NCBI RefSeq assembly: GCF_002288265.1
Contig: NZ_CP016778.1
Coordinates: forward strand, 496,001-560,000
Direction of reading: 5' to 3'
DNA: 64,000 nt
Source of the DNA: Candidatus Planktophila versatilis
GTDB lineage: Bacteria; Actinomycetota; Actinomycetes; Nanopelagicales; Nanopelagicaceae
Below the pieces are notes generated by a model. The model saw nothing but the letters and a program-made list of their open reading frames with translations, was not told the DNA's origin and made no database searches. The translations under genes and the position numbers were made by a program. Positions within the stretch are counted from its first letter, which is position 1. Each line of letters starts with the position of its first letter. Shown piece after piece: positions 1-64,000 of the stretch.

Positions 1-44
1 GTGGCAGGGTATCAATCGAAGTACATCAAGGTGCGCGAACTTAA

Positions 45-785
45 TTAAATCCAAGTTTGAATCACGGTAAAGGTTGCCAGGGCAAAGAGCAGGTAGGCAA
101 AGGATGCGCGCAAGACTTTAGGGTTGGTGCGATGGGCCTGCGATGATGCAATTTGGGCAACAACAATTGCGGCAGCTCCAATAAAGATGGGGATATGCCA
201 CTGCACATCCCCCCACTGATCTGGGCGGCCCAAGAAGGCAGTGAGTGAGTTGATGCAGATGATAAAAAGTGCGGTTCCGGCTGCGACTACTTGCGGTGTT
301 CCAAAGAAGAGCACCAGCACTGGTAGCGCTATGAATCCGCCACCAATTCCGAAGAGACCGGTAATGGAGCCAATAACCAGCGACATCACTATAAGCACAG
401 GTATGGGCATGCGCTTTTGTTCTTCAAGTTTTGGTGGGCGCAACATAGAAGCACCGGCAACTACCAGCACGACAGCTAATCCAGAAGTAATAAATGCATC
501 AGGTAATTTATCTGCAATCGATGAGAAGCCAAGGTTGGTAATGAGCCCGAATGCCCAGATTACTAAGGCATCGCGGTAGAGCACCTGCTTCTTTCGTGCT
601 TTCGGAATGACACCGGAGGCTGCTGCCAGAAAAACCACTGCGATAGCAGCCGTGGTTGCCTCGTTCGGGTCAAAGCCAAAACCATAGATGAGAATCGGCA
701 CAGAGAGCATCGCTCCACCTGCGCCAACAAAGCCAAGAACTGCGCCAATAAATGATCCGGCAATCAGGGCTCCGAGGATTTCCAT
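45..785 (-). CDS. TauE/SafE-family (UPF0721) membrane exporter
   Basis: Multi-pass membrane protein of about 246 residues. Two homologous halves each carry a Gly-rich segment (GFVGAGGAMLSVP near the N-terminus, GLFGIGGGFIALPVL in the middle), which is the hallmark of the TauE/SafE family. Members export or import sulfur-containing or other small anions (sulfite, sulfoacetate); the substrate here cannot be read from the sequence. I prefer the ATG at 785, preceded by GGAAAG at good spacing. The longer in-frame GTG at 821 lies inside a strong hairpin. It follows a DoxX-like gene on the same strand; sulfur metabolism is a guess from family only. Confidence 0.8.
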   Translation of the reverse strand: MEILGALIAGSFIGAVLGFVGAGGAMLSVPILIYGFGFDPNEATTAAIAVVFLAAASGVIPKARKKQVLYRDALVIWAFGLITNLGFSSIADKLPDAFITSGLAVVLVVAGASMLRPPKLEEQKRMPIPVLIVMSLVIGSITGLFGIGGGFIALPVLVLFFGTPQVVAAGTALFIICINSLTAFLGRPDQWGDVQWHIPIFIGAAAIVVAQIASSQAHRTNPKVLRASFAYLLFALATFTVIQTWI

Positions 786-810
786 AGCCGCATCTTTCCA
801 TGAGAATGCG

Positions 811-840
811 AAAGCCCCCACGATTTCTCGTAGGGGCTTT
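811..840 (-). terminator. Hairpin between DoxX-like and TauE-like genes
   Basis: Inverted repeat with AAAGCCCC/GGGGCTTT outer arms, about 13 bp per arm with one mismatch and a 4-nt loop. It sits just after the stop of the 858-1280 gene on the minus strand. There is no long T-run, so it is either a weak terminator or an mRNA-stabilising hairpin before the TauE-like gene. Confidence 0.55.
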
Positions 841-857
841 CGTGAATTACTGGCTAA

Positions 858-1280
858 TTAGAAGTTGAAGAATGCAAGATTTCCGATGCTTGGTCCGAAT
901 TCTGTCAGTGTTCCCCATGCGATGAGAGCGAAGAGGATAAGTGAAGCTCCGGCAAGTGCGATGTCCTTGTTAAAGGCGATCATTTCGTTCTGCTTAGTTG
1001 TTGGGTCAGTCTCTTTCCAGAAGTTGTGGAAGATCACTGCGGCCAGGATGAGCGTAATTGCGAGCAAGAGCGCGCCAAGGTCTACCCAGAATCCGGCTGC
1101 AATGTAGATGCCGCCAAGCAGGAAGAAGAGACCTGAGATAAGGACTCCGAGCTTTGCAGCCGGTAGCTTCTTGTACTGGGCATAACCTGTCATTGCTTCA
1201 AGCTTTGCAAAGTGAGCGATACCTGATGTCACAAAAATAAGTGCGAAGAGGATTCGCCCGATTACTAGAACTGCGTCCAA
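858..1280 (-). CDS. DoxX-family integral membrane protein
   Basis: 140-residue protein with four predicted hydrophobic helices. The N-terminus (VIGRILFALIFVTSGIAHF) and the GYAQYKKLPAAK loop are typical of the DoxX/DoxD family, whose members act around thiol, quinone or sulfur redox chemistry and are often induced by oxidative or electrophile stress. The start is TTG with a strong AGGAGAA Shine-Dalgarno about 5 nt upstream. A perfect 18-bp palindrome lies 42-59 bp upstream. Family assignment is good; physiological role unknown. Confidence 0.8.
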   Translation of the reverse strand: MDAVLVIGRILFALIFVTSGIAHFAKLEAMTGYAQYKKLPAAKLGVLISGLFFLLGGIYIAAGFWVDLGALLLAITLILAAVIFHNFWKETDPTTKQNEMIAFNKDIALAGASLILFALIAWGTLTEFGPSIGNLAFFNF

Positions 1281-1321
1281 TTGATTCTCCTAAAGGTTGG
1301 GGTGGGTCTTACTTCTAAGAG

Positions 1322-1339
1322 TAGTTGAAATTTCAACTA
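1322..1339. promoter_or_regulatory. Perfect 18-bp palindrome, likely operator
   Basis: TAGTTGAAATTTCAACTA is an exact palindrome in the intergenic region between the DoxX-like gene (minus) and the SOS mutasome operon (plus). Its position just upstream of the DoxX start and its dimer-sized symmetry suggest an operator for a MarR/OhrR-like repressor. The regulator is not in this window. Confidence 0.6.
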
Positions 1340-1425
1340 TATTTCGCCACGCCACGCATGATCGGGCTGCCTAGTTGAGCGTGAATCGAGGGGGAGTTGC
1401 CCTTGTCAGAGCTCTGGACTACTTT

Positions 1426-1441
1426 TCGAACATCTGTTCGA
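1426..1441. promoter_or_regulatory. LexA (SOS) box
   Basis: TCGAAC-ATCT-GTTCGA matches the actinobacterial/Gram-positive LexA operator (CGAAC-N4-GTTCG). The symmetry extends by a further base pair on each side. It lies 33 bp upstream of the DUF6504 start codon, so it should control the DUF6504-dnaE2-dinB operon as part of the DNA-damage response. Confidence 0.88.
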
Positions 1442-1473
1442 ATATCCACAGGCACCAGGGGAAGTAGTAAAAG

Positions 1474-1752
1474 ATGGCAGCAGAAGTAGTAAGGCCGCAC
1501 GAGGTCCTATCCGATGGTGGGCTCACACCCATTGAATTCACCTTTAAAGGTAAGCGTTTTCGTATCCATGCAGTTTTATCTAGATGGTGTGAAGCAGGCG
1601 GATGGTGGAATCGCATTAGCGATGGAAAGTTTCGCCCCGATGATCAAGCGCGTGCGCTCTGGACGGTAGAGGCGGCGCCCATTGGCGCACTGACAACCTT
1701 CCAACTCGAACGTGATGAGACAACGGGTCAATGGATTATTAGAGCTATCTAA
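1474..1752 (+). CDS. DUF6504-family protein of the mutasome operon
   Basis: 92-residue soluble protein with a conserved C-terminal segment (ALWTVEAA, then TTFQLERDETTGQW) and an Arg/Trp-rich middle (CEAGGWWNRIS). It resembles the small DUF6504 proteins found before dnaE2/dinB in Streptomyces and other actinobacteria. Biochemical function is unknown; context suggests an accessory factor for translesion synthesis. AGGGGA precedes the ATG. It ends 2 nt before dnaE2, so the genes are surely co-transcribed from the LexA-controlled promoter. Confidence 0.75.
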   Translation: MAAEVVRPHEVLSDGGLTPIEFTFKGKRFRIHAVLSRWCEAGGWWNRISDGKFRPDDQARALWTVEAAPIGALTTFQLERDETTGQWIIRAI

Positions 1753-1754
1753 CC

Positions 1755-4700
1755 ATGAGCTTTATTCACTTACGCACAGCAAGTGCCTATTCATTTAAAT
1801 ATGGCACTACTCAACCACGCGATCTTGTTGCTCGCGCATCTGAATTCGAGATGCCCGCTTTGGCACTAACAGATCGCGATGGCCTAGCTGGCGCAATTCG
1901 TTTTACTAAGGCCTGTGTAGCTCATGGCATCGCACCGATTATTGGAATCAATCTGCCGATTGCAATTGGCGATACATCGGGTGTCTTGCCGCGCATCACA
2001 ATCTTGGCGCATGGCGATGGGGGATGGCGCAGCTTGGTGCGCTTGATGACCGGCATACATATGAATACCGATAGCCGAAAGCCGGTACTCACACCCGAGC
2101 TCCTGGAAAAATTTAGCCAGTACACATCTCAGCTGCATCTGCTTCATGGCCCGGAATCACCGGTATCGCAGGCAATTGCCACCCATCGCTTTGATAGCGC
2201 CCTTGATATCTTTAATCAGACCCGCGATCTCTTTGCCGACCATGCCATCGAATGTGTCTCGCACTTGGTGGCCGGTAATGGACCGCGCTCTACCGTGCAC
2301 GCAGCACGCAGTCTTATCTTTGCCCGCGATAACGATATTGATGCGGTGATTACCAACGCTGTGCGGATGCGTGATCGCGCTGATGGTCCGGTTGCTGATG
2401 TCTTAGATTGCGCTCGCCAATTAGTGCCGCTGCATCCACGCAATGTTGAACGTCGAAATGCGGAAGCGTATTTAAAGAGCAGCGATGAAATGATTGCACT
2501 CGCTGCTGAAATCGCACGCGCAGCAGGTGAGCGCACACCGCGTTTACTACTTAAAACAACGCGTCAGTGGGCCGAGCGTGCAGTCTTATCACCACATCGC
2601 GATATTGGGTTAGGTGCCATTCATCTACCGGAAGCCCATGTTGTGGGCGCTGATTCACCTGCTGCGATGCGCACACTTTTGCGTACTCGTGCTGAAGCTG
2701 GAATTAATTGGCGTTATAACGACGGCGCAACGATTGCCAAAGCACGTGCTCGCCTTGATGATGAACTGGCAACAGTTGCAACACTGGGATATGAGTCTTA
2801 CTTTCTTAGCGTTGCCGATATCACCGATATGGCGCGCGCTGCCGATATTCGTGTTGCAGCACGTGGTAGCGGCGCCGGTTCATTGATCTGTCACCTACTT
2901 GGAATCTCTGGCGTTGATCCGATGCAACATGGGCTACTCATGGAGCGCTTTTGTTCACCGCTGCGCCGGGCGCTACCTGATATTGATATCGATGTTGAAT
3001 CTGCAAGACGTCTTGAAATTTATGAGATGGTCTTTAAGCGTTATGGAGCACAAGATTGGAGTAAGCCAGGTGCTCTTTCGCGGTGTGCCACAGTTGCCAT
3101 GGTTGATACCTACCGCGCCCGCCATGCAATTCGCGATGCCGGAGCGGCGCTGGGCATGCCAGCGATGGAGATTGATTTATTGGCAAAGTCGATGCCGCAT
3201 ATTCGAGCCGGCAATATTGATGCCGCGCTGAACTCGTTACCTGAGTTAAAGAATATGAATACATCGGCGCCTTTAACTCGGGCAACGATTGCTCTCGCTG
3301 CCCGCCTTGATGGTCTGCCGCGCCACCTTGCCATGCATCCATGTGCGATGGTCTTATCTGATGCAGCTTTTCTTGACCGGGCACCGATACAACTCAACGC
3401 TGGTGGCTTTCCGATGGTGGAATTTGATAAAGATGATGTGGAAGATATTGGTTTACTCAAGCTCGATATCTTGGGCGTGCGGATGCAATCGGCTATCGCA
3501 CACGCCGTGCATGAAATTAAACGAATTGAAGATACTGAAATTGATATTGATGCCGTGGCACTCGATGATGCTGATACCTATAACCTGATTCAATCAACGC
3601 GCACACTCGGTATCTTTCAAGTAGAGAGTCCTGGCCAACGCGAACTTGTGGGCAAGTTAGAGCCGCGCACATTTAGCGATCTGGTTATCGATATCTCACT
3701 CTTTCGGCCAGGGCCGGTCAAAAGTGACATGATCCGCCCATTTCTTGAGGCCAGACATGGCTTTACTCCGGCACGCATCATCCATCCCGACTTGCTTCCC
3801 ATCTTGTCGGAAACTGAAGGTGTTGTGGTCTTTCACGAACAGGTAATTTCAATCATCTCGGTCATGACAGGTATCTCACTTGCCGCCGCTGATGAGAAAC
3901 GTAGGGCGCTGGGGGATAGGGGCGGCCAACAAGAAGTCTGCGACTGGTTCTTTCCTGCTGCAACCCAGCGCGGATATGAGTTACAGGTCATCACTGAAAT
4001 CTGGGAAGTATTGCGCGCCTTTGCATCCTTTGGTTTCTGTAAAGCACATGCGGCTGCCTTTGCTCTGCCCACATATCAATCAGCCTGGCTTAAGACCCAT
4101 CACCCAGCTGCATTTATGGCTGGGGTCTTAACGCACGACCCCGGTATGTATCCCAAGCGACTCATGCTCGATGAAGTGCGACAACTGGGTGTGGGTATTG
4201 CACCCCTTGATATCAATAAATCAGCTACTGATTATCACGTGGAGCGCACCCTCGATGGTGATGCAATCCGAATCGCTTTCGCTACCGTTGCTGGAATTTC
4301 TGCGAAAGAGATTGCATCCATTATTAGCGGGCAGCCCTATATCGATCTCGCCGATTTCTACCGCAGATCTGGCGCTTCAACTCCAGTGATTGAAAACCTT
4401 ATTCTCACTGGCGCTTTTGATTCGGTGCACAGCAATCAACGCGATCTGCTGCTGCACTTTAGCGATCTCCAGAAATCACCTGTGGCCCACCTTCCTGGTT
4501 CCCAACTCACCTTTGGTTTCGCACCACCCGCACTAGAAAGTAGCGGTCTGGCACCTATGAACTCGGCCGAGAAAGTTCGTAGTGAGATCAAGCATCTGGG
4601 AATGGATGTCACCGAACACATGCTCAGCTTCTATGCGCCATTTCTTAACGCAATTGGGGCGGTGAAATCATCAGATCTACTTTCACTACGTTCGAAGTCT

Positions 4701-4991
4701 TCGGTACTTGTGGCTGGTGTAAAAGTTGCTTTACAAACTCCGCCGGTGCGCTCTGGTCGCCGCGTTATCTTTCTTACCTTAGATGATGGCTATGGCTGCA
4801 GTGATTCCACCTTCTTTCCTGATGCCCAAGTCGATCATGCATCTACCTTGTATTCGACATCGCTGCTTTTGGTGCGTGGGCAAACTCGGCGCACAGGTGC
4901 ACGTGGCATATCAATACGGGCAACAGCGGTGTGGGACTTAAGCCTGGCCTACGAAAAATGGCGCGTGCATAGAGATAGTGTGGCGATATGA
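1755..4991 (+). CDS. dnaE2: Error-prone DNA polymerase III alpha subunit, DnaE2/ImuC-like
   Basis: 1078-residue C-family polymerase. Order: N-terminal PHP domain (about 1-250), palm with the catalytic PDIDID aspartates (about 408-413), a third Asp in GLLKLDILG (about 571), fingers/helix-hairpin-helix region, and a degenerate OB fold at the C-terminus. It is shorter than the replicative DnaE at 29220. The PHP metal-binding histidines are lost: HLRTAS here against HLHVHT in the replicative enzyme, and TDRDG against TDHGN. So proofreading-type PHP activity is unlikely. SOS box upstream and a 4-bp overlap with dinB support a role in translesion mutagenesis. Confidence 0.9.
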   Translation: MSFIHLRTASAYSFKYGTTQPRDLVARASEFEMPALALTDRDGLAGAIRFTKACVAHGIAPIIGINLPIAIGDTSGVLPRITILAHGDGGWRSLVRLMTGIHMNTDSRKPVLTPELLEKFSQYTSQLHLLHGPESPVSQAIATHRFDSALDIFNQTRDLFADHAIECVSHLVAGNGPRSTVHAARSLIFARDNDIDAVITNAVRMRDRADGPVADVLDCARQLVPLHPRNVERRNAEAYLKSSDEMIALAAEIARAAGERTPRLLLKTTRQWAERAVLSPHRDIGLGAIHLPEAHVVGADSPAAMRTLLRTRAEAGINWRYNDGATIAKARARLDDELATVATLGYESYFLSVADITDMARAADIRVAARGSGAGSLICHLLGISGVDPMQHGLLMERFCSPLRRALPDIDIDVESARRLEIYEMVFKRYGAQDWSKPGALSRCATVAMVDTYRARHAIRDAGAALGMPAMEIDLLAKSMPHIRAGNIDAALNSLPELKNMNTSAPLTRATIALAARLDGLPRHLAMHPCAMVLSDAAFLDRAPIQLNAGGFPMVEFDKDDVEDIGLLKLDILGVRMQSAIAHAVHEIKRIEDTEIDIDAVALDDADTYNLIQSTRTLGIFQVESPGQRELVGKLEPRTFSDLVIDISLFRPGPVKSDMIRPFLEARHGFTPARIIHPDLLPILSETEGVVVFHEQVISIISVMTGISLAAADEKRRALGDRGGQQEVCDWFFPAATQRGYELQVITEIWEVLRAFASFGFCKAHAAAFALPTYQSAWLKTHHPAAFMAGVLTHDPGMYPKRLMLDEVRQLGVGIAPLDINKSATDYHVERTLDGDAIRIAFATVAGISAKEIASIISGQPYIDLADFYRRSGASTPVIENLILTGAFDSVHSNQRDLLLHFSDLQKSPVAHLPGSQLTFGFAPPALESSGLAPMNSAEKVRSEIKHLGMDVTEHMLSFYAPFLNAIGAVKSSDLLSLRSKSSVLVAGVKVALQTPPVRSGRRVIFLTLDDGYGCSDSTFFPDAQVDHASTLYSTSLLLVRGQTRRTGARGISIRATAVWDLSLAYEKWRVHRDSVAI

Positions 4992-6178
4992 GTGAAGAGC
5001 TAGTGCAAGCAACAATCTTGCATGTAGATATGGATGCGTTCTATGCATCTGTGGCCGAGCTCGATAACCCGCAATATAAAGGTAAGGCCCTGGTTGTTGG
5101 TGCTGGTGTGCGCGGCGTAGTTCTTTCGGCAAACTATGAAGCGCGTAAATTCGGTATTCGCGCTGCTATGCCGGTGGGACGAGCAAAGCGAATGGCGCCT
5201 CATGCCATCTTTATCGCACCAGAGCATCATCGCTATGCCGAAATTTCAGAGCGAGTGATGACGATATTTAACTCCTTCACACCCCTTGTTGAACCCATCT
5301 CACTTGATGAAGCATTTCTTGATGTGACAGGGTCCCAGAAACTATTTGGTGATGGACGCGAGATTGCTGCCAAGATTCGGGCGCAGGTAGAGCAGGAAGA
5401 GGGAATTACCTGTTCGGTGGGAATTGCACAATCTAAATTTATTGCAAAGCTAGCATCGCAACACTGCAAACCTAATGGCATGCTGGAAATCAAATCAGAT
5501 CGAATCTTGGAGTTCTTACATCCACTTCCCGTGCGCGCACTATGGGGAGTGGGCCCTAAGACAGCTGAATCACTGGATCGACTTGGGCTACATACTGTTG
5601 CCGATATCGCCAATACTCCGCGGTCAACTCTCGTGCGCGCACTCGGAGATGCCACCGGTGAATCACTCTATGAACTTGCCTGGGGTCGTGATTATCGAAA
5701 TGTGATTCCAGATGAGCCAGAGAAAAGTATTGGCAATGAAGAAACTTTTGCTCGCGATATCGATAGCCCGGAAGAGATATTGGCGGAGTTCTTGCGCATG
5801 GCAGAGAAGGCAACAGCGCGCTTGCGAGAACGCGGCTTATTTGCCAAGACAGTGACGATGAAGATTAAGTTTGCAGATTTCACAACACTTAGCCGGGCCA
5901 AGACTTTACCTATCGGAATCGATGGCACACATGAGACCTATGAAATTGTGAAGAAGTTATATCTAGCCCTTAACAATGAAGGTGCACGGATTCGCCTGGT
6001 TGGGGTCTCACTGAGTAATTTGCTTGATGAGGCGCCGGTGCAGCTAGAACTTGGAGCGCGCGAGCGCGGGTGGCGCGATGCCGATACCGCTATCGATAAG
6101 GCGAAAGCCCGTTTTGGCGGGGGCAGCGTGCGCCCAGGACGGCTGATTACGGGGGATTCTGGCGATAGTGAGGCGTAA
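4988..6178 (+). CDS. dinB: DNA polymerase IV (Y-family)
   Basis: 396-residue Y-family translesion polymerase. It has HVDMDAFYASV at about 12-22 (first catalytic Asp), SLDEAFLDVTG at about 104-114 (catalytic Asp-Glu), the thumb helix-hairpin-helix (WGVGPKTAESLDRLG) and a little-finger domain up to about residue 350. Catalytic acidic residues are intact, so it is an active polymerase rather than an ImuB-type inactive paralogue. The start ATG overlaps the dnaE2 stop (ATGA), indicating translational coupling. Its place in the SOS operon suggests it supplies the second polymerase of the mutasome. Confidence 0.92.
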   Translation: MSEELVQATILHVDMDAFYASVAELDNPQYKGKALVVGAGVRGVVLSANYEARKFGIRAAMPVGRAKRMAPHAIFIAPEHHRYAEISERVMTIFNSFTPLVEPISLDEAFLDVTGSQKLFGDGREIAAKIRAQVEQEEGITCSVGIAQSKFIAKLASQHCKPNGMLEIKSDRILEFLHPLPVRALWGVGPKTAESLDRLGLHTVADIANTPRSTLVRALGDATGESLYELAWGRDYRNVIPDEPEKSIGNEETFARDIDSPEEILAEFLRMAEKATARLRERGLFAKTVTMKIKFADFTTLSRAKTLPIGIDGTHETYEIVKKLYLALNNEGARIRLVGVSLSNLLDEAPVQLELGARERGWRDADTAIDKAKARFGGGSVRPGRLITGDSGDSEA

Positions 6179-6202
6179 GTAGCGCAAGAAAAAGAAGTGT
6201 TC

Positions 6203-6208
6203 TACAGT
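6203..6208 (+). promoter_or_regulatory. -10 box TACAGT, leaderless promoter of the DUF3040 gene
   Basis: TACAGT is followed by exactly 6 nt and then the ATG at 6215, with no Shine-Dalgarno. The expected transcription start coincides with the start codon. Confidence 0.55.
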
Positions 6209-6214
6209 GTGTAT

Positions 6215-6562
6215 ATGTCTTTATCTGATCGTGAGCGCCGCTTATTGGCCGAGATGGAAGCTGCCCTGGCTACCGATGATCCAGGGCTAGAGTCAAAGTT
6301 GGCTGGCTCAACAATGACAGCAACCAAGCCTCGCCTTCTACTCGCACTCGCCCTGGTAGTTCTAGGCATTGGCGTCATATTTGCCGGCCTGATCTCAAAG
6401 ACCACCCCAGTGGGAGTAGTGGGCTTTCTGATCTCCCTCACCGGAGTCCTTACCCTGGTTCGCTCCCTTGGCGCTGTGACAAAGGGCGCCCCACGTACTA
6501 AATCCTCGCGTAAATCACTCTCCAAGCGTCTTGATGAGCGTTGGGAACAACGAGATCTCTAA
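6215..6562 (+). CDS. DUF3040-family small membrane protein
   Basis: About 115 residues. The N-terminus MSLSDRERRLLAEMEAAL matches the DUF3040 signature of actinobacteria. It is followed by two transmembrane helices (LLLALALVVLGIGVIFAGL and VGVVGFLISLTGVLTLV) and a basic Ser/Lys/Arg tail. Function unknown; in many actinobacteria it sits beside mraZ, as here. I chose the ATG at 6215 over an upstream GTG because it begins the conserved motif and has a -10 box at leaderless spacing. Confidence 0.82.
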   Translation: MSLSDRERRLLAEMEAALATDDPGLESKLAGSTMTATKPRLLLALALVVLGIGVIFAGLISKTTPVGVVGFLISLTGVLTLVRSLGAVTKGAPRTKSSRKSLSKRLDERWEQRDL

Positions 6563-6581
6563 GTAAGCGCCATACCTCACC

Positions 6582-6610
6582 AGCCCTGACCCTACGGTCG
6601 GGGCTTTTTT
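6582..6610 (+). terminator. Rho-independent terminator
   Basis: A 10-bp stem AGCCCTGACC/GGTCGGGGCT (one G-U pair) with a 4-nt loop is followed by TTTTTT. It ends the DUF3040 transcript and separates it from the division cluster. Confidence 0.88.
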
Positions 6611-6653
6611 ACGCCCGTTTTCAGCTCGCCTTGAAAGGGGAGAGGGAGGGAAA

Positions 6654-6703
6654 ATAATGGCAGAAAGTGGTGATAAAAGGGGGAAAGTGGTGTAAAGTGG
6701 GGA
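6654..6703. promoter_or_regulatory. MraZ operator: 10-bp-period repeats
   Basis: AAAGTGG occurs at 6664, 6684 and 6694, with degenerate copies ATAATGG at 6654 and TAAAAGG at 6674, all on an exact 10-bp period. MraZ is known to bind short G-rich direct repeats on a helical-turn period upstream of its own gene. The array ends 51 bp before the mraZ start codon, consistent with autoregulation of the division cluster. Confidence 0.75.
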
Positions 6704-6754
6704 ATTAAGCGGGAAATTCACGCTTACGCCACTTGGGGAAGGGGTTCGATAGCG

Positions 6755-7186
6755 ATGTTTCTCGGTACTCACGAACCACGCCTTGATGAAAAAGGACGCC
6801 TGATCCTTCCCGCCAAATTCCGGGAAGAGCTCTCACCAGGTCTAGTCATTACTAAGGGTCAAGAGCGATGCCTCTATGTATTTCCCGCAACTGAATTCGC
6901 AACGATTACCGAGACCTTGCGTCAAGCACCTGTGACTGCAAAGAGCGCTCGCGATTACCAGCGCGTGATGTTTGCCGGTGCCCACGATGAAATTCCTGAT
7001 CGCCAAGGTCGCGTGACGATTCCACAAGGACTTCGCACCTATGCCGGTCTTGAAAAAGAGTGCGTAGTAATTGGTGCCAATACCCGCGTTGAAATTTGGG
7101 ATAGCGCTGCCTGGAGTGAATACCTCGCTGATCGCGAAAAGAGTTTTGCTGATGTTTCTGAAGAAGTTTTTCCGGGACTTTTTTAA
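6755..7186 (+). CDS. mraZ: MraZ transcriptional regulator
   Basis: 143 residues with two tandem SpoVT/AbrB-like half-domains ([23 protein letters not shown] type at about 2-24, [17 protein letters not shown] at about 75-91). MraZ forms a ring-shaped oligomer that binds direct repeats upstream of the dcw operon and usually represses it. A G-rich stretch (GGGGAAGGGG) lies about 10 nt before the ATG as Shine-Dalgarno. First gene of the division cluster; its repeat operator lies just upstream. The 3' end is folded into a long hairpin. Confidence 0.95.
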
Positions 7187-7199
7187 AACATCAGCAAAA
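7144..7199 (+). repeat. Perfect 14-bp inverted repeat straddling the mraZ stop
   Basis: TTTTGCTGATGTTT at 7144-7157 pairs with AAACATCAGCAAAA at 7186-7199. Inside it AAGAAGT can pair with ACTTTTT, so the transcript could form an unusually long hairpin (over 20 bp) that includes the mraZ stop codon. No T-tail on the sense strand, so it may be a processing or decay barrier rather than a classic terminator. Confidence 0.65.
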
Positions 7200-7237
7200 A
7201 ATATTTATAACTGAATAAAAAGTTCACAACTAAATAG

Positions 7238-7356
7238 AGCGCTCATTTGTGGCCACCGCCGACCTCTCCTTACCAGTTGGGCCGGCAGCGACGTCCCTTC
7301 CCCGGCGTCGCTATCGCAATAGATCCGTCGGCCGGCGGTGACCAGAGCTGAGCGCT
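7238..7356 (+). ncRNA. Structured 5' leader resembling the mraW RNA motif
   Basis: Upstream of rsmH (mraW). Outer stem AGCGCTCA (7238-7245)/TGAGCGCT (7349-7356); second stem CACCGCCG (7254-7261)/CGGCGGTG (7333-7340); central hairpin AGCGACG (7287-7293)/CGTCGCT (7306-7312). The stretch is visibly GC-richer than its A/T-rich flank and has no good ORF. The mraW RNA motif is a conserved actinobacterial element placed exactly here; I infer identity from position and fold, not from a covariance search. Confidence 0.68.
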
Positions 7357-7392
7357 TAGTAAGTAAGACAGAAAATGGGAATGGGGGAGAAG

Positions 7393-8334
7393 ATGCAACA
7401 TATATCTGTGATGCGCGATCGTTGCGTAGAACTCCTTGCCCCTGCAATTGAAAAATCAGAGAACCCAGTTGTTATCGATGCAACTCTTGGTTTAGGTGGA
7501 CACACCGAAGCTCTTTTAGCGAGATTTGAAAACCTCACAGTTATCGGCATTGACCGAGATGAAATCGCGCTGGGTCGAGCGACAGAAAGACTTACCCCAT
7601 ATTCAGATCGATTAAAGACTGCCCATTGCGTCTTTGATGAAATTTCTGCAGTAGCAAAAAGCTTTGGCTTTAGCCATATCAATGGCGCCCTCTTTGATTT
7701 AGGGGTTTCCTCCATTCAACTTGATGAATCAGAACGCGGCTTTTCCTACTCCCAAGATGCCCCTCTTGATATGCGCATGGATCGCAGCCAAGGAATCACC
7801 GCATCTGAAATCGTTAATACCTACGAGCCAGGCAAATTAGTTCACATTCTTCGCACCTACGGGGAAGAGAAGTTTGCAACCCGCATCGTTGAAAACATTG
7901 TCAAAGCCCGCGCCAAAGCGCCCCTAAATTCAACGACTGAACTTGCCACGCTAGTAAAAGAGAGCATTCCGGCCGCCACTAGGCGCACAGGAGGAAATCC
8001 AGCAAAGCGCACCTTTCAGGCCCTACGTATTGAAGCAAATGATGAACTTGGAGCAATTTCGCGCGCTCTTCCCGATGCCCTTGATTTATTAATGGTCGGC
8101 GGACGCTTAGTTGTGATGTCGTTCCAATCGCTGGAAGATCGCATCGTTAAAGAGATTTTTGCCGAAGCATCAACATCTAAGAGCCCGCGTAATCTTCCAA
8201 TCGAACTTCCGGAATACGCGGCCAAATTCTCACTCGTCTTTCGTTCAAGTCAGACTCCGTCGGAGGAAGAGCTAGCAAGCAATCCACGCTCTGCTTCAGT
8301 TCGCCTTCGCGCAATTGAGCGGGTGGCTGCCTAA
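7393..8334 (+). CDS. rsmH: 16S rRNA (cytosine(1402)-N4)-methyltransferase
   Basis: About 313 residues. SAM-binding motif DATLGLGGHTEALL (about 28-41), GIDRDEIAL (about 51-59) and LFDLGVSSIQLD with DMRMDRSQG further on are diagnostic of RsmH/MraW, which methylates N4 of C1402 in the ribosomal P site. The ATG at 7393 is preferred because GGGGGAG lies just before it; an in-frame ATG 18 nt upstream overlaps that Shine-Dalgarno. The stop overlaps the ftsL start (TAATG). Confidence 0.95.
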   Translation: MQHISVMRDRCVELLAPAIEKSENPVVIDATLGLGGHTEALLARFENLTVIGIDRDEIALGRATERLTPYSDRLKTAHCVFDEISAVAKSFGFSHINGALFDLGVSSIQLDESERGFSYSQDAPLDMRMDRSQGITASEIVNTYEPGKLVHILRTYGEEKFATRIVENIVKARAKAPLNSTTELATLVKESIPAATRRTGGNPAKRTFQALRIEANDELGAISRALPDALDLLMVGGRLVVMSFQSLEDRIVKEIFAEASTSKSPRNLPIELPEYAAKFSLVFRSSQTPSEEELASNPRSASVRLRAIERVAA

Positions 8335-8744
8335 TGTCATTAGCAACTGCCCGCGCGCTATTGCCTTCGCGCACACCAGCGAAGAATCGCAAACCGGTGG
8401 GGGAGCGAACTGCCGATGTCATTCTTGGGCTATTTCCTGATGTGAATAGCGGAGCACGAGCTACTCAGAAATACTTTGCCAAGTTCCTGACAATTGTCAG
8501 CTTAGTTGGATTTCTTACACTTCTTGGAATCAATACCTTGCTCGCGCAAGATGCCTTTACGCTCTCGAATCTTAAATATGAAGCTAAGCAGTTGGCAGAT
8601 CAACGAGATGCGATTAATCGCGCCATCGATTCACATGCGGCGCCAGAAAATCTTGCTGCCGCTGCCACTCTGCTTGGGATGCGCCCATCTGAGACACCGG
8701 TATTCCTAGATCTCACTCCTACGGTGGGAGCAACCAATGGGTAA
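8334..8744 (+). CDS. ftsL: FtsL-like septal membrane protein
   Basis: 136 residues: cytoplasmic N-terminal about 50 residues, one transmembrane helix (FLTIVSLVGFLTLLGINTLL, about 50-69), then an extracytoplasmic coiled-coil (NLKYEAKQLADQRDAINRAI). This is the layout of FtsL/DivIC-type divisome proteins that bridge FtsQ and FtsWI. Sequence identity in this family is low; position between rsmH and ftsI is the main support. Overlaps rsmH by 1 nt and ftsI by 8 nt. Confidence 0.8.
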   Translation: MSLATARALLPSRTPAKNRKPVGERTADVILGLFPDVNSGARATQKYFAKFLTIVSLVGFLTLLGINTLLAQDAFTLSNLKYEAKQLADQRDAINRAIDSHAAPENLAAAATLLGMRPSETPVFLDLTPTVGATNG

Positions 8745-10542
8745 TTTGCGCCTGGCTCATTCAAGGATTGCCATCCTGGTTACTGTCATCTTTGGCGTGC
8801 TTATCCTCTTTGCCTGTCAGCTTGTTCGTGTGCAAGTAATTCAAGCCAATGCATATCAGGCTAAAGCAGCGAATGAGATGCAATCCACGAGAGTCATACC
8901 TGCCCCCCGTGGTGAAATCACCGATGTTAACGGAATTGGCTTTGCTCGTAGCGTCTCTGCTATCAATATTGTGGTTGACCAAACTCAGATTACCGACCCA
9001 GTTCGGGTTGCAGCATTTGTCGCTCCGATTTTAAATCTACCGGCAGAAGATATTCAAAGCAGCATTACGGGTACTCGAAAGTATTCAATTGTGCTTAAGA
9101 ATGCGCGTCCAGCGCTCTGGGATCGACTCACAGAAGAGCTCTATAACTACAACAAAACACTCGCAGGCAAGGAACTTGAGAATCGAATCATTGGTTTCTT
9201 TCCAGAACGTGTATTCATTCGCGAATATCCATCCGGTTCCCTGGTCTCATCACTGATCGGTTTTGTGCGCGCCGATGGCATTGGCGCATCAGGTCTGGAA
9301 TCAGGGCAGAACTCATTGATTACCGGCACCGATGGTCGTTACTCCTATGCCCGTGGATACGGTGCTGAAATACCAGGTTCGCAGCGCGAACTAGTCGCGG
9401 CCAAATCAGGAACCAACATTCGTCTCACAATTGATCGTGATGTTCAGTGGGTAGCAGCCGAAGCTATTGCGACAGCGGTAAAGGATTCAGCGGCATCGAA
9501 TGGAACGGTCATCGTGATGGATCCAAAAACGGGTGAAATTATTGCCCATGCAACTGCACCTACTTTTAATCCAAATAATACAAAAAGCGTTGAACTCTCA
9601 CTGATGCGAAATCCATCAGTGCAAGATGTGTATGAGCCGGGCTCGACTGGCAAAGTAATGACGATGGCAGCAGCACTTGAAGAGAAAACAGTTTCGCCCA
9701 CAACAGTCTTTACTGTGCCTTACATGCTTAGACGTGGTGGTGAGGCATTTCATGACCATGAAAAACATCCCATTCAGCATCTGACTACTTCCGGAATTCT
9801 TGCCGTCTCGAGCAATACTGGAACTATTCAGGTGGGTGAAACTCTCAGCCACGATACTTTGTATAACTACTTGCGAAAGTTTGGAATTGGATCAAAGACT
9901 GGTTCTGGACTTCCGGGTGAATCAGCTGGCCTCTTACGTCCCGTCTCGGATTGGTCTAGAACAACAGCTCCCACAGTTGCTTTCGGTCAAGGGTATTCAC
10001 TGACAGCAATGCAAGCGACGAGTGTCTTTGCCACCATTGCAAATAATGGAGTTCGCGTTTCTCCCACAGTGATTGCTGGAACAAGTGATGCATCAGGACA
10101 CTTCACGCCAGCTGCCAATAGAAGTTCCACGCGAGTGATCAGTGAGGACACAGCGGTAAAGCTACGAATCATGATGGAGAGCGTTGTCTCAGCCCATGGA
10201 ACCGCGCCGAGTGCGGCAATTCCTGGTTATCGAGTGGCTGGAAAGACAGGAACAGCTAACCGATATGACCAAAACACTGGTCGCTACAGCGGTTACACCG
10301 CATCCTTTATTGGATTCGCACCAGCAGATGCTCCTCGTTATGTCATCAGTGTTACTTTGCAAGATCCCAAGAATGGCCACTGGGGCGGATCACTTGGTGG
10401 ACCAGTATTTAAGAAGGTAATGACTTTCGCATTGCAATCAGAAAATGTTGCACCCACTGGAACCAAGGTCCTGCCGGTGGCGCTGACTAAATCAGAGCTG
10501 GCACGAGCTCGCGTGACACAGATTGCGACGAAAACCCAATGA
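8737..10542 (+). CDS. ftsI: Division-specific penicillin-binding protein (transpeptidase)
   Basis: 601-residue class B PBP. An N-terminal transmembrane anchor (about 8-30) precedes the PBP dimerisation domain beginning APRGEITD. The transpeptidase domain has SxxK in GSTGKVMT (catalytic Ser about 302), SSN at about 357 and KTGTAN at about 502. It crosslinks septal peptidoglycan with FtsW. No PASTA domains at the C-terminus. Embedded in the dcw operon, overlapping ftsL and murE. Confidence 0.95.
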   Translation: MGNLRLAHSRIAILVTVIFGVLILFACQLVRVQVIQANAYQAKAANEMQSTRVIPAPRGEITDVNGIGFARSVSAINIVVDQTQITDPVRVAAFVAPILNLPAEDIQSSITGTRKYSIVLKNARPALWDRLTEELYNYNKTLAGKELENRIIGFFPERVFIREYPSGSLVSSLIGFVRADGIGASGLESGQNSLITGTDGRYSYARGYGAEIPGSQRELVAAKSGTNIRLTIDRDVQWVAAEAIATAVKDSAASNGTVIVMDPKTGEIIAHATAPTFNPNNTKSVELSLMRNPSVQDVYEPGSTGKVMTMAAALEEKTVSPTTVFTVPYMLRRGGEAFHDHEKHPIQHLTTSGILAVSSNTGTIQVGETLSHDTLYNYLRKFGIGSKTGSGLPGESAGLLRPVSDWSRTTAPTVAFGQGYSLTAMQATSVFATIANNGVRVSPTVIAGTSDASGHFTPAANRSSTRVISEDTAVKLRIMMESVVSAHGTAPSAAIPGYRVAGKTGTANRYDQNTGRYSGYTASFIGFAPADAPRYVISVTLQDPKNGHWGGSLGGPVFKKVMTFALQSENVAPTGTKVLPVALTKSELARARVTQIATKTQ

Positions 10543-12038
10543 TTCGCCCGCTTACAAATTTCTCCCTCAACCTATCTGAGGTGGCGCAACTTGTAAGCGC
10601 TGAAAATACTGAGGCAATCAAGAAATTAGCTGCAGGTATTGAAATCACAGGAGTAGTGCACTCTGATTCCGAAGTTGAAGCTGGAGATATCTTCTTAGCA
10701 ATTCCAGGAACAAAGGTGCATGGGGCAAACTTCATCGCAGCAGCCGTTGCTCGGGGAGCAGTTGCAGTTGTTACTGATGTAGCTGGCGCAGCCCTCACAA
10801 GCGCCCTACCTACCTTGGTAGTAAAAGATGTTCGCAGCGCTGGCGCCATGATTGCCTCATCTTTATATAAAGATCCCACTCGGGACTTAGCCACTATCGG
10901 CATCACCGGCACCAACGGCAAGACCACGGTATCTACCTTGCTCTATCAACTCTTTGCAGGTGCCGGGCGCGAGAGCGGACTTATCGGCACCATCGAAACC
11001 AGGATTGGATCTGAAGTTCTCAAAAGTGTGAGAACTACGCCGGAGGCACCTGAATTACAGGCTCTATCTGCGGTGATGCGGGAGCGACATATGCGATCGA
11101 TTGTGATGGAGGTTTCTAGTCACGCGCTATCCATGAATCGCGTGAAAGCTTCTCACTTTGCAATCGTTGGTTTTACTAATCTCTCGCAAGATCATCTTGA
11201 TTTTCATAAGGATCTGGAATCCTATTTCGCAGCTAAGGCAAAGCTATTTACATACGAGTATGCCGATCTTGGTTTTATCAATATTGATAATGAGTATGGT
11301 GCAAGACTGGCGGCGCAGTGCGAAATCCCAGTTGTCACACTTTCGCGAACCAATAGCGCTGCCCAATGGCACTTCACTGCGATTCACACCATTGCATCAG
11401 GGGCTGAGATCAGTATCAGAGGTAACGGTGGAATTCTGATTGAGAGTAAAACTTCCTTACTCGGTGGATATAACTTAGATAATCTGCTGATGGCAGTTGC
11501 CATCGCACACGAATCTGGAATTGATCCTGTTGAAATCGCTGCACTGATTCCTGCTCTTACCGGAGCCCCCGGCAGAGTGGAACCTATTTCACTAGGACAG
11601 AATTTCACCGCACTGGTGGATTATGCGCATTCACCTGATGCCGTTGAGAAAGTACTTGCAGCAGCGCGCGAATTCACAACTGGGAAAGTGATTGCAGTAT
11701 TAGGTTGTGGTGGAGATCGAGATGCCACCAAGCGCCCTCTGATGGGACAGGCACTTGCCAGCGGTAGTGATGTGGCAATCTTTACTAGCGATAATCCACG
11801 TAGCGAGAGCCCGGCGGAGATCTTGCGCCAGATGACATCGAAGGTGGATATCAATGAACCATCAAAGATTATTGAAGATCGTTTAGCTGCGATTACCTAT
11901 GCGGTGAACCTGGCCTCTGTTGGGGATACCGTCTTGATTCTGGGTAAAGGTCACGAAGTGGGCCAGGAAGTCGCTGGCGTTATTACTCCATTTGATGATC
12001 GACTCACGCTGGCGCAAGCGATTGAGGCAAAAAAATGA
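10539..12038 (+). CDS. murE: UDP-MurNAc-tripeptide synthetase (meso-DAP-adding)
   Basis: 499 residues. Mur ligase ATP motif GITGTNGKTTVS at about 121-131, central and C-terminal Mur ligase domains, and DNPRSESP (Asp about 419), the motif associated with meso-diaminopimelate specificity. It adds the third residue of the peptidoglycan stem, so this organism should have DAP-type peptidoglycan. Starts in the ATGA overlap with ftsI. Confidence 0.95.
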   Translation: MIRPLTNFSLNLSEVAQLVSAENTEAIKKLAAGIEITGVVHSDSEVEAGDIFLAIPGTKVHGANFIAAAVARGAVAVVTDVAGAALTSALPTLVVKDVRSAGAMIASSLYKDPTRDLATIGITGTNGKTTVSTLLYQLFAGAGRESGLIGTIETRIGSEVLKSVRTTPEAPELQALSAVMRERHMRSIVMEVSSHALSMNRVKASHFAIVGFTNLSQDHLDFHKDLESYFAAKAKLFTYEYADLGFINIDNEYGARLAAQCEIPVVTLSRTNSAAQWHFTAIHTIASGAEISIRGNGGILIESKTSLLGGYNLDNLLMAVAIAHESGIDPVEIAALIPALTGAPGRVEPISLGQNFTALVDYAHSPDAVEKVLAAAREFTTGKVIAVLGCGGDRDATKRPLMGQALASGSDVAIFTSDNPRSESPAEILRQMTSKVDINEPSKIIEDRLAAITYAVNLASVGDTVLILGKGHEVGQEVAGVITPFDDRLTLAQAIEAKK

Positions 12039-13414
12039 TTCCTATGCAGGGGTTGAAAATCGCAGAAATTGTCGGTGGCACATTCCATGGTGATGATGTC
12101 ACGGTCACACAGGCACCTGTCATTAATTCTGGGAAAGCGATTACGGGTTCCATCTTTCTTGCAATTAAGGGTGAGAATGCGGACGGTCATGATTTTGTGG
12201 AAGATGCACGTGCACACGGTGCAGTGCTCACGCTAGGAAGCAAGGCAGTACCTGGTCCTCACATTATTGTCGATGATGTCGTTCTCGCAATAGGAAAATT
12301 GGCGCACCATGTTCGCATGCAACTGCCAAACCTCACAGTTATTGGAATTACTGGATCGCAAGGAAAAACAACGACGAAGGAGTTACTGGCCTCAGTACTT
12401 TCCAATGTTGCCAAGACAGTTGCCCCATCTGGAAATTTCAACAATGACTTGGGAATGCCAATTTCATTATTAGAGTGCATGGAAGAGACTCGATATTGCG
12501 TTGTGGAGATGGGTGCGCGCCACGCAGGTGATATTGCTAGGTTGGCTGCTATTGCTGCGCCCAATATTGGCGTTGTCTTAAAAGTTGGCTCTGCCCATAA
12601 AGGTGAATTTGGTTCAGTTGAAATGATTGCGCGAACCAAGTCCGAATTAATTTCGGCTTTGGCACCGAGCGCCGTTGCAATTTTAGGAACCTATGATGAG
12701 TTCACGCCAAAGATGGCGGCGCTTCATAGCGGAAAGACCTCTTACTTTGGCGAAAAAAGTAGCTGTGATATTCGTGCCACAGATATTGAATTCCGCGAAG
12801 GCAGAGCTCATTTTGATTTAGTGACACCGGAGGGCAGAACCGCGGTAGGACTACGTATCGTTGGCTTGCACCAAGTTGCCAACGCGCTTGCCGTTGCAGC
12901 TGTTGCCACCGAACTCGGACTCTCACTTGATCAGATTGCTGGTGGGTTATCAACGGCAGAATCTGGTGCTAAATGGCGGATGGAGATTATTGAACTTCCG
13001 CAATTGCTTTTGATTAACGATGCCTATAACGCCAGTCCAGAGTCCATGGTTGCAGCCCTTGGCACGTTAGCTCTCTTTGCCCAAGAACGCGGGGGAGAGT
13101 CATGGGCATTCTTGGGAAAGATGCAGGAGCTCGGCGAGTCATCCCAATCTGACCATGCCGATATTGGCACCCTTGCCTCTGAGCTTGGAATTGACCATCT
13201 GGTCTGTGTCAATGCACCGGAGTATGCAAGCTCAGCAGAAAATGGATCTCACACCACAATCCATTTATGTGCGAGCAAAGATGAGGCGAGTGCTATTGCG
13301 CGCAACCTCAACCAAGGTGATGTGGTCTTAGTCAAGGCGTCTCGTTCCGAGAAACTTGAAGAGTTAGCGCAAATGATTTCGGTGCAATGGAGTGAAGGGA
13401 TGGTTGCAGAGTGA
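12035..13414 (+). CDS. murF: UDP-MurNAc-tripeptide:D-Ala-D-Ala ligase
   Basis: 459 residues with the Mur ligase P-loop [13 protein letters not shown] at about 104-116, NNDLGMP, and the C-terminal [12 protein letters not shown] motif typical of MurF. It adds D-Ala-D-Ala to complete the UDP-MurNAc pentapeptide. ATGA overlap with murE upstream and GTGA overlap with mraY downstream. Confidence 0.94.
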
Positions 13415-14469
13415 AACTTATTTTGGTCGCTGGCGCCCTCGCACTCTTCTTCTCTCTCTTCGGAACTCCCGTTTTGATCAAAGCACTTGCCCGGCGCGGC
13501 TATGGGCAAATCATCAGAGATGACGGTCCAACTACCCACCACACTAAACGTGGCACCCCCACTATGGGTGGCATCATCATTATTTTTTCCGCACTTATTT
13601 CATACTTACTTGCCCACTTAGTACTGGGAAGCACTATCTCAGTTTCAGCAGTTCTTATCCTCGGCCTGGTTGTAGCACTTGGGCTCGTTGGTTTTCTCGA
13701 TGACTACATGAAAGTCGCGAGACAGAATTCAGCTGGAATATCAGGCAAGGCAAAGATTTTTGGCCAAGTATTTTTTGCTTCCATTTTTGGATATCTCGGA
13801 ACTCATTTCCCTGATAAAGATGGCCTGACTCCTATCTCACTTAATCTCTCGACCCTGCGCGATACCAGCATTTCACTCGGCCCAATTCTGGTTGTTGTGT
13901 GGATTGCATTTATGGTGACCGCTACAAGTAACGGAGTCAATCTCACCGATGGCCTTGACGGTCTTGCTAGCGGTGCATCTGTGATGACCTTCCTTGCTTT
14001 CATACTTATTGGAGTGTGGGAGTTCGGGCAAAGTTGTGCGGTAGCAGTGACAGCTAATTGTTATAACGTTCGAGATCCACTTGACCTCGCAGTTCTTGCT
14101 GCTGCATTTGCAGGTGCCTGTACCGGATTCCTGTGGTGGAATGCATCACCGGCCAAGATCTTTATGGGTGACACCGGCTCACTTGCACTCGGTGGAGCGC
14201 TAGCCGGGATGGCTGCTTCACTTCGGGTAGAGCTTCTCTTAATTCCACTTGGTGGAATCTTTGTCATCATCACGCTCTCAGTTGCACTTCAAGTTATCTA
14301 CTTCAAAGCAACTGGTGGAAAGCGCTTATTTAAGATGGCTCCGTTGCAACACCATTTCGAATTGCTGGGTTGGGGAGAAGTCACGATCGTGCTGCGATTC
14401 TGGATTATTGCTGGCCTGAGTGTGGCGCTCGGACTTGGACTCTTTTATACCCAGTGGGTTGCTGGATAA
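13411..14469 (+). CDS. mraY: Phospho-MurNAc-pentapeptide transferase (lipid I synthase)
   Basis: 352-residue polytopic membrane enzyme. Signatures: TPTMGG near residue 48, DDYMKV (paired catalytic Asp, about 97), [12 protein letters not shown] (third Asp) and [11 protein letters not shown] near the C-terminus. Transfers phospho-MurNAc-pentapeptide to undecaprenyl phosphate at the inner face of the membrane. GTG start overlapping murF. Confidence 0.95.
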
Positions 14470-14482
14470 ATACCAGGTAGCT

Positions 14483-15880
14483 ATGCCACAGAATTTATAT
14501 GTCGAATTATCTGACAAACGCATCCTGGTAGCAGGGGCAGGTGTCACAGGAGTTGCTGCAGCGCGTGCACTGATCAAGCGTGGCGCGCAGGTAAAAGTCA
14601 CGGATGAAAAGGTTCGAGAGTTGGAAGGTTTTGATCTGCTTGCACTAGCTGATGTAGAAATTTCAGAGTTTGATTTACTACTTTTATCTCCAGGCTGGCG
14701 CGAAGATCATCCGCTGGTGAGCTCTGCCCGAAAAATAGAAGTTCCCATCATTAATGAGATCGACCTCGCCTGGAGCCTTAAAAGCCCTACTCAAAAATGG
14801 ATTGGCCTGACCGGAACAAATGGCAAGACATCAACGGTAGAACTCACCGCACACATGATTCGTACTGGCGGAGTTTCTGCTCTTGCCTGCGGAAATGTAG
14901 GAACAACCGTGATTGAAGCTGTTGAATCCCCAGAAAAGTATGAGTTCCTGGTTCTCGAACTTTCATCTTTCCAGCTGCATTGGTTAGAAGATGCGCATTT
15001 CGTCTCGGTAGCAATTCTTAATATTGCCGAAGATCACGTTGATTGGCATGGAAGCCTTGATGCCTATGCTGCAGATAAATTCTCTCTTCTAGAAAAGAGC
15101 AATACTGCAATTCTTAACGCAGAAGATGGGCGGGTAGTTACCCATAGTGCGCACTGGCAGGGGCGAAAGGTGTTTTTCTCACTGGATACTCCGGCGCCAG
15201 GTGAAATTGGAATCGTGGAAGAACTCCTTGTTGATCGCGCCTTTGTGGCAGATGCCCAAGAAGCTGCCATGTTCTGCGAACTCGCTGAAGTATTGCCTAC
15301 CGTTCCGCACAATGTTTCCAATGCTCTTGCGGCTGCAGGGCTAGCCAGAACTGCTGGTATCGATCACGAGAAGATCCGGGCAGCGATTACGACATTTAGA
15401 CCTGGACGACATCGCATTGAAACTGTTTTAGAGAAAGATCGCATTACCTGGATTAATGATTCCAAGGCTACAAACCCACACGCAGCAGCTGCCTCAATCA
15501 TGTCCGCACTTTCGGTGATCTGGGTTGCTGGTGGGCTAGCTAAGGGTGCTGCAATGGGAGATCTCATCGAGCGAGTCAAGAGTCGGGTTCGCATTGCCAT
15601 TCTTATTGGCGCCGACCGTGAATTAATTGCAGCAGAGTTGCGTTCACACGCCCCACAGATTGAAATCATCATGATTGATGCACCTGCCAACTATCAGATT
15701 GGTGCAACTGATAACGCTCTAATGGAGTCGGTAGTCAGAGGCGCGCGCGAGAAGGCGTTGCCAGGGGACACGGTTCTCCTTGCACCTGCGTGCGCGTCTA
15801 TGGATCAATTTCTCTCCTACGCCGATCGTGGAGATAGATTTACCCAAGCAGTTAAGAAGGTAGTTGAAAATGGCAACTAA
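14483..15880 (+). CDS. murD: UDP-MurNAc-L-Ala:D-Glu ligase
   Basis: About 465 residues. N-terminal Rossmann-like motif VAGAGVTGVAAARAL, ATP motif GLTGTNGKTSTVE at about 109-121, NDSKATNPHAA in the central domain and a C-terminal Mur ligase domain. Adds D-Glu. I start at ATG 14483, which follows AGGTAG and the mraY stop by 13 nt, rather than at an ATG 63 nt further upstream inside mraY. Confidence 0.93.
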   Translation: MPQNLYVELSDKRILVAGAGVTGVAAARALIKRGAQVKVTDEKVRELEGFDLLALADVEISEFDLLLLSPGWREDHPLVSSARKIEVPIINEIDLAWSLKSPTQKWIGLTGTNGKTSTVELTAHMIRTGGVSALACGNVGTTVIEAVESPEKYEFLVLELSSFQLHWLEDAHFVSVAILNIAEDHVDWHGSLDAYAADKFSLLEKSNTAILNAEDGRVVTHSAHWQGRKVFFSLDTPAPGEIGIVEELLVDRAFVADAQEAAMFCELAEVLPTVPHNVSNALAAAGLARTAGIDHEKIRAAITTFRPGRHRIETVLEKDRITWINDSKATNPHAAAASIMSALSVIWVAGGLAKGAAMGDLIERVKSRVRIAILIGADRELIAAELRSHAPQIEIIMIDAPANYQIGATDNALMESVVRGAREKALPGDTVLLAPACASMDQFLSYADRGDRFTQAVKKVVENGN

Positions 15881-17033
15881 GACACGTGAAACTTTCTTAG
15901 CCAAACCCGTCAATCATTTATACATGCTATTGGTGAGCGCCGGCGCACTTAGTTTCTTAGGGCTAGTGATGGTTTTTTCTGCCTCATCAATCCATGCACT
16001 TGATACGCGTGGAACTGCGCTAGCTATAGTTATACGGCAATTCCTATTCTTGCTCTTGGCACTTCCGCTAGCAGCCTATCTTGCAAAGTTAAGCGCTCAG
16101 CAATGGAATGCATTCGGCAAACTTGGATTTATCCTCTCCATTGCAATTCTCATGATTCTCTTGATTCCTGGTGTTGGTAGGACAGTCAATGGAAATACGA
16201 ACTGGATTGATTTCAAATACTTTGATGTGCAGCCAAGTGAAATTGCGAAATTCTTTATGATCCTATGGGCGAGCCATCAACTGGCTCGGCGAGAGCAAAG
16301 TGGCAAGTTTGATACTCATGTTCTGAAGTTGATTGCCCCCGCCTTCTGTTTCATTCTCTTCTTAGTGATGCTAGGCAGGGACTTGGGAACTGCCTCGGTC
16401 ATTGCCGTGATTTTGGCTGGATTACTCTTCGTCTCAGGAATCAGATTGCGAGTTTTCGGCACTATCTGCGTAATAGGTGCCATGATATTTGCAGCACTTG
16501 TCGTGACATCGAGCTATCGCATGCAGAGATTCTTAGTCTTTCTCGATCCATTTGCACCAGAAGATTACAAAGATCTCGGATGGCAGCCAGCCCACAGTTT
16601 GCTCGGACTTGCCAGTGGTGGACTCTTCGGTGTCGGCCTCGGTGGCAGTCGTCAGAAATGGGGAAACCTTCCCGAGGCACATACAGATTTCATCTTCTCG
16701 GTCATCGGTGAAGAGTTAGGACTTGTTGGGACACTGGGAGTTCTCGTACTGATTGCTACCTTGATTTACAGCATCTTTAGAATTGGATTACGTGCACAAG
16801 ATCCGATGACTCGATATGCATGTGCTGGAATCGGTGTGTGGATTGCAGTGCAATCATTTTTGAATCTTGGTTCGGCAACGAGCCTTCTTCCGGTCGTAGG
16901 AGTCACACTGCCGCTAGTTTCCTACGGTGGTTCGGCACTCGTTGCAACAATTTGCGCTCTGGGCTTTGTTGCTGGTGCGGCTCTGCGCGATCCTGAAGTG
17001 CGAAGAGAAATTGTAAAGAAGCGCCAGAAGTGA
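15870..17033 (+). CDS. ftsW: Septal peptidoglycan polymerase (SEDS family)
   Basis: About 387 residues, around ten transmembrane helices. SEDS signatures: LVMVFSASSI in the first helix, GxTVNGNTNWI-type loop, FKYFDVQPSEIAKF, and PLVSYGGSAL near the C-terminus. FtsW polymerises lipid II at the septum with FtsI. Start ATG 15870 follows AAGAAGG; a TTG 6 nt earlier is possible. Overlaps the murD end by 11 nt. Confidence 0.94.
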   Translation: MATKTRETFLAKPVNHLYMLLVSAGALSFLGLVMVFSASSIHALDTRGTALAIVIRQFLFLLLALPLAAYLAKLSAQQWNAFGKLGFILSIAILMILLIPGVGRTVNGNTNWIDFKYFDVQPSEIAKFFMILWASHQLARREQSGKFDTHVLKLIAPAFCFILFLVMLGRDLGTASVIAVILAGLLFVSGIRLRVFGTICVIGAMIFAALVVTSSYRMQRFLVFLDPFAPEDYKDLGWQPAHSLLGLASGGLFGVGLGGSRQKWGNLPEAHTDFIFSVIGEELGLVGTLGVLVLIATLIYSIFRIGLRAQDPMTRYACAGIGVWIAVQSFLNLGSATSLLPVVGVTLPLVSYGGSALVATICALGFVAGAALRDPEVRREIVKKRQK

Positions 17034-18112
17034 CTCACATTCTCTTTGCCGGTGGTGGCACCGCAGGACATATCGAACCTGCTCTCGCCGTTGCTCGTCA
17101 ATGGAAATCGGCACATCCCCAAGACCGCATCGATTTCCTGGGCACTTCTACTGGGCTAGAGACAAGACTTATTCCAGAGGCAGGATTTAACCTGCTACTC
17201 ATCACCAAAGTGCGCATTGCTCGTTCACTCGCGCCTTCATTAATTCTGGCACCGCTGACGCTGATCAAATCTATTGCGCAGTGCCTGACACATCTGCGCG
17301 GTGTTGACCTCCTTGTTGGATTTGGTGGATATGTTTCGGGGCCCGCATATATTGCGGCAGCGCTCAGGCGCGTTCCCATCGTTATTCATGAAGCAAATGC
17401 CAAGCCCGGTATGGCTAATCGCTTGGGTGCACTTTTTACAAAGCACACTGCTGTTGCTTACCCTGTCACTACTGGTTCTCTTGCGCATTCACTTATCGTG
17501 GGCCTGCCGCTAAAAGAAAATATTGCGCTGGCATTTTCGCGCGCCGAGCAAAATTGGAGTGGAGCGCGAGTGGCAGCTAAATCCGCCCTCGGCTTTGATG
17601 GGCAGAAGCCGCTGATATTTGTCTTTGGCGGCTCTCAAGGATCGACTGCTATCAATAGCGTGATCACTGAATCTAAGGGTGAGCTGGCAGTGCGAGGAAT
17701 TCAAATTTTGCATGGCGCTGGTGGCTCAGCCGAAATCATGTCATCGGATGAGAACTACCAAGTTCACCCCTACATTTCCGATATGGCAACAGCGTATTTA
17801 GCAGCGGATCTCATTATTTCTCGAAGCGGCGCTGTGACATGTGCTGAGGTGGGTACCTTGGGAAAGTTTGCACTCTTTATTCCGCTGCCAGTAGGTAATG
17901 GTGAACAGCGACTGAATGCCGCAGAGTTAGTCAGTAGCGCTCGAGCAGAAATTTGTGATCAAAGAGAGTTCACGTCTAGTTGGCTCATCGGAAATATCGA
18001 GCGACTTCTGGCCAAGAGCGCCCAGTGCCAAGCAAGTGGCTCCGCTAAAGATATACAGGCAGCTGCAAAGATTGCATCACTGATGGAATTTGTGCTGGCG
18101 GGAGGAAAATAA
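17030..18112 (+). CDS. murG: UDP-GlcNAc:lipid I GlcNAc transferase
   Basis: 360-residue GT28 glycosyltransferase. N-terminal GGGTAGHIEPALAVA motif, VGFGGYVSGP, VIHEANAKPGMANR, then the UDP-GlcNAc-binding FVFGGSQGSTAIN and ISRSGAVTCAEV in the C-terminal half. Makes lipid II at the cytoplasmic membrane face. GTGA overlap with ftsW and no gap to murC. Confidence 0.95.
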   Translation: MTHILFAGGGTAGHIEPALAVARQWKSAHPQDRIDFLGTSTGLETRLIPEAGFNLLLITKVRIARSLAPSLILAPLTLIKSIAQCLTHLRGVDLLVGFGGYVSGPAYIAAALRRVPIVIHEANAKPGMANRLGALFTKHTAVAYPVTTGSLAHSLIVGLPLKENIALAFSRAEQNWSGARVAAKSALGFDGQKPLIFVFGGSQGSTAINSVITESKGELAVRGIQILHGAGGSAEIMSSDENYQVHPYISDMATAYLAADLIISRSGAVTCAEVGTLGKFALFIPLPVGNGEQRLNAAELVSSARAEICDQREFTSSWLIGNIERLLAKSAQCQASGSAKDIQAAAKIASLMEFVLAGGK

Positions 18113-19486
18113 GTGCACTCCCTACACGGTAAAAAGATTCACTTCATTGGAATTGGTGGTTCTGGAATGAGTGGGCTGGCACGCATCGCCCTCTCTGATG
18201 GAATTGCCGTCAGTGGCTCAGATTCCAAAGATTCCACTGTGCTCAGCGCCCTGGTTGCTTTGGGAGCCACTGTGTATTCACAGCATGCAGCCGAAAACGT
18301 TGTGGGAGCTGATGTGGTGATCTATTCAACGGCTATCTCATCTACTAATCCTGAGATGTCATATGCAGTGGAGCGATCCATCCCAATCCTTACCCGAGCG
18401 CAAGCACTGGCTCAACTCATGGTGGGCACAAAGAGCATTGCAGTTGCTGGCACGCACGGGAAAACCACGACCTCATCGATGTTGACCGTTGCCTTGCAGG
18501 CATGCGGAAGTGATCCATCATTTGCCATTGGTGGCACCCTGATGGCGTCCGGTGCCAATGCACATAGAGGAACAGGACAATATTTTGTTGCTGAAGCAGA
18601 TGAATCTGATGGGTCGTTTATCGAATACAAACCACTGTCAGCAATTGTTACTAATATTGAACACGATCACGTTGACTTCTTTCACACCCCGCAAGAGGTA
18701 ACAACTGCCTTCGCCAACTTTGCTGCCACCATTTCACCTGGCGGATTTCTTGTTTACTGCGCCGATGATGAAGGTGCTCGCGAGCTAGGTGGGCAATCAC
18801 ACCCATTCACTACCGTCTCTTACGGCGAAGCTGAAGGTGCTGACCTTCGCCTTGATCAGATTTCACTTCTGCCGATGGGATCCAGCGCTCGAGTTATTTG
18901 GCATGGTCGCACGGTGGGAACACTGGAGTTGCAGGTTCCGGGCCATCACAATGTGCTCAACGCAGCCGCATGTATTGCAATGGGGCTCAGTCTGGGCGAG
19001 CCCATCCACCAACTGCTAGCTGGCCTTCATAGTTTCCGTGGCGCTGGGCGCCGCTTTGAACTCAAAGCCACCGAACATGGAATTCGAATCATTGATGATT
19101 ACGGCCACCATCCGACTGAAATATCTGTGACCCTAGATGCGGCGCGCAGATATGCAGGTGATGGACGTGTCTTAGTTATCTTTCAACCACATCGCTATTC
19201 ACGCACCCAGGCTTTCTTGAATGAATTCGCAACCTCACTAGATAAGGCCGATGATGTCACGTTGCTAGAAATCTACGCCGCAAGTGAGAAACCAATCCCT
19301 GGAATTTCGGCAGAGCTGATTGCCGAGAAGATGCAACATGGACACTTCATCCCAAATTTTGCACTCGCTGCAGAGCGCATGATTGAGTTAGCCAAACCTG
19401 GAGATGTGATCATCACACTGGGTGCTGGAGATGTTAACTCGCTCGCCCCCATCATTGCCGAAGGGCTGAACAAGCGCTTTGCCTAG
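18113..19486 (+). CDS. murC: UDP-MurNAc:L-Ala ligase
   Basis: 457 residues: HFIGIGGSGMSGLARIAL (N-terminal UDP-binding motif), ATP motif VAGTHGKTTTSSM at about 111-123, EADESDGSF, DDYGHHPTEI and FQPHRYSRTQ, all characteristic of MurC. Adds the first amino acid of the stem peptide. GTG start immediately after the murG stop. No murB or ddl gene accompanies it here. Confidence 0.95.
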   Translation: MHSLHGKKIHFIGIGGSGMSGLARIALSDGIAVSGSDSKDSTVLSALVALGATVYSQHAAENVVGADVVIYSTAISSTNPEMSYAVERSIPILTRAQALAQLMVGTKSIAVAGTHGKTTTSSMLTVALQACGSDPSFAIGGTLMASGANAHRGTGQYFVAEADESDGSFIEYKPLSAIVTNIEHDHVDFFHTPQEVTTAFANFAATISPGGFLVYCADDEGARELGGQSHPFTTVSYGEAEGADLRLDQISLLPMGSSARVIWHGRTVGTLELQVPGHHNVLNAAACIAMGLSLGEPIHQLLAGLHSFRGAGRRFELKATEHGIRIIDDYGHHPTEISVTLDAARRYAGDGRVLVIFQPHRYSRTQAFLNEFATSLDKADDVTLLEIYAASEKPIPGISAELIAEKMQHGHFIPNFALAAERMIELAKPGDVIITLGAGDVNSLAPIIAEGLNKRFA

Positions 19487-20150
19487 AGTTAATCGATTCT
19501 CACTTATCGCAGCGATGCTGCTGCTAATTTTTGTTGGTCTGATCTATCTCTTTGCATGGTCTTCGGTATTTACCGCCAAGAGCATTGTCATATCTGGGGC
19601 GCCAACAGTTGAATCAAAGAAATTAGTTCTTATGACATCCGGTGTTCTAGTTGGGCAAAAAATCGCACGCATCGAACCTCGTTCGGTTGCCCAACGCTTG
19701 AGTGCGCTGACTTGGATTCGTGATGTGCAAGTCTCACGTAATTGGATCAGTGGCGATGTGGGAATTGCAATTGAGCCTCGAAAACCCAGTGCATATTTTG
19801 CTGGAAAAACCATCGACTCCACTGGGACGATATTTCTGCTCCCCGGATTTAAGGGAGCAGATCTGCCCTATGTCTCTGCCTCTACGCAAGCCCTAGGAGT
19901 CGATGCCATCGCCCTCTTTCGCTCTCTTCCACAAACATTTCGAAGCAGGATAATTTCTCTGTCGGCACGTAATGAATCCAACTTCTCCATGCGCCTTGCT
20001 TATCAGGGCAGAGAGCTGGCGGTGAAGTGGGGCGCTAACGAGAAAAACGCCTTGAAAGTTCAAGTATTTAACGCCTTGGTAAAACTGCCTGAGAATAAGA
20101 ATCTTCGCAGGGTAGATCTTTCGGCTGCACATGCACCTATTGTTAAATAG
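19479..20150 (+). CDS. ftsQ: FtsQ-like divisome protein
   Basis: 223 residues: a very short cytoplasmic N-terminus, one transmembrane helix (LIAAMLLLIFVGLIYLFAW), then a POTRA-like domain (SIVISGAPTVESKKL) and the beta domain with RDVQVSRNW and IEPRKPSAYF. FtsQ/DivIB links early and late divisome proteins. TTG start overlapping murC by 8 nt. It is compact because the usual long actinobacterial N-terminal tail is missing. Confidence 0.85.
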   Translation: MPRVNRFSLIAAMLLLIFVGLIYLFAWSSVFTAKSIVISGAPTVESKKLVLMTSGVLVGQKIARIEPRSVAQRLSALTWIRDVQVSRNWISGDVGIAIEPRKPSAYFAGKTIDSTGTIFLLPGFKGADLPYVSASTQALGVDAIALFRSLPQTFRSRIISLSARNESNFSMRLAYQGRELAVKWGANEKNALKVQVFNALVKLPENKNLRRVDLSAAHAPIVK

Positions 20151-20172
20151 CGATGAGTGATCAATCTTTTTT

Positions 20173-20203
20173 ACATTGATTTCTGCTAAAAATGTATCAA
20201 TGT
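20173..20203. repeat. Inverted repeat in the ftsQ-ftsZ gap
   Basis: ACATTGAT (20173-20180) and ATCAATGT (20196-20203) are perfect 8-bp arms 15 bp apart in the 179-bp gap before ftsZ, the largest gap inside the division cluster. It could be an operator or a weak hairpin; no T-run follows. Confidence 0.45.
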
Positions 20204-20329
20204 GTAGTTGAGAAAATAGTTCGTGGCGGTCTTTGATTACTACTACCTAACGCCATACCTTCAGCGCAAAGATAAAGAGAAGAAATGTAAGTCTCAAGTC
20301 GAGGTTTACAGTTCGCAAGGGGGACTCAC

Positions 20330-21460
20330 GTGGCTGCACCACAGAATTACTTAGCTGTCATCAAAGTTGTCGGTATCGGTGGCGGTGGAGTAAATGCAAT
20401 TAACCGAATGATTGATGTCGGTTTAAAAGGCGTTGAGTTCATTGCAATTAATACAGATGCACAACATTTATTAATGAGTGATGCCGATGTGAAATTAGAT
20501 ATCGGTCGCACATCAACAAAAGGTTTGGGAGCAGGAGCTGCTCCAGAAAAAGGTCGTCAAGCAGCAATCGATCACACTGAAGAGATTGAAGAAATTCTTC
20601 GCGGCGCCGATATGGTTTTTGTTACGGCCGGTGAAGGTGGTGGCACCGGAACTGGTGGCGCACCCATCGTTGCAAAGATTGCGCGCGATCTCGGAGCACT
20701 CACCATTGGTGTTGTCACAAAACCGTTTTCATTCGAAGGAAAGATTCGTTCCCGTCAAGCAGATGAAGGAATCGAACTACTCCGTGAACAAGTAGATACT
20801 CTTATTGTTATTCCAAATGATCGACTCCTTGCCATCTCTGATCGTTCCATTACAGCAGTGGATGCATTTAAGAGTGCTGATCAAGTTCTGCTCTCTGGCG
20901 TTCAAGGAATTACAGAAATCATCACACAGCCAGGTCTGATTAACCTCGACTTTGCAGATGTGAAGACAGTGATGACTGATGCTGGATCTGCATTAATGGG
21001 AATTGGTTCTGCCCGCGGTGAAAACCGAGCAACCAGAGCTGCTGAGTTAGCAATCTCAAGTCCACTTCTTGAAGCTTCAATTGATGGAGCGATGGGAGTT
21101 CTCCTCTCTGTTGCAGGCGGCTCTGATCTCGGTCTCTTTGAAATTAATGAAGCGTGTGAATTGGTTCAAAACGCGGCACATCCAGAGGCACGCATTATCT
21201 TCGGAACCACAATTGATGACGCACTTGGTGATGAAGTTCGCATTACTGTTATTGCAGCTGGTTTTGCAGGCGGGGAACCAACAAAGGTTCAGATGCCGGT
21301 TATTAACGCATCGACTTTAGGCGGAGTAGCTGATCCCATTCCTTCTAATGATCCGCTCTCTGTCGCACTTGATCTCGACTCATCTAGTTCACGCAAGCGC
21401 GTGACCTTTGAAGAACTGATTGCTGAAGATGAGATAGATGTACCAGATTTTATGAAGTAG
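20330..21460 (+). CDS. ftsZ: Cell division GTPase FtsZ
   Basis: 376-residue tubulin homologue. [10 protein letters not shown] near the N-terminus, GTP-binding [10 protein letters not shown] at about 103-112, the T7-loop region [11 protein letters not shown], and a conserved C-terminal peptide EIDVPDFMK that binds SepF. The linker between the GTPase domain and the tail is short (about 40 residues). GTG start with AAGGGGGA Shine-Dalgarno. Likely has its own promoter in the 179-bp upstream gap. Confidence 0.96.
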
Positions 21461-21491
21461 GCCAGAGGCTCATCGCCATGGAATCGGCTCT

Positions 21492-22154
21492 ATGAATTAC
21501 CGCTTTACCAATCGCACCGGAGGCGCAAGCACCGGTGCTTTTGCATCTGCAAATCTTGGTTTCCATGTGGGAGATGACCCTGATCATGTCGCTGCCAATC
21601 GCGCGCGGTTTTCTAAAGAGTTTGGCCCAGTAGCGTTCATGACACAAGTCCACGGTGATCGAGTAGCAGTTGTGGAAGATGTCAGCGATGTGGATCCCAC
21701 AGCCGATGCCTTGGTAACTGGAATCCCGGGCATAACGCTGGCAGTGCAAGTAGCAGATTGCATTCCACTCTTGCTCATCTCTTCGCAATCAGTTGCTGCA
21801 GTTCATGTTGGAAGAAAGGGACTCGTGAATGGAGTAACACTGCGCGCACTAGAAGTGATGCGAGACATGGGAGCGCGTGATATCCGAGCAGTAATAGGAC
21901 CTGCAATCTGTGGTGTGTGTTATGAAGTCTCAGAAGAAATCTTCACCGAAGTTACGGCACAGCACCCTGCTGCTGCATCAAGAAGTGCACGCGGCAACCA
22001 CGCTCTTGATTTACCGGCTGCCCTTGTCAAAGTACTTCAGGGCCAGAAGATCGCAGTTGAAATTGCGGGTGGGTGCACCGTAGAAAGTAGTGAACTTTTT
22101 TCATACCGTCGAGATGGAGTGACGGGACGACAGGCTGGGTTGGTCTGGCTATGA
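21492..22154 (+). CDS. pgeF: PgeF/YfiH-type laccase-domain protein
   Basis: 220 residues of the multicopper-polyphenol-oxidase-like (DUF152) fold: TNRTGGASTGAFASANLG at the start, MTQVHGDRV, VQVADCIPLL, AAVHVGRKGL and GPAICGVCYEV. Characterised relatives are purine nucleoside phosphorylase/adenosine deaminase enzymes or peptidoglycan-editing factors. Its place right after ftsZ is conserved in actinobacteria. Overlaps yggS by 4 bp. Confidence 0.85.
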   Translation: MNYRFTNRTGGASTGAFASANLGFHVGDDPDHVAANRARFSKEFGPVAFMTQVHGDRVAVVEDVSDVDPTADALVTGIPGITLAVQVADCIPLLLISSQSVAAVHVGRKGLVNGVTLRALEVMRDMGARDIRAVIGPAICGVCYEVSEEIFTEVTAQHPAAASRSARGNHALDLPAALVKVLQGQKIAVEIAGGCTVESSELFSYRRDGVTGRQAGLVWL

Positions 22155-22798
22155 ACCGTCGCGATGAGATAGCTGCGAATTTGGCGGAGCTTCAGGGGAA
22201 AATTACCCGTCCTGATATCACGCTGATCGCTGTGACAAAGACTTATCCGGTAAGTGATGTGCAGATTTTGCATGAGTTAGGTGTGAGAAATTTTGGCGAG
22301 AATCGGAACGAAGAAGGGTTGGAAAAAGCTGCTCAAGTAGAGGGGCGATGGCATTTTCAGGGAGAGATTCAAAGCCGCAAGCTACGCGATATAGCACGGT
22401 GGGCAGATGTCATTCATTCACTCGATGATGCATCTCACGCCACGAAGCTAAATTCGGTGACTGAAAAAGAGATCGATGTTTTTCTGCAGCTTTCACTCGA
22501 TGGCGACCCGGCACGAGGGGGAGTAAGGGCTTCAGAGCTTGCTGCCCTCGGCGCGCACCTACACACTTTGCCGAATGTGAATTTGGTCGGATTGATGTGT
22601 GTGCTGCCACTTGGCGTCGAAGCGCGGATTGGCTTCACTGAAGTTGCAAAAATCCATCGTGATTTTCAAGGTGAATTTCCTGGCGCACAATCGCTATCGG
22701 CTGGAATGTCGGGCGACTTTGAAATTGCCATTGATTGCGGTGCGACACATATACGCGTGGGTAGCCAAATCCTCGGGATGCGCCCGCCCCACGGGTAA
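22151..22798 (+). CDS. yggS: PLP homeostasis protein (YggS/PROSC family)
   Basis: 215-residue single-domain alanine-racemase-like barrel. ITLIAVTKTYP carries the PLP lysine (about 27), and NFGENRNEEGLEKA, HFQGEIQSRK, LSAGMSGDFEIAI and IRVGSQILG are family signatures. It buffers pyridoxal phosphate and affects amino-acid metabolism. Its TAA stop is also the first half of the sepF -10 box. Confidence 0.92.
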   Translation: MNRRDEIAANLAELQGKITRPDITLIAVTKTYPVSDVQILHELGVRNFGENRNEEGLEKAAQVEGRWHFQGEIQSRKLRDIARWADVIHSLDDASHATKLNSVTEKEIDVFLQLSLDGDPARGGVRASELAALGAHLHTLPNVNLVGLMCVLPLGVEARIGFTEVAKIHRDFQGEFPGAQSLSAGMSGDFEIAIDCGATHIRVGSQILGMRPPHG

Positions 22799-22801
22799 CC
22801 T
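22796..22801 (+). promoter_or_regulatory. -10 box TAACCT for sepF, fused to the yggS stop codon
   Basis: The yggS TAA (22796-22798) continues as TAACCT; 6 nt later is the sepF ATG at 22808. No Shine-Dalgarno. Expected transcript is leaderless. Confidence 0.55.
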
Positions 22802-22807
22802 ATTCAC

Positions 22808-23275
22808 ATGTCAGCACTCAATAAAATGATGGGCTTCCTTGGCCTGGTCGATACCGAGCAAGAGGGCGCAATCGCAGAAGTTCCATCACGTCCTGCTGCC
22901 CCACGTGCGCAACGCGAACGCACAGGCGTCACAGTTCTTGGTTCACATAGCGTTTCCAATTCAGCAAGTCAGCCGGCAATGATGGAAGAGCAAGCTGCTC
23001 ATTACAACATTGTCACTTTGCAGCCACGTTCATATTCAGAGGCTCGCAAAGTGGGCGAGTACTACCGTGAAGGTAATCCGGTCATCATCAATTTAGATGA
23101 CATGGAAGAGAGTGAACGCAAGCGCCTTGTAGATTTCTCAAGTGGACTGGTCTTTGGACTTCATGGCCGCATTGAGCGAATTAGCCTCAAAGTTTTCTTG
23201 CTCTCACCTGCAAATGTAAATGTTAGCAACGACGATAAAACCGCTGCGCAAGCAAGCTTCTTCAACCAGAGCTGA
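22808..23275 (+). CDS. sepF: SepF, FtsZ membrane anchor
   Basis: 155 residues. N-terminal amphipathic segment (MSALNKMMGFLGLVD) for membrane binding, a variable linker, then the SepF core (about 70-145) with TLQPRSYSEARKVGEYYREG and VINLDDMEESERKRLVDFSSGL. In actinobacteria, which lack FtsA, SepF tethers FtsZ to the membrane by binding its C-terminal peptide. Lies in the ftsZ neighbourhood as usual. Confidence 0.94.
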   Translation: MSALNKMMGFLGLVDTEQEGAIAEVPSRPAAPRAQRERTGVTVLGSHSVSNSASQPAMMEEQAAHYNIVTLQPRSYSEARKVGEYYREGNPVIINLDDMEESERKRLVDFSSGLVFGLHGRIERISLKVFLLSPANVNVSNDDKTAAQASFFNQS

Positions 23276-23286
23276 GGTTATTTTCT

Positions 23287-23568
23287 ATGATTACCTCATT
23301 ACTGCTGCAAGTAATCGGTCTATTTAAGTTTGCCCTCTTTGCCCGAATCATCATCGATTACGTCAGAATGTTTAAGCGCGACTGGCGCCCATCACCATTT
23401 CTCTCATCAATATTTGAAGTGATTTATTCGGTTACCGATCCACCGATGAAGTTTGTCCAACGCTTCGTACCGCCACTGCGCGTGGGCGGAATAGCACTAG
23501 ACCTTTCCTTTATCGTGATCTTGATTGCGCTCAGCTTGCTTCAGCGAGTAATTCTTATAGTTCTGTAA
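23287..23568 (+). CDS. yggT: YggT-family membrane protein
   Basis: 93 residues with two hydrophobic helices flanking a conserved loop. FARIIIDYVRMF and SVTDPPMKFVQRFVPPLRVGGIALDLSF are the YggT signature. Function poorly known; conserved beside sepF. The gene ends 15 bp from the convergent ileS stop. The divIVA gene that commonly follows here in actinobacteria is absent. Confidence 0.88.
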   Translation: MITSLLLQVIGLFKFALFARIIIDYVRMFKRDWRPSPFLSSIFEVIYSVTDPPMKFVQRFVPPLRVGGIALDLSFIVILIALSLLQRVILIVL

Positions 23569-23583
23569 TTCCCTTTACAACTA

Positions 23584-26500
23584 TCAAGCTTTACTCAGCT
23601 CGACATTGACACCGAGTTCACTCTCAATAGTTGCAATAGTGGAATCCTCCGTCATGGACAGTGCGAGAACCTCATCTGAGATATGTGCGATATTGGAATT
23701 AATTGTTGCAACCATTTCGGCAGGTGCGCTCCACTTAACGTGAATCCGGTCAGAGATATCAAATCCATCACTCTTTCTGCGCTCTTGAATGAGTCGAATT
23801 ACTTCGCGCACATGACCGGCGGCAATCAGCTCGGGGCTCAGTGCAAGGTCGAGGGCAACGCTTTCACCATCATGGCTAGCAACCATCCATCCGCTCTTTG
23901 GTACTTCAGTAATGACTAGGTCATCTAGATCGAGTGCGAACTGACCAACTTCTGCAGATCCAGAACTCCGCAACTGCTTTACAAGTGCGGTGGCATCGGT
24001 TGCGCCAATAAGTTTGGCGACATCCTGAACTGCCTTTCCATATTTAGCACCCAATGATTTGAAGTTCGCCTTCACAGAGATATCCACCAGATCCCCATCA
24101 GCATCGGCGATATCTTCCAGGTCAATCACATTGAGCTCATCAGAGATTTGCTCTTTCATATCGGCAGGCAACTGGGCCCAGCCTTGAGCTGAGATCAAAG
24201 CGCGCTGTAGTGGTTGACGAATTTTGATTCCAGATTCAGCGCGCGCTGAGCGGCCTAGTTCAACAACGCGACGAGTCATTGCCACATGAGCGTTGAGTTC
24301 GCGGTCGATAAGTTTTGGATTAGAGATAGGGAAATCTGTTAGGTGGACAGAATCTGAAACATTGGTATCGGCAACGCGCACTAGCTCCTGCCAGGCATGT
24401 TCAGTAATGAAGGGAACCATCGGCGCCAAGAGTTGCGTTAAGGTCACCAAGCATTCATGCAGAGTGGCAAGTGCTGCCACATCGCCATCCCAGAAACGTC
24501 GACGAGATCTGCGCACATACCAGTTAGAGAGATCATCGATAAAGCGCGCTAGCACTTTACCGGCGGCCTGTGAATCAAAATCGTTATACGCAGAGTCAAC
24601 CTCAGTAATCAGAGCATTAAGTTCACTGATAATCCAACGATCCATCAGTGAACGATCCTTTAGGGCCGGGCTCTGGGACAGTTCGAAATTAGATGCTTGG
24701 GCATAGAGGGCGTGGAATGAGATTGTGTTCCAGTAGGTGAGCAGAGTTTTTCTGACAACATCAGATATTGCATCGTGTCCCACGCGACGAGCAGACCATG
24801 GTGAACCGGCTGCCAACATGTACCAACGCACCGCATCTGCGCCATGTTGATCCATTAGTGACATTGGCTCCAGCACATTGCCAACATGCTTACTCATCTT
24901 GCGACCATCTTTATCAAGAATATGGCCAAGACAGAGAACGCTCTTATATGAACTTTGATCAAAGACCAGCGTTCCAATTGTCATCAGGGTGTAGAACCAG
25001 CCACGAGTTTGATCAATAGCCTCGCAGATAAAATCTGCTGGGTAGGCAGCTTTGAACTTCTCGACCGAGCCGGGCTTATGTGGATACCCCCACTGCGCAA
25101 AGGGCATCGCACCTGAGTCATACCAACAATCGATGACCTCGGGAACGCGGTTCATGACCGATGCGCACTCACTGCAGGCAAATGAAATGTCATCTACAAA
25201 GGGGCGGTGTGGATCTAAGTTGCTCAACTCTTGGCCGGCAAGCTCGCCTAACTCTTTTAAGGAATCAACGCAGACTTCATGCTTATTTTCACAACGCCAA
25301 ATGGGCAGTGGAGTTCCCCAATAGCGATTGCGTGAAAGGGCCCAGTCGATATTGTTATTAAGCCAATCACCATAGCGACCAGTTTTAATGGTCTCTGGAT
25401 GCCAATCTGTCTTGGCATTTTCACGAGTCAATTCATCTTTAATGGAAGTCGTGCGGATATACCAAGAAGGTTGTGCGTAATAAATCAACGCTGTGTGACA
25501 GCGCCAGCAATGTGGGTACTCATGTTCATATGGTTGGTGCTTATAGAGCGCCCCACTTGCTTTGAGTTCTTTTACCAGTGGTTTATCGGCATCTTTAAAG
25601 AACATGCCACCGACTACTGCAACCTCAGGTAAGAAAGTTCCATCTGGTGCAATCGGATTTACTACTGGCAATCCGTAGGAACGACAGACCAATAAGTCAT
25701 CGGCGCCAAATGCGGGGGATTGATGCACCAGACCTGTGCCATCTTGGGTTGTGACATAGGTAGCTAGAACAACAAAGTGAGAATCTGGAATATCAACGTA
25801 GGTAAATGGACGGGTATATGTGGTGCGCTCAAGCTGGGCGCCCTTGATTGTCTTGAGAATCTCGTGTTCACCTGCAACGACCGAGAGCAATGGCTCGGCA
25901 ACTACCAATACTTCACTGACATCATCAACAGTTGCTTTGACTACAACGTAATCAACATCTGGGTGCACGGCAATTGCGGTATTTGATACCAACGTCCAGG
26001 GCGTAGTTGTCCAGACAAGTAGCGATGCTTTTAGCTCAGCAAGTTCACCCGATGTGATGGGAAAGCGAACATAAACAGATGGATCAACCACAGTCTCGTA
26101 TCCTTGCGAGAGTTCATGATCAGAGAGCCCGGTTCCACAACGTGGGCAGTAAGGTGCGACTCGATGGTCTTGAACCAGCAGCCCCTTCTTCCAAATTTCT
26201 TTCAGGCTCCACCAGACAGATTCAACATATTCAGGTGCCATCGTCCAATATGCTTCATCGAAATCAACCCAGAAACCCATTCGCTCGGTCATCTGCGTAA
26301 ATGCATCCACATGTCGGGTTACTGATTCACGACACTTATCGTTAAACGGTGCAATCCCGTACTTTTCAATATCGCCTTTTCCTGCAAAGCCAAGTTCTTT
26401 CTCCACTGCAATTTCTACCGGCAGACCATGACAATCCCAGCCTGCTTTACGGGTGACGTATCTACCTTTCATGGTTTGATAACGAGGAAATACATCTTTA

Positions 26501-26700
26501 AATACTCGAGCTTCAATGTGGTGAGTTCCGGGCATTCCATTGGCTGTCGGTGGACCTTCATAAAACGTCCATGGTTCTTCACCTGCGCGAGATGCGGTGC
26601 TCTTTTCAAAGATTTCGTTATCACGCCAGAATTTCAGGATTGAGTGCTCCATTGCGGGCAGATCAATCTGGGCGCCGATAGCGCGAAATGGTGATGACAT
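23584..26700 (-). CDS. ileS: Isoleucyl-tRNA synthetase
   Basis: 1038-residue class I aminoacyl-tRNA synthetase. The HIGH-type motif is GTHHIEA at about 58-64, a CP1 editing domain follows, KMSKH lies at about 600, and an anticodon-binding domain follows. Overall form (DVFPRYQTMKGRYVTRKAGWDCHG) is of the eukaryote-like type 2 IleRS, which is often less sensitive to mupirocin. I start at ATG 26700 (MSSPFRAIG); upstream in-frame sequence is the T-box leader. GGGGGA lies 6 nt before the ATG, inside the regulatory hairpin. Confidence 0.95.
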   Translation of the reverse strand: MSSPFRAIGAQIDLPAMEHSILKFWRDNEIFEKSTASRAGEEPWTFYEGPPTANGMPGTHHIEARVFKDVFPRYQTMKGRYVTRKAGWDCHGLPVEIAVEKELGFAGKGDIEKYGIAPFNDKCRESVTRHVDAFTQMTERMGFWVDFDEAYWTMAPEYVESVWWSLKEIWKKGLLVQDHRVAPYCPRCGTGLSDHELSQGYETVVDPSVYVRFPITSGELAELKASLLVWTTTPWTLVSNTAIAVHPDVDYVVVKATVDDVSEVLVVAEPLLSVVAGEHEILKTIKGAQLERTTYTRPFTYVDIPDSHFVVLATYVTTQDGTGLVHQSPAFGADDLLVCRSYGLPVVNPIAPDGTFLPEVAVVGGMFFKDADKPLVKELKASGALYKHQPYEHEYPHCWRCHTALIYYAQPSWYIRTTSIKDELTRENAKTDWHPETIKTGRYGDWLNNNIDWALSRNRYWGTPLPIWRCENKHEVCVDSLKELGELAGQELSNLDPHRPFVDDISFACSECASVMNRVPEVIDCWYDSGAMPFAQWGYPHKPGSVEKFKAAYPADFICEAIDQTRGWFYTLMTIGTLVFDQSSYKSVLCLGHILDKDGRKMSKHVGNVLEPMSLMDQHGADAVRWYMLAAGSPWSARRVGHDAISDVVRKTLLTYWNTISFHALYAQASNFELSQSPALKDRSLMDRWIISELNALITEVDSAYNDFDSQAAGKVLARFIDDLSNWYVRRSRRRFWDGDVAALATLHECLVTLTQLLAPMVPFITEHAWQELVRVADTNVSDSVHLTDFPISNPKLIDRELNAHVAMTRRVVELGRSARAESGIKIRQPLQRALISAQGWAQLPADMKEQISDELNVIDLEDIADADGDLVDISVKANFKSLGAKYGKAVQDVAKLIGATDATALVKQLRSSGSAEVGQFALDLDDLVITEVPKSGWMVASHDGESVALDLALSPELIAAGHVREVIRLIQERRKSDGFDISDRIHVKWSAPAEMVATINSNIAHISDEVLALSMTEDSTIATIESELGVNVELSKA

Positions 26701-26900
26701 AAAAAATCCCCCAAGAAGTAAAGAACTCTTGGAGGGACGAACTGCGCACAGTTCGCGGTACCACCCGCCTTGTACTGACCGCCATGATGCGGGCAATACC
26801 TCTTTATTAGCTCACATCGGCTGGTTCTACCTCACCCTTTTTGGGGCGAATCTTCCAGCGTGCTCCCGAGGTGATCGCCTCTTCAACGCACTTTTCCTGC
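26701..26900 (-). promoter_or_regulatory. Isoleucine T-box leader of ileS
   Basis: On the minus strand: a short stem I (GGCGA 26879-26875 with TCGCC 26849-26845) showing specifier ATC (Ile) at 26875-26873; the T-box core GGTGGTACCGCG at 26765-26754; its partner CGTCCCTCC at 26739-26731; and a competing hairpin TCCCTCCAAGA (26737-26727)/TCTTGGGGGA (26716-26707) followed by six Ts and immediately the ATG. Uncharged tRNA-Ile should favour the antiterminator and free the Shine-Dalgarno GGGGGA. The 5' end is approximate. Confidence 0.92.
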
Positions 26901-26931
26901 AAGGTATTACGACTGTAAGTCTAAACCATGC

Positions 26932-27789
26932 GTGGCAAAGTTGGTTACGAAGAGAAAAAAGCATAGGGTGCGCGGCGTGCCAGGTAAAAAAATAGCAAAG
27001 AAGGCGACCAAGAAGGCTGTCGCCAAGAAGGCTCCTGCGAAAAAAGCAAGCAAGAAAGCACCTGCCAAGAAGTCTGCTGCGAAGAAAGCACCGGCCAAGA
27101 AGTCTGCTGCGAAGAAATCACCTGCCAAGAAAGTTGTAGCGAAGAAGGCGCCGGCAAAGAAAGTAGCGGCAAAGAAGGCCGCTGCACATAAGGCACCTGG
27201 TCGCCCATTCCCATCGAAAATTGGTAAGACGACCCTGACGGTAGATGAGAAATCACAGACTGTTTCAGTTGCAACAGTGATGGCACCAACAACCGCACCG
27301 GTTGTTGAAGAACGTCGCTTAGTGATGCCACCACCACCACGCCCAGAAAAAAGTGGAAAGAAGGTTGCACCACTTAAGCCAATCAAGGCCGCACCTACGC
27401 CAGTACTTGCAGCTGCAGGTGAAGCGCCATGGAGCGCAGCCGAACTTAAGATCGTGAAGGCCGAGATTTCAAAAGATCTAGAGCGTTTGCGGATAGAACT
27501 TGCAAGAGTTGAAGAAGAGATGAATGAGCTGATTTCAGATTCTGGAGAAGGCGCTGGAGATGATCAAGCTGATTCAGGAACAAAGACTTTCGAGCGCGAA
27601 CACGAGATGTCGCTAGTTAGCAATGCGCGTGACATGGTCTTACAGACCGAACGTGCACTAGAGCGAATTGAAAATAAGACTTATGGACTCTGTGAAGATT
27701 GTGGCGCCGCTATTGGTAAACCTCGCCTACAAGTTTTCCCCCGCGCAACTTTGTGCATGATCTGCAAGCAGAAGGAAGAGCGGCGCTAA
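26932..27789 (+). CDS. DksA/TraR-type zinc-finger protein with Lys/Ala-rich tail
   Basis: Up to 285 residues. Residues about 16-90 are an Ala/Lys/Pro-rich histone H1-like tail built from KKAPAKK/KKSAAKK repeats. After a Pro-rich linker, residues about 165-285 form a DksA/TraR domain with a coiled-coil (ERLRIELARVEEEMNEL) and a C4 zinc finger (CEDC about 254-257, CMIC about 275-278). Likely an RNA-polymerase or nucleoid-associated regulator; such proteins lie before lspA in other actinobacteria. Start uncertain: GTG 26932, GTG 26968 or GTG 26977 (the last has TAGGGT 7 nt upstream). Confidence 0.82.
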   Translation: MAKLVTKRKKHRVRGVPGKKIAKKATKKAVAKKAPAKKASKKAPAKKSAAKKAPAKKSAAKKSPAKKVVAKKAPAKKVAAKKAAAHKAPGRPFPSKIGKTTLTVDEKSQTVSVATVMAPTTAPVVEERRLVMPPPPRPEKSGKKVAPLKPIKAAPTPVLAAAGEAPWSAAELKIVKAEISKDLERLRIELARVEEEMNELISDSGEGAGDDQADSGTKTFEREHEMSLVSNARDMVLQTERALERIENKTYGLCEDCGAAIGKPRLQVFPRATLCMICKQKEERR

Positions 27790-27790
27790 G

Positions 27791-28255
27791 GTGCGCCGGA
27801 TATTTCTCACAGCGTGGACTATTTGGCTCTTTGACTTTGCCACAAAGCAATGGGCAATTTCTGCGCTAGAAGTTGAACCCAAGAAGATTCTAGGTTCATT
27901 TCTACAACTTTCACTGGTGAAAAATCCGGGCGCAGCATTTGGCTTTGCTACTAGCCTGACACTCCTGTACTCAATCTTGGCAGTTGTTGTAGTTGCAACA
28001 ATTGTCTACTTCGCTCGCGCGATTTCATCTCGAGGGTGGCAGCTCACAGCAGGACTGCTACTGGGGGGAGTCATGGGAAATCTCGCAGATCGCGCCTTTC
28101 GTGAACCAGCCTTCTTTCGTGGACATGTCATTGATTGGATCGAACTACCGAATTGGCCGGTCTTTAACATTGCCGACTGCGCAATCGTGATTGCGGCAGC
28201 TATTGCATTCGTTTTAAGCGTCAGAAATGTTCCACCGATTACACCAGTAAGGTAG
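27791..28255 (+). CDS. lspA: Lipoprotein signal peptidase (signal peptidase II)
   Basis: 154-residue, four-helix aspartic protease. Motifs VKNPGAAFGF, GNLADR (catalytic Asp about 99) and FNIADCAIV (second Asp about 128) match LspA. It cleaves prolipoprotein signal peptides after Lgt (also in this window) has lipidated the cysteine. GTG start 1 nt after the preceding stop. Confidence 0.93.
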   Translation: MRRIFLTAWTIWLFDFATKQWAISALEVEPKKILGSFLQLSLVKNPGAAFGFATSLTLLYSILAVVVVATIVYFARAISSRGWQLTAGLLLGGVMGNLADRAFREPAFFRGHVIDWIELPNWPVFNIADCAIVIAAAIAFVLSVRNVPPITPVR

Positions 28256-28261
28256 TCACAT

Positions 28262-29200
28262 ATGAGTAGAGAGTTAAGAACGCTGAGTGTGCCTGAAGGC
28301 GTAGCGGGCGAGCGAATTGATAGCGCCCTGACGCGAGTTCTTGGTCTTTCGCGCACATCAGTAGTGAAGTTACTCGAAGATGGTGATATCAAATCAGATG
28401 GACGAGCTATGCAAAAATCTGATCGAGTCACCGCTGGACAAGTCATTGAAGTTCTTCTGCCGGCACCGCTTAATCAAGATCCCATTCCACTGACTCCACT
28501 TGAGGGTCTTACCGTTGTGTATAACGATGATGACATCGTTGTCATAGATAAGCCGGTTGGCTGCGCAGCCCACCCCAGCCCAGGTTGGATGGGTCCCACA
28601 GTTGTTGGTGCACTGATGGCTGCCGGTTACACAATTTCGACATCGGGCCCCGCAGAGCGCGCAGGAGTAGTTCACCGTCTCGATGCTGGCACCTCTGGAC
28701 TCATGATTATTGCCAAGACAGATGCAGCTTATTTAAAGTTAAAAGAGATGTTTCGCGATCATGATGTTGAAAAGACTTATCACGCACTTGTGCAAGGACA
28801 TATGGATCCCTCATCTGGAACTATCGATGCCCCGATTGATAGACATCCAAAGGAAGATCATCGCTTTGCCGTTGTTGCAACCGGTAAAGAGAGCATCACG
28901 CACTATGAAGTTATTGAGTATTACCGCTCTGTTTCGCTAGTGAAGGTGGAGTTAGAGACTGGGCGCACACATCAAATTCGAGTTCACTTCTCGGCACTAA
29001 ACCATCCACTTGTCGGTGACACTACTTATGGCGCAGATCCAGTGTTGGGTAAAAAAATGAAGATGTCTCGACCTTGGCTTCACGCTTTAGAGCTTCGCTT
29101 TAACCACCCGATTACAGGTGTGGCACTTGAGTTAGTTGCGCCATACCCACCCGACCTACAGGCTTCTTTGGCGTTGCTATCCGAGGCAGTTCTGCCTTAG
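28262..29200 (+). CDS. rluD: RluA-family 23S rRNA pseudouridine synthase (RluD-like)
   Basis: 312 residues. An N-terminal S4 domain (RIDSALTRVLGLSRTSVVKLLEDGDI) is followed by the RluA catalytic domain with GVVHRLDAGTSGLM, catalytic Asp about 141, and GRTHQIRVH. RluD isomerises uridines in helix 69 of 23S rRNA. The exact target is inferred from the S4-plus-catalytic architecture. Conserved neighbour of lspA. Confidence 0.88.
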   Translation: MSRELRTLSVPEGVAGERIDSALTRVLGLSRTSVVKLLEDGDIKSDGRAMQKSDRVTAGQVIEVLLPAPLNQDPIPLTPLEGLTVVYNDDDIVVIDKPVGCAAHPSPGWMGPTVVGALMAAGYTISTSGPAERAGVVHRLDAGTSGLMIIAKTDAAYLKLKEMFRDHDVEKTYHALVQGHMDPSSGTIDAPIDRHPKEDHRFAVVATGKESITHYEVIEYYRSVSLVKVELETGRTHQIRVHFSALNHPLVGDTTYGADPVLGKKMKMSRPWLHALELRFNHPITGVALELVAPYPPDLQASLALLSEAVLP

Positions 29201-29219
29201 GCGCTAATGTTGCGCCACC

Positions 29220-32200
29220 ATGCCATCTGAAGATTTTTCAGCTTCACGGGCATCGACGAAAGACTCGTTTGTACATCTACATGTACATACCGAGTACTCG
29301 ATGCTCGATGGTGCCGCGCGCGTCGGTGATCTCGTTAATGAGGTAGCTCGCCAAGAAATGCCGGCAATTGCAATGACAGATCATGGCAATGTATTTGGTG
29401 CCTTTGATTTCTATAAGCAAGCAACTAAAGCAGGCGTCAAACCGATTATTGGAATTGAAGCCTACGTTGCACCTGAATCACGATTTGATAAGAAGCGCGT
29501 TCAGTGGGCCGATGGCGGCGAAGATGATGTCTCTGGCGGCGGGGCATATACGCATATGACGATTTTGGCTGAGAACAATCAGGGGCTAGCCAATCTTTTT
29601 AAGCTCTCTTCTCTTGCCTCACTAGAAGGTTATTACTACAAGCCCCGGATGGATCGCGAGCTGATCTCCAGATATGCCGATGGACTGATAGCAACAACGG
29701 GCTGCCCGGGTGGAGAAATCCAAACGCGTCTGCGTATGGGAAATTACAAAGAGGCGCTACGTGCTGCCAGTGATTATCGAGATATTTTCGGTGCCAATAA
29801 TTTCTTTCTAGAAATAATGGACCACCACATTGATGTTGAAACTCGCGTCAAAGCCGATCTACTTAAACTGGGCAAAGAACTTAAATTGCCATTACTTGCA
29901 ACGAATGATCTTCATTACACATTCCATGAAGATGCCGCAGCCCATGAAGCTCTGCTCTGCGTGCAATCTGGTTCTACGCTGGCTGATCCCAAGAGATTCA
30001 AATTTGAAAATGATGAGTTCTATCTCAAGACTCCGGCCCAGATGCGCGAACTCTTTAAAGAGATTCCAGAGTCATGCGATAACACCTTGCTCATCGCTGA
30101 GCGTTGTAATGTGAAACTACGCGAAGATGAGAACCTCCTGCCTGCCTTTACTGTGCCGCAAGCAGAGACGGAAGATTCTTGGCTGCGCAAAGAAGCAGAA
30201 CGCGGATTGCATGAACGTATGAAAGATAAGGCAACGCCCGAACACATCACACGTTTACATTACGAACTCGATGTCATGATCAAGATGGGTTTTCCTGGAT
30301 ACTTCCTCGTCGTTGCAGATCTTGTGGCACATGCAAAGAATGTCGGAATTAGAGTTGGTCCAGGACGCGGTTCGGCCGCAGGTTCACTTGTGGCTTATGC
30401 ACTAGGCATCACTGGTCTTGATCCGATTGAGCACGGACTTTTATTCGAGCGCTTTCTGAATCCAGAGCGAATCTCCATGCCCGATATCGATCTCGACTTC
30501 GATGAACGTCGTCGCTCAGAAATGATTCGTTATGCAACTGAAAAATATGGCGAAGACCGTGTTGCTCAGATCATTACGTATGGAACTATCAAATCAAAGC
30601 AATCACTTAAAGATTCAACGCGCGTTCTTGGATACCCATATGCCATCGGTGAAAAACTCACCAAGGCACTTCCACCATCGGTGATGGGGAAAGACATCAC
30701 TCTCTCTGGAGTATTCGATAGTAAAGATGCTAGATACGGAGAAGCGGGGGAGTTTAGACAACTCTATGAAACAGATCCTGACTCCAAGCGAGTGGTAGAT
30801 CTTGCTAAAGGCCTAGAAGGCCTGAAACGACAATGGGGTGTGCACGCAGCTGGCGTTATTCTCTCGCGCGAGCCTTTATTAGATGTGATTCCAATTCATC
30901 GCCGCGAAGCAGACGGTGCCATCATTACTCAATTCGATATGGGAGCTTGTGAATCTACTGGGCTGCTCAAAATGGATTTCTTGGGACTTCGCAACCTTTC
31001 GGTATTAGATGACGCCCTACTTAACATTAAAGCAAATCAAAATATTGATGTAGTTCTTGAAGATTTACCGCTGCACGATAAGAAGACCTTCGAACTTCTC
31101 TCACGTGGTGACACATTAGGTGTATTCCAACTCGATGGTGGCCCGATGCGAGCACTTCTTCGCAGCATGGCCCCTGATTCCTTTGCTGACATCTCAGCTG
31201 TTATCGCACTTTATCGCCCGGGACCAATGGGTGAGAATGCGCATAATAATTATGCCGATCGAAAGAACTCACGGAAACCTGTTGAGCCAATTCATCCTGA
31301 GTTAAATCTTCCGCTGCAGGAGATTCTTGGTGATACCTATGGTCTGATTGTCTATCAAGAGCAGGTAATGGCAATTGCACAAAAGGTGGCGGGCTTTACC
31401 TTAGGTCGCGCAGATCTATTGCGTAAGGCGATGGGTAAGAAGAATAAAGAGATTCTAGATAAGGAATACATTCCATTTGAAGCAGGAATGAAATCCAACG
31501 GATTTTCCGAAGCTGCGATTCAACGGCTATGGGAAGTTTTGATTCCCTTCTCTGACTACGCATTTAACCGGGCGCATAGCGCCGGCTATGGTGTGGTCTC
31601 TTTCTGGACGGCCTACTTAAAGGCGAATTACCCGACTGAGTATATGGCGGCGCTTCTCACTAGTGTGCGCGATGATAAAGATAAGTCAGCGCTCTATCTC
31701 TCGGAATGCCGGCGCATGGGTATTAAGGTATTGCCGCCAGATGTCAATGAATCGGATGCTGAGTACACACCACGTGGTGTGGACATTCGCTTTGGCTTAG
31801 CTGCGATCCGCAACGTTGGCGAAGGCGTTGTTGCCTCGATTAAAACTGCCCGCGCAACAAAGGGGGCATTTACTTCCTTCGGGGACTTCTTGGCAAAAGT
31901 TGATGCCAATGTGTGTAATAAAAAGACCATTGAATCTTTGGTTAAAGCCGGTGCATTTGATTCTTTAGGTCATCCGCGTAAGGGGTTGATGGCTATTCAC
32001 CTTGAAGCTATCGACTCTGTCATTGAAACAAAGCGCGCGGAGGCAATTGGTCAATTCGATTTATTCGGCGGTGATTCAATTTCACAAGTAGCAAGTATGG
32101 ATATCGAGATTCCATCGACGGAATGGGATAAGTCCACGCTACTCACCTTTGAACGAGAGATGCTCGGTCTCTATGTATCTGATCATCCTCTGCTCGGGGT

Positions 32201-32753
32201 AGAGCATGTGCTTCGTTCACACACAGATATGACCATTAGCGAACTACTCGATGAAAGTCCGGCCGATGGCGTTGTGACCATTGGTGGATTAATCACCGGC
32301 ATCCAGCGAAAAGTTTCTCGCCAGGGCGCATCATGGGCAGTTGTAAACGTTGAGGATTTAGAAGGAGCGATTGAAGTTCTCTTCTTCTCAAATACATATA
32401 ACCAATATGCACTCTCACTCACCGAGGATCGAGTGGTAGTTGTTAAGGGGCGCTTCTCGCGCACTGATGAGCAAGTCAGATTTACCGCCCTGGAAATGAA
32501 GATGCCAGATATTTCCGGAGCACCAACAGGGCCATTACTTATCACCTTGCCAGCAACGCAAGTCACACCTCCGATTGTTGAGCGAATTAAAGAGATCCTG
32601 CGTTCTCATCCTGGAAAGCGTGAAGTCCATCTGCACGTCGTAGATCAGCAGAAGACCACCACTCTTAAAATTGACGCGCTAGTAACATCATCGCCAAGTT
32701 TGAGCGCCGACCTCAAAGCAATATTGGGGCCGGAGTGCCTGGTCCGGATTTAA
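29220..32753 (+). CDS. dnaE: Replicative DNA polymerase III alpha subunit
   Basis: 1177 residues. Intact PHP domain (FVHLHVHTEYSMLDGAA, TDHGNVFG), polymerase palm with MPDIDLDFDERRR (catalytic Asp about 421-423) and GLLKMDFLG, fingers, a tandem HhH region, and a C-terminal OB-fold plus tau-binding tail (about 960-1177). This is the main chromosomal replicase, distinct from the SOS-controlled copy at 1755. Start ATG 29220, with a possible -10 TAATGT 9 nt upstream and a GGCGC/GCGCC hairpin around it. Confidence 0.96.
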   Translation: MPSEDFSASRASTKDSFVHLHVHTEYSMLDGAARVGDLVNEVARQEMPAIAMTDHGNVFGAFDFYKQATKAGVKPIIGIEAYVAPESRFDKKRVQWADGGEDDVSGGGAYTHMTILAENNQGLANLFKLSSLASLEGYYYKPRMDRELISRYADGLIATTGCPGGEIQTRLRMGNYKEALRAASDYRDIFGANNFFLEIMDHHIDVETRVKADLLKLGKELKLPLLATNDLHYTFHEDAAAHEALLCVQSGSTLADPKRFKFENDEFYLKTPAQMRELFKEIPESCDNTLLIAERCNVKLREDENLLPAFTVPQAETEDSWLRKEAERGLHERMKDKATPEHITRLHYELDVMIKMGFPGYFLVVADLVAHAKNVGIRVGPGRGSAAGSLVAYALGITGLDPIEHGLLFERFLNPERISMPDIDLDFDERRRSEMIRYATEKYGEDRVAQIITYGTIKSKQSLKDSTRVLGYPYAIGEKLTKALPPSVMGKDITLSGVFDSKDARYGEAGEFRQLYETDPDSKRVVDLAKGLEGLKRQWGVHAAGVILSREPLLDVIPIHRREADGAIITQFDMGACESTGLLKMDFLGLRNLSVLDDALLNIKANQNIDVVLEDLPLHDKKTFELLSRGDTLGVFQLDGGPMRALLRSMAPDSFADISAVIALYRPGPMGENAHNNYADRKNSRKPVEPIHPELNLPLQEILGDTYGLIVYQEQVMAIAQKVAGFTLGRADLLRKAMGKKNKEILDKEYIPFEAGMKSNGFSEAAIQRLWEVLIPFSDYAFNRAHSAGYGVVSFWTAYLKANYPTEYMAALLTSVRDDKDKSALYLSECRRMGIKVLPPDVNESDAEYTPRGVDIRFGLAAIRNVGEGVVASIKTARATKGAFTSFGDFLAKVDANVCNKKTIESLVKAGAFDSLGHPRKGLMAIHLEAIDSVIETKRAEAIGQFDLFGGDSISQVASMDIEIPSTEWDKSTLLTFEREMLGLYVSDHPLLGVEHVLRSHTDMTISELLDESPADGVVTIGGLITGIQRKVSRQGASWAVVNVEDLEGAIEVLFFSNTYNQYALSLTEDRVVVVKGRFSRTDEQVRFTALEMKMPDISGAPTGPLLITLPATQVTPPIVERIKEILRSHPGKREVHLHVVDQQKTTTLKIDALVTSSPSLSADLKAILGPECLVRI

Positions 32754-32763
32754 GGCATCGGTA

Positions 32764-32778
32764 ATCACGTCACGTGAT
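32764..32778. promoter_or_regulatory. Perfect 7-1-7 inverted repeat upstream of hisD
   Basis: ATCACGT-C-ACGTGAT, centred 35 bp before the hisD GTG and about 25 bp before its -10 box, so it covers the -35 region. It looks like an operator for a dimeric regulator of the his genes. Confidence 0.55.
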
Positions 32779-32793
32779 GCAGCGCTAACAAAG

Positions 32794-32799
32794 TAGAAT
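32794..32799 (+). promoter_or_regulatory. -10 box TAGAAT, leaderless promoter of hisD
   Basis: TAGAAT then 6 nt then the GTG start of hisD at 32806; no Shine-Dalgarno. Confidence 0.6.
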
Positions 32800-32805
32800 G
32801 AGGGC

Positions 32806-34113
32806 GTGATTCGCACCCTTGATTTGCGTGGAAAGAGCCTTGATAAGGCTGGCTATCAAAGCCTGCTTCCACGGGCCACGCTAGATGTGGCACAAGCAAT
32901 GGTTGCAATCGAACCTATTTTAAAGCGCGTTCGCGAGGGTAGTGAAGCAGACCTGATTGCACTCGCTCAAGAATTCGATGGCGTTACACCAGCATCAATC
33001 AGAGTTCCACAATCAGCACTAGATGACGCACTTGCCCAATTAGATCCGGCAATTCGTACCGCGCTAGAAGTTTCTGCCGCGCGCATTCGCATAGTGCACA
33101 ACGATCAGATTCGCACAGATTCCAAGACCACCGTTGTCGATGGCGGCATCGTCACTGAAAAATGGATACCGGTTGATCGCGTGGGACTTTATGTTCCAGG
33201 TGGGCGCGCGGTCTATCCAAGTAGCGTGATGATGAATGTCATTCCGGCCCAGATAGCAAAAGTATCTAGTATCGCTGTTGCTTCACCGCCACAGAAGGAG
33301 TTTGGCGGCCTGCCACACCCAACAATTCTTGCAACGTGTGCGCTCCTTGGAATCACAGAAGTTTATGCAGTCGGGGGAGCGCAAGCGATAGCACTCTTTG
33401 GCTATGGCATGAAAGATCTCTGCGCCAAGTGCGATTTGGTCACTGGACCTGGAAACATCTATGTCGCCGCTGCCAAGCGTGCACTTCGTGGAATCATCGG
33501 AATTGATTCAGAGGCTGGTCCTACTGAGATTGCTATCTTGGCTGATGAAAGTGCAATCGCAGCAGAAGTTGCGGCAGATCTAATTAGCCAAGCTGAACAC
33601 GATGTGATTGCCGCCGCGGTATTAGTAACCACATCAGAATCACTTGCGGCAGTTGTGATTGCCGAGCTAAAGGTGCGAGTGGCAAAGACGAAACACGCAG
33701 AGCGCATAAGAACTGCGTTATCAGGAATTCAGTCGGCGATAGCACTTGTTGATTCAATCGAACAGGGTCTGGATGTTGTCAACGCCTATGCAGCCGAGCA
33801 TTTAGAGATTCAGACAAAAAATGCGAGTGTCGATGCGTTGCAGATTCGCAATGCTGGCGCAGTATTTATCGGTCGCTTCTCACCAGTATCACTCGGTGAT
33901 TACTCGGCAGGCTCTAACCATGTATTGCCCACCGGGGGATGCGCCTGTCACAGCAGTGGACTTTCAGTGCAAACTTTCTTACGAGGGCTACATTTCATCG
34001 AGTATGACCAGAAGGCATTTACAGATATTGCAAGTACTGTCATTACTCTTGCCGAAGCTGAAGATCTTCCGGCTCACGGTGAAGCGATGACTGCTCGATT
34101 GGAAAATTTATGA
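32806..34113 (+). CDS. hisD: Histidinol dehydrogenase
   Basis: 435 residues; catalyses the last two oxidations of histidine synthesis with NAD and zinc. Motifs: [74 protein letters not shown] and a C-terminal ending around [17 protein letters not shown]. First gene of the his operon, with a GTG start directly after a -10 box. Overlaps hisC by 4 bp. Confidence 0.96.
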
Positions 34114-35207
34114 TGAGTCAGGATTGGCCGTCGTGGTTGCCCTTGCGCGGTAATTTACGCGAGCTCTCAGCCTATGGCGCTCCACAGTTACCCGCCGATG
34201 CAGTCTTAAATACCAATGAAAATCCATACGCGCCATCACCTGAACTGGCGCAGGCAATTGCCGCGCGGGTATTAACTGTTGCTAGTACCTTAAATCGCTA
34301 TCCAGATCGCGATGCGCTAGCACTGCGCACCAAGTTGGCAGAGTTTGTGAACAATCTATCTGCGACCTCTTTCACATCTAGAAATATTTGGGCTGCTAAC
34401 GGCAGCAATGAAATTATTCAATCACTCTTTCTAGCCTTCGGTGGGGGATCAGCTATCGGCTTTACTCCCTCCTATTCGATGCACCCCCTCATTGCGCGCG
34501 TGTGTCAGGTTGCGTGGACCAATGGTTCTCGCAGAGCTGATTACTCACTTGATATCGATAGCGCAGTTGCTCAGATTCAAAGCTCAAAGCCTTCCTTAAC
34601 TTTTATTACAACTCCGAATAATCCAACGGGATCTGCAGTCACCTTCGATGAAATCGAGAAGTTAGCTATCAACTCACCTGGATTGCTTGTCGTTGATGAG
34701 GCCTATGCAGAGTTCTCTGATGAAGCATCTGCCATAACTCTGATTGAGAAATATCCACACGTGGTCGTCATTCGCACCATGAGCAAGGCTTTCTCATTCG
34801 CCGGTGCGCGAGTGGGATATCTCGTTGCCCACCCATCGGTAATCGATGCCATGTTTTTAGTTCGCTTGCCGTATCACCTGAGCGCTCTGACTCAAGCTGC
34901 CGCCGAGGTGGCCCTCGATTTCAGCACCGAACTATTGGCGACAGTGGATCAACTTCGCAGCGCTCGAAATCAGATGGCGCAGGAGTTAGAGGAATTGGGA
35001 CTCACCGTTCTTCCAAGCAGCGCCAACTTCCTGCTCTTCACCGGTTTTGAGCAGTCATCGCCTGAACTCTGGCAGGCACTGCTTGATAGAGGAGTTCTCA
35101 TTAGAGATGTGGGATTATTGGGCTACCTAAGAGTCACCATTGGCAATGTGGCCGAGAATAAGAAATTTATAGATTCACTATCGGCATGTCTAGGAGTAGA
35201 AATATGA
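34110..35207 (+). CDS. hisC: Histidinol-phosphate aminotransferase
   Basis: 365-residue fold-type I PLP enzyme. [12 protein letters not shown] at the N-terminus, [23 protein letters not shown], and [16 protein letters not shown] containing the PLP lysine. Converts imidazole-acetol phosphate to histidinol phosphate; actinobacterial relatives may also use aromatic keto acids. Starts in the ATGA overlap with hisD. Confidence 0.94.
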
Positions 35208-35788
35208 GAACAGCACGCGTTGAACGCACTACGAAAGAGTCGAGTGTTCTAGTTGAACTTAACCTCGATGGCTCTGGTGAGATCTCAGTAGATACCGGCG
35301 TTCCCTTCTTTGATCACATGCTTTCACAGCTCGGAAAACACTCTGGATTTAATCTCACCGTGAAGACATCAGGTGATGTCGATGTTGATTCACACCACAC
35401 TGTGGAAGATACCTCTCTTGCTTTTGGTCAGGCTCTTCGCGAGGCGCTAGGTGATAAAGCTGGCATCCGACGTTTTGGTGATGCGATGGTTCCACTCGAT
35501 GAGGTTCTAGTTCAGGCAGCTGTGGATCTTTCGGGTCGTCCATATTTAGTGCACCGTCAACCAGAAATTGTGGAATTGATTGGAACATTTGATACCACAC
35601 TGGGTAAGCACATTTGGGAATCCATCGTTGCAGAGGCTCGAATTGCACTGCATGTGCGAGTTCTTGAAGGGCGCAACGCCCACCACGTTTTCGAAGCGCA
35701 ATTTAAAGCGGTGGCACGTGCGCTGCGCGATGCCGTTGCAATTGATCCACGAGTTGCAGGGATTCCTTCAACAAAGGGATCTCTCTAA
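35204..35788 (+). CDS. hisB: Imidazoleglycerol-phosphate dehydratase
   Basis: About 194 residues. [15 protein letters not shown] and the metal-binding [15 protein letters not shown] and later [15 protein letters not shown] motifs mark the manganese-dependent dehydratase. No phosphatase domain is fused. The start at ATG 35204 (GGAG 7 nt upstream, ATGA overlap with hisC) is preferred over an ATG 18 nt earlier. Confidence 0.95.
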
Positions 35789-35792
35789 CTTC

Positions 35793-36386
35793 GTGATTGC
35801 AATTCTCGATTACGGCTCTGGAAACCTTCGCTCGGCGCAACGCGCCTTTGAAACATCCGGTAAAGAAGTTCTTATTACTTCTGACTATGAAACTGCGCTG
35901 AATGCTGAAGGCTTAGTCGTTCCGGGTGTGGGTGCATTTGCTGCCTGCATGCAAGGACTTCTCAATGTCCGCGGAGATCAGATTGTGCGTGAGCGTTATG
36001 CAGCAAAGCGTCCAACACTAGGAATATGTGTCGGTATGCAGATCCTTTTTGCACGCGGCATTGAACATGGCGAGCATGCGGGAGTTGGAATGTGGGGTGC
36101 CACTGTTGAAAAACTCAACGCACCGATATTGCCGCATATGGGATGGAATACCGTCCGTCCTGCTGCAGGTAGCACGCTCTTTGCAGGAGTTGAAGATCAA
36201 TCATTTTATTTCGTGCACTCATATGCAGCAAAAGAATCGGCGGGAGTGATGTCCACCCTTGCCCATCATGGTGAAGATTTCATTGCCGCCATAGAAGATG
36301 GTGCGCTGAGCGCTACCCAATTTCACCCAGAAAAGTCATCCGATGCCGGATTACATGTAATTAAGAATTGGACGCAGACGTTATGA
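35793..36386 (+). CDS. hisH: Imidazole glycerol phosphate synthase glutaminase subunit
   Basis: About 197-residue class I glutamine amidotransferase: [14 protein letters not shown] at the start, nucleophile Cys in [11 protein letters not shown] at about 78, and the His-Glu pair in [10 protein letters not shown]. Supplies ammonia to HisF. GTG start 4 nt after hisB; an open frame extending further upstream is an overlap with hisB, not part of the protein. Confidence 0.94.
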
Positions 36387-37108
36387 GTTATTTAGAGCTA
36401 CTTCCAGCAGTGGATGTCAAAGATGGTCGCGCCGTCAGGCTTGTCCAAGGCGAACTCAGCGCCGAGACTGCTTACGGAAATCCATTGGAAGTTGCTCTGG
36501 AATTTCAAGCAGCAGGGGCCGAATGGTTGCACCTGGTAGATCTCGATGCCGCCTTCGGAATCGGTGAGAACAGTGCGCAGTTAGCCGAAGTTGTTGGCCG
36601 ACTCGATATCAAGGTAGAACTTTCCGGTGGAATTCGTGATGATGAATCACTTGCGCGAGCACTTGCAACTGGATGTACTCGCGTCAATCTTGGAACTGCA
36701 GCGTTAGAAAATCCAGAGTGGACTGCTCGCGTGATTGCCGAACATGGTGATCGGATTGCGGTGGGCCTTGATGTGCGCGGACATGTGCTTGCTGCACGTG
36801 GATGGACCAAAGAAGGTGGAGATCTCTTTGAAACTATTGAGCGCTTAGAGCGTGATGGATGTGCGCGCTATGTGGTTACTGATGTAACTAAAGATGGAAC
36901 TCTGCAAGGACCAAATATTGGGTTACTTAAAGAGGTGTGTGCTGTTACTTCAAAGCCAGTAGTTGCATCGGGTGGAATTTCATCTTTGGCAGATATCGCC
37001 GCACTTTCGGCGCTGAACTCACTTGGCCTAGAAGGTGCGATTGTTGGTAAGGCGCTCTACGCCGGTGCCTTCACTCTTGCCCAAGCACTCGAGCAGACAC
37101 GATCATGA
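36383..37108 (+). CDS. priA: ProFAR isomerase, probably bifunctional PriA (HisA/TrpF)
   Basis: 241-residue beta/alpha barrel. [17 protein letters not shown] and [12 protein letters not shown] contain the two catalytic Asp residues of HisA. Actinobacteria commonly lack trpF and use PriA for both histidine and tryptophan synthesis. The trp genes downstream contain no trpF, so dual function is likely but inferred. I start at ATG 36383, overlapping the hisH stop. Confidence 0.88.
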
Positions 37109-37878
37109 GTCTTTCCGTACGAATCATTCCGTGCCTTGATGTCACTGATGGACGAGTGGTGAAGGGAGTTAACTTCACAGATCTTGTAGATGCGGGTGAT
37201 CCGGTAGAAATGGCTGCGCTCTATAACAAAGAGGGCGCTGATGAACTCACCTTCTTAGATATTTCTGCAAGTGTTGCCGGGCGCGAAACAACTCTTGATG
37301 TGGTGCGCCGAACTGCCGAACAAGTTTTTATTCCACTGACGGTAGGCGGCGGTATTCGCACGGTGGAAGATGTGGACCGCTTACTACGTGCCGGTGCGGA
37401 TAAAATCAGTATCAATACTGCCGCGATTGCTAGACCAGAACTCATCTCTGAAATTGCAGATCGTTTTGGTTCGCAAGTTCTTGTGATCTCTATCGATGCC
37501 CGCCGGGCACGAACTGAATCCGGTTTTGAAGTAACAACTCATGGCGGTCGCCAGAGTGCTGGTATTGATGCACTTACCTGGGTTGAAAAAGCGTGCGCAC
37601 TAGGAGTCGGTGAAATATTGCTCAACTCAATGGATGCCGATGGAACTCGCGCCGGGTATGACATCGGAATGATCAAGGCAGTGCGAGCCGTGTCAAAGGT
37701 TCCTCTGATTGCAAGTGGAGGGGCGGGAACCCTGGAAGACTTCAGCGCCGCGCTGGATGCTGGGGCCGATGCCCTTCTTGCAGCAAGCGTCTTTCACTTT
37801 GGGGTGCATCGCATCGGGGATGTGAAGAAATATCTGACTGCTCATAATTATTCGGTGCGCAATACCCAGAGCGCGTAA
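37105..37878 (+). CDS. hisF: Imidazole glycerol phosphate synthase cyclase subunit
   Basis: 257-residue barrel: [16 protein letters not shown] (catalytic Asp about 11), [38 protein letters not shown] (second Asp) and [13 protein letters not shown]. Works with HisH to make IGP and AICAR. ATGA overlap with priA. Confidence 0.95.
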
Positions 37879-37880
37879 GG

Positions 37881-37886
37881 CAGAAT
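37881..37886 (+). promoter_or_regulatory. -10-like CAGAAT before hisI
   Basis: CAGAAT then 6 nt then ATG 37893. It matches TAnnnT except for the first base, and no Shine-Dalgarno is visible. Could start a second transcript covering hisI and the trp genes. Confidence 0.4.
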
Positions 37887-37892
37887 GAGCAC

Positions 37893-38237
37893 ATGAGAGC
37901 TGAACTTTCCCCAGAAATACTCGCGCTCTTAAAAGACCCGACAACACTGATTCCTGCGATTGCCCAAGATGTTAATACCCGAGAAGTACTCATGCTTGCC
38001 TATATGAATACCGAAGCACTCGCGTTGACTCTTGCAACCGGCAAGGCAACTTACTTTTCCCGAAGTCGCAATGAGATTTGGGTTAAAGGGGAGACATCGG
38101 GTCATACCCAGATGGTGCATGCGGTGGCACTTGATTGTGATGGCGATGCACTTCTGATTACCGTCGACCAAGTGGGGGCCGCCTGTCACACCGGTGACCA
38201 GACTTGCTTTCACCAAAGCCTTGGTGATTTCTCATGA
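37893..38237 (+). CDS. hisI: Phosphoribosyl-AMP cyclohydrolase
   Basis: 114 residues of the stand-alone cyclohydrolase domain: [34 protein letters not shown], and the zinc ligands in [19 protein letters not shown] and C-x6-C spacing towards the end. No HisE fusion. Overlaps trpE by 4 bp, joining the his and trp segments. Confidence 0.95.
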
Positions 38238-39715
38238 AAATTGAAGAATTTCGCAAGCACGCACAATCTCACAATGTCATTCCGGTTTATCGAAAACTTC
38301 TTGCTGATGGCGAAACGCCACTTAATATTTATAAGAAGTTAGCTCAAAATAAGCCCGGGACCTTTCTGCTGGAGTCGGCAGAGCACGGGGGAGTATGGTC
38401 CCGATATTCATTTATCGGTGTGAAAAGTCAGACCACGCTGACCGAAAAAGATGGACAAGCGCTCTGGATTGGAAAACCTCCAGTGGGAGTCCCGACTGGA
38501 GTTGATCCACTGACAGCGCTACGTCAAAGTGTTGCCCATTTAAAGTCACCAAAAATTGAAGGCCTACCAACACTTACCGGTGGACTCGTTGGTTATATGG
38601 GCTATGACGCAGTGCGAAGACTAGAGAAGTTGCCGACAAGTTCTGCGCGCGATATTGAACTACCTGAAATCGCCTTCATGCTCACCAGTGATCTAGTTGT
38701 CATGGATCACTCAGATGGCACCATCATCTTGATTGCCAATGCAATCAACTGGGATGGATCAAGTGAGCGAGTCGATGATTCATATCTTGATGCAGTCTCT
38801 CGCTTAGACCGGATGCAAAAGGAGCTACTCGGTCCTATCGCTGGGGACGTGTCGGCCCTTCCTTCGTTTGATAAACCTATCTTTGATCGCAATATGAGCG
38901 AGCAGGATTTCAAAAGCAAGGTGGAAATCGCAAAGGAAGAGATTCGAGCTGGTGAGGCATTCCAAATAGTTCTCTCGCAGAGATTTGCTATGCCAACCTC
39001 AGCTGATGCGCTAGATATCTATCGCATGTTGCGCCTTAATAACCCCAGCCCATATATGTATCTCTTTAGATTTGAAGATGGATATGACGTTGTTGGTTCA
39101 AGTCCGGAAGCACTTGTGAAAGTGACCGGTAAGCAAGTGATGGTGCACCCCATTGCGGGAACTCGCAAACGCTCTGACTCTATTGAAGAAGATGTGCGAT
39201 TAGGTGAAGAGTTACTGGCAGACCCCAAGGAGCGGGCAGAACATTTGATGTTGGTAGATCTGGGACGTAATGATTTAGGCCGCATCTGTGCACCTGGTTC
39301 AGTTGAAGTCATTGACTTCATGCATATCGAGCGGTATTCCCATGTGATGCACATTGTTTCTACCGTCGTGGGCGAACTTGCAAGTGATAAGTCACCGATT
39401 GACGCACTCTTTTCAGTCTTTCCTGCTGGAACACTTTCCGGAGCCCCGAAGCCACGTGCGATGGAGATTATTGAATCCCTTGAGCCCACACGTCGCGCGC
39501 TCTATGGTGGAGCAATCGGATACTTTGATTTCACCGGCAATATTGATACCTGTATCGCCATTCGAACAGCGCTGGTGCATAACGGGATCGCATATGTGCA
39601 AGCTGGCGCCGGAATTGTTGCGGACTCTGATCCCACTGCCGAAAATGATGAGACCCTTAATAAGGCAGCGGCTGTTTTGGGCGCTATCGCAGCTGCCAAT
39701 GAGATGAAGCGATAG
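38234..39715 (+). CDS. trpE: Anthranilate synthase component I
   Basis: 493 residues. The N-terminal [18 protein letters not shown] region carries the LLES feedback-binding motif for tryptophan. The chorismate-utilising domain has [27 protein letters not shown] and [12 protein letters not shown]. No trpG or trpD follows, so the glutaminase and phosphoribosyltransferase are encoded elsewhere. Confidence 0.95.
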
Positions 39716-39720
39716 AAACG

Positions 39721-39876
39721 GTGAAAATTCTTATCTCACTAATCTGCGTGGCAACGATTGCCATTATTCTCAGTCGCAGACTTCGACTCTCAACTCGGTA
39801 TGAGCGAGCTCCGCGAACTCTCACCCAGTGGAACGCACTGGATAAAGGCATCGATCCCACAGAGGAAAAGCAATGA
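39721..39876 (+). CDS. 51-residue membrane peptide, apparent relict of the Trp-associated membrane protein
   Basis: GTG-started ORF of 51 codons exactly filling the trpE-trpC gap and overlapping the trpC start (CAATGA). It has one transmembrane helix (KILISLICVATIAIILS), a basic stop-transfer (RRLRL), then RYERAPRTLTQWNALDKGIDPT. The tail resembles the C-terminus of the roughly 200-residue Trp-biosynthesis-associated membrane proteins (TIGR02234) found at the same place in other actinobacteria, as I remember them. If so, only the last helix and tail survive. Function unknown. Confidence 0.62.
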   Translation: MKILISLICVATIAIILSRRLRLSTRYERAPRTLTQWNALDKGIDPTEEKQ

Positions 39877-40646
39877 GCGTTCTTGATTCAATTATTGAGG
39901 GCGTCCGTGAAGATCTTGCCATGCGTCGACTGCCGCTATCGCAGATTCATGAAGCGATGGAGAATGCAGCGAAACCATTAGATGCTTACGCATTCCTTTC
40001 ACAATCTGAGATGAATGTGATTGCTGAAGTAAAGCGATCTTCTCCTAGTAAGGGTGCACTTGCACCCATTACAGATCCAGCTGCACTAGCAGAGCAATAT
40101 CAAGAAGCGGGTGCATCTGCTGTCAGCGTTCTTACAGAGCGTCGTCGCTTTGCCGGCTCACTTGAAGATCTCGATGCGGTGCGGGCGCGCGTGACTATTC
40201 CAGTGCTTCGCAAAGACTTTATGGTTGATGAGTATCAATTCCTAGAAGCACGGGCACATGCCGCCGATATTGTGCTTCTTATTGTTGCTGCTCTTTCTCG
40301 TTCTCAACTCAAAGATTTCTATGACCTCTCCTGCGAACTTGGGATGGCCTCACTGATTGAAGTTCACACTGCGCAAGAGCTAGAAAGTGCGATGGAGATT
40401 TCACCGCGCATGATTGGCATCAATTCTCGCAACCTTAAGACTCTCGATGTCGATACCCGGGCCTTCGCTGATCTCATCCCGCAGATTCCCGATGAGATTA
40501 TCCGAGTGGCCGAGTCTGGAATCTCGAGCCGAAGTGATGTTCAGGGTGCGCAAAACTGTGGAGCTTCTGTGATATTGGTCGGTGAAGCGCTGGTTAAGTC
40601 TGGGGATCCGATTTCTGCGATGCAGGAGTTGCTGGGTCGCCGGTAG
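39873..40646 (+). CDS. trpC: Indole-3-glycerol phosphate synthase
   Basis: 257-residue barrel: [16 protein letters not shown] (substrate-binding Lys), [51 protein letters not shown] and [12 protein letters not shown]. Converts CdRP to indole-glycerol phosphate. Not fused to TrpF. ATG overlaps the stop of the small membrane-peptide gene. Its TAG stop forms the start of the trpB -10 box. Confidence 0.95.
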
Positions 40647-40649
40647 TCT
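40644..40649 (+). promoter_or_regulatory. -10 box TAGTCT for trpB, fused to the trpC stop codon
   Basis: trpC ends in TAG (40644-40646), which continues as TAGTCT; 7 nt later is the trpB ATG at 40657. No Shine-Dalgarno. Confidence 0.5.
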
Positions 40650-40656
40650 TGGGCTT

Positions 40657-41865
40657 ATGACTACGACTGCCGAGAACGCGCTAGCCGAGATAGCCGGACA
40701 TTTTGGTCCCTATGGCGGTCGTTTCGTTCCCGAAGCACTGATCGGTGCACTGGAAGAGTTAGATGCGGCGAGAATTTTTGCCCAAACCGATCCAACTTTT
40801 ATCGCCGAATTAGCAGAGCTACATCGCACTTACACCGGTCGTCCCAGCATCATTACAGAGGCAAAAAGATTCGCTGAGCATGCAGGTGGAGCGCGAATTC
40901 TGCTCAAGCGAGAAGATCTCAATCACACTGGAAGTCATAAAATAAATAACGTTTTAGGTCAAGCACTTCTGACAAAGCGAATGGGCAAGAAACGCATTAT
41001 TGCTGAGACCGGTGCCGGTCAACATGGTGTTGCTTCAGCAACTGCTGCTGCATTGATGGGTCTTGAATGTGTTGTCTACATGGGCGAAGAAGATACAAGA
41101 CGTCAATCACTGAATGTTGCGCGCATGAAGTTACTTGGCGCCGAAGTTATTCCAGTGACGTCTGGTTCTCGCACACTCAAAGATGCAATTAACGAAGCAA
41201 TGCGCGATTGGGTAACCAATGTTGAGACAACGCATTACATGCTGGGCACAGTAGCCGGACCGCATCCATTCCCATCTATGGTCCGTGATTTTCATAAAAT
41301 TATCGGCGAAGAATCTCGCGAACAAGTACTAGCGTTGACTGGGAGATTGCCAGATGCTGTCATGGCATGCGTGGGTGGTGGATCTAATGCAATTGGAATT
41401 TTCCATCGCTTTATTTCAGATGAATCTGTACGACTGATTGGTTTAGAAGCAGCAGGAGATGGTGTTGAAACTGGTCGACATGCAGCGACCATCACTGGTG
41501 GATCACCTGGCGTGCTCCACGGAAATCGAACTTATGTATTACAAGATGCCAATGGACAGACAATTGAATCTCATTCGATTTCGGCGGGTCTTGATTATCC
41601 GGGTGTGGGCCCAGAACATGCCTACCTTCATGACTTAGGTAGAGCGGAATACCGAGCTATCACTGACGCGCAGGCGATGGAAGCTTTCTCACTTCTTTCA
41701 AAGACTGAGGGAATCATTCCTGCGATTGAAACAGCACATGCTCTGGCTGGTGCAATGCAGGTGGGTAAAGAACTTGGTCCTGATGCAATTATTCTGATTA
41801 ATCTCTCTGGCCGCGGAGATAAAGATGTGCAAACTGCGGCGCAGTATTTTGGAATTCCACTCTAA
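40657..41865 (+). CDS. trpB: Tryptophan synthase beta chain
   Basis: 402-residue PLP enzyme. [20 protein letters not shown] at the start, [16 protein letters not shown] with the PLP Lys about 95, [10 protein letters not shown] and VGGGSNAIG for phosphate binding. Condenses indole with serine. The ATG at 40657 begins the conserved region; in-frame sequence upstream overlaps trpC. Directly abuts trpA. Confidence 0.95.
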
Positions 41866-42669
41866 ATGAGCACACCGCTTGAAACCCTTTTCACCACTGT
41901 TCGCAGCGAAAATCGCGCAGCGCTTATTGCTTACATCCCGGCAGGTTTTCCCACTCAAGAGGGATGCAAAAAGGTAATTCAAGCATTTGTCGATGGTGGC
42001 GTTGATGCAATCGAAATCGGTTTTCCCTATAGCGATCCAGTGATGGATGGCCCAACGATCCAAGCTGCAGCCGATAGGGCGTTATCGCAGGGCACTGGGG
42101 CGAAGGAAGTTTTCGAAGCACTCAAGCACGCCACAGATTTAGGTGTGCCAGCAGTTGTGATGACATATTGGAACCCGATCGAAAAATACGGAGTAGAAAA
42201 GTTTGCCCAAGCGATTTCAGACAACGGTGGCTCTGGTGTTATTACTCCCGATTTAACTATAGAAGAATCAGCAGCCTGGACGGCCGCCGTTGCTCAAAGT
42301 GAAATTAACTCAATCTACGTTGTTGCACCAAGCACGAAAGATGCACGGCTTGCCAGTGTGACTGATCATTGCAGTGGTTTTGTCTATGCGGCTTCACTGA
42401 TGGGTGTGACTGGAACACGCACAAGTGTTTCATCCGGTGCGCCAGATCTCGTTGCTCGGATTCGAAAGAGTACGGATACGGCGGTGGCGGTGGGACTCGG
42501 TGTTTCCACGAGAGAGCAAGCCAAGGGCGTGGCAGGGTATGCCGACGGCGTAATTGTCGGCTCAGCATTTATCAATAAACTTTTGGAGTCAGAAGATGAA
42601 GCAAGTGGTTTAATTGCTGTGCGTGAACTAGCGGAACAACTAGCACAAGGAGTACGTGAGGGACGATGA
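41866..42669 (+). CDS. trpA: Tryptophan synthase alpha chain
   Basis: 267-residue barrel: YIPAGFPTQEGC, AIEIGFPYSDPVMDGPTIQ (catalytic Glu and Asp), MTYWNPIEKYG, GVITPDLTIEE and YAASLMGVTGTR. Cleaves indole-glycerol phosphate and passes indole to TrpB. ATG immediately follows the trpB stop and the end overlaps the next gene by 4 bp. Confidence 0.95.
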   Translation: MSTPLETLFTTVRSENRAALIAYIPAGFPTQEGCKKVIQAFVDGGVDAIEIGFPYSDPVMDGPTIQAAADRALSQGTGAKEVFEALKHATDLGVPAVVMTYWNPIEKYGVEKFAQAISDNGGSGVITPDLTIEESAAWTAAVAQSEINSIYVVAPSTKDARLASVTDHCSGFVYAASLMGVTGTRTSVSSGAPDLVARIRKSTDTAVAVGLGVSTREQAKGVAGYADGVIVGSAFINKLLESEDEASGLIAVRELAEQLAQGVREGR

Positions 42670-43145
42670 AAGCATTTATGCCGTGGTTAGGTCTCGCTGC
42701 ACGATTGACTCTAGGTGGAGTTCTACTTGTTGCCGGATTCCTAAAATACGATGAGGTAGATAAATCGCAGATGGCTGTGCGAGCCTACGAGATGCTTCCT
42801 GTCGCTCTAGCTAATTTCATCGGCATAGTTCTGCCATTCGCTGAAATCGGGATGGGTTTGCTTCTGATCCTCGGCGCAGCTACTCGAATCACAGCAGCGC
42901 TCAGCGCCTTGCTCATGGTGGTCTTTGTTATTGGCATCTCACAGGCGTGGGCGCGAGGCCTTTCTATCGACTGTGGCTGCTTTGGAGGGGGAGGCCAGGT
43001 TGAGCCTGGAACTGCGAATTACATCACTCCACTGCTACGAGACACCGGCCTATTGGCCCTTGGGATTTATCTTTTTCGCTATCCACAAAGTAAATTTAGC
43101 CTTGATAAATCGTCGCAGAAACTGATTCTAGAAAAAGGGATATGA
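42666..43145 (+). CDS. MauE/DoxX-like membrane redox protein
   Basis: 159 residues, four hydrophobic helices. GLAARLTLGGVLLVAGFLKYDE at the start and a cysteine pair in LSIDCGCFGGGG at about 100-111 match MauE-type proteins, thought to reoxidise or drive a partner thiol oxidoreductase in the membrane. It lies directly before a DsbA-like gene, so a disulfide-forming pair is the natural reading, in place of DsbB/VKOR. Confidence 0.8.
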   Translation: MKAFMPWLGLAARLTLGGVLLVAGFLKYDEVDKSQMAVRAYEMLPVALANFIGIVLPFAEIGMGLLLILGAATRITAALSALLMVVFVIGISQAWARGLSIDCGCFGGGGQVEPGTANYITPLLRDTGLLALGIYLFRYPQSKFSLDKSSQKLILEKGI

Positions 43146-43146
43146 A

Positions 43147-43818
43147 ATGAGCGCGAAGCCACAACCTGGAAAAGATAACTTCACTCGCAACCTTGTTATT
43201 GGTGTTGTACTCGGTGTAGTCCTAATCATGCTCGTACCAACGATTATCTCTAAGCAGACCAAGTTAGCTGCAAAGATTCCAGCGAGTGTTTCCGCAGAGC
43301 GAGGATATGGAATTGTCTTTAATGGTGAACTCACCGGCGTTCCCGTCCTTGATATTTATGAAGATTTCCAATGCCCTAGCTGCGCACGTTTTGAAGGAAC
43401 CCAAGGTCAATACCTTGGCTCAATAATTGAAGATAAGAAGGCAACTGTTGTCTTTCACACTCTCTCATTTCTCGGCCCCGAATCCGTTATCGCCGCCAAT
43501 GCAGCAGCATGCTCGGCCGACGAAGGTAAATTCTTAGCTCTCCACAAGATGCTCTATCAGACTCAGCCTCGAGAAAATTCTGGAGCCTGGACTAATGAAG
43601 CACTTGTTGCAGCCGGTGAATCAGTGGGCATTAAGTCAAAAGAATATGAAAAGTGTGTCAACAATGGCACCTATGCCGATTGGGTGGGTAATGTGCAAGC
43701 CTCCGCTGCACAGAGTGATGTGAATTCAACTCCAACGGTCTTCATCAACGGTAAGGAACTAGATCGCAATGCCTATTACGATCCGGCTCTCTTTATCGCC
43801 GCTGTAGAGCGCGGATAA
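43147..43818 (+). CDS. DsbA-like membrane-anchored thiol:disulfide oxidoreductase
   Basis: 223 residues: N-terminal transmembrane anchor (NLVIGVVLGVVLIMLVP, about 14-30), then an extracytoplasmic thioredoxin-fold domain with active-site CPSC at about 77-80, an inserted helical region, and STPTVFINGKEL with the cis-Pro near the C-terminus. Likely oxidises secreted proteins and is recharged by the MauE-like neighbour. Confidence 0.87.
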   Translation: MSAKPQPGKDNFTRNLVIGVVLGVVLIMLVPTIISKQTKLAAKIPASVSAERGYGIVFNGELTGVPVLDIYEDFQCPSCARFEGTQGQYLGSIIEDKKATVVFHTLSFLGPESVIAANAAACSADEGKFLALHKMLYQTQPRENSGAWTNEALVAAGESVGIKSKEYEKCVNNGTYADWVGNVQASAAQSDVNSTPTVFINGKELDRNAYYDPALFIAAVERG

Positions 43819-43821
43819 TTT

Positions 43822-44628
43822 TTGCGCAGTGCAATTCCAACGCCAACTATTTCGGCGTTTGAAATTGGTCCGCTCACTATCCACTTCTATGCTCTCTGCA
43901 TCATTGCCGGGGTTGCACTCGCAATCTGGTTAGGCAATCGCAGATTTCTCAACTCCTTCCCGCAAGGAGTGGGTGTCGTTGCAGATGTTGCCGTTTTTGC
44001 GATCCCTGCTGGTGTAATCGGTGGCCGTCTCTATCACGTAGTGACATCACCTGATAATTACTTTGGTGCAAATTCTCGGACTCTAGATATCTTCAAAATC
44101 TGGAATGGTGGCCTTGGAATTTGGGGCGCGATTGCACTCGGTAGTGTGATTGCCTTTTTTTACTATAAGAGAATTGCATCGGCGAAAGATTTGCCATCTT
44201 TTGCCTATTTTGCAGATGCACTTGCACCGGGTATTGCAATTGCCCAGGCGATAGGGCGCTGGGGAAATTGGTTTAATGCTGAGCTCTTTGGTCGCCCACT
44301 TGATGCACCGTGGGCACTTTCAATTCCACTGCAATCTCGCCCGGCTGGATATGAAAACTTCGAAACCTTTCACCCCGCATTTCTCTATGAATCACTTTGG
44401 TGCTTTCTTATTGCCGCAGTGTTACTCGCCGCGCGAAAGCGACTAGTCCCAGGATCAATCTTTCTGCTTTACATCACGCTTTACTGCTTCGGGCGATTCT
44501 TCTTTGAAGCTCTACGTATTGATTCGGCACAGTCCTTTGCCGGCCTTCGCCTGAATCAATATGTTGCCGGGTTGTTGTTTCTTGGGGCAGGTGCAGCATT
44601 TCTGAAGTTTTATAGACGGACAAGGTAG
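43822..44628 (+). CDS. lgt: Prolipoprotein diacylglyceryl transferase
   Basis: 268-residue multi-pass membrane enzyme. FYALCIIAGVALAIWLG, GGRLYHV, and the Lgt signature AIGRWGNWFNAELFGRP at about 149-165 are clear. Attaches diacylglycerol to the lipobox cysteine before LspA cleavage. TTG start 3 nt after the previous stop. Its TAG stop is part of the next gene's -10 box. Confidence 0.94.
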   Translation: MRSAIPTPTISAFEIGPLTIHFYALCIIAGVALAIWLGNRRFLNSFPQGVGVVADVAVFAIPAGVIGGRLYHVVTSPDNYFGANSRTLDIFKIWNGGLGIWGAIALGSVIAFFYYKRIASAKDLPSFAYFADALAPGIAIAQAIGRWGNWFNAELFGRPLDAPWALSIPLQSRPAGYENFETFHPAFLYESLWCFLIAAVLLAARKRLVPGSIFLLYITLYCFGRFFFEALRIDSAQSFAGLRLNQYVAGLLFLGAGAAFLKFYRRTR

Positions 44629-44631
44629 GAT
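44626..44631 (+). promoter_or_regulatory. -10 box TAGGAT for the VIT gene, fused to the lgt stop codon
   Basis: lgt stop TAG (44626-44628) continues as TAGGAT, 6 nt before ATG 44638; no Shine-Dalgarno. Confidence 0.52.
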
Positions 44632-44637
44632 TCGCAT

Positions 44638-45351
44638 ATGGCTTTAGAGGATGTATTCCAGCGCAATCTGCATCACCGCACCCACCGTGCCGGTTGGTTG
44701 CGGGCTGCCGTTCTTGGTGCAAACGATGGTTTAGTTTCAACTGCCTCGCTCATGATTGGTGTTGCAGCTGCGCGCGCTGGTGAGCAGAGTTTTCTTATCA
44801 CGGCAGGTGCTGCCGGAATTGCCGCTGGTGCGATGTCGATGGCTGTTGGTGAATATGTCTCGGTTAGATCACAAAATGATATTGAAGAATCAGACAGGCT
44901 CCTGGAGATTGAGCACCTAGCAATTGATCCGGAAGGCGAGTTTGAAGAACTTGTACATATCTATATGGAGCGCGGGCTATCTCGTGAACTTGCGGTGCAG
45001 GTTGTTCATGCCATGCATGAGCGCAATCCATTGGAAGCGCATCTACGCGATGAGCTAGGTCAGCATCCGCATACAAAGGCACGTCCAGTGCAAGCAGCGG
45101 TGGCGTCGGCAATCGCATTTACGTTCGGAGGGTTAATTCCATTTGTGGGCGCATTCGCACCGACCTCCGGAGCAGCCGCATCGAGCATCGTTGGATTCAC
45201 CATCGTAGGTCTGGTAATTACCGGAGTTGTGAGCGCGCGCACAGCTGGGGCAAAGATACTGACCCCGACACTGCGAGTTATTGCGGGTGGCGTGTTGGGT
45301 ATGGCTATCACCGCCGGGATTGGTCACCTCTTACATTTGAGTGGCATCTAA
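44638..45351 (+). CDS. VIT1/CCC1-family metal transporter
   Basis: 237 residues. RAAVLGANDGLVSTASLMIGVAAA and AAGAMSMAVGEYVSVRSQND are the VIT/CCC1 signature; a charged cytoplasmic domain (about 75-140) with acidic and His residues lies between helices 2 and 3, and three C-terminal helices follow. Family members move Fe2+ or Mn2+ out of the cytosol. Probably transcribed from its own leaderless promoter. Confidence 0.87.
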   Translation: MALEDVFQRNLHHRTHRAGWLRAAVLGANDGLVSTASLMIGVAAARAGEQSFLITAGAAGIAAGAMSMAVGEYVSVRSQNDIEESDRLLEIEHLAIDPEGEFEELVHIYMERGLSRELAVQVVHAMHERNPLEAHLRDELGQHPHTKARPVQAAVASAIAFTFGGLIPFVGAFAPTSGAAASSIVGFTIVGLVITGVVSARTAGAKILTPTLRVIAGGVLGMAITAGIGHLLHLSGI

Positions 45352-45444
45352 AGCACCCCCTTGCTACCCTTTTGACCAATAGTTTTTAAGATAGTCGGGC
45401 CAATGATGTCCCTGAGTTAGCTAGAAATAGAGGGGCATCAGCGA

Positions 45445-48400
45445 ATGGCACTTTCATCGAATTATCCTGTCGCACAGGGTCTTTACGATCCCGCACAAGA
45501 ACACGATGCATGCGGCGTTGCGATGGTTGCCACCTTAAATAAAATTGCTACACATGACATTGTTGCCAAAGCACTTACTGCACTTCGCAATCTAGAACAC
45601 CGTGGCGCATCTGGTGCGGAACCAGATAGTGGTGATGGTGCTGGAATTCTGATTCGAGTCCCTGATGCTTTTTATCGCGCCGAAGTTTCATTTACGCTAC
45701 CTGTCGAAGGATCCTACGCAACTGGAATTGCATTTATCGCACAAGGCGCCGAGGTTCGCACGCAAATTACCAAACTTGCAGATGAAGAAGGTCTCACCGT
45801 CCTTGGTTGGCGCGAGCTACCAATTAATTCTTCTGCTCTAGGAAAGACCGCCCTCTCTGTCATGCCGCGCTTTGAGCAACTCTTCGTTGCTGGAAAGAAA
45901 AATGAAGCAGGAATCATTCTTGACCGTTTGGCATTCGCACTTCGCAAGCGTGCTGAGCACGCACTTGATCTCTATTTCCCTTCATTGTCATCACAGACAA
46001 TTGTTTACAAGGGCATGCTGACAACCGGACAATTAGAAGAATTCTTCCCAGATCTCAGTGATACTCGAGTTGTTTCACCACTGGCTCTGGTGCACTCACG
46101 TTTTTCTACCAATACCTTCCCATCATGGCCACTTGCCCACCCATATCGATTCATCGCCCACAACGGCGAAATCAACACAGTAAAGGGAAATAGAAATTGG
46201 ATGCGAGCTCGCGAATCACTTCTTGAAAGTGATGTCTTAGGCAAAGATCTAACCCGACTATTTCCTATCGTTGAAATGTCAGGTTCTGACTCAGCTTCAT
46301 TTGATGAAGTACTAGAACTTCTCTATCTCGGTGGTCGCTCACTCCCACACGCAGTTTTGATGATGATTCCAGAAGCCTGGGAGAACCACGCGACCATGTC
46401 CCAGAAGCGTCGCGACTTCTATGCATTTCATTCATCATTGATGGAGCCATGGGATGGACCAGCCTGCGTTACTTTCACAGATGGCCACCAAGTGGGCGCT
46501 GTGCTGGATCGCAATGGACTTCGCCCATCTCGATACTGGGTAACAGCTGACGGTCTCGTTGTTCTGGCATCTGAAGTAGGCGTTCTTGATATTCCAGCGG
46601 AGAAGATTGTCCGTAAGGGTCGTTTGCAACCAGGAAAAATGTTCCTTGTTGATATCGAAGCTGGCCGCATTATTGAAGATGATGAGATTAAAGATTCACT
46701 AGCTGATGCAGCCCCATATGGCAGCTGGTTAGCCGATGGAATGATCAGACTTTCTGATCTTCCGGCGCGCGAACATATTGTCTATCCGCATAAGTCAGTG
46801 CTGCGCCGTCAAAAGGCATTTGGATATACAGAGGAAGAAATTAAAATTATCGTCACTCCGATGGCTAAAGGCGGGGGAGAAGCACTTGGTTCCATGGGAA
46901 CTGATACGCCTATCGCTGCCCTATCGGCAAAGCCACGCCTGCTCTTTGATTACTTCACTCAGCTCTTTGCGCAAGTAACTAATCCGCCACTGGATGCTAT
47001 TCGCGAAGAGTTAGTAACAAGCTTGGGTGGAGCTATCGGTCCAGAACACAATCTGCTTGATCCTGGTCCTGAGTCATGCCGCCAGATTTCCATTGCCTTT
47101 CCGGTAATTAACAACGATGAGCTAGCAAAGATTATTCACGTTAATGCCGATGATAATTATCCTGAACTTGAGTCCTACGTCGTTCGGGGACTCTTCCCGG
47201 TCACAGGTGATGGCAACACCCTGCAGACTCGTTTGGAAGAGATTAAGAAGGAAGTTTCCCAAGCGATTGCTAATGGCGCACATATTATCGTGCTCTCAGA
47301 TCGCGATGGCGATGCCGAGGATTGCCCAATTCCGTCACTGCTACTTACCGCCGCTGTTCACCACCACCTCATTCGCGAGAAGACTCGTACCAAAGTTGGC
47401 CTCGTTGTTGAAGCGGGCGATGTTCGAGAAGTTCACCACGTTGCACTTCTGATTGGTTATGGCGCAGCTGCAGTAAATCCATACCTAGTAATGGAAACTG
47501 CCGAAGATTTAGTAACGCAAGGAGTTATTACCGGCATTACCCCGGAAAAGGCGGTTGCCAACGTTATTAAGGCGCTGGGCAAAGGCGTTCTTAAAGTAAT
47601 GTCCAAGATGGGTATTTCAACTATCGCCTCCTATACCGGAGCGCAGGTCTTTGAAGCTATTGGTTTGGGTCAAGATCTCGTTGACGAATACTTCGTCGGA
47701 ACCACTTCTCGCTTAGGTGGAGTGAGTTTGGATGTCATCGCGCAAGAGACAATCAGACGTCATCACCTGGCATACCCGGTAGGTGGAGAGATTCCTGGCG
47801 CCAAGCGCTTGGCCGTTGGCGGGGAATATCAGTGGCGCCGCGATGGTGAGCCACATTTATTTAATCCAGAGACTGTTTTCGCACTTCAGCATGCAACTCG
47901 CAATAAACGCTATGACATCTTCAAGCGCTATACCAATCAGGTTAATGATCAGAGTAAAACTCTGATGACTCTGCGTGGGCTCTTTGCATTTAACACCTCA
48001 CAGCGCGCGCCAATCTCTATTGATGAAGTTGAGCCAATTTCTGAAATTGTGAAGCGATTCTCAACTGGCGCGATGTCTTATGGCTCGGTTTCACAAGAAG
48101 TCCATGAGACGCTGGCTATTGCCATGAACCGCATCGGTGGTAAATCAAATACAGGTGAAGGCGGAGAAGATGCTTCGCGCTTCCTTCCGATGGCTAACGG
48201 TGATTCCAAGAACAGTGCCATCAAGCAAGTTGCTTCCGGTCGTTTTGGTGTGACAAGTAATTACCTCATGAACGCCACAGATATTCAGATCAAAGTGGCA
48301 CAGGGTGCTAAGCCTGGCGAAGGTGGGCAACTTCCTGGATTCAAGGTCTATCCATGGATTGCACAAGCACGTCTTTCAACTCCCGGTGTGGGACTCATTT

Positions 48401-49962
48401 CCCCACCGCCTCATCACGATATTTATTCGATTGAAGATTTAGCGCAATTGATTCACGATTTAAAGAATGCTAACAAGGATGCACGTGTTCACGTCAAGCT
48501 TGTTGCTGAAGTGGGCGTGGGAACCGTTGCAGCTGGTGTCTCTAAAGCACACGCAGATGTTGTTCTGATCTCTGGCCATGATGGTGGAACAGGTGCATCT
48601 CCACTGACTTCACTTAAGCATGCGGGCGCTCCATGGGAGCTAGGGCTTGCCGAAACCCAACAGACGCTGCTGCTTAACAACTTGCGTGATCGCATCGTTG
48701 TGCAGGCAGATGGCCAGATGAAGACAGGTCGCGATGTAGTAATTGCAGCACTATTGGGTGCAGAAGAATTCGGTTTTGCAACTGCGCCATTGGTTGTCTC
48801 TGGTTGCATCATGATGCGCGTATGCCACCTAGATACATGTCCGGTCGGTATCGCTACCCAGAACCCAGAACTACGTAAGAAGTTCTCTGGAAAGCCTGAA
48901 TTTGTTGAGACATTCTTTGAATACATTGCCGAAGAAGTTCGTGAAATTTTGGCATCCCTTGGTTACAAGACATTACTTGAGGCAATTGGCCACGTGGAAA
49001 ACCTTGATACCCGCGCCGCTATTGATCACTGGAAGGCGAGCGGTTTAGATCTTTCTCCACTTCTAATGCGTCCTGATGTAGATTCACCATTGCATAACAC
49101 CACTAAGCAAGATCACGGATTAGCAGCAGCACTTGATAACAAGCTCATCGAGCTATCAAAGGCAGCACTTGAGTCCAAAGAATCTGTGCGCATCGATGTG
49201 CCGGTGCGAAATGTGAACCGTACCGTGGGAACAATGTTGGGTGCAGAGATCACACGTCGTTATGGGTCCGAAGGACTTCCTGCCGGAACTATTGATGTGA
49301 CGCTGCATGGATCTGCGGGCCAATCACTGGGTGCATTTATTCCACAGGGGCTAACCATTCGTATGTATGGAGATGCCAATGATTATGTGGGCAAGGGAAT
49401 TTCAGGGGGCCGAGTAATCGTGCGCCCAGATGAGAAGGCCACATTTAAATCTGAATCAAATGTAATTTCCGGAAACGTCATCGGCTACGGAGCAACATCA
49501 GGAGATATCTACATCCGCGGCCTTGCTGGTGAAAGATTCTGTGTGCGCAACTCTGGCGCTACTGCAATTGTTGAAGGCGTGGGCGATCACGCACTTGAAT
49601 ACATGACTGGTGGCACAGTGGTCATTCTCGGCAAAACTGGCCGAAATATTGCAGCAGGTATGTCTGGTGGACGTGCTTTCGTATTAGACCTTGATACCGC
49701 AATCGTTAATACCGAGATGGTTGATGTCTTGGCAGTGCCGGCAGATCAGCGTGAAAACCTGCGCGCCTTGCTATCTTCTTTCCACGTTGAAACAGGTTCT
49801 GAGATTGCGGAATCAATCCTTAAGAATTGGGAGACAGAGCTTGCGCGCTTCTCACTGATTATGCCTCGTGATTATGCTCGCGTGCTAGCAGCGATTGAGA
49901 AGGCTAACCGAGAAGGTTTACCAGTTGACGAGTATGTAATGGAGGTTGCAGCAAATGGCTGA
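45445..49962 (+). CDS. gltB: Glutamate synthase (NADPH) large subunit
   Basis: 1505 residues. Class II glutaminase domain starts after a short propeptide: the N-terminal nucleophile is Cys23 in HDACGVAMV. The central domain is followed by the FMN/synthase domain ([37 protein letters not shown]), the 3Fe-4S cysteines in [15 protein letters not shown] at about 1120-1134, and the C-terminal GXGXG beta-helix. Makes glutamate from glutamine and 2-oxoglutarate with GltD. AGAGGGG lies before the ATG in a 93-bp leader gap. Confidence 0.96.
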
Positions 49963-51409
49963 TCCAAAAGGATTTATGACGACTCCGCGCGAGACGCCAA
50001 AGCGACGTCCGGTCGATGTTCGTATTCAAGATTGGCGTGAGGTCTATGAACCACAGTCGATGGAGCATCTGCAAAAGCAGGCAGGTCGCTGTATGGATTG
50101 TGGAATTCCGTTCTGCCACTCTGGCTGCCCGCTAGGAAACCTGATTCCAGAGTGGAATGACCTGATTTTTCGTGGCGATAAAGTCGAAGCTATTGATCGT
50201 CTGCACGTTACTAATAATTTCCCTGAGTTCACGGGTCGACTATGTCCTGCGCCATGTGAAACAGCGTGTGTTGTCGGAATTAACCGTGATGCAGTCACCA
50301 TTAAGCAGATTGAACTTCGCACCATTGAAGAAGCATTTGATGATAACAACGTAAAGCCCTTAGCCCCTGAGCGTCTTACTGGAAAGACTGTGGCTGTCAT
50401 TGGCTCTGGCCCTGCCGGGTTAGCTGCGGCGCAACAACTTACTCGCGCTGGACACACAGTTGCTGTCTATGAGCGAGCAGATAAAATTGGTGGACTCCTT
50501 CGTTACGGAATACCAGAATTTAAGATGGAGAAGCACATCGTTGATCGCCGCCTTGCACAGATGGAGCAAGAGGGAACTCGATTCCGCCCAGGTGTTGATA
50601 TCGGTGTGGATCTCACTGGTGCCCAACTTCGCAGCACCTACGATGCAATCGTCCTTGCCATTGGTGCAACGCAGTGGCGTGATCTTCCAATTCCAGGACG
50701 AGAAAATAAGGGCATCTACCAAGCGATGGAATTTCTTCCTTGGGGAAATAAGCAAGCTTTGGGAGAAATCGAAGAGTCACCTATCAATGTTGCTGGAAAA
50801 CATGTAGTCATTCTTGGTGGCGGAGATACCGGCGCGGATTGCTTAGGCACTTCGATTCGACAAGGTGCGGCCAGCATCACGCAAATTGAAATTATGCCGC
50901 GTCCAACAGATGAACGTCCTTCATCACAACCTTGGCCGACCTACCCAATGATCTATCGCGTATCTAGTGCACACGAAGAACTCGACAACCGAGTCTTCTC
51001 AGTGAGCACACAAGAATTTATTGGCGATGGAAACGGGAACCTTAAAGCTCTTAAGATTGTGGAAACTAAGTTTGAAAATGGAAAGTTCGAACCTGTTCCA
51101 GGCACTGAGCGCGAGATTCCGGCGGACTTTGTCTTCCTAGCTATGGGATTCACTGGACCAGAAAAGTCTGCCATCATCGAACAACTTGAAGTTGGTCATG
51201 ATGATCGTGGCAATATTTCCCGCGATGAGAATTTCCAATCAACTGAAGAAGGAATCTTCGTGGCAGGAGATGCTGGGCGCGGGCAATCACTGATTGTCTG
51301 GGCGATAGCCGAAGGTCGCGCAGCTGCTGCAGCTGTAGATCGCTACCTCGTGGGGGAGACGCAGTTACCTTCACCGATTGAGCCCACTACTCGCTCGCTA
51401 ATGGTTTAA
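49955..51409 (+). CDS. gltD: Glutamate synthase small subunit
   Basis: About 484 residues. N-terminal double 4Fe-4S motif ([17 protein letters not shown] and [10 protein letters not shown]), FAD motif [15 protein letters not shown] at about 146-160 and NADPH motif [14 protein letters not shown]. It feeds electrons from NADPH to GltB. The ATG at 49955, with GGAGG 10 nt upstream, is chosen; it overlaps the gltB end by 8 nt. Confidence 0.95.
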
Positions 51410-51447
51410 ATCAGGTTTAACCCAGTGGCTTAATCGCCATTACACCC

Positions 51448-51476
51448 GAAGTTCACGTCAGCGACGCCGTAACTTC
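51448..51476 (+). terminator. Hairpin after gltD
   Basis: GAAGTT (51448-51453) and AACTTC (51471-51476) enclose CGTC/GACG with a 3-nt loop. No T-run, so a weak terminator or mRNA-end hairpin in the 93-bp gltD-pyk gap. Confidence 0.4.
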
Positions 51477-51490
51477 ACCACAAGCCTAGA

Positions 51491-51496
51491 TAGGGT
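51491..51496 (+). promoter_or_regulatory. -10 box TAGGGT, leaderless promoter of pyk
   Basis: TAGGGT followed by 6 nt and ATG 51503; no Shine-Dalgarno. Confidence 0.58.
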
Positions 51497-51502
51497 AATC
51501 AC

Positions 51503-52942
51503 ATGCGTCGCGCAAAAATAGTTTGCACCTTAGGTCCAGCAGTTGAGTCTCCAGAGAAAGTAAAGGAGCTCATCGAAGCCGGAATGAATATGGCTCGCTT
51601 AAATCTCTCCCATGGTTCCTATGAAGAACACCAAGGGCGCCTAGACCGAGTGCGTGCAGCTGCGAAAGAGGCGGGAAAAGCTGTTGCAGTTCTGGTTGAT
51701 TTGCAAGGACCAAAGATTCGTTTAGCTCGATTTGAAAACGGACCACACGAGCTATCACGTGGGGATATCTTCACCATTACTACCGATGAAGTTGCTGGAA
51801 CAAAAGAGCGCGTTGGTACTACCTATAAAGGTCTGCCTGGAGATTGCAAAGCTGGCGATCGTATTCTTATTGATGATGGAAAAGTGACAGTTGAAGTCAT
51901 CGAAGTAAAAGGTAACGATGTCATCACCAAATGTATTCAGCCTGGCTCAGTGAGCAATAACAAGGGAATTAACTTGCCGGGTGTTGCCGTCTCGGTGCCA
52001 GCGATGTCGGAAAAAGATGAGAATGACTTGCGCTGGGGACTCCGTGCTGGCGCTGATTTCATCGCACTTTCATTTGTTCGTAATGCCGCAGATGTGAAAG
52101 ATGTGCACGCAATCATGGACGAGGTGGGAATCCGCGTACCTGTTATTGCCAAGATTGAAAAACCTCAAGCAGTAGCAAATCTGGAAGAAATTATCGCCGC
52201 CTTCGATGGAATTATGGTTGCTCGTGGCGACCTCGGTGTTGAGCTGCCGATTGAAGATGTTCCGATGGTGCAAAAGCGCTGCGTCGAACTCTCTCGTGAT
52301 GCGGCAAAACCAGTCATAGTTGCAACACAGATGCTGGATTCCATGATTTCCAACTCTTCTCCTACGCGCGCTGAAGCAACTGACTGTGCAAATGCGGTAC
52401 TCGATGGCGCAGATGCGCTCATGCTCTCCGGTGAAACTTCTATTGGTGAATTTGCGATCCAGGCGGTTGAAACTATGGCACGCATTATCGAGCGCACTGA
52501 AGAGCTAGGCCTAGCTCGAATTCGCCCACTTACCAATAACCCACGTACTAAAGGTGGCGCAATCACAAAGGCGGCAGCAGAAGTAGGGGAAATTCTGGGT
52601 GCCAAGTTCCTGGTGACATTTACTCAATCTGGTGACTCTGCGCGTCGTATTTCACGACTTCGTTCACCGATTCCTATCATTGCAATCACTCCTGATGTCG
52701 GTACCTATAACCGGCTGGCATTGACGTGGGGCGTTGAGTCATTGATAATTTCGATGGTCAAGCACACTGATGAGATGGTTCTACAAGCAGATAAAATCCT
52801 TATCGATGGAAAGCGTGCTGAAATAGGCGAGCCTGTCGTGATTGTCGCTGGATCTCCACCAGGAATACCTGGTTCAACGAATGCGATGCGAGTACACATT
52901 GTGGGTGATGCCGTGAACGGCGTTGTTCCTGCTTATCGTTAA
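51503..52942 (+). CDS. pyk: Pyruvate kinase
   Basis: 479 residues: KIVCTLGPAVESPEKVKELI at the start, RLNLSHGSYEEH, VDLQGPKIRLARF, IAKIEKPQAVANLEEII (catalytic Lys and Glu) and MVARGDLGVELP for metal and substrate binding, then the C-terminal allosteric domain. Converts PEP and ADP to pyruvate and ATP. Confidence 0.96.
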   Translation: MRRAKIVCTLGPAVESPEKVKELIEAGMNMARLNLSHGSYEEHQGRLDRVRAAAKEAGKAVAVLVDLQGPKIRLARFENGPHELSRGDIFTITTDEVAGTKERVGTTYKGLPGDCKAGDRILIDDGKVTVEVIEVKGNDVITKCIQPGSVSNNKGINLPGVAVSVPAMSEKDENDLRWGLRAGADFIALSFVRNAADVKDVHAIMDEVGIRVPVIAKIEKPQAVANLEEIIAAFDGIMVARGDLGVELPIEDVPMVQKRCVELSRDAAKPVIVATQMLDSMISNSSPTRAEATDCANAVLDGADALMLSGETSIGEFAIQAVETMARIIERTEELGLARIRPLTNNPRTKGGAITKAAAEVGEILGAKFLVTFTQSGDSARRISRLRSPIPIIAITPDVGTYNRLALTWGVESLIISMVKHTDEMVLQADKILIDGKRAEIGEPVVIVAGSPPGIPGSTNAMRVHIVGDAVNGVVPAYR

Positions 52943-52959
52943 TCCACAACGCTCACCGT

Positions 52960-52988
52960 TTCACCTATCTGCCGACTTCTAATACGAT
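52960..52988 (+). promoter_or_regulatory. Promoter of the tRNA gene
   Basis: TTCACC (52960-52965), 17-bp spacer, TACGAT (52983-52988); the tRNA begins 10 nt after the -10 box. Confidence 0.5.
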
Positions 52989-52998
52989 ATGGGCTCAC

Positions 52999-53071
52999 GC
53001 CTCGGTACTCCAACGGTAGAGAGGGCAGTCTCAAACACTGCATAGTGTCGGTTCGAATCCGACTCGAGGCA
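52999..53071 (+). tRNA. tRNA-Leu-like (anticodon CAA) with a short variable loop
   Basis: 73 nt. Acceptor stem GCCTCGG/TCGAGGC (last pair G-U), Leu-type D-arm (3-bp CTC/GAG stem, loop CAACGGTAGA), anticodon stem GCAGT/ACTGC with loop CTCAAAC and anticodon CAA at 53032-53034, variable loop of only 5 nt (ATAGT), T-stem GTCGG/CCGAC with loop TTCGAAT, discriminator A. CCA is not encoded. Bacterial tRNA-Leu normally has a long variable arm, so the isotype is uncertain although the anticodon reads UUG. Confidence 0.85.
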
Positions 53072-53072
53072 C

Positions 53073-53672
53073 ATGAGCAATGAAACGAGTGCCAAGAAGG
53101 CTGTCAGAATTCTGGTCGCCGAAGATGAAGCTCTGATTCGCATGGACCTCGTGGAAATGTTGCAAGAGGCGGGTTATGAAGTAATTGCCCAAGCAACTAA
53201 CGGCGAAGAAGCAATTGCGTTAGCGCTAGAACACCAACCAGATCTGGCAATCCTTGATGTGAAGATGCCGGTGCTTGATGGCATTTCTGCGGCCGAAAAG
53301 ATCATTGCAACTGCTCCAGTATTAATGCTCACAGCATTTAGCCAACGTGAGCTCATTGACCGCGCGCGAGATGCTGGAGTAATGGCATATGTGGTTAAAC
53401 CATTTACTATCGGTGATCTTGTTCCCGCTATCGAAATTGCCATCAGTCGCCACACACAGATGCAATCACTGGCAGTTGAAGTTGCTGACCTACACGAGCG
53501 ACTAGAGACTCGCAAAATAATCGATCGTGCTAAAGGAATCTTGATGAAGGCGCTAAACCTTTCAGAGCCAGAGGCATTTTCCTGGATTCAGCGGGCGGCG
53601 ATGGACCGGCGCCTCAGTATGAAAGAGGTCGCCCAGGCCGTGATTTCACCTGAAGCCGCCCTGGATAAATAG
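53073..53672 (+). CDS. pdtaR: ANTAR-domain response regulator (PdtaR-like)
   Basis: 199 residues. A receiver domain (about 10-125) has acidic pocket AEDEAL, phospho-acceptor Asp in AILDVKMP at about 64, and VVKPF with the conserved Lys. An ANTAR RNA-binding domain follows (about 130-190, ETRKIIDRAKGILMKALNLSEPEAF). ANTAR proteins bind paired hexaloop hairpins and prevent termination. Its ATG is 1 nt after the tRNA, so no Shine-Dalgarno can exist outside the tRNA. The cognate kinase is not nearby. Confidence 0.92.
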   Translation: MSNETSAKKAVRILVAEDEALIRMDLVEMLQEAGYEVIAQATNGEEAIALALEHQPDLAILDVKMPVLDGISAAEKIIATAPVLMLTAFSQRELIDRARDAGVMAYVVKPFTIGDLVPAIEIAISRHTQMQSLAVEVADLHERLETRKIIDRAKGILMKALNLSEPEAFSWIQRAAMDRRLSMKEVAQAVISPEAALDK

Positions 53673-53691
53673 GCCGATTTCCAGCCTTTTT
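53661..53691 (+). terminator. Weak terminator after pdtaR
   Basis: CTGGA/TCCAG arms overlap the pdtaR stop and are followed by TTTTT at 53687-53691; an alternative AGGC/GCCT stem is also possible. Confidence 0.42.
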
Positions 53692-53737
53692 GTAATCCAA
53701 AAGTAATAACTCATGCGGGAAAGGCCGGAATTCCGCC

Positions 53738-53767
53738 TTGTCTCAAGTGCGGGTTGAGCATTACTCT
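53738..53767 (+). promoter_or_regulatory. Promoter of the ABC transporter operon
   Basis: TTGTCT (53738-53743), 18-bp spacer, TACTCT (53762-53767). The predicted 5' UTR of about 45 nt contains AGGAAGG just before the start at 53819. A CGGAATTCCG palindrome lies just upstream of the -35 box (53727-53736). Confidence 0.52.
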
Positions 53768-53818
53768 TAGCACTTCCCTGTCCCGGGACACATGAAATAC
53801 GAAACAGGAAGGCAATAC

Positions 53819-54985
53819 ATGAATAAGAAGATCGTAAGCGGCTTCGCAATAGCTGCTGCTGCAACACTTGCATTCGGTGCAGTTGCAACAGCTCCAGCGA
53901 ACGCAGCACCAAAGAAGTCAGTAAAGCTTGCATATATGGGCCCACTTACAGGTGGCGCTGCAGCACTAGGTTTGGATCAGATTCCAGGTGCTATCTGGGC
54001 TATTGATCAGTACAACCGTACAAACCCAAAGGTAAAGATTGAACTCGTAAAGGCAGATGCTCAGTGTGACGGAACAGTCGCAGCGAACGTTGCTCCTGGA
54101 GTTGCTGCAGATAAGGGAATTATCGGCGTTATCGGAACAGCATGTTCTGGTGAAGCTCGTAACTCATTTCCTGCATACAAGGCTGCTGGCCTAACAATGG
54201 TTGCTCCATCAGCTTCAGCTGTTGACCTTACAGACCGTAAGTCAAAGTCAAACGGCTTCCCAATTTTCCACCGCGTTGTTGCTAACGACGGATTCCAGGG
54301 TCCAGCACTTGCTAAGTACGCAGCACGTGGCGTCAAGGCACCTAAGTACTTCTTGGTTGACGATCAGTCACCATACGGTTCTCCGCTTATCAAGAAAGAC
54401 GTAACACCAATTGCCAAGAAGCTTGGCACGATCGTTGGAACAGATTCAGTTGCTCAAAAGACTGCAGACTGGTCATCAGTTGTTGCAAAGATTAAGGCAT
54501 CTGATGCAAACGTCGTTGTATTCGGTGGTTATGACTATGACGCAGGCCCATTCGTTAAGGCTCTTAGAGCTGGCGGATATACAGGTATCTTCGCTGGTGG
54601 CGACGGAATCAACACATCTGATTTCATTAAGCTTGCTGGTGGAGCGACAATTGCTGAAGGCGTTCGTATGTCTGCCGCTTCAGTTCCTTTCGATACATTG
54701 TTGACAGCTGCAGAACTTGCTGACTTCACAAAGGTAACTGGGGTCAAGGTTCCAGGACTTTATGCTGAAACAGCATGGACAGCTACAAACGTATTCATTC
54801 AGTGCATCAAGGAAGGAAAATTGACTCGTCCAGCTATTCAGGTGTGCGTGAACTCAGGTACATTCACAGCTGCTGACAAGACAAAGTTCCGGTTTGACCG
54901 TTACGGCGACCCAACAGTTGCAGCAGCAGTTGCTGGTTGGTACGTTAAGAATGGCGCAATTGTCTTCGACACAGTCGATTTCTAA
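53819..54985 (+). CDS. Branched-chain amino-acid-type ABC substrate-binding protein
   Basis: About 388 residues. Sec signal peptide (MNKKIVSGFAIAAAATLAFG, cleavage near ANA-AP) with no lipobox cysteine, then a type I periplasmic-binding fold (VKLAYMGPLTGGAAALGLDQ, VIGTACSGEARNSFPAYKAAG, LVDDQSPYGSPL). LivK-like; substrates could be branched-chain or other amino acids. Lys is almost always AAG and Ser/Thr mostly TCA/ACA, a sign of high expression. The in-frame ATG 27 nt upstream precedes the Shine-Dalgarno and is rejected. Confidence 0.9.
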   Translation: MNKKIVSGFAIAAAATLAFGAVATAPANAAPKKSVKLAYMGPLTGGAAALGLDQIPGAIWAIDQYNRTNPKVKIELVKADAQCDGTVAANVAPGVAADKGIIGVIGTACSGEARNSFPAYKAAGLTMVAPSASAVDLTDRKSKSNGFPIFHRVVANDGFQGPALAKYAARGVKAPKYFLVDDQSPYGSPLIKKDVTPIAKKLGTIVGTDSVAQKTADWSSVVAKIKASDANVVVFGGYDYDAGPFVKALRAGGYTGIFAGGDGINTSDFIKLAGGATIAEGVRMSAASVPFDTLLTAAELADFTKVTGVKVPGLYAETAWTATNVFIQCIKEGKLTRPAIQVCVNSGTFTAADKTKFRFDRYGDPTVAAAVAGWYVKNGAIVFDTVDF

Positions 54986-55017
54986 TTTCGCTGGAATTTC
55001 TTAAAACTGTGTAGTAG

Positions 55018-55055
55018 GCGTGGCCTCCGCTAGGAATATCTAGCGGTGGCCACGC
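55018..55055 (+). repeat. Strong intercistronic hairpin between the binding protein and permease genes
   Basis: GCGTGGCC-T-CCGCTAG (55018-55033) pairs with CTAGCGG-T-GGCCACGC (55040-55055): 15 pairs with one T-T mismatch and a 6-nt loop. No T-run. Such a stem between a binding-protein gene and its permeases can protect the upstream mRNA and lower downstream expression. Confidence 0.7.
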
Positions 55056-55089
55056 TTCTCAAATTTCAACACTTATCAGATGGGCTCAC

Positions 55090-56043
55090 ATGAATTTTTC
55101 AGTTATCGGTAGCCAGTTCTGGTCACTCGCTTTTCAAGGACTAGCACTGGGGCTCATTTATTCCCTTGTCTCACTCGGATACACGATGGTGTACGGAGTT
55201 TTGAGACTTATTAATTTTGCAAACTCTGAAGTATTCATGGTCGGAACATTTTCAGTTCTCTATTTACAGATAAATATCCTTGGGGTTCCAATAGGCCAGC
55301 CAGCCCTTCATGGCGTCAAATTGATTGCGTATCTTGCGATTTCGCTTATTGGATCAATGATTGTGTGCGCCTTGCTTGCAATTCTGGTCGAGCTCGTGGC
55401 TTATCGTCGCCTTCGCGCTCGAGGAGCAAATAGACTTGCTTCTCTGATTTCTGCAATCGGTGTTTCAATTGCATTACTTGAAGGATTTAGCATGCTTACC
55501 GGTGCAAGGGGTCAAATTGCACCTCGTTTACTTGATAAGTGGAGCTTCGGTGAAGTTGCGGGCGCCAATTTTAGAATTGATCAAGTTATGGCGATTGTGA
55601 TGCCAATCTTGATATTCCTCATTCTTGATCGATTTGTCACGAAGTCTCGACTTGGAAAATCTATCCGTGCCGTGTCCATGTCAGAAGAGAATTCGAAGTT
55701 GATGGGAATCAATATCAACCAGGTGATTACATTGACTTTCTGTATTGGTGGTCTCACTACTGGTGCCGCAGCATTTCTTTACACGACAGTCTATGAAAAC
55801 ACAGTCTTTAACGTTGGATTTAACATGGGCATAGCTGCATTTACTGCAGCAGTTCTAGGTGGAATTGGAAACCTTCGTGGTGCCTTTTATGGCGGCCTCG
55901 CCCTGGGCATGCTCGAACAATTTGCTTCAGCAATTCTTGGTTCGCAGTGGAAGGCAATCACTGTTTTCGTGGTGCTCGTAGTAGTTCTACTATTTAAGCC
56001 AAACGGCCTCTTTGGTGAAGCCGTTCAGCAGACGAGGACATGA
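55090..56043 (+). CDS. livH: Branched-chain amino-acid-type ABC permease LivH
   Basis: 317 residues, about eight transmembrane helices. GLALGLIYSLVSLGYTMVYGVLRLINFANSE at the start and the cytoplasmic SKLMGININQVITLTF coupling segment are LivH features. Forms the membrane channel with LivM. Overlaps livM by 4 bp. Confidence 0.92.
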   Translation: MNFSVIGSQFWSLAFQGLALGLIYSLVSLGYTMVYGVLRLINFANSEVFMVGTFSVLYLQINILGVPIGQPALHGVKLIAYLAISLIGSMIVCALLAILVELVAYRRLRARGANRLASLISAIGVSIALLEGFSMLTGARGQIAPRLLDKWSFGEVAGANFRIDQVMAIVMPILIFLILDRFVTKSRLGKSIRAVSMSEENSKLMGININQVITLTFCIGGLTTGAAAFLYTTVYENTVFNVGFNMGIAAFTAAVLGGIGNLRGAFYGGLALGMLEQFASAILGSQWKAITVFVVLVVVLLFKPNGLFGEAVQQTRT

Positions 56044-57089
56044 TCATGAGCCGATTAAAGAGTTTCAATCTTCGCGATTTAGGTGCCTCTATCTGGGACG
56101 GATGGAACCGTCCGACCCGAACTCTCTTCGTCCTTGCGGTGATTTCACTCGTCTCGCTTCTCCCATTCGCCGCATCTTGGGGACCAACAAGCTTTATGAA
56201 TACCCCAATTACCTCTTTCCAGAACGTATTGGTTTATCCAGTCGGCATGTTTGTTCTGATGGCCCTTGGTCTCAATATTGTGGTCGGCAAGTCTGGTCTC
56301 CTGGATCTTGGGTATATCGCATTCTTTGCAATCGGTGCCTATAGCCAGGCAATACTCTCGACCTTCTTCGGTTGGAGCACGTGGGTAATCCTTCCATTCG
56401 GTATCGGCTTCGCCATGATCTCGGGAGTCCTTCTTGGGTTGCCAGCCCTTCGCCTTCGCGGAGATTATTTAGCTATCATCACTCTTGGATTCGGAGAGAT
56501 TGTCCGAATCGTTGCGCTGAATCTCGAAGTAACTGGCGGACCTAGCGGAATTGCAGGTATTCCTAATCCTCCAGGTTTCTTTGGGCTCAAGTTTGACATC
56601 ATGCATCCTCAGAATTTTTTCTGGGTCGTTTTTGCGCTTATCCTCTTAACAATCTGGATGATTCGTCGCTTTACGGTGCGTCGTCCAGGGCGTGCCTGGG
56701 AAGCGATTCGTCAAGATGAAGATGTTGCAGAGTTGATGGGCGTGAATACCCTTGTTTATAAGCTCTGGTCATTTGTGATTGGTGCAGCAGTCGGTGGAGC
56801 GGCAGGCGTAATCTTTGCATCGAAGGTCATGGTGATCTCACCAGATATGTTTAAGTTTGACATATCTATTTTCATTCTTGCTTGTGTCGTATTTGGTGGA
56901 ATTGGAAATATCTGGGGTGTAGTTCTTGGTGCTTCCGTTCTGGCCTTCTTGCCAGAACGTATTCGATTCTTGGCTGACTCCCGACAGCTTGTCTTTGGTA
57001 TCGTGCTTGTCTTAATGATGAATTTGCGTCCCGACGGACTCTTGCCTCGCAAGAAGCGAGAAAAAATTTCAGAGAAGAGCTCAAAGTAA
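56040..57089 (+). CDS. livM: Branched-chain amino-acid-type ABC permease LivM
   Basis: 349 residues. Motifs ALGLNIVVGKSGLLDLGYIAFFAIGAY, LRLRGDYLAIITLGFGEIVRI and AELMGVNTLVYKLWSF mark LivM. An N-terminal extension of about 60 residues contains one extra helix. ATGA overlap with livH; a second ATG 6 nt on is an equally possible start. Confidence 0.92.
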   Translation: MIMSRLKSFNLRDLGASIWDGWNRPTRTLFVLAVISLVSLLPFAASWGPTSFMNTPITSFQNVLVYPVGMFVLMALGLNIVVGKSGLLDLGYIAFFAIGAYSQAILSTFFGWSTWVILPFGIGFAMISGVLLGLPALRLRGDYLAIITLGFGEIVRIVALNLEVTGGPSGIAGIPNPPGFFGLKFDIMHPQNFFWVVFALILLTIWMIRRFTVRRPGRAWEAIRQDEDVAELMGVNTLVYKLWSFVIGAAVGGAAGVIFASKVMVISPDMFKFDISIFILACVVFGGIGNIWGVVLGASVLAFLPERIRFLADSRQLVFGIVLVLMMNLRPDGLLPRKKREKISEKSSK

Positions 57090-57866
57090 ATGTCAAAGAA
57101 ACTCCTTGAACTCAAAAATGTCACCATTAAGTTTGGTGGCGTGACCGCTCTCAATGAGGTCAACTTCCATGTCAACGAAGGTGAAATCTGTGCGCTCATC
57201 GGACCAAATGGTGCCGGCAAGACAACAGTTTTTAACGTCGTGACCGGTGTTTATCCGATTACATCTGGAGACATTATCTTCGGCGGCAAGAACCTCAAAG
57301 GTTTGAAGCGCCACCAAGTAACAAAGTCAGGCTTGGCACGTACATTCCAAAATGTTCGCCTCTTTGGGGATATGACGGCCCTTGAAAATGTCATTACTGC
57401 GACCGACGTTCATAAGAAGACGGGCCTCGTTCGTGCCCTCTTCGGTACACCTCTTAATCGACGTGAGGAAAAAGAGAGCAAGGCGCGTGCACATGAGCTC
57501 TTAAAATTCATGGGAATCGATCACCGCGCAGATCAATTAGCCAAGAATCTTCCATACGGAGATCAGCGTCGTCTTGAAATTGCTCGAGCACTCGGCACGG
57601 AGCCACAATTGTTACTTCTTGATGAACCAGCTGCGGGATTTAATCCAGCTGAAAAAGTAGCACTTGCTGAGTTGATTAAGAAGATTCGTGATAAGGGATA
57701 TACCGTGCTTTTGATTGAACACGATATGTCGCTTATCATGGGAATCTCTGATCGTGTTGCAGTGCTGGATTTTGGTCAGAAGATTGCAGATGATCTTCCA
57801 TCGGTTGTGCAAAATGACCCTCGAGTAATTGAGGCTTACCTGGGAGTGCCTGCAGATGAATCTTGA
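57090..57866 (+). CDS. livG: ABC transporter ATPase LivG
   Basis: 258 residues: Walker A GPNGAGKTT at about 39-47, Q-loop LARTFQNVRLF, signature region LPYGDQRRLEIARAL (degenerate ABC signature, usual for LivG), Walker B LLLLDEPAAG and a switch His in LLIEHDM. ATG immediately follows the livM stop. Acts with LivF on the LivHM pore. Confidence 0.93.
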   Translation: MSKKLLELKNVTIKFGGVTALNEVNFHVNEGEICALIGPNGAGKTTVFNVVTGVYPITSGDIIFGGKNLKGLKRHQVTKSGLARTFQNVRLFGDMTALENVITATDVHKKTGLVRALFGTPLNRREEKESKARAHELLKFMGIDHRADQLAKNLPYGDQRRLEIARALGTEPQLLLLDEPAAGFNPAEKVALAELIKKIRDKGYTVLLIEHDMSLIMGISDRVAVLDFGQKIADDLPSVVQNDPRVIEAYLGVPADES

Positions 57867-58575
57867 AATTAAGGACCTTCGAGTTCACTACGGCAAGATT
57901 GAGGCGATCAAAGGTGTATCAGTTGTTGTCAATCAAGGTGAGATTGTCACTCTCATCGGCGCTAACGGCGCAGGTAAGACAACAATTCTTAAGACCATCT
58001 CTGGTCTTCGTCCAGTTTCCAGCGGAAGCATCACATTTGACGGTGAAGATATCAACAAGATTCCTGCACATAAGCGGGTTGATCTCGGTATCTCGCAAGT
58101 TCCTGAAGGTCGCGGAATTTTTCCCGGTATGACAGTTCTTGAAAATCTTGAGATGGGAAAGTTCAACCGCAAGAATCGTAAGGCCGAAATGGATGAAGAC
58201 CTTGACCGTGTTTACACCTTATTCCCACGTTTAAAAGAGCGTGTATCACAAGCAGGCGGAACTCTTTCAGGTGGCGAACAGCAGATGCTTGCAATGGGTC
58301 GTGCTCTCATGGCTCGTCCGAAGGTATTACTCCTTGATGAGCCATCTATGGGGCTAGCACCACAGATGATTGCAAATATCTTCCGCATCATCACAGAGAT
58401 CAATAAGCAGGGCGTAACAATTCTCCTGGTTGAGCAAAATGCCCAGCAGGCTCTCCAGCGCGCACACCGTGCATACATCCTGGAAACTGGAAATGTCACT
58501 AAGGAAGCAAAAGCTGCAGATCTATTAAATGATCCAGCTGTGCGCGAGGCATACCTAGGAACAGGTGCGCACTAG
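57856..58575 (+). CDS. livF: ABC transporter ATPase LivF
   Basis: About 239 residues: Walker A GANGAGKTT at about 35-43, LSGGEQQMLAMGRAL signature, Walker B VLLLDEPSMGLAP, and EQNAQQAL in place of the switch His, as in LivF proteins. The start at ATG 57856 overlaps livG by 11 nt; an earlier in-frame start inside livG is rejected. Confidence 0.93.
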   Translation: MNLEIKDLRVHYGKIEAIKGVSVVVNQGEIVTLIGANGAGKTTILKTISGLRPVSSGSITFDGEDINKIPAHKRVDLGISQVPEGRGIFPGMTVLENLEMGKFNRKNRKAEMDEDLDRVYTLFPRLKERVSQAGGTLSGGEQQMLAMGRALMARPKVLLLDEPSMGLAPQMIANIFRIITEINKQGVTILLVEQNAQQALQRAHRAYILETGNVTKEAKAADLLNDPAVREAYLGTGAH

Positions 58576-58582
58576 CTCTGAG

Positions 58583-58990
58583 CTATTTATCTAAAATGAG
58601 GCAGGTGATGCGAGCTGTACAGGTTCGCTGACCTGCCTCGTTTGTTATCACGATCTCATAGACACATAACGTGCGGCCCAATGAAATAGGGGTAGCAACT
58701 GCTGTGACCCAACCACTTGTTGCAGATTTGTGGTGAGTGGCATTGATATCAACGCCAACAATTTTGCGATCAGGACCAGCATGTAATTGCGTTCCAATAG
58801 AGCCAAGTGATTCAGCGAGCACAACATTGGCCCCGCCATGGAGCAATCCGATTGGTTGCGTGTTTCCCTCAACTGGCATCCGAGCAACAAGTCTTTCGGG
58901 GGAGACTTCAAGCATCTCGATGCCCATCTTGATATCGAGGGCGCCTTGTCCGCGTTCTTTGATGATTGCTAGGTAATCTGGTTGCGTCAT
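58583..58990 (-). CDS. PaaI-like hotdog-fold thioesterase
   Basis: 135 residues, single hotdog domain. IGLLHGGANVVLAESLGSIG carries the conserved HGG and acidic catalytic residue; VDINATHHKSATSGWVTA is also typical. Likely hydrolyses an acyl-CoA. Convergent with livF (7-bp gap) and divergent from polA (30-bp gap). Confidence 0.86.
   Translation of the reverse strand: MTQPDYLAIIKERGQGALDIKMGIEMLEVSPERLVARMPVEGNTQPIGLLHGGANVVLAESLGSIGTQLHAGPDRKIVGVDINATHHKSATSGWVTAVATPISLGRTLCVYEIVITNEAGQRTCTARITCLILDK
58598..58639 (+). terminator. Terminator-like hairpin for the liv operon, inside the convergent gene
   Basis: GAGGCAGGT (58598-58606) and ACCTGCCTC (58631-58639) form a 9-bp stem, followed by GTTTGTT. 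It lies within the 3' coding end of the convergent thioesterase gene. Confidence 0.5.
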
Positions 58991-59008
58991 AGTTGATGAG
59001 TTTATATC

Positions 59009-59014
59009 TAAGAT
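59009..59014 (+). promoter_or_regulatory. -10 box TAAGAT, leaderless promoter of polA
   Basis: TAAGAT then 6 nt then ATG 59021. On the opposite strand TAAACT lies 8 nt before the thioesterase ATG, so two promoters share a 30-bp gap. Confidence 0.58.
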
Positions 59015-59020
59015 GAGCCT

Positions 59021-61630
59021 ATGACCACGAAGAGATTACTTCTTATCGATGGTCATTCCATGGCATACCGCGCTTTTTTTGCTCTCCCAGCCGAGAATTT
59101 CACCACTGCCCAGGGCCAGCACACCAATGCGATCTATGGTTTTGCAACGATGCTCATCTCCCTTTTGAAAGATGAGAAGCCCACCCACGTGGCGGTGGCC
59201 TTTGATGTCTCTCGCAAGACTTTCCGCACTGAAATATTTCCTGAGTACAAGGCAAATCGAGCAAAGACACCTGATGAATTTAGATCTCAGATGTCATATC
59301 TCAATGAATTAGTAAAGGGTTTTGGAATCTCGCAATTCTCACTTGAGGGATTTGAGGCAGATGACCTGATTGCCACAATTACCAAACGTGCTGAGAAAGA
59401 GGGCGCGGAGGTTTTGATTTGTACCGGAGACCGTGACAGTTTCCAGTTGGTCACAGCTCAAACAACTGTTCTCTATCCCAAGCGTGGTGTGAGTGAGATG
59501 GCGCGCATGACACCCAAATCGGTGCAAGAGAAGTATGGAATGACGCCGGATCAGTATCCGGATTTCGCTGCACTTCGTGGGGATCCCAGCGATAACCTGC
59601 CATCAATTCCTGGTGTCGGTGAAAAGACTGCCGCAAAGTGGGTTGTGGAATATGGCTCTCTTACCGAATTACTTTCAAAGGCCGCAACAGTGGGTGGCAA
59701 GGTGGGTGAATCACTGCGAGCAAATCTCGATAACGTGGTGCGCAACCGTGAACTCACACAACTTATTCACGATGCACCCATCACCTTTGAAATTGATGCT
59801 TTGGCGTGGAAAGGCGTCGATGACTCAAATCTCACTGCTCTTTTTGAGCAGCTGGAGTTTCGTACGCTCAAAGATCGCTTAAAAGCAATCTCAACGACGC
59901 CATCAACTGTGAAAGATACGCAGAAGAGCAAGAGTGCTGATTCGGCGCCCTCACTCTTTGGGGCTGAAGTTACTTCCGAGATTCTTTCGGCCAAAGAGGC
60001 CGATGCAAAGATTGCCTCACATACAGGTCCAATTGCGATTGCGTGCGAGTTAGTAGATGACCAACTTCAAAGATATGCCGTAGCTCTTTCTAAAAGTTCA
60101 GCTTTTCTTGTTGATTCACTTGAGATGGGTTCATGGGCAAGTGATGCGAAGGTAGAAAAAATTGCCCATGATGGCAAAGCCGTTGCGCGCCAAGGAGTTC
60201 TCACTGGCGTTGTTTTTGACACCTCACTGGCTGCATATCTGGTTAACCCTGGCGTGCGCGCACAAGAAGTTTCAGATCTACTTGAACGTTGGGGAGATGG
60301 GAGCCAACTTGATGAGTCTTCGGCAGAACAACTCTTATTGACTACGGCATGTGCACTCTTTGGCCTTCGTGATTCACTGACCGCAGAGCTAGAAAACCGT
60401 GGTTTAACTAAGTTATATAACGAACTCGAACTCCCGATTGCGGATTTACTGGCAATTATGGAGAACCGGGGGATAGCAGTAGATAAGAAGGAGCTTCAAA
60501 CTCTGGCGGCCTTCTTTGATGCCGAGGTCGCGCGCGAGACCAAGAATGCTCATGAGGCTGCGGGGCATGAATTTAATGTTGCTTCCCCTAAGCAATTACA
60601 GGTTGTTCTCTTCGATGAGCTTGGTTTGCCTAAGACTAAGAAGATAAAGACCGGATTTACTACCGATGCTGATGCGCTCTCATGGTTATTTGAAAAGACA
60701 TCACATCCTGTCTTGGCGGCCCTCTTGCGCATTCGCGAGACGAAGAAGTTGGCAACCACAATTGAAGGACTTGTTGTTGAAATAAAGAAGGATAAGAGAA
60801 TTCACACTCACTTTGCGCAGACTGTAGCGGCAACTGGGCGCTTATCTTCAGTAGCTCCAAATCTGCAAAATATTCCGGTGCGCACCGAAGAAGGTCGCAA
60901 GATTAGAAACTGCTTTATTGCAGGCAGTGGTTATGACGCACTTCTGACAGCTGACTACAGTCAGATTGAAATGCGAATTATGGCTCACTTATCAAATGAT
61001 GAGCACTTACTTGCAGCCTTTGAATCCGGTGAAGATCTACATGCAACTGTTGCCGCTGAAGTATTTGGCGTAAAGGCAAGTGATGTCGATCCTGAAATGC
61101 GCCGGCAAATCAAGGCGATGTCATATGGGCTTGCCTACGGATTGAGTTCTTATGGGTTAGCTGTTCAATTAGATCTCACTCCACCTGCCGCCCAAGATTT
61201 GATGGATCGATACTTCGAACGTTTTGGTGGAATTCGCGATTACTTAAAGACTGTTGTCGATGATGCACGCAAGGTGGGTTACACCGAGACAGTCATGGGG
61301 CGGCGCAGATACTTGCCCGATTTGCTTCACGATAATCGTCAACGTCGAGAGGTAGCAGAGCGCATGGCTCTCAATGCCCCGATTCAAGGATCAGCAGCTG
61401 ACATCATTAAGCAGGCAATGCTTAATGTGCAGCAGGCGTTAGTCGCCGGTGATTACAAATCTCGGCTCTTGTTGCAGGTTCACGATGAATTGATCCTGGA
61501 AGTAGTAAAGAGTGAAGTTGATAAAGTCTCTGAACTTGTCCGCACGCAGATGGGAAGCGCCTTTCCACTAAAGGCGCCACTAGATGTCTCAGTGGGAATC
61601 GGTGCTAGTTGGAATGAAGCGGCTCATTAG
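59021..61630 (+). CDS. polA: DNA polymerase I
   Basis: 869 residues. An N-terminal 5'-3' exonuclease/flap domain (about 1-290, LLIDGHSMAYRAFFALP, DNLPSIPGVGEKTA) is followed by a degenerate 3'-5' exonuclease-like domain (about 315-480) lacking the DxE motif (ACELVD instead), then the polymerase domain with motif A DYSQIEMR at about 646-653, motif B RRQIKAMSYGLAYG and motif C QVHDELILE at about 820. It should lack proofreading, as in other actinobacteria. Works in Okazaki-fragment processing and repair. Confidence 0.95.
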   Translation: MTTKRLLLIDGHSMAYRAFFALPAENFTTAQGQHTNAIYGFATMLISLLKDEKPTHVAVAFDVSRKTFRTEIFPEYKANRAKTPDEFRSQMSYLNELVKGFGISQFSLEGFEADDLIATITKRAEKEGAEVLICTGDRDSFQLVTAQTTVLYPKRGVSEMARMTPKSVQEKYGMTPDQYPDFAALRGDPSDNLPSIPGVGEKTAAKWVVEYGSLTELLSKAATVGGKVGESLRANLDNVVRNRELTQLIHDAPITFEIDALAWKGVDDSNLTALFEQLEFRTLKDRLKAISTTPSTVKDTQKSKSADSAPSLFGAEVTSEILSAKEADAKIASHTGPIAIACELVDDQLQRYAVALSKSSAFLVDSLEMGSWASDAKVEKIAHDGKAVARQGVLTGVVFDTSLAAYLVNPGVRAQEVSDLLERWGDGSQLDESSAEQLLLTTACALFGLRDSLTAELENRGLTKLYNELELPIADLLAIMENRGIAVDKKELQTLAAFFDAEVARETKNAHEAAGHEFNVASPKQLQVVLFDELGLPKTKKIKTGFTTDADALSWLFEKTSHPVLAALLRIRETKKLATTIEGLVVEIKKDKRIHTHFAQTVAATGRLSSVAPNLQNIPVRTEEGRKIRNCFIAGSGYDALLTADYSQIEMRIMAHLSNDEHLLAAFESGEDLHATVAAEVFGVKASDVDPEMRRQIKAMSYGLAYGLSSYGLAVQLDLTPPAAQDLMDRYFERFGGIRDYLKTVVDDARKVGYTETVMGRRRYLPDLLHDNRQRREVAERMALNAPIQGSAADIIKQAMLNVQQALVAGDYKSRLLLQVHDELILEVVKSEVDKVSELVRTQMGSAFPLKAPLDVSVGIGASWNEAAH

Positions 61631-61680
61631 CGATTTATCTGAATAACAGGCCCTGGTTGCCCATATTTTGAGGCTGGGAT

Positions 61681-61710
61681 TTGCTACTCAATCACCTTCG
61701 CACGTATTCT
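61681..61710 (+). promoter_or_regulatory. rpsA promoter
   Basis: TTGCTA (61681-61686), 18-bp spacer, TATTCT (61705-61710), giving a leader of about 37 nt before the TTG start. Confidence 0.52.
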
Positions 61711-61719
61711 TGCGCAGTC

Positions 61720-61745
61720 CTATCCCTACTACTTTCTATCCCTAC
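61720..61745 (+). repeat. Direct repeat in the rpsA leader
   Basis: CTATCCCTAC occurs twice, at 61720-61729 and 61736-61745, 16 nt apart, within the predicted rpsA 5' UTR and ending near the Shine-Dalgarno (GGAG, 61746-61749). Confidence 0.6.
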
Positions 61746-61753
61746 GGAGCACC

Positions 61754-63088
61754 TTGACTACTCAAATTGCAATAAATGACATTGGTTCAGCGGAAGATTT
61801 CTTAGCCGCAATTGAAGGAACAATCAGAAATTTCAGCGACGGAGATCTCGTCGAAGGTACAGTTGTACAAATTGATCGCGAAGAAGTACTCCTTGATGTC
61901 GGCTACAAGACAGAAGGCGTAATTCCAGCACGCGAACTTTCAATCCGCCACGATGCAGATCCAAATGACATCGTTAAGGTCGGAGATCGAGTAGAAGCTC
62001 TTGTATTGCAGAAGGAAGATAAAGAAGGCCGCCTGATCCTTTCCAAGAAGCGTGCTCAGTACGAGCGTGCTTGGGGAGATATCGAAGGCAAGAAAGAGCG
62101 CGACGAAGTTGTCGTGGGAACTGTTATTGAAGTTGTTAAGGGTGGACTCATCGTCGACATCGGATTGCGTGGCTTCTTGCCAGCATCACTTGTTGAAATG
62201 CGTCGCGTTCGTGACCTCACTCCTTACATCGGTAAGCAAGTTGAGTGTCGCATCATCGAACTCGATAAGAATCGCAACAACGTAGTTCTTTCACGTCGCG
62301 CATTCCTTGAGCAGACACAGTCACAATCACGTACTGAATTCCTGAACCAGCTCCAAAAGGGCCAGGTTCGCACAGGTGTTGTCTCATCAATCGTTAACTT
62401 CGGTGCATTCGTTGACCTTGGTGGCGTTGATGGTCTTGTTCACGTCTCTGAGCTCTCATGGAAGCACATTGATCACCCAGGTGAAGTTGTTGAAGTTGGC
62501 GACGAGGTAACTGTTGAAGTTCTCGAAGTTGATTTCGAGCGTGAGCGTGTCTCACTCTCACTTAAGGCGACACAAGAAGATCCGTGGCAGGCATTTGCTC
62601 GCACCCACACAATCAACACTGTTGTGCCGGGCGTCGTAACAAAGCTTGTTCCATTCGGTGCATTCATTCGTGTCCACGAAGGCATTGAAGGCCTCGTTCA
62701 CATCTCAGAGTTGGCAGAACGCCACGTTGAGATTCCAGAGCAGGTTGTTGCCGTAGATGACGAACTATTCGTGAAGATCATCGATATCGATCTTGAGCGT
62801 CGTCGCATCTCACTCTCACTTAAGCAAGCAAATGAAGGCCAAGAAGTAGAGATCGAAGCATTTGATCCAACTCAATACGGAATGTCTGCTCGTTATGACG
62901 CAGAAGGTAACTTCATCTACCCAGAAGGATTCGATGCTGATACCCAAGAGTGGAAGCCAGGCTTTGACTCACAGCGCGAGGAGTGGGAGCGTCAATACGC
63001 TGTTGCTCAAGAGCGCTTCCTTGCACACAAGAAGCAGAAGGCAGAAGCAAAGGTTGCTGAAGAAGCAGCTGTAGTCGCCGCCGAATAA
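61754..63088 (+). CDS. rpsA: 30S ribosomal protein S1
   Basis: 444 residues with four S1 RNA-binding repeats, at about 33-105, 118-185, 203-272 and 290-360. The third contains GAFVDLGGVDGLVHVSEL and the fourth GAFIRVHEGIEGLVHISEL. A C-terminal acidic/Glu-Ala-rich tail follows. This four-repeat form is the usual actinobacterial S1. TTG start with GGAG Shine-Dalgarno. Confidence 0.95.
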   Translation: MTTQIAINDIGSAEDFLAAIEGTIRNFSDGDLVEGTVVQIDREEVLLDVGYKTEGVIPARELSIRHDADPNDIVKVGDRVEALVLQKEDKEGRLILSKKRAQYERAWGDIEGKKERDEVVVGTVIEVVKGGLIVDIGLRGFLPASLVEMRRVRDLTPYIGKQVECRIIELDKNRNNVVLSRRAFLEQTQSQSRTEFLNQLQKGQVRTGVVSSIVNFGAFVDLGGVDGLVHVSELSWKHIDHPGEVVEVGDEVTVEVLEVDFERERVSLSLKATQEDPWQAFARTHTINTVVPGVVTKLVPFGAFIRVHEGIEGLVHISELAERHVEIPEQVVAVDDELFVKIIDIDLERRRISLSLKQANEGQEVEIEAFDPTQYGMSARYDAEGNFIYPEGFDADTQEWKPGFDSQREEWERQYAVAQERFLAHKKQKAEAKVAEEAAVVAAE

Positions 63089-63103
63089 GTCTTAAAGAAA
63101 GAA

Positions 63104-63164
63104 AGACTCATACGGGTCGCGGGGTGTTACTTAACCTCGCACACCCCGCATGGGTCTCTTTTTT
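63104..63164 (+). terminator. Terminator of rpsA
   Basis: A GC-rich stem (GGGGTGT against ACACCCC at 63141-63147, extended by outer GACTCAT/ATGGGTC pairing) is followed by TTTTTT at 63159-63164. Confidence 0.85.
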
Positions 63165-63176
63165 CATCCTCAGAGA

Positions 63177-63182
63177 TAGGCT
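63177..63182 (+). promoter_or_regulatory. -10 box TAGGCT, leaderless promoter of coaE
   Basis: TAGGCT then 6 nt then ATG 63189; no Shine-Dalgarno. Confidence 0.58.
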
Positions 63183-63188
63183 AGCTCC

Positions 63189-63785
63189 ATGTTAGTTGTT
63201 GCACTCACTGGTGGCATTGGTGCAGGAAAGTCCACTGTGGCGCAATGCTTTGCCGAACTTGGGGCGCTAGTAATCGACGCGGATCAACTCGCTCGTATGG
63301 TCATTGAAAGAGGAACCGATGGTTTTGCCGAAGTCTTACTTCGTTTCGGAGATGAGGTAATCCTTAATGGTGATATTGACCGCAAAAAACTTGCCGAGAT
63401 TGTTTTCAGCGATCCGTCAGCACGAGCAGATCTAGAGGCAATTATTCATCCGCGGGTTCAGGCGATCTTTGCCGAAGCGGTGGCAGACCTAGATCACGAT
63501 GACATCCTGATTTATGAAATTCCATTATTGGCAGAAACAAATGCGGCTGAGAAGTTTGACTATGTCATTACCGTTGAATCAGATTTAGAGCTACGCAAGG
63601 AACGCTTGCTTAAACGAGGACTCTATATTTCACAGATCGAGAAGCGGATTGCAGCCCAGGCATCACCTGAATCTCGAGAAGCTCTCGCTGATACTGTTTT
63701 TTACAACAACTCTGATGAAGATTCGCTCCTGCGCCAGGTTGAAAATCTCTGGGAGAGCGTTCTTCTGCCGCAGTCGCTAGGCTAA
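63189..63785 (+). CDS. coaE: Dephospho-CoA kinase
   Basis: 198 residues with P-loop [12 protein letters not shown] at about 8-19, [18 protein letters not shown] and [11 protein letters not shown]. Phosphorylates the 3' hydroxyl of dephospho-CoA. It is the short form without the GrpB-like domain found in some actinobacteria. Its last codons supply the uvrB -10 box. Confidence 0.93.
63778..63783 (+). promoter_or_regulatory. -10 box TAGGCT, leaderless promoter of uvrB
   Basis: A second TAGGCT, overlapping the end of coaE, then 6 nt then GTG 63790. Confidence 0.55.
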
Positions 63786-63789
63786 GAGT

Positions 63790-64000
63790 GTGCGCCCAGT
63801 AACTGATCTCCAGCGGAAAGTCGCGCCCTTTCAGGTCATCAGTGATTACATTCCAGCAGGGGATCAACCAGCAGCAATCGAGGAGATCGCAAAGCGGATT
63901 AATAATGGCGCTCAGGATGTTGTTCTCTTGGGTGCTACCGGAACTGGAAAGTCGGCGACCACGGCTTGGTTGATTGAACGTTTACAACGTCCCACGCTTG
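63790..64000 (+). CDS. uvrB: UvrABC excinuclease subunit B (5' part only)
   Basis: The first 70 codons run off the window. [19 protein letters not shown] and [11 protein letters not shown], followed by Walker A GATGTGKS at about 48-55, match UvrB. GTG start 4 nt after coaE. The helicase-like nucleotide-excision repair protein should continue for about another 600 residues. No SOS box is visible directly upstream. Confidence 0.93.

Follow-up and report, generated by a model that had tools for sequence, protein, structure and literature searches.

Canonical bacterial class II leucine tRNAs are exemplified by E. coli tRNA-Leu and Streptomyces bldA. According to passages of a 2023 review (PMC9976931), tRNA-Leu carries a long variable arm everywhere but in animal mitochondria, and the identity of human mitochondrial tRNA-Leu(UUR) consists essentially of A73 and A14. 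The same passages list A73, the A15-U48 pair, G18G19, A20a, and contacts between the D-loop and the T-loop as identity elements of E. coli tRNA-Leu, and they describe the long arm as dispensable for leucylation in E. coli, truncated arm-less variants remaining active; the dependence on the class II shape that an earlier note on the present locus had ascribed to bacterial leucyl-tRNA synthetase (LeuRS) is therefore too strong. In the tRNAscan-SE 2.0 paper (PMC8450103), a human CAA tRNA that lacks the long arm is discussed as a conflict of isotype.

The window, which is the whole 64-kb stretch of DNA that was analyzed, contains a single tRNA gene, named tRNA-Leu(caa) by ARAGORN and placed at 52999-53072 by the count of that program (74 nt), with an Rfam RF00005 match at 52999-53071 of 54.2 bits (gathering score, 29; E 7.1e-9). 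As read from the sequence (Table 1), the acceptor stem GCCUCGG/UCGAGGC is followed by U8 and A9, the anticodon stem GCAGU/ACUGC closes the loop CUCAAAC, and the T-stem is GUCGG/CCGAC, while CCA is not encoded, A73 being followed by C and then by the ATG of the next ORF. The cloverleaf was the minimum-energy structure in RNAfold (-24.9 kcal/mol, z -1.95), with 8 of 200 shuffles folding equally well and the D-arm open in the centroid structure. A consensus search of 52900-53110 yielded neither a sigma-70-type promoter nor a terminator. The molecule possesses the cloverleaf and the conserved core bases of tRNAs in general, but neither the long variable arm of class II (type II), in place of which it has the 5-nt AUAGU, nor the 4-pair D-stem with a 13:22 pair of class I, its D-stem consisting of 3 pairs; the loss of pairing and constraint typical of tRNA pseudogenes was not observed. 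Thus, ARAGORN, Rfam, the sequence, and RNAfold bore out the earlier description of a tRNA with a CAA anticodon, a leucine D-arm, and a 5-nt variable loop.

Table 1. Features of the tRNA-Leu(CAA) locus (positions in the window)
Feature	Position	Strand	Basis
pyk, pyruvate kinase, upstream neighbor	51503..52942	+	NCBIfam pyruvate kinase models
tRNA-Leu(CAA), 73 nt, short variable loop	52999..53071	+	ARAGORN, Rfam RF00005, RNAfold, conservation
D-arm, leucine-type: CUC/GAG 3-pair stem, 10-nt loop CAACGGUAGA; A14, A15, G18G19, A20a	53008..53023	+	Sequence
Anticodon CAA, reads UUG	53032..53034	+	ARAGORN, sequence
Variable loop AUAGU, 5 nt; U48 able to pair with A15	53042..53046	+	Sequence, Rfam
Discriminator A73, leucine identity element	53071	+	Sequence
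Response regulator, receiver domain	53073..53672	+	ORF, receiver-domain matches

The source genome is a single contig of 1,325,420 bases, rated 100% complete, in which Rfam gave 41 tRNA matches (40 above the cut-off) and ARAGORN, applied to the regions around these matches, gave 40 tRNAs, four of them for leucine. The leucine tRNAs comprised the short CAA and TAA species (74 nt each) and the long TAG (82 nt) and GAG (85 nt) species (ARAGORN lengths), with no CAG tRNA-Leu among the 40 ARAGORN tRNAs and no second CAA tRNA found in the complete genome by Rfam and ARAGORN. Six tRNAs were of class II length (2 Leu, 3 Ser, and 1 Tyr), and three other genomes of the family (G040, G114, and G090; 37, 38, and 38 tRNA matches, respectively) also had six such matches each, so that, if the isotypes equal those found here, a long UUR tRNA has no place among them. 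UUA and UUG are thus probably read in this genome solely by the short CAA and UAA tRNAs, as judged from the gene content. Could these be minor species beside a long-armed UUR tRNA that was missed? Covariance and ARAGORN scans can overlook split or intron-bearing genes, a 28-bit Rfam match (L032) had no counterpart in ARAGORN, and one tRNA (L028) was left without a name by that program. Yet the genome is a complete single contig, all 40 above-threshold matches had an ARAGORN tRNA without any long-armed one with a YAA anticodon among them, and the three relatives, their isotypes unread, had just six class-II-length matches as well, so that we consider a missed long tRNA very unlikely.

Some atypical sequences were noted in the same scans. 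The unnameable tRNA (L028:166-241, G000:C1:418166-418239; Rfam, 51.5 bits) has an extra base in the anticodon arm, for which ARAGORN gave ggcg. Two 75-nt tRNA-like pieces lying ~4.7 kb apart on G000:C1 (L031:204-278 and L032:217-291) scored 29.5 and 21.6 bits with the tmRNA model, which is below its threshold, and one of them was called tRNA-Gly(acc) by ARAGORN, with a G3-U70 pair possible from the letters; these pieces may derive, as att-like remnants, from the end of a tmRNA.

The window tRNA carries A73, A14, A15-U48, G18G19, and A20a, the identity set described in the cited passages (PMC9976931). From relatives, 315 distinct short tRNA-Leu were parsed (194 genomic and 121 viral; five unparsed strings were set aside), using search patterns that fixed the loop length, some loop bases, and, in part, GG and A20a, and that left A73, U8, A14, A15, position 48, and the stems free. 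A73 was present in 315 of 315 sequences and A14 in 194/194 genomic and 119/121 viral ones, while positions 15 and 48 were A-U in 182, G-C in 11, and A-A in 1 of the genomic set and A-U in 98 of the viral set, the other 23 including 11 G-C. Since A73 is common among bacterial tRNAs, it is by itself little proof of leucine identity. The 3-pair D-stem was complete in 193/194 genomic and 113/121 viral relatives, base 13 and the last base of the D-loop were paired in none of the 315, and all 315 had a 5-nt variable loop, although for most of them this length was dictated by the search pattern.

The genome encodes a single LeuRS above the family cut-off (948.6 bits, 823 amino acids), with HMGH and MSKS motifs. 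This one enzyme most likely charges short UUR and long CUN tRNAs alike. As for the protein itself (L491:170-2641, G000:C1:358869-361340), it lacks a stretch of ~40 residues before MSKS that is present in 1h3n, the best-matching solved LeuRS, and it aligns in one stretch with the 822-amino-acid LeuRS 5ah5.

The isotype of the two short tRNAs was not apparent from the similarity of the tRNA body within the genome: the nearest to CAA were Leu-GAG (74%) and Glu, Asn, Arg, and an unnamed tRNA (73%), and Thr, Leu-CAA, and Asn were tied at 71% for TAA. Assignment by nearest-neighbor identity was rejected as uninformative, for it did not single out Leu.

UUA (60) and UUG (70) account for 130 of the 511 leucine codons in 11 ORFs of the window. 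The PolA sequence of the window was compared by tblastn with PolA loci from 23 of 24 genomes that had been selected for absence of the short pattern, although at least one of these genomes (G219) does carry a short CAA tRNA. Leu occupied 66.7% of 427 aligned cells at the 18 UUA codons, 64.2% of 377 cells at the 16 UUG codons, and 44.1 to 75.2% of the cells at the four CUN codons; when, to avoid circularity, only homologue Leu written as CUN was counted, the values were 57.4% (UUA) and 59.9% (UUG). As UUA and UUG fall on Leu positions as often as CUN, these results indicated that UUR codons mean leucine. They bear directly on the suggestion of the earlier note that the tRNA has a different charging identity, and on the fuller reading of a class I identity with charging by another synthetase and UUG recoded or mistranslated. 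A short variable loop combined with a Leu anticodon, and Glu, Asn, and Arg among the closest tRNAs by raw identity, would be expected under such a reading; the PolA alignment is not, nor are the conserved A73, A14, A15-U48, and 3-pair D-stem or the short form of the UAA sister, and, in our judgment, wholesale recoding in a form spread over many families would probably have been noticed. We therefore hold recoding to be highly improbable, and a recoding tRNA was discarded as a candidate on the codon alignment with PolA homologues and the identity elements, although low-level mistranslation by the short tRNA-Leu(CAA) may occur.

The short gene proved to be strongly conserved. Within the genus, tRNA-Leu(CAA) was found in 53 of 61 genomes (counting the source genome) at 95 to 100% identity, the match being confined to positions 1-68 in one of them, and the eight genomes without a match are drafts of 62 to 92% completeness, the fullest (92%) being G039. 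The persistence of the short loop across these 53 genomes excluded an error of sequencing or assembly, and the degree of identity is not that of a relic. At the family level, the short YAA pattern was matched in 111 of 112 genomes, some by chance; among the matches listed, most of the family genomes have a single clear tRNA each for CAA and TAA. Across the 194 genomic relatives, standard pairs made up 3847 of 3880 cells over 20 stem pairs (99.1%), compared with a mean of 73.6% and a maximum of 74.9% in a shuffled control that ignores relatedness, and 18 of the 20 pairs had changes on both sides; the parser chose the frame with most pairs, which biases these stem counts toward pairing.

Within the family, the neighboring genes are conserved as well. 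pyk was present in 48 of 48 family loci examined, and the response regulator, which we take to be of the ANTAR/PdtaR type, adjoined the CAA tRNA in 45 of these 48, the remaining 3 ending at or near the tRNA. A second Candidatus Planktophila versatilis locus (L175) had the same gene arrangement, its regulator being 98.5% identical. Of 21 loci drawn from other families and from another class, 19 likewise had the regulator beside the CAA tRNA, and of 36 named loci carrying a short CAA tRNA, 30 had it within the stretch. Here, as in 34 of the 42 family loci counted, the regulator ATG begins 1 nt past A73, so that cleavage at the tRNA 3' end could set the 5' end of the message and yield a leaderless regulator mRNA. 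This arrangement would suit the proposal of the earlier note that the tRNA is a decayed copy, kept for processing of its 3' neighbor. Such a copy would not be expected to retain an intact cloverleaf, near-identity in the genus, and compensated stems, or to be the only CAA tRNA of its genome; moreover, the tRNA persists outside the family even though the regulator is reversed there in 50 of 58 loci. Decay thus appears very improbable, and a pseudogene was eliminated by the near-identity in the genus, the kept identity bases, and the stem compensation.

We then determined how far the short form extends. A looser pattern matched 279 of 344 class-level genomes, a rough tally that includes chance matches (as revealed by backward-pattern controls) and misses T32 tRNAs (L397 and L398), and a stricter pattern matched 76 of 296 phylum-level genomes. 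ARAGORN identified 20 of 20 tRNAs sampled from other families as short tRNA-Leu, as well as 117 of at least 118 stretches matched in named genomes, where 72 of 80 titles among the matches listed were actinobacteria (Mycobacterium, Nocardia, Corynebacterium, Bifidobacterium, Streptomyces, and others). Short tRNA-Leu were also confirmed by ARAGORN in metagenome-assembled genomes (MAGs) labeled Christensenellaceae, Planctomycetota, Rokuibacteriota, Deltaproteobacteria, Gemmobacter, Chloroflexaceae, and "bacterium," labels that can err through contamination; for a MAG stretch labeled cyanobacterium (L228), ARAGORN did not confirm a short tRNA-Leu. Among viral contigs, at least 120 stretches matched, and 119 of those had a short tRNA-Leu by ARAGORN; the named phages Kykar, Trina, and Yaboi carry similar tRNA-Leu. 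A search of plasmids with the 301-base locus gave no match. Short tRNA-Leu(UUR) is therefore widespread in Actinomycetota, sporadic in otherwise-labeled MAGs, and present in many viral contigs. Two individual stretches deserve mention: the MAG labeled Chloroflexaceae (L212) has both short CAA and short TAA tRNA-Leu in a stretch of 26 tRNAs, and in Mycobacterium phage Faith1 (L493:300-373) a short tRNA-Leu is annotated with the anticodon TAG, by which the phage short forms extend beyond UUR.

The slot itself was surveyed by searching for the regulator, irrespective of the tRNA. In 24 genomes without the short pattern, the regulator was present in 12, and 13 loci contained six long, two short, and five times no tRNA-Leu(CAA); in 35 further genomes it was present in 32, and the 30 loci read held 15 long, 11 short, and four times none. 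Both forms occurred within each of four families (f4, f9, f17, and f22). The earlier note had taken a normal long arm in relatives at this locus as a sign of sequence error: none was seen in the own genus, and it is in several other families that a long tRNA-Leu(CAA) occupies the slot.

To follow the two forms along lineages, trees were built. One genus (that of G198) is called Streptomyces-like here, as named Streptomyces loci fall among its loci on the tree; the regulator was found in 40 of its 41 genomes, and the 30 loci read comprised 19 short and 11 long forms. On a tree of regulator DNA from 38 loci (these 30, two other, and six named; 26 short and 12 long), the state changed 11 times, at least 4 of the changes being forced by well-supported branches, and shuffled labels gave a mean of 10.4 changes, with 422 of 500 shuffles as low, indicating that the forms are unclustered. 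The class-wide tree, for which 65 of 76 loci were usable (42 short and 23 long; five rows flagged as long branches), required 17 changes, at least 6 of them forced, relative to a shuffled mean of 19.0 (89 of 500 as low). In both trees, many branches are weak and sampling is uneven, some genomes having been picked for a pattern match, and the changes could be overcounted if the regulator itself has recombined. These data indicate repeated exchange between short and long tRNA-Leu(CAA) at one slot across the class.

How the forms switch was examined in pairs of loci close on the regulator tree. In five mixed-form pairs, the tRNAs were 0.45 to 0.55 identical, whereas the DNA 150 to 300 nt upstream was 0.85 to 0.91 identical; identity was 0.62 to 0.71 over the 150 nt upstream and 0.31 to 0.51 over the 150 nt downstream. 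In the alignments, the sequences began to diverge some 50 to 70 nt before the tRNA, and a hairpin further downstream was common to three of the five pairs. Four same-form pairs gave tRNA identities of 0.99, 0.70, 0.55, and 0.67, with flanks of 0.62 to 0.92 upstream and 0.43 to 0.57 downstream; as low values occur in these pairs too, the slot and its near flanks are generally variable, and a clear contrast is confined to the tRNA. In the Streptomyces-like slots (L461-L490, L396, and L441), many different tRNA sequences and varied near flanks were seen beside the conserved regulator.

These comparisons favor whole genes as the unit of change, and the switch most likely proceeds by their recombination. 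If the arm had instead been deleted in place in each lineage, the rest of the tRNA would be expected to remain alike, and the low tRNA identity of mixed pairs (against that of the DNA further upstream) counts against this, with the caution that two of the four same-form pairs are also low (0.55 and 0.67) and that the 150-nt flanks are low in both sets. Deletion would in turn account for the sharing of one slot by both forms and for the kept spacing between the tRNA and the regulator match (132 to 193 nt in the 38 Streptomyces-like loci). On balance, we regard in-place deletion as unlikely.

For gene replacement, phage-borne tRNA genes are a plausible source. As described in PMC10865867, the tRNA-Leu-CAA gene of M. 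smegmatis (attB-11) is an integration site of phages Omega and Gaia; since integration disrupts this host gene, Gaia carries a tRNA-Leu-CAA of its own. The tRNA-Leu(CAA) of Gaia is a long form of 83 nt, and such a phage copy is a possible route to gene replacement. A wider reading, which we put forward tentatively and with more doubt than confidence, is that actinobacteria and their phages share a pool in which short and long tRNA-Leu(CAA) serve as interchangeable cassettes, swapped repeatedly at one slot even between close relatives because of phage integration there, pressure from agents that cut or modify one tRNA-Leu form, or both. If true, a core translation gene would show a trans-species polymorphism.

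Taken together, the data make it very probable that the window gene encodes a functional, UUG-reading tRNA-Leu from a widespread short-arm group of bacteria and phages, charged by the single LeuRS without a long arm, and that the forms in its slot have been swapped, likely as whole genes. In this model, the short tRNA-Leu(UUR) would keep the leucine-type D-arm and core while the 5-nt loop replaces the long arm; the CAA tRNA and its short UAA sister would be the probable sole readers of UUA and UUG in the genome; LeuRS would recognize them via A73, A14, A15-U48, and D-loop/T-loop contacts, as for the E. coli enzyme; and across the class, short and long CAA genes would have been exchanged repeatedly at the slot, most likely by whole-gene recombination with phage tRNA genes as a plausible source. 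The analysis demonstrates the sequence features, their conservation, the tRNA inventory, the meaning of the codons, the identity elements, the synteny, and the alternation of forms, while we infer expression, charging by LeuRS, and the replacement route. The earlier idea of a naturally shortened tRNA-Leu holds as far as the short form is concerned, but this form seems to represent an ancient lineage and not a loss at this locus. The tRNA-Leu(CAA) gene appears to be essential.

Compared with canonical class II tRNA-Leu, the short form shares A73, A14, A15-U48, the 3-pair D-stem, a D-loop of 10 to 11 nt, a Leu anticodon, and probably the same LeuRS. It differs in having a 5-nt loop and no long arm, and in the D-stem, which is mostly GYC/GRC or CUC/GAG, as opposed to GCG/CGC or GUG/CAC in the long tRNA-Leu of the own genome. 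Like tRNA-Leu(UUR) of animal mitochondria, it is a leucine tRNA without a long variable arm, but a bacterial one with a well-paired cloverleaf and conserved D-loop and T-loop bases. The tRNA-Leu of phages (Kykar and Faith1 of Mycobacterium, Trina of Rhodococcus, and Yaboi of Streptomyces) resemble the actinobacterial short form and are annotated as tRNA-Leu in most records, although they are phage-borne and in some cases lie in tRNA clusters (Faith1). With the tRNA-dependent lysogeny of Gaia and Omega at attB-11 (PMC10865867), the present case shares a host tRNA-Leu(CAA), there the site of phage integration, whereas the tRNA-Leu(CAA) of Gaia is long and that of the window short. The tRNA-Met-like CAA gene in the tRNAscan-SE report also combines a CAA anticodon with the lack of a long arm, but it arose by a recent change to A36 and was judged silenced or doubtful, while the window gene is conserved and is the only CAA tRNA of its genome.

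The part of the open-licence PMC literature that was searched contained no account of a short-armed bacterial tRNA-Leu, while the phage records that annotate such genes as tRNA-Leu place the genes already in public view; what seems undescribed is the shape of the bacterial short tRNA-Leu, how widely it occurs, and its alternation with the long form. The window gene is most likely an ordinary leucine tRNA in function, but a structural variant for which the review literature leaves no place in bacteria, and one of two interchangeable forms. Annotation filters that take a missing arm as an identity conflict (PMC8450103) could misjudge real genes of this kind. This actinobacterial lineage offers a natural test of tRNA recognition by LeuRS, and the alternation at one slot allows one to ask why an apparently essential tRNA gene swaps so often. 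Leucine tRNAs are taken to be marked by their long arm, and an actinobacterial lineage in which short tRNAs alone apparently read two of the six leucine codons contradicts that view.
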